Assembly: GCA_038852285.1 (NCBI GenBank)
Contig: JAWCKG010000019.1
Location: forward strand, 1 to 34,062
DNA length: 34,062 nt
Direction: 5' to 3'
DNA from: Candidatus Bathyarchaeia archaeon
GTDB taxonomy: Archaea; Thermoproteota; Bathyarchaeia; 40CM-2-53-6; DTGE01
The notes beneath the pieces are model-generated. The model was not told where the DNA came from. It made no database searches and was given only the letters and a program-made list of their open reading frames with translations. Both the position numbers and the translations under genes were made by a program. Of the stretch, positions 1 through 34,062 are shown in pieces (within the stretch, counting starts at the first letter, position 1; the number at the start of each line of letters is the position of its first letter).

Positions 1-521
1 AATCCCTTTGATTCCAAATATTCGATCAACGAATATGGAATGACCTGTCTCGGAGTTAGCAAAGCTATCTTCTTAGGTTTTACCCCCCCGTTAGCCTCTT
101 CTATCACGTCTTCAAGACGCTCCGCTTCGATCGGGTATTTTTCATCAGCCAGCTTCAGCAACTCTACTTTATGGACCTTCGCCTTCGCTCTTGGAGCCAA
201 TTGCTCAGCCACGTATCCTCCCTCCAACCCTGCGACTAGGTGAAACCCCGTTTTCCCTATTACTCCAGCCACCTGCTCAATGGTGATGTTAGTATTGCCG
301 CCCAAATAGGGGACATCGCCCTGATAATGCTCATCCGAAAATACAAATCCAACGGAAACCCCCTCCTTCCTCAAGGCGTTGTAAACCCTTTCCTGCCTCT
401 CCAAGAATTCTGCTGTGGATATTCCGAATTCCTTATCCACCGTTTCATAATGGCGGAGAATGGTCTTCACCATTTCAAATTCCATAGACATACGATCCAA
501 TTGCTCTGCGGTTAATCCCAT
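1..521 (-). CDS. M24 (creatinase/Xaa-Pro peptidase)-like protein, N-terminal part
   Basis: The minus strand is open from an ATG at 521 to the window edge (173 codons), so only the N-terminal part is present. The translation begins MGLTAEQLDRMSMEF and contains GFVFSDEHYQGDVPYLGGN and, later, KIALLTPRQVIPYSLIEYL. This pattern of an alpha/beta domain resembles the creatinase-type N-terminal domain that precedes the metal-binding pita-bread domain of Xaa-Pro aminopeptidase/prolidase-like M24 proteins. The metal ligands would lie beyond the edge, so catalytic activity cannot be judged. A purine-rich GGATGGG lies about 5 bases before the ATG, and CATAAATG on the minus strand (553-560) is a possible TATA box. 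The family assignment is by remembered resemblance only; another creatinase-fold protein is possible. Confidence 0.6.
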   Translation of the reverse strand, partial: MGLTAEQLDRMSMEFEMVKTILRHYETVDKEFGISTAEFLERQERVYNALRKEGVSVGFVFSDEHYQGDVPYLGGNTNITIEQVAGVIGKTGFHLVAGLEGGYVAEQLAPRAKAKVHKVELLKLADEKYPIEAERLEDVIEEANGGVKPKKIALLTPRQVIPYSLIEYLESKG

Positions 522-703
522 TTTAACCCATCCTAATCTGGCCAAATTTTCATTTATGGGAAATGCGAATACGATCGAGATCCTGGTTTAAGGTCTTAAA
601 TAACTTTTCGCGATGACGGTCGGATACTGGCGAAATAAGCCTTTTCCTCCTCAAAGTATTGTATGTATGGCATAGCAATTTCTCATCCAAGTCTATCATG
701 GGT

Positions 704-3397
704 TTATGCGGGTTCCTTTAGGTTTAGTGTCGCCTTCACCATGTCTCCTTGATATTGTAAGGTGAAGCCCATTTTCTTCATCAACCTTATCGCCTGGTAG
801 TTTTCTCTGAGCATTATTCCATAAATGGTTTCTACTCCCTTCTCCGTGGAGATTTCAATCATGTAATCTAACAGTTTCGAGCCTAGTCCTAGGTTCTGCC
901 AGGGGTCCGCGACAATGAACGCTATCTCGCCGGTTTTCCCATCGGGCTCTAGGACTAACCTGGCCACTCCGATGATCTTTCTTTCACCTTTTTCAGTTAG
1001 CTCCGCGACGATGGCCAGCTCTCTGTCATAGTCGATGTTGCAGTATCTCACCCTTACTTCATGCGGCGTGTCCTTTATGATCTCGAAAAACCTGTATCGT
1101 ATGGACTCGGGGGAAAAGCTTCGGAACATCTCCAGCCATAGGGGTTCGTCCTCCGGCTTTATCGGCCTCAACAACACTTTTCGACCATCGCGGAGGGGCC
1201 ACAACGTCTCATACTTCTTTGGGTATGGGCTGATTACCAAGTGTGCGTGTGGCTTAGTTTCTTTGAAAACTTCTTCTATGTCGAGGACGACTCTGGCGTC
1301 CAGCGCCAACGCTTCTTTTTCGTCGATGAAGAGGGGGTTGATGTCGACTTCCTTCAGCTGGGGGAAGTCCAAAAGCATTTGGGAGAAGCGTATCATCAGC
1401 TCCTCCAGGAGTTTTATGTTCGCTGGAGGATGTTTCCTGTAGCCCCTCAAAAGTTGGTAGACCTTTGTCTCCTCCATTATTCTCCTAGCCAAGGTTTGGT
1501 TTAACGGTGGAAGCCCGAAAGCCACGTCACGGTAAAGCTCCACACCGACTCCACCCATGCCGAAGAGGATGATGGGGCCGAACAGAGGATCCTTTTTGGA
1601 TCCCAAGATCACCTCATATCCAAGTTTCTTAATCATGGGTTGAACGGTAACTCCTGTAAGCTTGGCCTCGGGTTTATACTCTTTGGCTCGACGCATGATT
1701 TCGTTGAAGGCTTTTCTCACCTCTTCCTCAGAGGTGATGTTTAACACAACCCCCCCGGCATCGGTTTTATGAGTTATATCGGGAGAAAGAACCTTTAACA
1801 CTACGGGGTATCCGATCTGCGACGCAATGGCTACCGCTTCATCTACGTTTTCCGCTAACAGTGTTTTAACTGTTGGAATTCCATAGTATTCTAAAAGCTG
1901 CTTCGCCTCCATTTCGGTGAGGATTTCCCGATTCTCCTTCGCAGCGTTTCTCATCATAACTAGGAGGGGGCGCTTGGGTGGGGCAGCGTCCACCGGCAGC
2001 TCCTCGGGTGTTTCGTAAAGTAACTCCAGATTTCGCTTGTATTGGTACATGTACATGTAGGTTGTAACGGCTTGCTCCGGAGTGAAGTAGGTGGGAAGGT
2101 TGTTACGGCTTAGGATTCGATTCGCCTCCTCCACGTCTTCGTATCCCATGAAGGATGTGAGAATAGGCTTTGAGGTTTTTTTGGTTCGAACGATATTCAC
2201 GATGGTTTCCGCGATTTCAACTGGGTCTGTTACACCCTGAGGCGTATATATGATCAACGTGCCGTTGACGTTTTCATCTTCTAGGCATGCGTTTAAAGCG
2301 AGGGCGTATCTGTCAGCTTTCGCGTCCCCAAGTATGTCGATGGGATTTCCCTTACTCCAGAAATAAGGTAGAGCTTCGTTCAGTTTTTCCATGGTCTTCG
2401 GGCTCAGCTTTGCAAGGCTACCTCCACTGGATATGAGCGCGTCCGTGGCCATTATTCCAGGTCCACCCGCGTTGGTTATGATGGCGAGGTTTGGCCCGTT
2501 TGGAAGGGGCTGTTTTCCCAAAGCTTCAGCGCAGTTAAATAAGTCGTTGATTTCTTCAACCCGGACTATGCCAGCCCGTTTAAACGCTGCCTCGTATACT
2601 GAGTCTTCTCCTGTTAGGGAGCCTGTGTGAGAGGCCGCGGCCTTGGCGCTTTCAGCGAACTTTCCGGCTTTCACTACAATAATTGGCTTGGTTCGGGCGA
2701 AGTGTCTCGCCGCGCTCATGAACTTTCTGGCATTGGTGACCCCTTCCACGTACATTAATATGCTTCGAGTCTGTGGATCTGTTCCAAAATAGTCTATTAA
2801 ATCTCCGAAGTCCACGTCGATCATGGAGCCGACTGAAACAAAGTTGCTGAAGCCTACCCCCTCCCGAACCGCCCAGTCGAGGATCGCTGACCCCATGGCA
2901 CCACTTTGAGAAATAAGCGCTATTCTACCTGGCCTCGGCGTTTTACCGATGAAAGTGGCGTTGAGATGAATGCCTGGACGTATAACGCCTAAGCAATTAG
3001 GCCCTATTATCCTTAAAAACCCATACTTCCTTTTTACTTCAAGTATCTGGTCCTCTAAAGCCTTACCTTCAGGTCCGACCTCTTTGAATCCAGCCGATAT
3101 GATGATGACGCCTGGAATGTGTTTCTCTCCACATTGCTCCACTACCGCTGGAACGGTTTTCGCAGGGGTAGCGATCACGGCGAGGTCTACGTCTCCAGGC
3201 ACTTCTTTCACGTTTTGGTAGGCTTTAAACCCTAGGATTTGAGGCTTCTTAATGTTCACCAGATAAACCTTGCCTTCATATCCTCCCTCTGTAAGGTTTT
3301 TCGTCAACGTAAAACCTACAGATCCTTCTTCATCGCTCGCCCCTATCAGCGCGACGCTTTTAGGGTTAAAAATCTTCTCAAGGTTCACGGTAACCAT
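704..3397 (-). CDS. ADP-forming acetate/acyl-CoA ligase fused to a GNAT acetyltransferase domain
   Basis: This 897-residue protein has the Acd alpha-beta order plus an acetyltransferase. Residues 1-140 form a CoA-binding Rossmann domain with GPNCLG at 132-137. Residues 150-460 are the CoA-ligase domains, with SHTGSLTGED and the phosphohistidine candidate His257. An ATP-grasp domain follows at about 490-715 (TEMEAKQLLEYYGIPTVK; FGMGGVGVELYRDVAF). A GNAT domain at about 735-890 carries the acetyl-CoA loop QNLGLG at 834-839. The ligase part interconverts acyl-CoA, ADP and phosphate with acid, CoA and ATP. The same architecture occurs in the bacterial lysine acetyltransferase Pat, whose ligase half is reported to be inactive for lack of the histidine; here the histidine is kept. 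The ATG has no clear ribosome site. A TATA-like GATTATATC at 3432-3441 (minus) would give a short leader. Confidence 0.88.
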   Translation of the reverse strand: MVTVNLEKIFNPKSVALIGASDEEGSVGFTLTKNLTEGGYEGKVYLVNIKKPQILGFKAYQNVKEVPGDVDLAVIATPAKTVPAVVEQCGEKHIPGVIIISAGFKEVGPEGKALEDQILEVKRKYGFLRIIGPNCLGVIRPGIHLNATFIGKTPRPGRIALISQSGAMGSAILDWAVREGVGFSNFVSVGSMIDVDFGDLIDYFGTDPQTRSILMYVEGVTNARKFMSAARHFARTKPIIVVKAGKFAESAKAAASHTGSLTGEDSVYEAAFKRAGIVRVEEINDLFNCAEALGKQPLPNGPNLAIITNAGGPGIMATDALISSGGSLAKLSPKTMEKLNEALPYFWSKGNPIDILGDAKADRYALALNACLEDENVNGTLIIYTPQGVTDPVEIAETIVNIVRTKKTSKPILTSFMGYEDVEEANRILSRNNLPTYFTPEQAVTTYMYMYQYKRNLELLYETPEELPVDAAPPKRPLLVMMRNAAKENREILTEMEAKQLLEYYGIPTVKTLLAENVDEAVAIASQIGYPVVLKVLSPDITHKTDAGGVVLNITSEEEVRKAFNEIMRRAKEYKPEAKLTGVTVQPMIKKLGYEVILGSKKDPLFGPIILFGMGGVGVELYRDVAFGLPPLNQTLARRIMEETKVYQLLRGYRKHPPANIKLLEELMIRFSQMLLDFPQLKEVDINPLFIDEKEALALDARVVLDIEEVFKETKPHAHLVISPYPKKYETLWPLRDGRKVLLRPIKPEDEPLWLEMFRSFSPESIRYRFFEIIKDTPHEVRVRYCNIDYDRELAIVAELTEKGERKIIGVARLVLEPDGKTGEIAFIVADPWQNLGLGSKLLDYMIEISTEKGVETIYGIMLRENYQAIRLMKKMGFTLQYQGDMVKATLNLKEPA

Positions 3398-3724
3398 GAA
3401 TCAGGTCCCTAAGTTTATCGATCCTAGGGAATGATATAATCGTTTCTAATCACCCTGAAATGAGTTTCGACTAAAATATCTCAAATCGAAACGTTAATTC
3501 TTTAATTTCTGAATGAATCATTCTTCTCCCGTAGTTGACAGAGGGAGCCTGATCCATTTCCACATGGATAAGACGGCTCGATGATCCTTAGAATAGCCCT
3601 CAATCTCAGCCATGTCGTCGTTCAGATCGAGCATTAGGGTTGGAAAACTTTCATGAATATTTCTAATCGTTTAAATATTTCTAGACGCCTCGTTTTAAGG
3701 CCTATCAAAATAAATCGTTGAAGG
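3398..3724. promoter_or_regulatory. Divergent promoter region between the CoA ligase and TauE genes
   Basis: No gene is seen here. On the minus strand, GATTATATC (3432-3441) sits about 35 bases before the CoA-ligase ATG and suits a TATA box. On the plus strand, TTTAAATATTT (about 3671-3681) sits about 45-50 bases before the TauE start. A near-perfect palindrome GAATGAATCATTC (3511-3523: two 6-base arms, one central base) lies between them and could be an operator. The rest is unassigned. Confidence 0.45.
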
Positions 3725-4552
3725 TTGGATGCGTGGTTGATCGAGATTCATATAATCTCGCTGGCGTTGCTCGCCGTGTTGATAGGGTTGGCTTCATCGA
3801 TGCTTGGTATAGGGGGTGGAATATTCATCGTCCCGATTTTAACCTTAATTTTCAATTTAGACATACATCAATCCGTTGGAACAAGCCTCTTCTCCATCAT
3901 ATTCATGGCGATTTCCTCTTCTTTCGAGTACGCGAGGCAGAGGAGGGTGGACTATCTTCCATGCATTATCCTTTCGGCTGGAGCGATTTTCGGGGGCGTC
4001 TCAGGGGCTTACGCGACGAGGTTTGTGGAGTCAGAGAAAATGTCAGCCATATTTGGGGCGGTGTTAATTCTCATAGCCATTCGATTTCTGAAGGCAGGAA
4101 AAGAAGAGGGGAAAGTATCGACTCGATCACCCAACTCCAGAGGTTGGCGTAGGGTGCTTGTGGATTCAAAGGGGGATAGGTTCGAATACACGGTGAATAC
4201 ACGCCTCGGTGTTTTATTCAGCCTACTGGCCGGGTTCGTCTCAGGGTTTCTTGGGTTGGGAGGAGGAGTGGTGATGGTCCCCGTGTTGAGGCTGGTGGTT
4301 GGGATGCCCATGCACCTCGCGGTGTCCTCATCCGTATTCATCATGATCCTCACATCGATTTCAGGCTCTTTCATACACAAAAACCTCGGGAATGTAAGGC
4401 TTGAATACGGGCTTCCAGTCGCCTTAGGGGTGATTCTGGGGGCTCAAGTTGGGGCGAGGCTAGCCCGGAAAACACCTGGTAAATGGTTGCAGGCCATGTT
4501 CGGGCTACTTCTCCTATCCTTGGGTGCCAGAATGATTTTTACTATGTTTTAA
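3725..4552 (+). CDS. TauE/SafE family (DUF81) membrane permease
   Basis: The 275-residue protein is strongly hydrophobic, with two related halves. Each half begins with the family's glycine-rich loop: GLASSMLGIGGGIFIVPIL near residue 20 and FVSGFLGLGGGVVMVPVL near residue 170. They are separated by a polar loop (about 127-155). This is the pattern of the TauE/SafE permeases, which move sulfite, sulfonates or other organic anions across the cytoplasmic membrane; the substrate cannot be read from the sequence. The start is uncertain: TTG at 3725 or TTG at 3737, with GAAGG at 3719-3723 better spaced for the second. It stands alone, with over 300 bases of noncoding DNA on both sides, so it is probably monocistronic. 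Confidence 0.85.
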   Translation: MDAWLIEIHIISLALLAVLIGLASSMLGIGGGIFIVPILTLIFNLDIHQSVGTSLFSIIFMAISSSFEYARQRRVDYLPCIILSAGAIFGGVSGAYATRFVESEKMSAIFGAVLILIAIRFLKAGKEEGKVSTRSPNSRGWRRVLVDSKGDRFEYTVNTRLGVLFSLLAGFVSGFLGLGGGVVMVPVLRLVVGMPMHLAVSSSVFIMILTSISGSFIHKNLGNVRLEYGLPVALGVILGAQVGARLARKTPGKWLQAMFGLLLLSLGARMIFTMF

Positions 4553-4931
4553 TAAGGTTTAGATTCCTCCAGAAAAATTGCATCGACTTTTACCATTAAT
4601 GATGGGCCGAGCCCTTTTTAGCGATTTGAGGATATAATGTGTTCATCCTTCAAGAGGATGGATGTCGATACATTAGAAGAAGGTAAGCGTAATTTAGATA
4701 ATATTTTAGACGTGACGTCAAGCTAGATCGTTCTCACCGAAAAAATGAGTGACCTTATAAAACGCCGGCAAGCTCAGTCATAGGACTTCCCAGGTTAAGG
4801 CTTGTTTAGGATGAAAAGAATAAGATCATAGATGACTTCACGTCAATTAGGAAATTGATCCTCGCGCTTCAGCTCAACAACTAAAGAACGCTTTAAACAT
4901 GATTTAATGCGGATCGAAGCATGGGTAAGAC
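4553..4931. other. Intergenic stretch with no recognised gene
   Basis: No convincing coding region or RNA gene is visible. A small hairpin, CATCCT-TCAAG-AGGATG (4644-4660), follows the TauE gene at about 90 bases. An 8-base palindrome TGACGTCA lies at 4713-4720. The AT-rich CTTTAAACATGATTTAATG (about 4890-4909) is a possible TATA region for the downstream protease gene. A 29-codon ORF starting at the ATG around 4638 has no recognisable features and is not called. Confidence 0.4.
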
Positions 4932-6998
4932 ATGTGGAAAGGGTGGAGAGTAGGGTTAAATAGGAGGGTGTCGGTCGATTCTATGGGAGTCATGAAGGAC
5001 TGTAAGTTGTTTTATCGGATTCTTTCAACTATCTTCATCATTCTTCTCGCGGCTTCAATTATCCCTTGCCCTGGTTGGGGTTCTGAAACCTCTACATTTA
5101 TGGAAGGAAGTAGGGAGGTTCAGCTTCAGGTTAAGGTGGTGTTCATCGGTTTTAACCGCTCGGTCATCGACGAAAAATATCTAGCTTGGAACGGACCACA
5201 GTATAAGTATCAAGCTGTGCTGATCCCCGGAGTCTCCACAAACGTTCTTTACCGGTTCAGCTACGTTTACGAGTATTTCGACTCAGGTTTAACCTCAGAG
5301 TTCGTCGACTATCTGGCCAGTATGGGACTTGAGGAAGCTCGGAGAAATTTACTGTGGAACTTAACCTACCGTTATACTGAGACTGGTTTGAACGTTAACT
5401 ACACGCAGTTTCAAGTTGATTCTTTGAACACATTATACGACGTGGACCGGGTGGAGGATTGGCTGTACGAAAACCGAGAAAGGTTTGGAGGTCTACCTGA
5501 AAACGGGTATACTTTGTTCCTCGCTTACCTGCCATCCTTACCATTGTTTACACCGGATCAATACGACGCCGTGGTGAGAGGTGAGCACGTGACGGTAACA
5601 CCTCACTACTACAATCGGACCTTTGTGGACATAGATTTGGGACTTATCGTGAATGCTCGATGGATGACTGGTTGGGGTGGGAGGCATCGCTTCTACTACA
5701 TTGACTTATCCGCTGGTCCCAGCATGGTGGATCAGCAGCTTCCCCTACAGTTGGCGGCCCATGTAAACGGCGTCGACCTCTCTACCGCTTATGGGTTAAG
5801 GTGGCTGAACCAGTACATTTCCGACTACGTTTACGGAGCTGTTTACAACCTCTTCGCCCCAGACCTGATCTACCCATTAAACTTGGCTGAAAAGTACAGG
5901 GTTGACATCCTCGTGTTGGATAACCGATCCAAAGAATCTGAGCCTGCTTTGAATCGAACCCTCAACTCTGATAAGGTGAAGGAAGAGCTGGGTGAACTAT
6001 TATCCTTCGCCGAGGTGGAGGTGGAGGTTCGATTTAAATCTCTGCGGGAATATCCGGAGCTGGAAACTTTGATCCGAAACTGCACCCTACAAGCCAGGGG
6101 TGTTACCTTAACCTATCCACCCGAGGTTTATTATCCCCCAAACATCGTGGACTTGAGGCCTCTCTATCATTGGCTGAGCGAAAGCGGAGAAGGACACCTG
6201 AAGGATTTTTTCACGGTCGTCCGTAACGAGAAGCAGTTCGACATACCGGTTATGATATTCGTCTTTGAAAGGGACTTCAACATCGGCCTATCCCAGAAGG
6301 AGTGGCTGGCCCAGATTGGAGGTGTTGGCGACCTATGGGGGATCAGCCTCTACGACGTGGTGTTGATCAGCCACTCAGAGTTTGACCTCACTTTGGGAGA
6401 CCATGTCAAATACGGGCCCAAACAGGAGGGCAAAGGATTGGGGTTCACTCAAACAGTCATCCATGAGGTGGGCCACATATTGGGGTTGAATCATCCCTTC
6501 ATCTATGACCCCACTGAGGATTATGTGGCGTCTGTGATGGCATACTATCCATACGTGTATGAGTTCAGCCAGTTTGATAAGGACACGTTTCTTAGAAGCC
6601 TCACCGACGAGGTCATCATGGACACGAGGGTGAAAGTGGCGGGTGAAGCCGCGGAGAATCCGTTACTTGGATCCACGTACGTTGAGGTTACCCGCCTGCT
6701 GAACCAAGCGGAGGCCTTGTACGATGAGATGAAATACGGGGAGGCGTTGGCAAAGGCGTTGGAAGCCTCCCAAAGGCCCTTGGCACCTCAGAGGACGGTG
6801 AGCGTACCCTCATTTTTCCTCGCTTTATACGCCTTCCTGATCGGTGGAGGAGTCGGATTTACCGCCGCCTACTACGCGTATGTGAGGAGGAGAGAAACCC
6901 GTTACTGCCCTGACTGTGGGGCGAAGCTTCAGGTTCAGCGAGGTGGATGGTATTGTCCTCGATGCGGAGGATGGAAGGAGTTGGAGGCGGTGGGCTAG
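4932..6998 (+). CDS. Membrane-anchored metzincin-like zinc protease with C-terminal zinc ribbon
   Basis: The 688-residue protein has a hydrophobic signal or anchor at about 27-50 and a large extracytoplasmic region. A zinc-binding HEVGHILGLNH at 511-521 fits HExxHxxGxxH, and SVMAYYPY puts a methionine (Met536) where metzincins have their Met-turn. A short helical stretch (about 590-620) leads to a transmembrane helix (about 627-651) and a C-terminal zinc ribbon with Cys659, Cys662, Cys675 and Cys678. By topology the protease domain should be outside and the ribbon in the cytoplasm. I do not recognise the domain between residues 55 and 400. ATG 4932 is the first start; ATG 4983 or 4992 would give a more usual signal peptide. 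The stop overlaps the convergent CofE-like gene by 4 bases. Protease function is inferred from the motif alone. Confidence 0.72.
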   Translation: MWKGWRVGLNRRVSVDSMGVMKDCKLFYRILSTIFIILLAASIIPCPGWGSETSTFMEGSREVQLQVKVVFIGFNRSVIDEKYLAWNGPQYKYQAVLIPGVSTNVLYRFSYVYEYFDSGLTSEFVDYLASMGLEEARRNLLWNLTYRYTETGLNVNYTQFQVDSLNTLYDVDRVEDWLYENRERFGGLPENGYTLFLAYLPSLPLFTPDQYDAVVRGEHVTVTPHYYNRTFVDIDLGLIVNARWMTGWGGRHRFYYIDLSAGPSMVDQQLPLQLAAHVNGVDLSTAYGLRWLNQYISDYVYGAVYNLFAPDLIYPLNLAEKYRVDILVLDNRSKESEPALNRTLNSDKVKEELGELLSFAEVEVEVRFKSLREYPELETLIRNCTLQARGVTLTYPPEVYYPPNIVDLRPLYHWLSESGEGHLKDFFTVVRNEKQFDIPVMIFVFERDFNIGLSQKEWLAQIGGVGDLWGISLYDVVLISHSEFDLTLGDHVKYGPKQEGKGLGFTQTVIHEVGHILGLNHPFIYDPTEDYVASVMAYYPYVYEFSQFDKDTFLRSLTDEVIMDTRVKVAGEAAENPLLGSTYVEVTRLLNQAEALYDEMKYGEALAKALEASQRPLAPQRTVSVPSFFLALYAFLIGGGVGFTAAYYAYVRRRETRYCPDCGAKLQVQRGGWYCPRCGGWKELEAVG

Positions 6999-7801
6999 GG
7001 GTTTCTCCGCCGACTGATTCGACGACTCGAAGGAGACTTTTTAAACGATTCCCTTAATACCTTCATGTATAGGCATTGGTCCCATGGAATCTTCATTTTT
7101 GGGTTCGCTTTCCCCTCTGTGAGCTGTAGGCCGTGGTCCCTGATTAAGGCTAAGGGTGTCCTCTCCGCGCTTTCCCCCATCGCGAGGTGGGCTGCAGAGG
7201 CGAGGTCGTCGGCCGTGTTCACCCTTGTTACTTGGAGAGCGACCCCGTACAGGTCCAGTCTACCCCGATAATCTCTTACAGGGGTTAGGCCTGCAACGGC
7301 GATGGCTAAACCGGTAGTTCCAAGCCTTAGGGGTGTTGTCCTGCTGTCGGCGATGATGACGGCGATCCTCACATTGAAGGCTGAGCTCAGGCTTTGCTTA
7401 AGCCTTTGAGCGGCTCGCTGAGGGTTTCTTGGCCAGAGGACGGCGTGGCCTGGCGGGGCGTTGGAGAGGTCTGCTCCAGCGTTGGCTATAAGGACGCCAT
7501 GCTTTATGGTTAGGAGGGCTCTGAAGACTCCGCCTAGAACATCGTCGGCCTCCCTTAAAACAACTTCCACAAACTCTGGCTTTAACCCGTATTTTTTTGA
7601 AAGTTTCTTCGCCTCGGCGCTTGGCTTGACTTCGCTGAGCTTTACGACCCTTCCTTCGCATGTGGAGACAAGCTTGCTGGCCACTACGAGAATGTCCCCA
7701 TCCTTCAGGTTTAATCCTTCTCTTTTTAATGCGGAGAGAACTACTTCCTCAAGCCTAGTACCCGGGGTAATGAGGGGGGTTTTTATCCCTTGAACGATCA
7801 A
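6995..7801 (-). CDS. cofE: Coenzyme F420-0:L-glutamate ligase (CofE)-like protein
   Basis: The 268-residue protein has CofE family hallmarks: VASKLVSTCEGR at 40-51, NAGADLSN at 107-114 with a metal-ligand candidate Asp111, and ADSRTTPLRLGTTG at 151-164 with Asp152. CofE adds glutamate to the F420 precursor using GTP. The third motif differs from the SDTxGRxxRxG form I associate with characterised CofE enzymes, so this may be a paralogue with another role; no other F420 gene is in the window. The C-terminus (about 245-268) is basic and serine-rich. It starts with TTG at 7801, sharing TTGA (7798-7801) with the argG stop, so the two are probably one transcript with coupled translation. Confidence 0.7.
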   Translation of the reverse strand: MIVQGIKTPLITPGTRLEEVVLSALKREGLNLKDGDILVVASKLVSTCEGRVVKLSEVKPSAEAKKLSKKYGLKPEFVEVVLREADDVLGGVFRALLTIKHGVLIANAGADLSNAPPGHAVLWPRNPQRAAQRLKQSLSSAFNVRIAVIIADSRTTPLRLGTTGLAIAVAGLTPVRDYRGRLDLYGVALQVTRVNTADDLASAAHLAMGESAERTPLALIRDHGLQLTEGKANPKMKIPWDQCLYMKVLRESFKKSPSSRRISRRRNP

Positions 7802-9030
7802 GAAGCCTTAACCTCGGGTTTTCCGCGTTGCTTCGAAGCGGCTTCATGGGCCATCCTAGAAGGCAGTCCCCATATCTCGACGAAGCCTTCGCCCCACCGT
7901 TGCTGGTAGAGGCTTTCAGCCTCGTAGGCGATGAGACCTCGATCGTACAGCGAATGGGGAGACCTCCTCCCAACGACGGAGGCGCATCCCTTGTAGAGCT
8001 TGACTTTCACATCGCCGGTCACCCTTTCCTGAACCCTGTTGATAAAGGCCTCCAAGTCCGTTCTCAGCGGATCCACCCATAGTCCAGCGTAGGCGAGAAA
8101 ACACCACTCCCTGTCTACTGCTTCCTTGAAGGCGGCTTCATGCCTCGTCATCACCGTTTTCTCCAAGTCTCGATGAGCCTCGATCAGGGTCACAGCCGCT
8201 GGACACTCGTAGACTTCTCTCGACTTCAACCCCACCAGCCTGTCCTCAACATGGTCGATCCGCCCTACGCCATGTTTTCCAGCGAGCTTATTCAACCACG
8301 TGACTAGTTCGACTGGGTCTAATCTTCGCCCGTTTAAGGCGACCGGTCTTCCCTCCTCGAAGGAGACTTCCACGACCTCAGGCTTCTCTGGGGCGTTTTC
8401 AGCCGACTGGGTCCACTCGTATACTTCTTCAGGAGGCTCATGATACGGATCGTCTAGGACGCCACATTCAACGGCCCTGCCCCATAGGTTTTGGTCGACG
8501 CTGTATGGTTTGCCGTGGTCTACGGGAATGGGTATTCCATGCTTCTTAGCGTACTCGATCTCCTGGGTTCGGGTGAGCCCCCACTCCCTAATGGGTGCTA
8601 GTATTCTTAAATGGGGAGTTTTAGCCTTGATGGTCACCTCGAACCTAACCTGATCGTTCCCCTTGCCGCTGCATCCATGGGCCACAGCCTCCGCGTTTTC
8701 TTTCAACGCCACTTCCAACAGCTTCTCCGCGATCAGAGGCCTGGAGAGAGCTGTGCTGAGAGGATATTTCCCCTGGTAGAGGGCGTTAGCCTTCACCGCT
8801 GGGTAAACATATTTCTCGATGAACTCTTTTCTCGCGTCCACGTAGTAGTGTTTGACGGCTCCTACCGTGAGGGCCTTCCGCTCCAAGGCCTGGCAGTCTT
8901 CTCCCTGCCCAACATCCACCGTGACCGTGATGACCTCTAAGTCGTATTTCTCCTTAATCCATCTCACGGCGATAGATGTGTCTAACCCCCCCGAGTACGC
9001 CAACACGACCTTTCCGCTCATATCGTTCAC
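7798..9030 (-). CDS. argG: Argininosuccinate synthase
   Basis: The 410-residue protein matches ArgG across its length. It has the ATP pyrophosphatase P-loop AYSGGLDTS at 10-18 and the citrulline/aspartate-binding AHGCSGKGNDQVRFE near residue 112. It condenses citrulline and aspartate with ATP to argininosuccinate in arginine synthesis. It is divergent from the Lrp/AsnC gene at 9159, with the TATA-like TTTTATTAA at 9077-9085 on its own strand, and it is followed by the overlapping cofE-like gene. ATG 9030 is taken as start; the methionine three codons later is an alternative. Confidence 0.96.
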   Translation of the reverse strand: MNDMSGKVVLAYSGGLDTSIAVRWIKEKYDLEVITVTVDVGQGEDCQALERKALTVGAVKHYYVDARKEFIEKYVYPAVKANALYQGKYPLSTALSRPLIAEKLLEVALKENAEAVAHGCSGKGNDQVRFEVTIKAKTPHLRILAPIREWGLTRTQEIEYAKKHGIPIPVDHGKPYSVDQNLWGRAVECGVLDDPYHEPPEEVYEWTQSAENAPEKPEVVEVSFEEGRPVALNGRRLDPVELVTWLNKLAGKHGVGRIDHVEDRLVGLKSREVYECPAAVTLIEAHRDLEKTVMTRHEAAFKEAVDREWCFLAYAGLWVDPLRTDLEAFINRVQERVTGDVKVKLYKGCASVVGRRSPHSLYDRGLIAYEAESLYQQRWGEGFVEIWGLPSRMAHEAASKQRGKPEVKAS

Positions 9031-9158
9031 CCATTTTGGCCGGGTTGAATGGATCCTTATGGTTCTAGGTAACCGTTAATAAAATTTGCTGTATGATCGG
9101 AGTCTGGAAGAGATACCTTTTAATATTAAGGTTGAACATTGAACGTTTTTGAATATGA
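9031..9158. promoter_or_regulatory. Divergent argG / Lrp-regulator promoters
   Basis: Two opposed TATA-like boxes are visible: TTTTATTAA (9077-9085, minus) for argG and TTTTAATATTAA (9118-9129, plus) for the regulator. The second holds the palindrome TTAATATTAA. A direct repeat TGAAC (in GTTGAACATTGAACG, about 9130-9145) lies just after it. The short distance from box to GTG 9159 predicts a leader of roughly 10 bases or less. Lrp/AsnC proteins often control themselves and a divergent neighbour, so argG is a natural target; that is inference. Confidence 0.5.
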
Positions 9159-9638
9159 GTGGGGTTGCGTATAAAGTTGGCGGAGAAAAAGTTGAAGTTG
9201 GATGAAATTGACAGAAAGATCCTCAACCTCCTACAGGAGGACGCGAGAAGATCCTTCAAGGACATGGCTCAGAGAGCTGGGGTAAGCGAGGCCACCGTGT
9301 TCGTAAGGGTGAGAAAGCTGGTTAAAAACGGTGTAATCAAGGCCTTCAAAGCCATCTTGGACCCCGCCATCGTGGGGAAGGGGACTTTGGCCTTCATCAT
9401 GGTAAAAGCGAACCCATCCGAGTACACCAATGTTCTTCAAAAGCTCAAGGATATGAGGGATGTGTATGAAATCTACGATGTCACAGGGCCGAACTACGCT
9501 ATTTTAAAGGTTAGAACCGAAAGCCCTGAAAGGCTCGCCGAGCTCATAGACCAAGTAGGCGCCATCAGGGGTGTTGAAAGCACTGAAACCTCTATGGTGC
9601 TCAGAAACGTGAAAGAAGAGCTTTCCCTCAAGCTTTAG
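9159..9638 (+). CDS. Lrp/AsnC family transcriptional regulator
   Basis: The 159-residue protein has an N-terminal winged helix-turn-helix (about 12-62: LDEIDRKILNLLQEDARR; GVSEATVFVRVRKLVKNGVI) and a C-terminal RAM/ACT-like effector domain (about 75-150, with YEIYDVTGPNYAILKV). Such proteins bind DNA as dimers or octamers and sense amino acids; archaeal relatives such as LysM control lysine or arginine genes. It lies between argG and aspartate kinase, which supports an amino-acid role. The start is GTG 9159; an ATG 4 bases earlier is in another frame that closes quickly. TTG 9165 and TTG 9177 are alternatives. Confidence 0.93.
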   Translation: MGLRIKLAEKKLKLDEIDRKILNLLQEDARRSFKDMAQRAGVSEATVFVRVRKLVKNGVIKAFKAILDPAIVGKGTLAFIMVKANPSEYTNVLQKLKDMRDVYEIYDVTGPNYAILKVRTESPERLAELIDQVGAIRGVESTETSMVLRNVKEELSLKL

Positions 9639-9660
9639 CAGAGCCAATCCACCTAATGAA

Positions 9661-9693
9661 AGCGTTGAGCCAAACAACCGGCCCCTTAACGCT
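9661..9693. terminator. Inverted repeat between convergent regulator and aspartate kinase genes
   Basis: AGCGTTGAG (9661-9669) pairs with CTTAACGCT (9685-9693), giving nine pairs with one G-U across a 15-base loop. It starts about 22 bases after the regulator stop and lies between convergent genes, so a transcript-end hairpin is plausible. No U-run follows it. Confidence 0.35.
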
Positions 9694-9761
9694 TAGCCAT
9701 ACTCCGAGATCTCGATTCCCGCATAGCTCCAGCCACAACCACAAGGTTTCCGGCAGATTGA

Positions 9762-11207
9762 TTAAGCCTTGATGAAGCTGGCGTAAAGCCTCTCCACGGC
9801 CTCCTTCAAGTCCTCCTTGTTTAACACCACACCAGCTGAAATCCTTGAAATGTCTAAGGTGTACACGATGTTTATGTCCCCCAAAGCCTTGCCCAGCCTT
9901 TCAATGACCTTCTTCGTACGCTTCATCCCCTCCCCCACGATCCCAACGATCGCCATCTTAGATGGGGAAACCTCTACATCTCCTTTAACCTCCATGATCG
10001 ACCTTTGAATCCTCGGAGCTTGGCTTAGGTCGAAGAACGCGAAAAACCTCTCCCTCTTGAAACCTCCGCCTCGAATGAAGTCATATTTCTCGCTCAGGCT
10101 TTGCTCCACGTCCAGAACATACTTCTCGATATCGTATCCTCGGAAGGTGTAAACTAACACCTCCCTACCTGCCACCAGCTTCACGGGAGCGCTGCTCTTC
10201 GAGTTCAGCTCCTCCCTGACAATTCTAGTCTTCTCACCATCCATTTCATCATGCTTCGCGAAGTATGTTTCCAGTGGGCAATGCTTCGTTAACGGAAGGA
10301 AAAATCTTGTGTTAGTGTTCTTCGCTCCCAAGGCGCCGGCGTCCAGCAGCTCGCCCACCGTTAGGTAGGGTACGGTTTCAGCCTCCTTTATGATGCTGGA
10401 GTCCGCCGCCTTGATCCCATTGACATCGCTGAGAATCCACAGCCTCCTCGCCTTTAACCCATAGGAGAGAGCGGTGGCCACGTAGTCTGAGGCACCTCTG
10501 CGTACACGAACCCTCCCGTCCAATGGGGACACGCATCCCATGCCTGGGACAATCACACAGCCTAAATTCCTGAACCGAGCCTTCAACGCCTTCTCACACG
10601 CCATTCTCGTCAACTCGAGGTCAATGCGAGCGCTTCCAAACTCACCATCCCCCAACGTTGGGAAGTCGGGGTCATCGAAGTCCATGAGGCCAACCTTCAA
10701 ACCCTTCCCCAACAAATATCCGTGGAGGATGTGGGCTGAATAGCTTTCACCCATGGAGAGAAGCTCATCCACAGCCCAGGGGGTGTCATAGGACTTGGCG
10801 ATGAAGCCGGCCCTCGCCTTCACTTTACCTAGAAGCGACTCATCATAACCCTCGGGAAGATGCCTCTCACATCCGATGTGAAGCCTCCTCCACTCGGAGT
10901 AAAATTCGCCGTTAACCTTGGGTTTTTGAGTCAGTTGAAACAGGAGGTCGGTAACCCCTCTGAAAGCGGAGACCACGGCCACCGTCTTGAATCCATGCTC
11001 CACTTCCCGAGCGATACTCCTGTAAGCCATTTCTAGTTTATCTTCAGAGTTTACTGAGGTCCCCCCAAACTTCAGAATAGAGTATTTTTCCCCTTTCAAA
11101 TCTGTATCGAACCTTCCTATGAACAGTTCATAGAACGTCCATTCCACGGTTATAAAACGATTTCGATCATGGACCTTCGCGATCCTCGTGAAAGGGTATG
11201 CTTTCAC
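9762..11207 (-). CDS. Aspartate kinase with C-terminal ACT region
   Basis: The 481-residue protein carries the aspartokinase start KFGGTSVNSEDK at about 44-55, a catalytic domain to about 310, and ACT-type regulatory sequence near the end (KMAIVGIVGEGMKRTKK onward). It makes aspartyl phosphate, the first step to lysine, threonine and methionine, and ACT domains usually give end-product inhibition. The first about 36 residues look unlike the family. TTG codon 37 (about 11099) would give a usual N-terminus and roughly 445 residues, and a TATA-like TTTTATAA on the minus strand near 11150-11157 fits that shorter start. Threonine synthase (23694-24959) and the Lrp regulator are nearby. Confidence 0.92.
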   Translation of the reverse strand: MKAYPFTRIAKVHDRNRFITVEWTFYELFIGRFDTDLKGEKYSILKFGGTSVNSEDKLEMAYRSIAREVEHGFKTVAVVSAFRGVTDLLFQLTQKPKVNGEFYSEWRRLHIGCERHLPEGYDESLLGKVKARAGFIAKSYDTPWAVDELLSMGESYSAHILHGYLLGKGLKVGLMDFDDPDFPTLGDGEFGSARIDLELTRMACEKALKARFRNLGCVIVPGMGCVSPLDGRVRVRRGASDYVATALSYGLKARRLWILSDVNGIKAADSSIIKEAETVPYLTVGELLDAGALGAKNTNTRFFLPLTKHCPLETYFAKHDEMDGEKTRIVREELNSKSSAPVKLVAGREVLVYTFRGYDIEKYVLDVEQSLSEKYDFIRGGGFKRERFFAFFDLSQAPRIQRSIMEVKGDVEVSPSKMAIVGIVGEGMKRTKKVIERLGKALGDINIVYTLDISRISAGVVLNKEDLKEAVERLYASFIKA

Positions 11208-11351
11208 AGTTTGGGCTCCGCTCTGGTTTCATCGATCACAACTCTCCAATACCAGCTTTCTTCATCGCCCAACAAAATCAACCCATACCGATATTTTATC
11301 TTTACCCTTAACGCTGGCGAGAAGGCCTTCCAGCGATGTTAATGTTGAAAG

Positions 11352-11367
11352 CTGGATCACGATCCAG
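11352..11367. repeat. Perfect 7-base inverted repeat upstream of aspartate kinase
   Basis: CTGGATC-AC-GATCCAG is a perfect palindrome with a 2-base centre. It lies about 145 bases before the aspartate kinase ATG and 44 bases after the stop of the upstream ATPase gene. GATCACGAT occurs in it (11356-11364) and again at 11383-11391. Operator or terminator are both possible. Confidence 0.4.
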
Positions 11368-11410
11368 ATGGTTAAACCGTTAGATCACGATGCGCATCAG
11401 CTATTATCCT

Positions 11411-12184
11411 TTAACTTCCATCGCGGCTAGGCTCTATGAAGGTTGGTGGAATGGGTTGGAGGGCTCTGCCGATTTGAGGAACCGACTCCTTTAAGGCTTT
11501 CGTGTATGGGTGTTGGGGATGTTGGAAGATTTTATCTGATGGCCCAGTTTCCACGATCTTTCCTTTATAGATCACGGCTATTCTGTCGCATAGATGCCGA
11601 GCCGCGGCCAGGTCATGGGTGATGAATAGGATGGTTAAACGATGCTGATTCTTCATCTCTTCCATGAGGTTTAACATGTCCGCCCTTAAGGATACGTCCA
11701 GCATGGATAATGGTTCGTCGGCGACGAGGAGTTTAGGGTTCAGCATCACCGACCTGGCCAGGGATATCCTCTGCCTCTGACCCCCACTAAGCTCGTGAGG
11801 GTACTTGTATAGGAAGTCCTCAGGGGGCGTAAGCCTCACGCTCCTTAAGGCTTCCACCACCATTCGAAGCTTTCCGGCTTTACTGGCTTCAAATCCCGCG
11901 ACATCCAATGGCTCGGAGAGAATTCTATACACGTTCATCATCGGGTTAAGGGAGTCGTAGGGGTCTTGGAAAACACTTCCCATCATCATCCTATACCGCT
12001 TTAAGGCTTTCGGGTCTACAAGCCCAGTGATGTCAACCCCTTCGAAAAGGATGGCGCCTGAAGTAGGGGTTTCTAGGCCGAGGATCAGCCTAGCGATAGT
12101 GGTCTTTCCGCTGCCACTTTCACCCACTAATCCGAAGATCTCTCCTTCCTCGACCTTGAAGCACACCCCGTCAACAGCCTTCAC
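11411..12184 (-). CDS. Peptide ABC transporter ATPase, OppF/DppF type
   Basis: An ABC ATPase with Walker A GESGSGKTT (21-29), signature LSGGQRQR, Walker B KLLVADEPLSMLD, and the C-terminal HPQHPYTKAL of oligopeptide ATPases. It should pair with the 12250-13233 ATPase to power the permeases at 15187-17655. The first normal start is GTG 12184, but conserved family sequence continues upstream in frame: [11 protein letters not shown], then a basic linker, then VKAVDGV. This open extension reaches back to a stop at 12266-12268, and none of its 27 codons is ATG, GTG or TTG. The true product is probably about 25 residues longer, from a rare start (ACG at 12260-12262 is one option) or by frameshift from the upstream gene. 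Confidence 0.9.
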   Translation of the reverse strand: MKAVDGVCFKVEEGEIFGLVGESGSGKTTIARLILGLETPTSGAILFEGVDITGLVDPKALKRYRMMMGSVFQDPYDSLNPMMNVYRILSEPLDVAGFEASKAGKLRMVVEALRSVRLTPPEDFLYKYPHELSGGQRQRISLARSVMLNPKLLVADEPLSMLDVSLRADMLNLMEEMKNQHRLTILFITHDLAAARHLCDRIAVIYKGKIVETGPSDKIFQHPQHPYTKALKESVPQIGRALQPIPPTFIEPSRDGS

Positions 12185-12249
12185 GTAGATGGTTTTTCTT
12201 CTCCATGGGCCGCTTCGAAGGATGTACCATTTCTTCAGGGCTCTTACCT

Positions 12250-13233
12250 CTAGGAGCGGCGTTGTTTATCGCCTCTTGACAGAGGATGGTGGCAAGCGAC
12301 TTGTGCCCTTTTTCCAAGGGTGTTTAAAGGAGGCTTAACTCTCTGGCATTCGGACTGGACCCATGGGCATCGGGGATGGAATCGACATCCCTGTGGAGGG
12401 TTCCTCATGTCTGGCGGATCTCCCGGTATGGTGGTAAGCCTCCTTTTAGGTCCGTGAATGTGAGGTATGGTGTCCATTAGTAGCCGAGAATATGGGTGGA
12501 GGGGTTTTTTGACGAAGTCTTCAGTGGGCTGGGTTTCCACGATGTTCCCCGCATACATGACGGTGATCTTCTCACAAGTTGAAGCGGCGAGAGCTATGTC
12601 GTGGGTTATCAACATGAGGGAGAGTTTAAGGTTCTTGGCCATGGATTTTAACACGCTCATAACCTGGGCTTGAACGACGACGTCTAGGGCTGTGGTGGGC
12701 TCGTCGGCGATGAGCAACCTGGGATGGCATGTGAGGGCCATGGCCATCACCGTACGCTGCCTCATCCCCCCGCTGAGCTGGTGGGGATAAGCGTCAGCCA
12801 AGGCCTCTGGGATTCCCACCAGTTTGAGGAGGCCCTTCGCCTTGAGGTGGGCCTCCTCTGCTACTGGATGTTCATGGGTGAGGATGGTTTCAGCGATTTG
12901 ATCCGATATCTTAAGCACGGGGTTTAAGGCGTTGAAGGAGCCTTGAGGGATGTAGGCCACCTTTTTCCACCTGAATTTGGATCGAAACTCTTCTTCGGCA
13001 ATGTTGAGGACGTCCACTCCATCCAGCTTGACGGACCCAGCCTTAACCACCGCGTTGGATGGAAGCAAACGCATCACCGTATATGCGAGGGTGGACTTGC
13101 CGCAACCCGACTCCCCAACCAGCGCCACTGATTCCCCTTCACCCACGCTGAGGGATACCTCCTCTAAGGCTTTCACTTCCCCTTCACGGGTTAGGTAGGA
13201 TACTGATAATCCCTCAACCTCCAGCAACGTCAA
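12250..13233 (-). CDS. Peptide ABC transporter ATPase, OppD/DppD type
   Basis: The 327-residue protein has Walker [10 protein letters not shown] (40-48), signature LSGGMRQR, Walker [13 protein letters not shown], and the OppD/DppD-specific C-terminal cysteine motif [14 protein letters not shown] that follows the ATPase core. It hydrolyses ATP for peptide import with its OppF partner, whose reading frame it overlaps by about 16 bases if the longer OppF is real. The start is TTG 13233, preceded by a G-rich stretch. It is transcribed away from the binding-protein gene at 13340, with its TATA-like box at 13293-13304 on the minus strand. Confidence 0.94.
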
Positions 13234-13292
13234 GACCCCCCTCTCAGGGTTTTGCAGGCGGCTTCAACTCAACCTCGCTTATGGACAACTCG

Positions 13293-13322
13293 CGTTAAAT
13301 TTAAATGGATGTGAAATTTAAA
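13293..13322. promoter_or_regulatory. Divergent promoters of the peptide transporter arms
   Basis: AAATTTAAA occurs twice (13298-13306 within GTTAAATTTAAATGG, and 13314-13322) as AT-rich boxes. The right-hand copy is about 22-26 bases before ATG 13340, which predicts leaderless or nearly leaderless translation of the binding protein. The left-hand copy, read on the minus strand, would serve the ATPase arm with a longer leader. Confidence 0.55.
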
Positions 13323-13339
13323 GGGTTGTGGTTTAACTT

Positions 13340-15181
13340 ATGCGAAAGAGTTTACGGCTTTCAGCGAGCCTGTTCACGGCGGCTTTGATGGTTCTCAACA
13401 TATTCGCCCAGCTTCCCATGGCTGTGGAGGCTCAATCCATCTACAACGGGCCGAGGCTCGATGAGCTGCTGTTTCTCTATTACGGGACGCCGGACGCCGA
13501 GGTTACGGCGATCCAGAAGGGTGAGGTGGACGCGGTTTCAGATCTGATTAGGCCCATGGACATTCAAACCTTATCCGGCAATACTGAGCTTAACGTCACC
13601 TATGCTGAACAAACCCACTACTGCTATTTGGCCTTCAACCTGAGGAAGCCTCCTTTAGACCGGATAGAGTTGAGGAAGGCGATAGCTCACTTGATCCCTA
13701 GGGAGAAGATTTCCAGCCAGCTTTTTCAAGGATTAGTGGTGGAGCCCATGCTTTACGAGGTGATGCCCGCGTTCGGGAAATGGCATAACCCAAACGTGGA
13801 AACCTACCCATACGACCCTGGGGAAGCTAAGAAAATCCTGGAGGAAGCGGGTTACACTCACGGTGAGGGTGGTAGGCTACTGAGCCCTGAGGGAACGCCG
13901 GTGAGGAAGCTAACCTTCCTCACCCCTACCCAAGAGGAGGCGCCTACCAGCTTCGAGATCTCCAGAATCATAGCCGGCGAGTTGAACGGTCTGGGAATAC
14001 CGGTTGAGCTTGAAACTGTGTCCTTCGACGCCCTTCTAACCCGTGTGTACACGAAAAGGGACTTCGACATGTACTTTCTATGTGTGTCAGGGTTAGGACG
14101 GTATCCCCGATGGCTGTACGAGTTCTATCACTCCAACCTAGACGTACCCGACGGCGAAAACACCCCTGGAGTTCGCGTCGAAGCGTTGGATCGGTTGTTG
14201 TACGCGTTTAGGTTTGAGGACAGCGGAGAGGAGGAGGCGTTAACCCACATCCACCAAGCGCAGGAGATTATCGCCGACCTGGCGGCTAGGATTCCCATCT
14301 ACTCCCGTTTTAAGGTTGAAGCCTACCGGAAGGGGTGGGTGGGCATGATAAACCATAAGGGCGCAGGATACTTCGACTCAGACTCATTCTACACATGGTT
14401 GAACCTCCACCGTGAGGACAGTCGGTTTGGAGGAGTCTTTAAGGTCAGCGTCGGCGGGAAGGTGAGAACCCTCAACCCCCTGTATGGGTCAGGCGCCTAT
14501 GAAGCGAAGATTTGGAAGCTCATCTACGACTCACTTCTCACATCCAACCCTTACACCGGCGAGCCCATGCCCTACTTGGCGGAGTCTTGGGAGGTCGAAA
14601 ACATCGTCGAGGGCGATGTGAAGGGACAGAGGATCACGTATCACCTGGCTTCAAACGCCACATGGCATGACGGGGAGCCCTTCACCTCTAGGGACGTGAA
14701 GTTCACCTTCGAGTTCATCAAGAAGCATCAGGTTCCCATGTGGCTGCCGGCTGTTGAAAAGGTGTTGAGGGTTGAGGCCCCTGACGAGAGAACCGTCGTG
14801 TTAACCATGGAAGGTGTCAGCATGTTCAACCTCATCGACACCGGCGGCCTCCTCATCCTGCCCGAGCACATTTGGAGAGATGTGGGAGAGGATTGGAGAA
14901 GCTTTCAACCAAACTTGGAAAGCCATCCCAGCCACCCCGACTTGACGAAGATGGTTGGCACAGGCCCTTTCATCCTCGTAGACCACAAGCCGGGGGAGTA
15001 CTGGAGGCTAAAGTGGAACCCAGGCTACTTTAAGAGGATCTCTGAGAGGGTTGAAGCCCCAAAGGCCCAGGCGATCGGCGGCCTACCCCTACCATTCGTG
15101 GAGGCCGCGGTGGTGGCTGGTGGAGGCGTAGCCGCCGTTCTTACGTGGTTGAGGTGGAGGCGTAGGGCTAGAGGGGTTTAA
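13340..15181 (+). CDS. Peptide-binding ABC transporter protein, lobes in permuted order, C-terminal anchor
   Basis: The 613-residue protein has a signal peptide (about 1-31), SBP_bac_5-type sequence and a C-terminal membrane helix (about 584-605) with basic end. The order is unusual. The N-terminal part (about 45-360) holds what is normally the second half: IQKGEVDAVSD, LAFNLRKPPLDRIELRKAI and YPYDPGEAKKILEEAGYTHG. The later part (about 368-575) holds what is normally the first half: LNPLYGSGAYEAKIW, PYLAESWEV, TWHDGEPFTSRDVKFTFEF and MVGTGPFILVDH, ending LKWNPGYFKR. It should bind peptides outside the cell and deliver them to the permeases that follow. The next gene starts 6 bases after the stop. 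Confidence 0.88.
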   Translation: MRKSLRLSASLFTAALMVLNIFAQLPMAVEAQSIYNGPRLDELLFLYYGTPDAEVTAIQKGEVDAVSDLIRPMDIQTLSGNTELNVTYAEQTHYCYLAFNLRKPPLDRIELRKAIAHLIPREKISSQLFQGLVVEPMLYEVMPAFGKWHNPNVETYPYDPGEAKKILEEAGYTHGEGGRLLSPEGTPVRKLTFLTPTQEEAPTSFEISRIIAGELNGLGIPVELETVSFDALLTRVYTKRDFDMYFLCVSGLGRYPRWLYEFYHSNLDVPDGENTPGVRVEALDRLLYAFRFEDSGEEEALTHIHQAQEIIADLAARIPIYSRFKVEAYRKGWVGMINHKGAGYFDSDSFYTWLNLHREDSRFGGVFKVSVGGKVRTLNPLYGSGAYEAKIWKLIYDSLLTSNPYTGEPMPYLAESWEVENIVEGDVKGQRITYHLASNATWHDGEPFTSRDVKFTFEFIKKHQVPMWLPAVEKVLRVEAPDERTVVLTMEGVSMFNLIDTGGLLILPEHIWRDVGEDWRSFQPNLESHPSHPDLTKMVGTGPFILVDHKPGEYWRLKWNPGYFKRISERVEAPKAQAIGGLPLPFVEAAVVAGGGVAAVLTWLRWRRRARGV

Positions 15182-15186
15182 GAGGG

Positions 15187-16173
15187 TTGGGGTTCGAGGA
15201 GTACGCGGTTAAACGGTCCGTGAACGCCGTCGTCACCTTAATCGTCACCGTCATCCTTCAATTCTTCATCTTTAGGGTTCTCCCGGGCAACCCGGTTTCC
15301 TTCATGATCAGCCCCAACTTTCCATTGGAGTCCAGGATGGCGTTGATCAAGCTGTGGGGCCTCGACAAACCCATGCACCAGCAATTCCTCACCTACGTGG
15401 CCAACATTTTCACAGGAAGGTTTGGACTGTCCTTTTCGACGCAGAGACCTGTGTGGGATGAGATCATGGAGCGGCTACCAAACACCCTGCTTTTAATGGG
15501 CTCGGCCACCGCTCTTTACATCGCCTTGGGAATATGGCTGGGGGTTTCAGCGGCCTCAAAGAGGGGTTCAAGGTTGGACGTGGCCTCGGTGGGTTTAGGC
15601 TTATTCACCCAGGCCATGCCCACCTTCTTCCTCGGCCTTTTACTCTTATTCTTCTTCGGCTACTATCTGCCCGTAGCTACCAAAGGAGTTTTAGGCTTTC
15701 CCATAGCGGGAACGGTTTCCAGGCCTCCGCCCAACAACCCCGTTGAATACGTTTTTGACGTGTTGTGGCATTTAACCCTGCCGTTAACCACGTTGGTGGT
15801 CATCAGCTTCGGCGGATACCTCTTGGTGATTAGGAATTTGATGATCGACGCTTTAGCCGAGGACTATGTGTTGATGGCGAGGGCTAAAGGGTTGGAGGAG
15901 AAAGATGTCCTTTACCGGCATGGGTTCAGGAGCATTCTACCTCCCGTGGTGACGATGGTTGGGTTAAGCTTCTCCGGTGTGATCGGCGGCGCCGTCGTCA
16001 CGGAAACCATCTTCTCCTGGCATGGTCTAGGCCGATACCTTTACGACGCGATCATGGAGTACGATTACCCGGTGATGCAGGGCGCCTTCTTCCTCATCGC
16101 CCTCGTCACAATTTTGGGAACCCTCATCGTCGACCTAATCTATGGGTTGCTAGACCCCAGAATCAAATACTAA
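15187..16173 (+). CDS. Peptide ABC transporter permease, DppB/OppB type
   Basis: The 328-residue permease has the family N-terminus (FRVLPGNPVSFMI), a run of membrane helices and the cytoplasmic EAA-like loop (MARAKGLEEKDVLYRHGFRS, about 235-254) that contacts the ATPases. It ends with the usual DYPVMQGAFFLIALVT and a GLLDPRIKY tail. TTG 15187 starts 5 bases after the binding-protein stop, so translation is probably coupled. Confidence 0.93.
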   Translation: MGFEEYAVKRSVNAVVTLIVTVILQFFIFRVLPGNPVSFMISPNFPLESRMALIKLWGLDKPMHQQFLTYVANIFTGRFGLSFSTQRPVWDEIMERLPNTLLLMGSATALYIALGIWLGVSAASKRGSRLDVASVGLGLFTQAMPTFFLGLLLLFFFGYYLPVATKGVLGFPIAGTVSRPPPNNPVEYVFDVLWHLTLPLTTLVVISFGGYLLVIRNLMIDALAEDYVLMARAKGLEEKDVLYRHGFRSILPPVVTMVGLSFSGVIGGAVVTETIFSWHGLGRYLYDAIMEYDYPVMQGAFFLIALVTILGTLIVDLIYGLLDPRIKY

Positions 16174-16239
16174 ACCTGGATAGGGAGAGGGTGGGAAAGT
16201 TGGAAGTGGCTTTAAGCGTGGACTCGGAGGGCTGAGCCT

Positions 16240-17655
16240 GTGTACTCGTCCATTCGAGGGGTTTGGAGGGAGTTTACAAGGCATAGGCTCGGCTTGGCTG
16301 GGTTAATCTTGCTATCCGCCTTCATACTCGTAGCCCTTCTCGCCCCTTTGATAGCTCCAAACCACCCCATCAAAGACACCTTCCTAGCGGAGAGCTACGC
16401 GTACCCTGAGTGGTTTAGAGCTTTCCCTCGGTACCAGAACCTCCCCCCAAACTTCGAAGTGAAGGTCAAGCCCATCTTCTCGGAGGAGGGTTGGACAATC
16501 CTCACCGCAGAGGGAGTCAGCCTACCAGCTGGAGGGAACGCGTTCATCAGACTGGAGGCTCATCCGGGTAAACGGTCCACCGTCCAGCTCAGCCATGACT
16601 TCCAGTATCGATACGACCCCCCGCAGACGTTGACGGTTGAAGGAGGGTTCCTCGTCCCCGAGCTTCAAGGAGGTCTCCTAAACATATCCATTTACTTGGT
16701 AAACCCCAGCGGGTTCGCATACCGGTTGGAAACGGTGGGTTTGAACGCTCCGGCCGGCGAGGTTGGTTTCAGCTTTTCCTCTAAAGCCCTCACCGCTGAG
16801 GAGAAGGCGGCCATGGGTTTGAAGTGGTTTGAAAATGCGGCATCCTATATGATGGGGCGACAGGGCGTCTACCGCCTCGCTTTTCACTTCGACTTTAATC
16901 CACTCGATGGTCGAGGGGGATATGCGTCCGTCGCCTTACGTTCCTTTCGGGTTTATGTTCCAGGGCTGGCGTTCGGATTCCTGGGAACAGATCACATTGG
17001 CTCCGACCTCTTCTCTCAGCTCGTGTACGGTAGCAGAATCTCCCTACTGATAGGTGTATCCGCATCCTTGATCGCTACGACGCTGGGGGTTTTGGTGGGC
17101 GTCGTGGCGGGTTATGTGGGTTCAAAACTCGATGAGGGATTGATGAGGCTTGTAGACGTGTTGCTCGTTTTACCCTTCTTACCCTTGTTGATGGTGATCA
17201 GCGGCGTATTCGGCAAAAGCGTCTGGAACCTCATTCTTCTCCTAGGCGTGTTAAGCTGGCCCGGCTTCGCCAGGGTGGTTAGAGCCAAAACACTGCAGCT
17301 GAAGGAAACCACCTTCGTCGAGGCTTCAAAGGCCATGGGATCCTCGCCCATTCACGTGATCTTCACCCACATCGTGCCAAACGTCGTACCCTACATGTAC
17401 GCGGTCATCGCCCTTTCCATTCCAGGGTTCGTGGTCACTGAGGCCGCTTTAAGCTTCCTAGCCCTTGGAGACCCGGCGACCCCATCTTGGGGGCGGATGT
17501 TCTATACGGCTAACGCCTTCGGCGCCTTCAGAATCTTAGCGTGGTGGTGGATCATACCCCCAGGAGTCGCCATCACCCTACTCTCCCTATCCTTCGTGTT
17601 CGTAGGCCATGCCCTAGACGAGGTTATGAACCCCAGGTTGAGGGCTAGAAGATAG
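16240..17655 (+). CDS. Peptide ABC transporter permease, DppC/OppC type, with large extracytoplasmic insertion
   Basis: The first helix (about 17-40) and the core after FLGTDHIGSDLFSQLVYGSR (about 246-265) are normal DppC, including the EAA-like loop EASKAMGSSPIHVIFTHIVP. Between them, where the family has about 35 residues, there are about 190. The extra stretch is rich in aromatic and beta-prone residues (TVEGGFLVPELQGG; VGLNAPAGEVGFSFSSKA) and should lie outside the membrane by topology, perhaps docking the binding protein. The protein is 471 residues against a usual length near 300. GTG 16240 follows the DppB stop by 66 bases. Confidence 0.92.
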   Translation: MYSSIRGVWREFTRHRLGLAGLILLSAFILVALLAPLIAPNHPIKDTFLAESYAYPEWFRAFPRYQNLPPNFEVKVKPIFSEEGWTILTAEGVSLPAGGNAFIRLEAHPGKRSTVQLSHDFQYRYDPPQTLTVEGGFLVPELQGGLLNISIYLVNPSGFAYRLETVGLNAPAGEVGFSFSSKALTAEEKAAMGLKWFENAASYMMGRQGVYRLAFHFDFNPLDGRGGYASVALRSFRVYVPGLAFGFLGTDHIGSDLFSQLVYGSRISLLIGVSASLIATTLGVLVGVVAGYVGSKLDEGLMRLVDVLLVLPFLPLLMVISGVFGKSVWNLILLLGVLSWPGFARVVRAKTLQLKETTFVEASKAMGSSPIHVIFTHIVPNVVPYMYAVIALSIPGFVVTEAALSFLALGDPATPSWGRMFYTANAFGAFRILAWWWIIPPGVAITLLSLSFVFVGHALDEVMNPRLRARR

Positions 17656-17775
17656 CCGAGGCGCAAGCTCGATTGAAGACGACGCACTCGTGGCAAAACC
17701 GGCTTTTCACCAAAAACTTCCATCAAGCCTCAGGGATAGGAGGGTTTAAGTTTCTCGGAGGTTGATTTAACGGTT

Positions 17776-18960
17776 ATGATATCTTCGTTGTCCTATGAGG
17801 TTGAATTGCTGTCGAGGATGGTCGAGATCGACACAAACGTGGTTACGGGTGAAGGATACCGTGAGTTTGCGAAGCATATGGTGGAGGAGGCGCGGCAACT
17901 GGGGTTGGAGGTGAAGGTTCACGACGCGGTGATCGAGGCGGAGGATGGGAGGACTAGGCCTAACGTCATCGTAAACCTGAACGCTTCTTCGGATCAAACG
18001 GTGATTCTCGCAGCCCATTACGATACTGTGCCTCCGGGCGAAGGGTGGAAGCATGAACCCTTGAGGCTGACGGTGGAGGGAGATCGAGGCTATGGTAGAG
18101 GGGCCTGCGACAACAAGGGGGATATCGCCGCCGCTTTCGGAGCCCTCAGAGAGCTTTCGAAGAAAAGCCGAGTTAAAAGAAATGTTGTGTTGGCGTTAAC
18201 TCCGGACGAGGAGGTTGGTGGCCAACTGGGTTTAGGATTCCTAGCGAGGAAGAACCTCCTAAAAGGCGAAGGCGCCGTTGTGCTGGATGGCTCACCTGAG
18301 GCTGTGGTGGTGGGAACCAGCGGCGTCGTTTGGGGATCGATCACGATCCATGGGGTTGGGGGCCACGCCGGATATCCCCATAAAGCGTTAAACCCTATAG
18401 AGAAGGCGATACCCATACTCGAGGGCTTAAAGAAGTACTCTCAAATCAGACAAGAGAAGCGTTCAAGCTTACCCTCGCCCCCGGGATCGCCGTTCGAGAA
18501 GGTTTGGGGTCGATTCACAGTCACGATGATGAAGGCGGGAATTAAGGAGAACGTTATACCAAGCTCTTGCGAGATAAGGTTTGATATGCGGCTATGCCCC
18601 GAGGAGAACCCCGGCTCAGCAGTAGAGCAGTTTAGAAAATACTTTCAAACCATGGTGAAAAAGTATGGCTTGAACGCGAAGCTCACCATTCTAAAGCAGT
18701 GGCCTCCCTCTTACATCGATCCTCAACATCCCTTGGTGGAGGAGTTCAGGGAGGCGGTCAGCTGGGCTTTGAAAAGGGATGTTGAGACAGTTGGAGAGCT
18801 GGTTGCCAACGACGCACAGCACATCTACAGGAAGATACCAACAGTCACGTATGGTGTGATTAGAGGCGACTCCAACGTCCACGGTGCCGACGAGTGTGTG
18901 AGGCTCAAGGATGTCCAAACTGTCAGAGATGTATTGATAAAATTTTGCTCAGGGGAGTGA
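17776..18960 (+). CDS. M20 family metallopeptidase / deacylase (ArgE/DapE-like)
   Basis: The 394-residue protein has the M20 dizinc site: AAHYDTVPPG with His81 and Asp83, GRGACDNKGD with Asp112, PDEEVGG with Glu145 and Glu146, and the C-terminal DSNVHGADE histidine. A dimerisation domain (about 185-300) interrupts the catalytic domain, starting near VGGHAGYPHKALNPI. M20 enzymes include dipeptidases, ArgE and DapE, which cannot be separated by eye. Its position 120 bases after the peptide permease suggests peptide hydrolysis; amino-acid biosynthetic deacylation is the alternative. ATG 17776 is the start. Confidence 0.9.
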   Translation: MISSLSYEVELLSRMVEIDTNVVTGEGYREFAKHMVEEARQLGLEVKVHDAVIEAEDGRTRPNVIVNLNASSDQTVILAAHYDTVPPGEGWKHEPLRLTVEGDRGYGRGACDNKGDIAAAFGALRELSKKSRVKRNVVLALTPDEEVGGQLGLGFLARKNLLKGEGAVVLDGSPEAVVVGTSGVVWGSITIHGVGGHAGYPHKALNPIEKAIPILEGLKKYSQIRQEKRSSLPSPPGSPFEKVWGRFTVTMMKAGIKENVIPSSCEIRFDMRLCPEENPGSAVEQFRKYFQTMVKKYGLNAKLTILKQWPPSYIDPQHPLVEEFREAVSWALKRDVETVGELVANDAQHIYRKIPTVTYGVIRGDSNVHGADECVRLKDVQTVRDVLIKFCSGE

Positions 18961-19030
18961 TCGACACTCCTCCATCTGACCTGGTTTCCTGGAGTCAGCC
19001 TTTTTCATGATTAGCGTACAGGTTAGGGGG

Positions 19031-19867
19031 TTACTTTATGGCTCCCCTCATGATGCCCGCGATGATCTGCTTTTGGAGGACGATCGCTAACACTATGACT
19101 GGTAGGCTTGATAGGATTCCAGCCGCCGCCAGCTGGGTGTATAGGACCCTTGCCCCTGACATGAACTCTAGGATTCTGGGTTGGAGGAGTTGGACTTGCA
19201 CGATGCCCACGGTGTTCGCGAACATGAGGTCGTTCCATGAGTTGATGAAGGAGAAGATTAGGATTAGGAAGAATCCGAACCTCGCTAGGGGGATGACCTC
19301 TCTGAACAATACCTTTATCCTGGAGTAGCCGTCGATCCTCAACGCCTCATCGATGTCCCTGGGAACGCTCTCATATATTCCTATCAGGAACCATGTCATC
19401 AACGGAAGAAGTATAACTGAGTGCGCGAACACCATTCCTATTAACGTGTCCAGTAAACCTAACGTTTTCAGCAAGACGACGATTGGGATCAACATGGCTA
19501 GCCCCGGTAGCATGTAGGCTACGACGATGAAGTTGAACATCGCGTTGTTGCCTGGAAACCTTATATGCGCCACGGCGTAAGCGCCCATCGAGCCCGCTAC
19601 TAGGACGAAGCATGTAGTTAAAACGGCCACCGCGGCGGAGTATAGGAAGGCCCTGTTGAAAGGCGCGTATCTTAGAACGTAAATGTAATTTGAAAGCGAC
19701 ACGTCGATGCTTTTAAACGGGAAAGGCGGCCTAGCGATGAGCTGCGGCTCCGGCATGAGGCTCGCCACGATCGTGAATAAATATGGAACCAGCATAACCA
19801 AGACGACCGCGATGACCGCCACATACTTGAGTGCTTTAAAAAGCTTAGACTCCTTTCTCCAAGCCAT
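19031..19867 (-). CDS. Sugar-type ABC transporter permease, MalG-like
   Basis: The 278-residue permease has six predicted helices and the EAA loop DIDEALRIDGYSRIKVLFRE, with the MalG/carbohydrate-uptake family pattern MTWFLIGIYESVP just before it. It is the third gene of the leftward operon 22222-19031, starting 3 bases after the stop of the upstream permease, with GAGGGG as ribosome site. No ATPase gene follows on this strand. Confidence 0.92.
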   Translation of the reverse strand: MAWRKESKLFKALKYVAVIAVVLVMLVPYLFTIVASLMPEPQLIARPPFPFKSIDVSLSNYIYVLRYAPFNRAFLYSAAVAVLTTCFVLVAGSMGAYAVAHIRFPGNNAMFNFIVVAYMLPGLAMLIPIVVLLKTLGLLDTLIGMVFAHSVILLPLMTWFLIGIYESVPRDIDEALRIDGYSRIKVLFREVIPLARFGFFLILIFSFINSWNDLMFANTVGIVQVQLLQPRILEFMSGARVLYTQLAAAGILSSLPVIVLAIVLQKQIIAGIMRGAIK

Positions 19868-19870
19868 ATT

Positions 19871-20752
19871 TTATCCCCTCTTATACCATAGCTTTATCAG
19901 TATTAAGGCGAAGATCACCGCGATCACAGTTAATATGTAGGCCATGGCTGATCCGTAGCCCAGCCTGTTCCATGGAAACGCTGTATGCCATGAAAGGAAG
20001 TATAGCATGTAGGTTCGGTATCCTGGTCCCCCGCCGGTGATTCCCATGACCAAGTCGTACGCTTGAGTACCTGATAGGGAAAGGATTCCTGAGAGGATGG
20101 AGTTCACCACTAGAACAGGCTTTAGAAACGGAATGATGATCTTCCGAATAACTGTAAGCCGAGAGGCCCCATAAACCACAGCAGACTCCAAGCTGTCCAC
20201 CGGCACGTTTTGGAGGGCTGAGAGGAAAATGAAAGCGAACAGCGGGGAGCTTTTCCATAGCGAAACAACCGCGAGGCCGAAAAGGGCTAGGTTTGGGTCG
20301 CCGAAAATGGCGTATTGATACCGCCACACCCCCAACCTTTCCATCAGATACGTGAATGGCCCAAAACCGGGATTAAAGAAGAGATAGAACACCGTGGCCG
20401 CTACGATCGGGGGGGTCGCCCACGGTATGAGGAGACACACCCTAGCGAAGGTCCTGCCTCGAAACTCGGAGTTGAAGAGTAAGGCTATCCCCAGGCCTAG
20501 AGGAACACCGACTAAGGTGTGGAAGGCGACGTATATTATCGTTTGAATTAAAGCCTGGTGGAAAACTTTATCATATAAAAGGTTAACATAGTTTCGCAAT
20601 CCGATGAAGTTGAGCTCTAGATGGCTTAAGGTGATGTCGCTTAAAGAGTATAGGAATGAGGCGATTAACGGGTACAGGATAAATACGCCGAAGAATATAA
20701 AAAAGGGGAGGAGGAATGGGAGAGCTTCCTTCAGCTCTCTGCTCCCAGGCAT
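19871..20752 (-). CDS. Sugar-type ABC transporter permease, MalF/UgpA-like
   Basis: The 293-residue permease has an N-terminal helix (FLLPFFIFFGVFILYPLIAS), FIGLRNYVNLL, and the EAA loop ESAVVYGASRLTVIRKIIIP. It is clearly paralogous to the partial permease at 33353-34062 (shared ARVCLLIPWA.PPIV, FIFLSALQN-like stretches). The start ATG is 12 bases after the binding-protein stop, so the operon is binding protein, MalF-like, MalG-like. Confidence 0.92.
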   Translation of the reverse strand: MPGSRELKEALPFLLPFFIFFGVFILYPLIASFLYSLSDITLSHLELNFIGLRNYVNLLYDKVFHQALIQTIIYVAFHTLVGVPLGLGIALLFNSEFRGRTFARVCLLIPWATPPIVAATVFYLFFNPGFGPFTYLMERLGVWRYQYAIFGDPNLALFGLAVVSLWKSSPLFAFIFLSALQNVPVDSLESAVVYGASRLTVIRKIIIPFLKPVLVVNSILSGILSLSGTQAYDLVMGITGGGPGYRTYMLYFLSWHTAFPWNRLGYGSAMAYILTVIAVIFALILIKLWYKRG

Positions 20753-20764
20753 TCAGCTCAACCT

Positions 20765-22222
20765 TTACTCTGGGAATATGAACCTTTCCTCGACGGGTAT
20801 CTGCTTTATCAGATCGTCGATCCGTGACTTGTATTTTTGCATGTCAGGCCAAGGATCATAGTATCCTCCACCGAACTTCGCGTATTCTTCTTGTAGAAAT
20901 TTGTCGCATTCTTCCTGCGCAGCTTTCATCGCGTCTTCAGCATTCTTCTCCTTAGCCAACACGCTGGCGACCGCGGCTTCAGTAGCGGTGATAAACGCTC
21001 CATACATGGGCCTCTCGTACCTGTTGGCCTTGTACTTTGACTGTGCCAGCGATGACCTCATGATCAAGGCATAAGGCATCTTCTTCAACCTATCATCCAC
21101 GATATAGGACCATCTAGTCGGAATAGGCTCCTCGTTCTCCTGCTTCCAGAAGACGCTTAAAGCCATTTGCACTTGAACTTCTCGGCTGTTCAGGTATTGG
21201 ATGAAGTCCCAGGCCTCCTTCTTGTATTTAGCCATTTTCGGTATCGCGTATCCTTCGCACGCCACTTGGGATCCTGATCGAACTACACCTTTATGGCCGG
21301 GCCACAGCCATGAATAAACGTTCTTGATTTTAGCTGTAGGATCTAACATCACCGATGCGATCCATGGATAATACAGCCCGAATACACTTTCACCGTTATA
21401 CCATTTAGTACAGGACTCGACAAAAGCAATGTCGGTCAAAGAGGCTGGGGACATGTAATTTTCGAACACCGTCAACATGTCTTTCGCCGCTTTAATGGAG
21501 GCATCACTGTCCGCCCACCATGTTTGCATCGCATCATCCTTCCACATGGCCCCTCCGTTGCCGTGTAGATAGCAGAGATAAGGTGGAAAGAGATATCCTT
21601 GTTTTAATCCATACATCATTGCGACACGTCCCCTTTCAGGTTCGTGAACCTCCTTGAAGACTTCAAGCATCTCCTCGAAGCTCGTTGGGAACGAAAGCCC
21701 CTTCGCGTCTAGAACGTCGCCGTCCCCGTTTAACGTGAATATTTCAAACATCCTTGGAAGCCCATACCATTCGCCTTTGTGCCAGATCGCGTTTTTCGCA
21801 TATGGTACGATGTCGTCTTGAACATCGCTTGGCAACGTAACGCCCATCTCTGAGAGGGGAGTCCAATATTTATGAAATTCTTGCGTGATACCTCCCCATG
21901 TGTATGCTACATCCCAGGCGTAGGTTCCAGCGGCGAAGGTTGAAGCCTCCTTCGTATAAACGTCGAAGAAGGAGTCCACAAGCACATTGATCTTAATGTG
22001 CGGATTCTGCTTCATATAATTCTCTATCGGCTTCCAACCCGTGTAGCCCACGTCGTAATAGAACCCTGAGTGCCCCGTCGTATAGAAGTTCAACGTCACC
22101 GGGCTTGGTGGTTTAGGCCTCGTTGCGTAGTATGCTCCTCCAGCCGCTACAGCTACGACGACAACACCTGCCGCAGCGTACTTCACATAACCCCGCCTAG
22201 AAACCTTCTCTTCCTTACCCAA
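20765..22222 (-). CDS. Sugar-type ABC transporter substrate-binding protein (paralogue A)
   Basis: The 485-residue protein starts with TTG 22222 and has a leader with twin arginines (SRRGYVKYAAAG), resembling a Tat signal, followed by a hydrophobic stretch. The mature part has family 1 binding-protein features: VTLNFYTTGHSGF, STFAAGTYAWDVAYTWGG, GLKQGYLFPPYLCYLHGNGG and FGLYYPWIASVM. Those features are shared with the 31864-33336 protein. It should bind a carbohydrate or related solute outside the membrane; the ligand is unknown. The hydrophobic segment may stay as an N-terminal anchor, as no lipobox is seen. Promoter-like sequence lies at 22267-22279. Confidence 0.9.
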   Translation of the reverse strand: MGKEEKVSRRGYVKYAAAGVVVVAVAAGGAYYATRPKPPSPVTLNFYTTGHSGFYYDVGYTGWKPIENYMKQNPHIKINVLVDSFFDVYTKEASTFAAGTYAWDVAYTWGGITQEFHKYWTPLSEMGVTLPSDVQDDIVPYAKNAIWHKGEWYGLPRMFEIFTLNGDGDVLDAKGLSFPTSFEEMLEVFKEVHEPERGRVAMMYGLKQGYLFPPYLCYLHGNGGAMWKDDAMQTWWADSDASIKAAKDMLTVFENYMSPASLTDIAFVESCTKWYNGESVFGLYYPWIASVMLDPTAKIKNVYSWLWPGHKGVVRSGSQVACEGYAIPKMAKYKKEAWDFIQYLNSREVQVQMALSVFWKQENEEPIPTRWSYIVDDRLKKMPYALIMRSSLAQSKYKANRYERPMYGAFITATEAAVASVLAKEKNAEDAMKAAQEECDKFLQEEYAKFGGGYYDPWPDMQKYKSRIDDLIKQIPVEERFIFPE

Positions 22223-22527
22223 AATTTCAATCCTCCATCTATGCTTTTTCCCTGGACGACAGTTGTGGAGATAAGAATATATAAGATTTTGGGTTCAGTT
22301 TATTCCTACCATAGTAGCCATATGATTATATGCGACAACGTTTTAAATAACCTTTTTCTTATGCTAGAGGGCCATGATTGTCGGTTGATTTTTTGCTTTT
22401 AGCATAGTTCTGAAAAAAAGCCTGAAATCTCTAGATTCCCGCATACAATTTTTTATAAACATAACTCCATATTCTGCATAATTTTATAAACGAGTTTAAG
22501 ATAAAACCATTATCTGAGCGTGAAAAT
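22223..22527. promoter_or_regulatory. Divergent regulatory region, binding protein A / aminotransferase
   Basis: On the minus strand, ATCTTATATATTC (22267-22279) is a TATA-like box about 45-55 bases before TTG 22222. Upstream of it are two small inverted repeats, CTAC-CATA-GTAG (22306-22317) and CATAT-GATT-ATATG (22319-22332), placed where a regulator could act. The plus-strand side is very AT-rich (TTTTTATAAACATAA near 22450, TTTTATAAACGAG near 22483), suiting promoters for the aminotransferase at 22528. No gene is visible. Confidence 0.45.
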
Positions 22528-23691
22528 TTGAGGAATTATATTTCAGAGCGGTCGAAGAGTATGCCGATTTCCGGCATCAGAGTCATATTCGAGATAGCTC
22601 AGAAAATGAAGGACGTGGTTAGGCTGGAGGTTGGGGAGCCTGACTTCGACACGCCGAAGCATATTAAGGAGGCTGTTGTCAAGGCTTTGGAGGAGGGATA
22701 TACACATTACACCTCCAGCGCTGGGTTGATTGAGCTGAGGGAAGCGATCGCGGAGAAGCTAAGGAGGGAGAACGGGATCTCCGTTGACCCTGAAAACGAG
22801 GTTGTCGTCACGGTTGGAGCGAGCAGCGCCATCAACCTCTCCCTACTGACACTGATAGATCCAGGCGATGAGGTTCTGATACCGGATCCAGGGTGGCCTC
22901 AATATCAAGGCCAAATATGCCTTTCAGGCGGCGTTCCAGTCGGATACCCTACGCCTGAATCCATGGAGTTCAGGCCCGACTTCAACGCCTTGGAGAATAA
23001 AATCACCGAGAAAACGAAGGTGTTGATCGTAAATTCCCCGAACAACCCAACAGGCGCCGTTCTCACGAAAGACGATCTTGAAAAGCTGGCGGCCATAGCT
23101 GAGAGACACGACCTGATAGTCATATCGGACGAGGTGTACGAAAAATTCCTGTACGAAGGAACTTATGTAAGCTTCGCCACCCTGCCGGGAATGGAGGATA
23201 GGACGTTAACCGTTAACGGGTTTTCGAAAACCTACGCCATGACGGGTTGGAGGCTTGGATACGTGGCTGGAAGAGAGGAGTTTCTCAGCCAAATCGCGAA
23301 GATGAACCTGCACGTCAACAGCTGTCCACCAGCCATGACTCAGAGAGCCGCCCTCACCGCGTTGCAGGGATCCCAAGAACCCGTTAAGGAAATGTTCCGG
23401 GAATATAGGAAAAGAAGGGATGTGATCGTTAAAGGGTTAAACGAAATCGAGGGAGTCAAATGCCTCAACCCAGGCGGAGCCTTTTACGTTTTCCCGAACT
23501 TATCAGCCTACAAGATGCCCTCAATGGATTTAGCGAAATACCTGATCGAAAAGGCGGGTGTCGCAACGGTGCCAGGTGTCTCCTTCGGAAAGGAAGGTGA
23601 GGGACATCTCCGCCTATCCTACGCTAACTCGGTTGAAAACATCATGGAAGCTATAAGGCGGATGTCAGAGGCGTTGAAAAGGCTGGGTTAA
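22528..23691 (+). CDS. Class I/II pyridoxal-phosphate aminotransferase (aspartate aminotransferase-like)
   Basis: The 387-residue protein has fold type I aminotransferase motifs: NSPNNPTG at 169-176, SDEVYE with Asp201 and Tyr204, the lysine in NGFSKTYAMTGWRLGY (Lys234) that binds the cofactor, and an arginine in LRLSYA near the C-terminus for the substrate carboxylate. The VGEPDFDTP and YTSSAGLIELREAI stretches fit the archaeal aspartate aminotransferase group. It probably exchanges amino groups between aspartate or another amino acid and 2-oxoglutarate. The start is TTG 22528, or ATG 22561 (codon 12). The stop is 2 bases from the convergent threonine synthase stop. Confidence 0.93.
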   Translation: MRNYISERSKSMPISGIRVIFEIAQKMKDVVRLEVGEPDFDTPKHIKEAVVKALEEGYTHYTSSAGLIELREAIAEKLRRENGISVDPENEVVVTVGASSAINLSLLTLIDPGDEVLIPDPGWPQYQGQICLSGGVPVGYPTPESMEFRPDFNALENKITEKTKVLIVNSPNNPTGAVLTKDDLEKLAAIAERHDLIVISDEVYEKFLYEGTYVSFATLPGMEDRTLTVNGFSKTYAMTGWRLGYVAGREEFLSQIAKMNLHVNSCPPAMTQRAALTALQGSQEPVKEMFREYRKRRDVIVKGLNEIEGVKCLNPGGAFYVFPNLSAYKMPSMDLAKYLIEKAGVATVPGVSFGKEGEGHLRLSYANSVENIMEAIRRMSEALKRLG

Positions 23692-23693
23692 GT

Positions 23694-24959
23694 TTAGCTA
23701 CTTTTAACCGCCTTCTCCAACGCCTCTATGCTCGCCTCGATGGGCTCCGGCATGGCCCATAAACCTTTTAACGCCTCAACCTCCTTCAACCCATGACCCG
23801 TGAGGACGCATACTACCTTCTCGTCCCTATCGATAAGGCGATCCTCGATTAAGGGGTTTAAAGCTGCGACGGCGATGGCGCCGGAGGGCTCAGCGAACAC
23901 GCCCTCAAGACGAGCCAAAGACTTTAAAGCCTCCAAAGTTTTCTCATCTTCCACGGCGACGGCGTGGCCTCCCGTCTCCTTTATGGCTCTTAACGCTGGA
24001 AAGCCTGTTGGAGGATATCCAACCCTGATGCCTGAAGCCACCGTAACCGGTTGGTCTACAGCCTTGATCTCATCAGATCGCGCTTCAAAAGCCTTCACCA
24101 GCGGAGCGGACTCAGCGGCTTGAACACCGATCATCCTGGGCAAGGTGTCGATCAAGCCTAGTTGAAGCAAATCCTTAAACCCCTTCTCCATGGCGTATAG
24201 GTTATCTCCCCCTCCAACGGGGACTACCATGCAGTCAGGTGGCTTCTTCAAGGCTTGATAAACCTCGTAGCTGCTCGTCTTAGCGCCCTCGACCTGCAGA
24301 GGGTTATAAGCCGCTGAGGTGGGCATGGGCGTCCATCCCCACTTCTCGTTAGCCGCTTTGAGCAATCCCAGTGCCGCGTCCACGGTTCCTTTCACGGCTA
24401 CGATTTTGGCCCCATACATGGCAACTTGAGTTAGCTTCGCTGGACTTGCTCCCTCGGGAACGAGTACTACGCATTTGAAACCAGCGACAGTGGAGTAAGC
24501 GGCAAGTGATGTAGCCGCGTTACCAGTCGAGGCGATCACTACCGTTTTAACACCCCTCTCCCTCGCAATCGTAACCCCCACTGAGATGGCTCTGTCCTTG
24601 AAGGACCCCGTCGGGTTCCGGGTCTCATCTTTAAAGTAGAGGCTTCTCAAACCCAGTTTCTCGCCAAGCCTTCTAGACTTGAGTAGAGGTGTATTTCCCT
24701 CACCTAGGCTAACGGCCAATTCAGGGTTTTTCACGGGCAAAAACCATCGAAACCGTTCAATCAACGTCCTCCCCTTCCCAAACCCCTCGAAGGTGAAATC
24801 CTCCTTCAGCCTTTTCCAGTCATATTCAACCGTTAGAACTCCGTCGCAGACGCAGGTGAATAAACGATTCAACGAGTAAGTGACTCCGCATCTAGAGCAT
24901 TTGAGAACAGTAGCGTACGTAAAACTCCCCACCCATATTTCTCCATATGTGCAATCCAT
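23694..24959 (-). CDS. thrC: Threonine synthase
   Basis: The 421-residue protein has an N-terminal cysteine cluster (Cys21, Cys24, Cys36, Cys38), the SLGEGNTPLL motif (85-94), the cofactor lysine in NPTGSFKDRA (Lys121), STGNAATSLAAY, and PVGGGDNLYA as phosphate-binding loop. This is the archaeal threonine synthase pattern; it makes threonine from O-phosphohomoserine. It completes the aspartate-family theme with the aspartate kinase at 9762. A minus-strand AT-rich box, TTTTTAATAAAAC (about 24973-24985), lies close to ATG 24959. The start may therefore be internal (GTG at codon 10), which would still keep the cysteines. Confidence 0.92.
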   Translation of the reverse strand: MDCTYGEIWVGSFTYATVLKCSRCGVTYSLNRLFTCVCDGVLTVEYDWKRLKEDFTFEGFGKGRTLIERFRWFLPVKNPELAVSLGEGNTPLLKSRRLGEKLGLRSLYFKDETRNPTGSFKDRAISVGVTIARERGVKTVVIASTGNAATSLAAYSTVAGFKCVVLVPEGASPAKLTQVAMYGAKIVAVKGTVDAALGLLKAANEKWGWTPMPTSAAYNPLQVEGAKTSSYEVYQALKKPPDCMVVPVGGGDNLYAMEKGFKDLLQLGLIDTLPRMIGVQAAESAPLVKAFEARSDEIKAVDQPVTVASGIRVGYPPTGFPALRAIKETGGHAVAVEDEKTLEALKSLARLEGVFAEPSGAIAVAALNPLIEDRLIDRDEKVVCVLTGHGLKEVEALKGLWAMPEPIEASIEALEKAVKSS

Positions 24960-25225
24960 TCTTATTGGAGGTTTTATTAAAAATTTTAGAAAATAGCCTC
25001 CACCCCTTTTCTCATCATTTCAAAGCTGAGTTTCGAGACGTTTTGTTGAAAGTTGAATTTGAGATAAGATCTCAGACTGTGACCTATCCGTGAAGCGGAG
25101 GTTTAGCCTACTTAAATTCCGATATATGTTTCAAGCAAGCGCCTTCTACTTTATCTATACTAAATTTTCTCATGCCTTCTTTTCTCACCCATACGCTCGC
25201 CCATTCTACATACGCTGTTTAGGGT

Positions 25226-25801
25226 TTAGAGGCTCCTCAAAATTTTCAAAGCTTTCTTCCTGAAGTTGTCTTCGTATTTTTTCAAATATCCTTCTAACTT
25301 CTTTCTGTCTATTTTCCCAGCAAATCTTTTCATTACGCTTTCATTCATATCGCCGAAGTAGATTATGTCGATTAGCGTTTTTTCAACATCGCTCACGGGA
25401 AGTATGAATTCACCGCTTGTGATGTAATCATATCCGAAAAGATATTTTGGGGATATCCTCCTTACCCACACATTCTGCCCGAGTACCCTTCTCACGCCGG
25501 TTCGAACTTTTCTCACAGTAACTACGATAGGGTTTGTCTCCTGTTCCCAAAGGTTGTGGAAGCTCATGGCGTCCTGCAGACCTAGGTACGCTGGCTTTAA
25601 ACAGTAAACAATCAGGGAGGGCTCTTCATACACCGTGTAGTAGCCTCTCGTTAACCTGTGTATCTCCCTTTTCTTTAAAAGGTGGTTCATAAGGATGTAA
25701 GCGTAGTTTCTGTTTGGTAAAAGCGTGGATATCGAACTCATATTCGCGATGGGTGTTTTTTTGAGGTATTCCCTAACCATATCGATGTGTTTGCCTTTCA
25801 T
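25226..25801 (-). CDS. AbiEi-like antitoxin / winged-helix regulator
   Basis: The 191-residue protein has an N-terminal winged helix (about 1-62, ending HRLTRGYYTVYEE) and a C-terminal domain with VSDVEKTLIDIIYFG. This pattern is seen in AbiEi-type antitoxins, which repress their operon. Its ATG overlaps the stop of the AbiEii-like gene (ATGA at 25798-25801), so the two are one unit. The order here is toxin first and antitoxin second, unlike the usual abiEi-abiEii order. The region 24960-25225 downstream holds no gene that I can see. Confidence 0.8.
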   Translation of the reverse strand: MKGKHIDMVREYLKKTPIANMSSISTLLPNRNYAYILMNHLLKKREIHRLTRGYYTVYEEPSLIVYCLKPAYLGLQDAMSFHNLWEQETNPIVVTVRKVRTGVRRVLGQNVWVRRISPKYLFGYDYITSGEFILPVSDVEKTLIDIIYFGDMNESVMKRFAGKIDRKKLEGYLKKYEDNFRKKALKILRSL

Positions 25802-26441
25802 CTGCTCACTCTCCTCACATATTCTACGATGTCGTCTTTGGTGGGGATGGCCCCGAACATGATCAGCGCTTTAAGCTCTTCCTCGTCTACTGGATCTTTG
25901 AATTCCCGTAGAAGCTTTTGGAGGTCGGGTTTCAATTCATCCTTTTCTGAGTATCTTAGCATGAAGAAGACGTCGTAAAGGTCTCGAATTCTTCTCCTCC
26001 TAAGGTAAGCGTTAATCTTTTCTCTCACCATCTCTTCAGGGCTGAGCGTGAAAACGTTGAATAGTATGCCATCATATGTTTCATATTCCTTGACAATCCC
26101 TTTGACGTCTTTGAAAAGCGCCTCAAACCTCACCTCGGTCGAGTTAAAACTAAACGTTGAAAAAATGGAGTTTTTTGTCGTCCTTTTTTTAGCACCTTAA
26201 AACCCGCTTTCTTCAACTCCCCAAAGAACCTCTCGACCTTCTCAAGGTTTCTTTCTATGTATGCATCTACATCTTCTGAAAACCTGTTTCCGGAGTAGCA
26301 TCGCCATATCGCGGTTCCGCCGTGGAGGATGCTTCTGGGAAATACTCGGTATAAGGTTTCCACGATCACGTCCTGTAGCATCGCGACTCTCTTATGTGTT
26401 TCTCTTTTCATTTTCCTTTGTAGCGGGATCCTTTTTTCCAT
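25798..26441 (-). CDS. AbiEii-like nucleotidyltransferase toxin, interrupted by a -1 frameshift
   Basis: Two frames carry one protein. The upstream frame (26441-26130) has HGGTAIWRCYSGNRFSEDVD (40-59) with the nucleotidyltransferase aspartates Asp57 and Asp59, then departs from family-like sequence after KVLKK. The downstream frame (ending 25798) resumes with KNSIFSTFSFN, EVRFEALFKDVKG, and then REKINAYLRRRRIRDLYDVFF, typical of AbiEii toxins. The switch fits a -1 shift at seven A residues (minus 26190-26184), read CTA AAA AAA in the first frame; joined there, the protein would be 214 residues. A GTG overlapping the first stop (GTGA, 26130-26133) would allow a separate C-terminal product. The cause could be programmed frameshifting, decay, or a sequencing error. 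The ATG 26441 has GGTG 8 bases upstream. Confidence 0.75.
26184..26190 (-). other. A_AAA_AAA slippery heptamer within the AbiEii-like gene
   Basis: On the coding strand the bases read GTG CTA AAA AAA GGA in the upstream frame. The run of seven A begins at the third base of CTA, which matches the X_XXY_YYZ arrangement for -1 ribosomal slippage, and a G follows. The downstream frame is open from just after a TAA that lies immediately before this site. A weak A/U-rich inverted repeat (AAAAAA-CTCCA-TTTTTT) follows about 9 bases later. Confidence 0.55.
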
Positions 26442-26473
26442 GCATGCACCATACTTAGATCGATCAACCTAAC

Positions 26474-26485
26474 TTATAAATCATT
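26474..26485 (-). promoter_or_regulatory. TATA-like promoter of the AbiE pair
   Basis: GATTTATAAGTT on the minus strand, about 33-44 bases before ATG 26441, with GGTG as a ribosome site in front of the ATG. The 26442-26671 stretch between divergent genes holds no other visible gene; a plus-strand AT-rich box (AAATTTTATTAAC, about 26608-26620) serves the next gene. Confidence 0.55.
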
Positions 26486-26671
26486 ATATGTTTGGTTAAT
26501 CTGCTTATGAAAAGCTCTAGTCGACGTTTCCACTCCGGGAAAACTAAGCGAGACTAATCTTTAATAAAATTAATATAACGCCGGTTAACATTGGACGCGG
26601 CGTGGCTAAATTTTATTAACGTTACCGTCTTAACGTACAAGCTTACAGCTTGAAAAGAGTTGTGGTGAGCG

Positions 26672-27886
26672 TTGAGTGCGCCGTGGAAGACGGATAAATG
26701 GTGGGTTAGCCCATTAAACTTCCTGGAAGAAGTTAGAGGACATGTCAATTTGCCTGAGAAGGTTGTTTTCCATGACATCACCTTGAGGGATGGGGAGCAG
26801 CAGGCAGGCATCGTTTTCACAAGGGAGGACAAGGTTCTTGTAGCGCGATTGCTGGACGAGGTGGGTGTTCAAAGGATTGAAGCAGGCATGCCCGCGGTAT
26901 CCGATGAAGATAAAGCCGCCGTGGAGGAGATCGCCAACTCGGGGCTTAGAGCTGAGGTTTACTGCTTCGCCAGATGCATGAAAAGGGATGTTGAACTCGC
27001 CTACGAATGCGGCGTTGACGGCGTGGTGATGGAGATTCCAGCGAGCGATCATATCATTGAATCAGCTTATAAATGGCCGCTGGAGAAGGCGATTCAGCTG
27101 CCCGTTGAGGCTACGAGGTACGCTTATGAGAAGGGTTTGAAGGTAACCTTCTTCACCATCGACTCCACGAGGGCAGACCTAAACTGGTGGTTTAAAATCA
27201 TTGAGACCGTGGCTGAGCAGGGCCACATGGACGCGTTGGTGGTCGTCGACACCTTCGGGGTCTGCACGCCTGAGGCCATCAAATACTTTGTAGGCAAAGC
27301 TAAGGAGAGGATGGATAAGCCTATAGAAATTCACTGTCACAACGACTTTGGTTTGGCGGCCATCAACACCATCGCCGGCCTATCGGCTGGCGCGGAGGTA
27401 GCTCATACAACGGTGAACGCCATAGGGGAGAGGATTGGCAACGCGGCCTTTGAGGAGGTCGCGTTAATCCTAGAGGTGTTGTATGGTAAGAGGCTTGGTT
27501 TGAAATACGAGAAGCTATACGAGCTTTCCAAAACCGTGGAGAAACTCTCAAAGGTGTCCATGCCTCCTCATAAACCCATCGTAGGAGATGGAGCGTTTAA
27601 GGTTGAGTCAGGCATCGTGGCATCGTGGCTTTTGGAAGTGTTGGATTCCAATCCAATGGTGTTGTTTCCATTCCACTGGACCCTCGTCGGGCAACCGCCG
27701 CCTCAAATCGTCTTGGGGAAGAAGAGCGGCAAGGACTCAATCGCATACAAGTTAAAGCAGATGAACATTCCGTTTTCTGATGAAGCCGCCTTAAAGATCC
27801 TGATGGATGTGAAGCTTGAGTCGATAAGGTTGAAGCGTCCCCTCAACGATGAGGAGTTTCAAACCATAATAAAGAGGCATTTGTAG
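26672..27886 (+). CDS. Homocitrate / isopropylmalate synthase-like DRE-TIM enzyme
   Basis: The 404-residue protein has the family motif VVFHDITLRDGEQQAG (31-46, with Arg39 and Asp40) and HCHNDFGLA (221-229, metal ligands His221 and His223). The TVNAIGERIGNAAFEEV loop of homocitrate and isopropylmalate synthases is also present. These enzymes condense acetyl-CoA with a 2-oxoacid. It lacks the roughly 120-residue C-terminal regulatory domain of LeuA. Homocitrate or citramalate synthase, or another 2-oxoacid, is therefore more likely than a typical isopropylmalate synthase; the substrate cannot be fixed. TTG 26672 has GGTGA at 26664-26668 in good position, which decides the start. The stop is 3 bases from the convergent acs stop. 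Confidence 0.82.
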   Translation: MSAPWKTDKWWVSPLNFLEEVRGHVNLPEKVVFHDITLRDGEQQAGIVFTREDKVLVARLLDEVGVQRIEAGMPAVSDEDKAAVEEIANSGLRAEVYCFARCMKRDVELAYECGVDGVVMEIPASDHIIESAYKWPLEKAIQLPVEATRYAYEKGLKVTFFTIDSTRADLNWWFKIIETVAEQGHMDALVVVDTFGVCTPEAIKYFVGKAKERMDKPIEIHCHNDFGLAAINTIAGLSAGAEVAHTTVNAIGERIGNAAFEEVALILEVLYGKRLGLKYEKLYELSKTVEKLSKVSMPPHKPIVGDGAFKVESGIVASWLLEVLDSNPMVLFPFHWTLVGQPPPQIVLGKKSGKDSIAYKLKQMNIPFSDEAALKILMDVKLESIRLKRPLNDEEFQTIIKRHL

Positions 27887-27889
27887 GAT

Positions 27890-29818
27890 TTATATGGTGG
27901 AGGCGAGGCTTCTTTTAAGCTCTTCAGCAGCGGATTCAATTTCCTTAATCGACACTTCATCCTCAATCGTGGAGTAGTCGCCTAGGGGCTGATTGGTTAA
28001 CACGGCCTTTATCAGCCTCCGCATGATCTTTCCGCTCCTCGTCTTAGGCAACACGTTCACGAAGTTTACGTCCATAACTATGATTGGCCCTAACTCTTTC
28101 CTCACCAGCTGAACTAGCTCCCCCTTAAGCTGTTCGTCGGCCTGGTGACCTGACTTCAAGACCACGAAGGCTGAGGCCACCTCACCTCTTAACTCATCAG
28201 GCCTACCCACTACAGCCGCCTCTGCCACTGCTGGATGGTTGAGGATGACGCTTTCCACCTCGATTGTCCCGACCCTATGCCCCGCGATTTTAATCACCTC
28301 GTCCATCCGGCCGGCGAAGTAGAAGTATCCATCTTCATCCCTCTCCGCCGCGTCGCCGGTGTAGTAGCAGTTTGGAATTCGACTCCAATAGTCCCTCACG
28401 TAGCGCTCATCATCCTTCCACAGGGTGGGTGTCAACCCGGGAAAAGGCCTTCTGCAAACGAAATGCCCTTTCACACCGGGTGGTAGCGACTTCCCAGAAT
28501 CGTCTACGATGTCCGCGTCTATGCCGGGCAGAGGAATCGTGGCTGAGCCGGGTTTAATCGGCATCAAACATATTCCATAGGGGTTACCGACCATGGGCCC
28601 GCTGCTTTCGGTCTGCCACATGTGGTCGATGACTGGAACCCTGTCATCCAACACCTTTTTTTGAAGCCACTCCCAGGCTGGGGGGTTTAACACCTCCCCA
28701 GCTGAAACTACCAGTCTGAGCGAGGTTAGGTCATGTTTCTTAGGCCACTCCTCCCCGTACTTCATCAAAGCCCTTATCCCTGTTGGGGAGGTCCAAAGCT
28801 GGGTCACCCTGTTCCTTTCTATGACACTCCACCATACGTCAGGGGATGGGTAGTCCGGTACGCCTTCAAACATGATCGTTGAGCAGCCGATGAGCAGGGG
28901 GGCGTAAACCACGTAGCTGTGGCCGACGATCCATCCTATGTCCGAGGTTGACCACCACACGTCCGTAGGCCTCATGTCGTACACCCATTTACCCATGGCG
29001 TATATGTACACTTGATAGCTTCCATGGGTTTGAACCGTTCCCTTCGGCTTAGCGGTGGTGCCGGAGGTGTATAGGATGAAGGCTAGGTCGTTGGCGTCCA
29101 TCATTTCGAAACCTCTTTCATGGCCTTTCCCCAGATCCAACGCTTCATCCCAGAAGAGGTCTCTGCCCTTCTTCATAGAGGGGCCCCCCACGCCTCTTTT
29201 ATAGACGATCACCTTCTCAACGGTGTTTGGGGTTTTCAACGCTTGGTCTACCACCTCTTTTAGCTTCACCGGCTTACCCCTTCTAAGCCCAATGTCGGCT
29301 GTGATCAAAACCTTGGGTTCCGCGTCTTGGATTCTGTCAGATAAGGCAGCGGATCCAAATCCTCCGAAAACCACTGAGTGTATGGCTCCGATTCTCGTGG
29401 CCGCCAGCATGGCCACCGCGGCTTCTGGAATCATGGGCATGTAAATTGATACCCTGTCTCCTTTCTTTATCCCTAACGCCCTAAGAGAGGCGGAGAGTTT
29501 CTCCACTTCGTACATCAACCTATTGTATGTTAGCACCCTAGTTTCACCTGTTTCCCCGCACTCCCAGATGATGGCCGCCTTGTTTCCGAAGCCCCGGTGC
29601 CTCACGTTGTAGTCTACGCAGTTGTAGCTTAGGTTCGTCGCTCCGCCGATGAACCATCTGAAGTGGGGATACTTCCATTCGAAAACCCTGTCCCACCTCT
29701 TAAACCAGTAAAGCTCCTCAGCAACCTCGCCCCAAAAGCCCTCCGGATCCTTCAAAGCCCTTTCAACTATCCGTCTAACAGGGGGAGGATACTTGGTCCA
29801 ATACTCTTTTCCTGACAT
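27890..29818 (-). CDS. acs: AMP-forming acetyl-CoA synthetase
   Basis: The 642-residue protein matches Acs in length and motifs: the phosphate loop YTSGTTAKPKGTVQTHGSY, the acetate/adenylate-pocket MWQTESSGPM, YYTGDAA, and near the end PKTRSGKIMRR with Lys597, the residue acetylated by Pat-type enzymes in bacteria. It activates acetate with ATP and CoA via acetyl-AMP. AGGTGA lies about 7 bases before ATG 29818. It is divergent from the chaperonin-like gene and shares its upstream region. The CoA ligase/GNAT fusion at 704-3397 is a candidate modifier in the same window. Confidence 0.96.
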   Translation of the reverse strand: MSGKEYWTKYPPPVRRIVERALKDPEGFWGEVAEELYWFKRWDRVFEWKYPHFRWFIGGATNLSYNCVDYNVRHRGFGNKAAIIWECGETGETRVLTYNRLMYEVEKLSASLRALGIKKGDRVSIYMPMIPEAAVAMLAATRIGAIHSVVFGGFGSAALSDRIQDAEPKVLITADIGLRRGKPVKLKEVVDQALKTPNTVEKVIVYKRGVGGPSMKKGRDLFWDEALDLGKGHERGFEMMDANDLAFILYTSGTTAKPKGTVQTHGSYQVYIYAMGKWVYDMRPTDVWWSTSDIGWIVGHSYVVYAPLLIGCSTIMFEGVPDYPSPDVWWSVIERNRVTQLWTSPTGIRALMKYGEEWPKKHDLTSLRLVVSAGEVLNPPAWEWLQKKVLDDRVPVIDHMWQTESSGPMVGNPYGICLMPIKPGSATIPLPGIDADIVDDSGKSLPPGVKGHFVCRRPFPGLTPTLWKDDERYVRDYWSRIPNCYYTGDAAERDEDGYFYFAGRMDEVIKIAGHRVGTIEVESVILNHPAVAEAAVVGRPDELRGEVASAFVVLKSGHQADEQLKGELVQLVRKELGPIIVMDVNFVNVLPKTRSGKIMRRLIKAVLTNQPLGDYSTIEDEVSIKEIESAAEELKRSLASTI

Positions 29819-29859
29819 TTCTCCGTCACCTGGCTGAGGATGCTTCGCTACGCAGAACC

Positions 29860-29941
29860 GGTATATAAACTGTTAGCAAAGCAAACGTCTAAACGTCACA
29901 TGGCGGTTTATAAACGTCAATATCTTCGGTTATATTTATAT
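29860..29941. promoter_or_regulatory. acs / chaperonin divergent promoter with three AAACGTC repeats
   Basis: GTTTATATACC (minus, about 29860-29870) suits the acs promoter and TTATATTTATAT (about 29930-29941) the chaperonin promoter. Between them AAACGTC occurs three times in the same direction (29883-29889, 29891-29897, 29912-29918). The second and third are 21 bases apart, two helical turns. Such a set could be an operator for one or both genes. Confidence 0.55.
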
Positions 29942-29968
29942 GAAATCGCCGTTTTGGTATTGAAATGG

Positions 29969-31642
29969 ATGAAGGCGGAAGGGTTGGACGACGCTTCGAT
30001 AAGCCGTGAAAACGTGCTGAGAAGAGGGGCTAAATGCGTTAAGGGATTGGACGCGAGGAGGTCCAACATCTACATAGCGGCCTCGATAAAGGAGCTCATT
30101 AAAGGCTCTTTAGGCCCAGAGGGAAGGGATAAATTAATCGTTAACCCGAAGGAGGGGCCTGCCCTAACCAGCGACGGATACATTATGTTACGGAGAATGA
30201 AGGAGCTGGCGGACCACCCTGTTGTAAACATACTTTACGAAGCCACCTTCGCCATGAAAAACGAGTACGGCGACGGAAAGAAGTCTATCCTCATCTTGGC
30301 CGGCGAGCTCCTTAAGAAAGCTTACACCATGATAGGTAAGAAGATACATCCCGCCATCATTGTGGAAGGCTACAGCAAAGCAGCCTCCAAAGCCCTAGAG
30401 GCGCTAAGGGAGATGTCAGAGCCTCTTTCCACTCATGACGTCGATGGACTGCGTTCTTTAGCTAAGACGGCTATGTGTGGAGGGCTGTCTGACGTAGAGG
30501 CGGAAAGGTTGGCTGAGCTCGCTGCTCATACTATACAACGTTTAAGCTTCGGATCCTCTAAGGCAAGCTCATTAGAACTGGACATGGTGAAGTTGATCTC
30601 CATTCCCGGTGGAGCTGTATCTGACAGCGAGCTAGTAGAAGGAGTGGTGATAAAAAATGATGTCTTACATCAAAACATGCCTAGGAGGGTGGAGAACGCG
30701 GGAATCGCCTTGATGACTATGCCCTTGGAGATGAAAAAGGTGACATATACCCATGATGGAGCCAAACTGGAGATCCTCACTCCGGAGAATTGGACTCAAT
30801 TCCTAGACGAGGAGCGTAAATGTATGCTAGGATTGGTTGAGGCGTTGGAAAAAGCTGGAGCCAAGCTGGTGCTGACCCAGTGGGACATAGATAACTATGT
30901 TCAATACGAGTTGGCGGAGAGGGGGATAATGGCGGCTGAACGTGTAAAGGAGGAAGACCTCCTGTTGGTGGCGAAGGCGACGGACGCCAAGCTGATTAAA
31001 GAGCAGGGCGCTGTTTCACCGGAGTTCATCGGGTTCGCTGGATTGGTTGAGGAAAAACGAGTTCAGGGAACCCGCCCTGCTGAAAGACGCTGGATCTTCA
31101 TTAGGAATTGTCGGAACCCTCGATCTGCGACGATTATCGTTAGAGGCGTCGTCGAGGAGAGAAATAAGGAAGTTGGAAGATCGCTGAAAAACGCCTTAAG
31201 GGTTTTAAAAGCCTTCTTGGAGGAAGGCGCTATTGTTGGAGGCGCTGGATCAACTGAGATGGAGCTCTCATTTAGGCTTCGGTCATGGGCGCGGGGACTT
31301 CCGGGAAAGGAGCAAATAGCTGCCTTAGCTTTCGCCGATGCCCTCGAAGAGATCCCAGCGATTTTAGCCGAAAACTTGGGGTTAGATCCACTCGAAACTG
31401 TCATGAAGCTCAGGGCTGAACACCACGCGGGTAAGAAGTGGGCTGGAGTCGACGCGAGGAAGAGAACAATTTGTGAAGATGTTTTAAAAGAAGGCATCAT
31501 AGAACCATACCCCTTAAAGGCCCAGGTCATCAAGACCGCCGCTGAAATATCAACCCTCCTCTTGAGAATAGACGATCAAATATACGCCTCACGAAGTCGG
31601 GAGGCTAGAAAGCCAAGAGAAATACCCCAAGATAAGAGATGA
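29969..31642 (+). CDS. Divergent group II chaperonin (thermosome-like) with altered ATPase residues
   Basis: It aligns by eye with thermosome subunits end to end: ARRSNIYIAASIKELIKGSLGPEGRDKL at the start, the apical middle, LAFADALEEIPAILAENLGLDP, GVDARKRTICEDVLKEGIIEPY and LLRIDDQI. Thermosomes form double rings that refold proteins with ATP. Two key sites differ. The P-loop GDGTTT is GDGKKS (30269-30286), and the catalytic aspartate expected in SLHDALRV is asparagine (AAC at 31190-31192, in SLKNALRVL). ATP hydrolysis may be weak or absent. The start ATG 29969 gives about 557 residues, close to family length, and follows the TATA box at 29930-29941. The longer frame back to 29840 reads through that promoter and is unlikely. 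Confidence 0.82.
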   Translation: MKAEGLDDASISRENVLRRGAKCVKGLDARRSNIYIAASIKELIKGSLGPEGRDKLIVNPKEGPALTSDGYIMLRRMKELADHPVVNILYEATFAMKNEYGDGKKSILILAGELLKKAYTMIGKKIHPAIIVEGYSKAASKALEALREMSEPLSTHDVDGLRSLAKTAMCGGLSDVEAERLAELAAHTIQRLSFGSSKASSLELDMVKLISIPGGAVSDSELVEGVVIKNDVLHQNMPRRVENAGIALMTMPLEMKKVTYTHDGAKLEILTPENWTQFLDEERKCMLGLVEALEKAGAKLVLTQWDIDNYVQYELAERGIMAAERVKEEDLLLVAKATDAKLIKEQGAVSPEFIGFAGLVEEKRVQGTRPAERRWIFIRNCRNPRSATIIVRGVVEERNKEVGRSLKNALRVLKAFLEEGAIVGGAGSTEMELSFRLRSWARGLPGKEQIAALAFADALEEIPAILAENLGLDPLETVMKLRAEHHAGKKWAGVDARKRTICEDVLKEGIIEPYPLKAQVIKTAAEISTLLLRIDDQIYASRSREARKPREIPQDKR

Positions 31643-31780
31643 TCATTGCAAACCCTACATATCTTTAAATGAAGACGAGTTCTTGATAGAGAGGATTCTC
31701 AGGAGAAGAAATAAACATTACTACTTATAGGGGATGGAAGTGAGAAAATGGTTGGCAGGATGGGATTATATCGCACCTAA

Positions 31781-31831
31781 ATGATATTTAAATCATGATA
31801 ATACATCCTATGTACGAAAATTTTTTATATC
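31781..31831 (+). promoter_or_regulatory. Promoter of the second sugar-type ABC operon
   Basis: TTTTTTATATC (31821-31831) is a TATA-like box about 33-43 bases before ATG 31864. Upstream, ATGAT-ATTTAA-ATCAT (31781-31796) is an inverted repeat that could bind a regulator. GAGGG at 31856-31860 suits a ribosome site. The remaining bases back to the chaperonin stop at 31642 show no gene. Confidence 0.5.
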
Positions 31832-31863
31832 AAACGGGCCAATACAGCTAGAACTGAGGGAAA

Positions 31864-33336
31864 ATGCATTTGGGTAAGGAAGAGAAGGTTTCTAGGCGGG
31901 GTTATGTGAAGTATGCTGCGGCCGGTGTTGTTGTCGTGGCCGTGGCGGCTGGAGGAGCATACTACGCGACGAGGCCTAAACCAACCCCTACGCCTACGCC
32001 GACCCCAACACCAAAGCCCACACCAACGCCGACACCTACGCCGACGGTTAAGCCCACCCCAACTCCAACGCCCACACCAACCCCAGTAACCATTAACGCT
32101 TATTTTCCGGCTCACAGCAATTTCATGGCTTCTGAGGCTGTTCTAGGCGAGTTTACGAAGAAGACGGGAATAAAGGTTAACGCCATCGTGGACTCGTTTT
32201 TCGTGATACATGACAAGTTGGCGAGCACCTTCGCTGCCGGAGTTTACGCTTACGACGCATGCTATACGTGGGGTGCATGGCTCGCTGAGTTCTTAGAGTT
32301 CTACCAGCCGTTGGATGAGATTGGAGTTGAGCCTCCAAAAGAGGTCGTGGATGACTTAATACCGTGGACGCGATTTTCCTGCGTGTTCAAGGAGAAATGG
32401 TACGGGTTACCTAACGCCTTCTGGGTGATGGTCCTCCACATGAACAAGGACTTGTACTCTGAAGCTGGTTTGGAAACCCCCACCACATGGAGCCAATTCC
32501 TGGAAAACTGTGAAGCCTTGAAGAAAAAGTATAAGGCCCAGGGAATATACCCGTTCGCCGCAGGCTTGAAGCAGGGATACCTGTTCCCCCACTTCTGCGC
32601 GTTTCTGCACGGAAACGCTGGAAGGCTGTGGAAGAAGGATGAAAGGAGGACTGTTCAAACGGACAGCCCAGAATGCGTCGAAGCCGTGAAAGACTTGGTA
32701 TATTTGTACGATAATTACATGGATCCAGGCTCAGTTGAATGGATCGCCGGCATCGAAAGCGGTAAGGCATATTACACTAAGAAGGCGGCCATGACACTTT
32801 ACTATCCATGGCATACCGTGGTGGGTAGAAAGTATATGGGGATTACTTCGGAGATAGCGCTGTGGCCTGGGAAGAAGACTAGATCCGGATCCGGATCAGC
32901 CTCTGAAGCTCAGGCCATTCCTCGAACAGCGAAGTTTAAGAAAGAGGCCTTCGAGCTAATGAAGTTTAACACCTCTGACTGGGTGAATGTACAGAAGGTC
33001 CTGGCGATAGACGACAAATACGAGAGTTGTTGGCCCATCCTAAACCATCAATACGACGCCCCGGAGCTTCAAAACTTCGTATACCCCGGGTTCATAAAGA
33101 CGATTAGGGAGCAAGCCAAATACAATTGTACTCGATACGAACGTCCGGCGTATGAGAAAATCATTGTGGGAATACTGGAAGCCGAGATAGTGAACGCCAT
33201 AAACAAGTCGAAGAAGCCTGAAGACGCGATGAAAGACGCTTTCGAAGCCATTGACCCAGTTGTAGAAGACGAGTACGCTCGATACGGTGGCGGATACGAG
33301 GATCCATGGGAGACGATGCCACATCCCGTCGAGTAG
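31864..33336 (+). CDS. Sugar-type ABC transporter substrate-binding protein (paralogue B)
   Basis: The 490-residue paralogue of the 20765-22222 protein shares an almost identical leader (GKEEKVSRRGYVKYAAAG, twin arginines, hydrophobic stretch). It then has a Thr-Pro repeat linker (about 40-75) missing from paralogue A, and a binding domain (VTINAYFPAHSNF; STFAAGVYAYDACYTWG; GLKQGYLFPHFCAFLHGNAG; MTLYYPWHTVVG). The linker would hold the binding domain off the membrane if the leader is an uncleaved anchor. The ligand is unknown. ATG 31864 or TTG 31870 (the start used by paralogue A, better spaced from GAGGG) may be the start. The permease begins 16 bases after the stop. Confidence 0.91.
   Translation: MHLGKEEKVSRRGYVKYAAAGVVVVAVAAGGAYYATRPKPTPTPTPTPTPKPTPTPTPTPTVKPTPTPTPTPTPVTINAYFPAHSNFMASEAVLGEFTKKTGIKVNAIVDSFFVIHDKLASTFAAGVYAYDACYTWGAWLAEFLEFYQPLDEIGVEPPKEVVDDLIPWTRFSCVFKEKWYGLPNAFWVMVLHMNKDLYSEAGLETPTTWSQFLENCEALKKKYKAQGIYPFAAGLKQGYLFPHFCAFLHGNAGRLWKKDERRTVQTDSPECVEAVKDLVYLYDNYMDPGSVEWIAGIESGKAYYTKKAAMTLYYPWHTVVGRKYMGITSEIALWPGKKTRSGSGSASEAQAIPRTAKFKKEAFELMKFNTSDWVNVQKVLAIDDKYESCWPILNHQYDAPELQNFVYPGFIKTIREQAKYNCTRYERPAYEKIIVGILEAEIVNAINKSKKPEDAMKDAFEAIDPVVEDEYARYGGGYEDPWETMPHPVE
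31981..32088 (+). repeat. Thr-Pro codon repeat encoding a flexible linker
   Basis: About 36 codons are mostly alternating ACN and CCN, interrupted by two Lys codons and one Val codon. The third codon positions vary, so the protein pattern is kept although the DNA is not a perfect tandem repeat. Slippage in this tract could change linker length. Confidence 0.85.
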
Positions 33337-33352
33337 AAAGGTAGCGTAAAAA

Positions 33353-34062
33353 TTGCCGAGAAAAAAGTCCAGGGGCGAGTTTAGGCTCGCCCTCACTCTC
33401 CTAACCCCCCTTTTTGTTCTAATTGCGATTTTTATCGCGTTTCCCCTTTTATACTCCTTCTACCTCACATTCAACGACTTCAGTCTAAGGGATTTGAAGG
33501 CCCAGTTCATCGGGTTGGGGAATTACCTTGCTTTGCTGAAGGACCCTGTGTTTAGGGCTTCGCTGACGCATACCGCGTATTTTACGGTGATCAGCATGTT
33601 GGTCGGTATTCCCCTAGCCTTGGGAGTGGCCCTCCTCTTGAACGAGGAGTTTCCCGGTAGGTCTGTGGCCAGGGTCTGTCTGCTGATTCCATGGGCTTTG
33701 CCTCCCATCGTGGTGGCGATCATGTTCTCCTTCATGATGAACACCTCCTACGGGATTGTTAACTATATTCTCAAAGCCGTGGGGTTGACCACCACATCCA
33801 TAGCGTTTTTCGGTGATCCGAAGCTGGCTTTAAACTCGCTGATCCTCGTTAACTTGTGGAAGGTGACGCCGTTATACGCCATCATCTTCCTCTCAGCCCT
33901 ACAGAACATCCCAGTGGAAACGGTTGAATCCGCTAAGGTGTATGGAGCCGGCGCGTGGCAAAGGTTTAGGAAGGTCACCTTACCTTGTATTAGGCCTACG
34001 ATCATCATCATCGCCATTTTAACCGCGCTACTGTCCCTACAGGTCTTCGACATCATCATATC
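33353..34062 (+). CDS. Sugar-type ABC transporter permease, MalF/UgpA-like, N-terminal part
   Basis: The plus strand is open from TTG 33353 to the window end (236 codons). An in-frame TAA at 33347-33349 and AGGT at about 33339-33342 make this TTG the best start. The translation begins PRKKSRGEFRLALTLLTPLF and includes FIGLGNYLALL, ARVCLLIPWALPPIVVAIM and the EAA loop ESAKVYGAGAWQRFRKVTLP. It is paralogous to the permease at 19871-20752 and keeps the same gene order after the binding protein. The C-terminal helix region and any partner permease lie beyond the edge. Confidence 0.92.
   Translation, partial: MPRKKSRGEFRLALTLLTPLFVLIAIFIAFPLLYSFYLTFNDFSLRDLKAQFIGLGNYLALLKDPVFRASLTHTAYFTVISMLVGIPLALGVALLLNEEFPGRSVARVCLLIPWALPPIVVAIMFSFMMNTSYGIVNYILKAVGLTTTSIAFFGDPKLALNSLILVNLWKVTPLYAIIFLSALQNIPVETVESAKVYGAGAWQRFRKVTLPCIRPTIIIIAILTALLSLQVFDIII

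Follow-up and report, generated by a model that had tools for sequence, protein, structure and literature searches.

The window, a stretch of 34,062 nucleotides of Candidatus Bathyarchaeia archaeon DNA (contig JAWCKG010000019.1), ends with a gene for a thermosome-like protein followed by genes of an ABC importer, the last of them cut short. These features concern us here:

29930..29943, + strand: TATA-box-like AT-rich stretch, GGTTATATTTATAT, read in the sequence about 26–39 bases before the ATG at 29969
29969..31642, + strand: ATPase-degenerate group II chaperonin, a thermosome paralogue (PF00118, Mm-cpn/thermosome alignment, AF2 model)
30173..30175, + strand: codon of Asp69, retained, in TSDG for NDG (alignment)
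30269..30286, + strand: GDGKKS replacing the phosphate-binding GDGTTT (sequence, alignment)
30482..30484, + strand: Gly172 replacing the Lys of the nucleotide-sensing loop (Lys in 65 of 65 canonical rows)
31190..31192, + strand: Asn408 replacing the catalytic Asp, the position of GroEL D398 and Mm-cpn D386 (alignment)
31864..33336, + strand: ABC solute-binding protein (SBP; SBP_bac_1) with a predicted twin-arginine (Tat) signal, KVSRRGYVKYAAAGVVVV; the proposed client
33353..34062, + strand: ABC importer permease (BPD_transp_1), cut by the contig end

The chaperonin gene and its ATP site

The chaperonin frame is intact and encodes 557 amino acids. Upstream of 29969 it stays open to an ATG at 29840, and the position of the TATA-like stretch suggests that the mRNA may be leaderless and begin at the ATG at 29969. 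For the SBP gene, a TTG start at 31870 agrees with its paralogues.

The encoded protein is a group II chaperonin with the three-domain fold, as an earlier note made from the DNA letters had supposed. Its PF00118 match scores 446 bits (cut-off 34.3) and spans profile positions 1–488 of 490; solved archaeal chaperonins align with it end to end, and the equatorial, lid and apical/lid regions are all present in the aligned sequence. It passes the cut-offs of both NCBIfam thermosome models, alpha (NF041082) and beta (NF041083), and with 468.5 bits falls under the curated cut-off (671.1) of TIGR02339, the archaeal thermosome. An AF2 model matches Mm-cpn and thermosome PDB chains with TM values of about 0.7–0.8; its pLDDT is 73, and below 50 for most of residues 1–102, part of the ATP site included, so that the model supports the overall fold only.

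Group II chaperonins are ATP-driven folding machines. In the window protein, the residues that drive the machine have changed. Both substitutions that the earlier note had read, GDGKKS for GDGTTT and SLKNALRVL for SLHDALRV, are borne out, and the second falls in a gap-free alignment in which the catalytic position is Asp in 65 of 65 canonical thermosome rows and Asn in this protein. A shift of the Asp to a neighboring position is ruled out by that alignment and by the lack of any other Asp within the helix. To these a third loss can be added, that of the sensing-loop Lys (Gly172). The LGP motif, the Asp of the NDG turn and the Gly-Asp-Gly are kept. In the thermosome, mutation of the catalytic Asp abolishes hydrolysis, and CCT rings that contain such a subunit still assemble (PMC2846930, PMC5413064). 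Of the three marks by which a thermosome subunit can be recognized as a working ATPase (GDGTT, the catalytic Asp and the Lys of the sensing loop) the window protein has none, and the loss of ATPase activity predicted from its sequence is well supported; the poor hydrolysis first proposed from the motifs follows from established chaperonin enzymology.

The ATP site is not the only part affected: 23 of 80 other near-invariant columns of the alignment are altered as well, which indicates broad divergence. Selective erosion of the ATP site alone was considered and is unsupported, the losses there not being enriched over those at other invariant columns.

Canonical and degenerate paralogues

The window's own assembly (G000; 1.72 Mb, 99% complete) contains four chaperonin genes. 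Two of these, on contigs C13 and C3, are canonical thermosome genes of alpha/beta type, such as the earlier note had thought worth seeking, and the window protein is 36–38% identical to their products. The fourth gene, on C5, encodes a second degenerate paralogue, with GDGRKT, and VRCALTVL in which Cys stands for the catalytic Asp. The two degenerate proteins share 28% identity with each other and 32–39% with the canonical pair. Neither degenerate gene has a close orthologue among 257 genomes of the class, and for the window gene a peptide scan of a GTDB genome collection also gave none. The closest sequences to the window protein in those 257 genomes are canonical subunits, and hence paralogues: thermosome alpha and beta proteins (TIGR02339, NF041082) of the same fold, length and Pfam family and 36–43% identity. 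Unlike them, the window protein lacks GDGTTT, the catalytic Asp and the sensing Lys, and adjoins genes for Tat-signal cargo.

Degenerate paralogues do recur in related genomes. G001, the one other genome of the window's family that the analysis covered, has two canonical and two degenerate chaperonin genes, the latter with the motifs VGGGGATS/IKNIF and KGDGAVS/VKGAL. One genus of a sister clade, f2, whose named records are mostly soil Candidatus Bathyarchaeota MAGs, encodes a conserved degenerate version, with one copy per genome in at least 12 genomes; it reads GDG[IV]S and has Arg or Lys at the position of the catalytic Asp. Pairwise dN/dS values among these f2 proteins are 0.08–0.14 (for pairs with measurable dS), and because of these values we conclude that the Asp-lacking form is maintained by selection in the f2 clade. 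L120 is a more distant member of the degenerate set, and L156, in G045 from another family, is partly degenerate: it reads GDGAKS and has exchanged the NDG Asp for Asn, but retains the catalytic Asp. (Its tail, IKRDYGID, resembles the IKRDFGID of L062.) Because the loss of Asp and GDGTT recurs across many genomes, a local mutation or sequencing error in the window is ruled out.

Of 104 columns that are near-invariant in 65 canonical thermosomes, only eight are altered throughout the 15 degenerate rows. Two of the eight normally hold the catalytic Asp and the first Thr of GDGTT; the sensing-loop Lys is lost in 14 of the 15 rows. Within the order, a profile built from seven degenerate proteins, and leaning towards those seven in its scores, gives full-length or near-full-length degenerate proteins at least 672 bits and canonical ones at most 587; a truncated degenerate copy, L091, scores 581 bits, within the canonical range. 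A scan of 398 genomes of the phylum yielded one extra above-threshold match (L143 in G425), which is canonical. Low-scoring copies in G008, G024:C95 and G010 were considered as degenerate candidates and proved canonical, those of G010 being cut by contig ends.

Some f2 assemblies hold oddities. In L148 (G007:C31) and L118, which are possibly from one genome, the f2 chaperonin gene is broken into two reading frames, whether through decay or through a frameshift introduced in assembly. Two fragmented f2 genomes, G014 and G033, give 8 and 11 chaperonin matches, an unusually large number of gene pieces, and each has several full-length canonical paralogues.

In the tree, the f2 set and L120 make up one clade (100/100). 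A second clade (100/99) unites the second degenerate gene of the window genome with both G001 genes and L156. The branch of the window gene is very long, at about 2 changes per column, and the gene takes no firm place; a topology that puts it in the second clade, the one linked to ABC genes, is not rejected (p-AU 0.48).

Importer genes, oxidoreductases and tatC

All four degenerate genes of the window's family (f1: the window gene, L121, L122 and L123) adjoin an ABC-importer set. The second degenerate gene of the window genome lies 16 bases from a permease-permease-SBP set, and both G001 genes adjoin an SBP, an ABC ATPase and two permeases, in loci that resemble a duplicated block (chaperonin 40%, SBP 47%, ATPase 56%, permeases 43–45%). 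All four SBPs carry a near-identical Tat signal, predicted by motif, of the form KVSRR[GK]Y[VI] with a stretch rich in Ala and Val after it. There are about seven such signals in G000 and five in G001, and the chance that a random gene adjoins one is roughly 0.5–0.8%, if 1850–1900 genes are assumed. A class-wide SBP search added a fifth locus, in G045, where SBP, permease and permease are followed 3 bases on by the convergent chaperonin gene L156. As the sequence reads, this linkage is not co-transcription, because the window SBP gene is preceded by a 222-bp gap and its own TATA-like sequence, and at the remaining ABC loci chaperonin and neighbor are convergently oriented.

The association is not obligatory. 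In G157 an ABC set is without a chaperonin on its downstream side (the upstream side is off the contig), and the same genomes have other Tat-signal SBPs with no linked chaperonin. The window itself has a second ABC importer (19031–22222; SBP and two permeases) with no chaperonin neighbor; its SBP and the chaperonin-adjoining one share their Tat signal peptide and are 40% identical. Two other observations can be recorded here. A long Pro-Thr repeat linker (PTPTPT; 31980–32090) lies 3' of the signal peptide of the chaperonin-adjoining SBP, and one occurs also in the SBP at L121:5685–7133; and a 688-aa open reading frame at 4932–6998 of the window has no Pfam match.

The f2 chaperonin gene comes fourth in a closely spaced run, behind the genes for a Gluconate_2-dh3 protein with a predicted Tat signal (DQTRREFLKLG), a GMC oxidoreductase and a 202-aa protein. 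The 202-aa protein (L113:9387–9995 and equivalents) has no Pfam match, is conserved in every f2 locus examined and is a possible partner of the chaperonin. The gene for TatC adjoins the chaperonin at three loci (L116/L080, L119 and L091), of which L119 and L091 may be one organism in two collections, and TatC is encoded in five of the five genomes tested.

Neighbors of these kinds—ABC set, f2 operon or tatC—occur within about 1.5 kb at 17 of 18 degenerate loci and at one of 75 canonical loci, figures that express consistency across degenerate loci and absence at canonical ones, not unbiased enrichment, given that the genes searched for came from the degenerate loci in the first place and that loci of close relatives are non-independent. 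The 75 are what remains of 78 listed canonical loci when L126, L151 and L155, which contain degenerate genes, are excluded; the sole match among them is marginal, a 54-residue match to an ABC ATPase. The one degenerate locus with no such neighbor is L120, where a cupredoxin gene alone comes near.

What the protein might do

Proteins pass through the Tat system in the folded state. Dedicated chaperones prepare them for export, and in some cases, as in torCAD, the chaperone gene adjoins that of the cargo (PMC6708511). Gene linkage suggests that the window protein may be a chaperone of this sort, dedicated to a client before export and no longer dependent on an ATP cycle, and this is the role that we favor, at somewhat less than even chances. 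A thermosome paralogue that retains the three-domain fold would have ceased to run the normal ATPase cycle; it would bind, hold or help to fold—or perhaps proof-read—cargo that needs to fold in the cytosol before it meets the Tat translocon. The client at the window would be the adjoining Tat-signal SBP, and in the sister clade, f2, the Tat-signal oxidoreductase of gluconate-dehydrogenase type. The protein might act as a ring of its own, as a holdase or smaller oligomer, or as a special subunit of the canonical ring. The fold, the residue losses, their recurrence, purifying selection in f2 and the linkage to Tat-signal cargo and tatC are all observed. What we infer from these is that the ATPase activity is gone, that the protein binds a client and that it has a part in export.

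More tentatively, there could be in Bathyarchaeia a class of ATP-independent chaperonins, made up of two or more clades that lost the Asp in parallel and dedicated to the maturation and quality control of Tat cargo, as chaperonin-fold counterparts of TorD and DmsD. The comparison is by analogy. TorD, DmsD and NarJ, the redox enzyme maturation proteins, are client-specific cytosolic chaperones encoded beside a Tat substrate (PMC6708511), and the bathyarchaeal genes likewise lie beside a predicted Tat-signal SBP (four of four in f1) or GADH3 (in the f2 operon). The folds, however, are unrelated: the window protein has the chaperonin fold, not the all-helical one of TorD and NarJ, and is no member of that family.

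Diverged subunits are not in themselves new. Methanosarcina acetivorans has two, subunits 4 and 5, which reportedly group with CCT6 (Maeder 2005, cited in PMC6420498) and by that description resemble the present case in being additional, diverged group II subunits of one archaeal genome. Our literature search, which left most subscription papers outside its reach, found no report of chaperonin–Tat linkage or, in Bathyarchaeia, of thermosome paralogues with a degenerate ATPase. Eukaryotes are known to have degenerate group II chaperonins; the archaeal set and its link to Tat cargo are apparently unreported. If the favored role is right, these proteins show how general folding rings can turn client-specific and ATP-free, as happened separately in the eukaryotic BBS proteins, and suggest how these archaea ready folded cargo for Tat export. 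The linked chaperonin–cargo pairs make the client idea directly testable.

The earlier note, to which the neighborhood was not available, had offered two roles, ring subunit and scaffold; the neighborhood points to a client-specific role with Tat-signal proteins, and both are less likely. The first, somewhat unlikely in our estimation, is that the window protein is a non-hydrolyzing regulatory or client-adaptor subunit of the canonical ring, comparable to low-ATPase subunits of CCT/TRiC such as CCT6 and CCT8, which hydrolyze little within their ring (PMC5413064). The genome has two canonical subunits for it to join, its equatorial and lid regions are kept in the sequence, and CCT rings with one Asp-to-Ala subunit assemble, most of them still folding luciferase (PMC5413064). 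Its large divergence from those very subunits (36–38% identity) tells against this, as does its linkage, which is to single cargo systems and not to genes for chaperones; the subunits of CCT work within a ring of eight, whereas the bathyarchaeal genes accompany operons for exported proteins. This role overlaps with that of a client chaperone, and the neighborhood would then tell which clients get added.

BBS chaperonin-like proteins act in BBSome assembly. By analogy the window protein could be a chaperonin-derived scaffold with no folding role, one that assembles or regulates an importer or oxidoreductase complex, for example, which we regard as improbable. The vertebrate proteins MKKS, BBS10, BBS12 and CCT8L are likewise diverged group II paralogues with a degraded ATP-hydrolysis motif, and for the BBS proteins a function outside CCT rings is proposed (PMC2846930); they are, however, of separate eukaryotic origin and without a link to Tat export. 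Linkage to ABC and oxidoreductase genes is compatible with scaffold and client chaperone alike, but the apical/lid region is kept, unlike that of a pared-down scaffold, and the theme common to the two clades points to Tat cargo and tatC, not to a single enzyme class.

That the gene is a relaxed duplicate on its way to becoming a pseudogene is very improbable and was already disfavored in the earlier note: the long branch, the want of a close orthologue and the broken f2 copy in G007 fit decay, but the frame is intact, the domain match complete, the same residues have been lost in parallel in several lineages, neighborhoods are conserved and dN/dS in f2 is about 0.1. Equally hard to credit is a slow-cycling chaperonin that still binds ATP and turns it over by altered chemistry, for which the retained Gly-Asp-Gly, NDG Asp and LGP of the window protein and the catalytic Asp of L156 might speak, but which must contend with the loss of Asp, two Thr and sensing Lys together.
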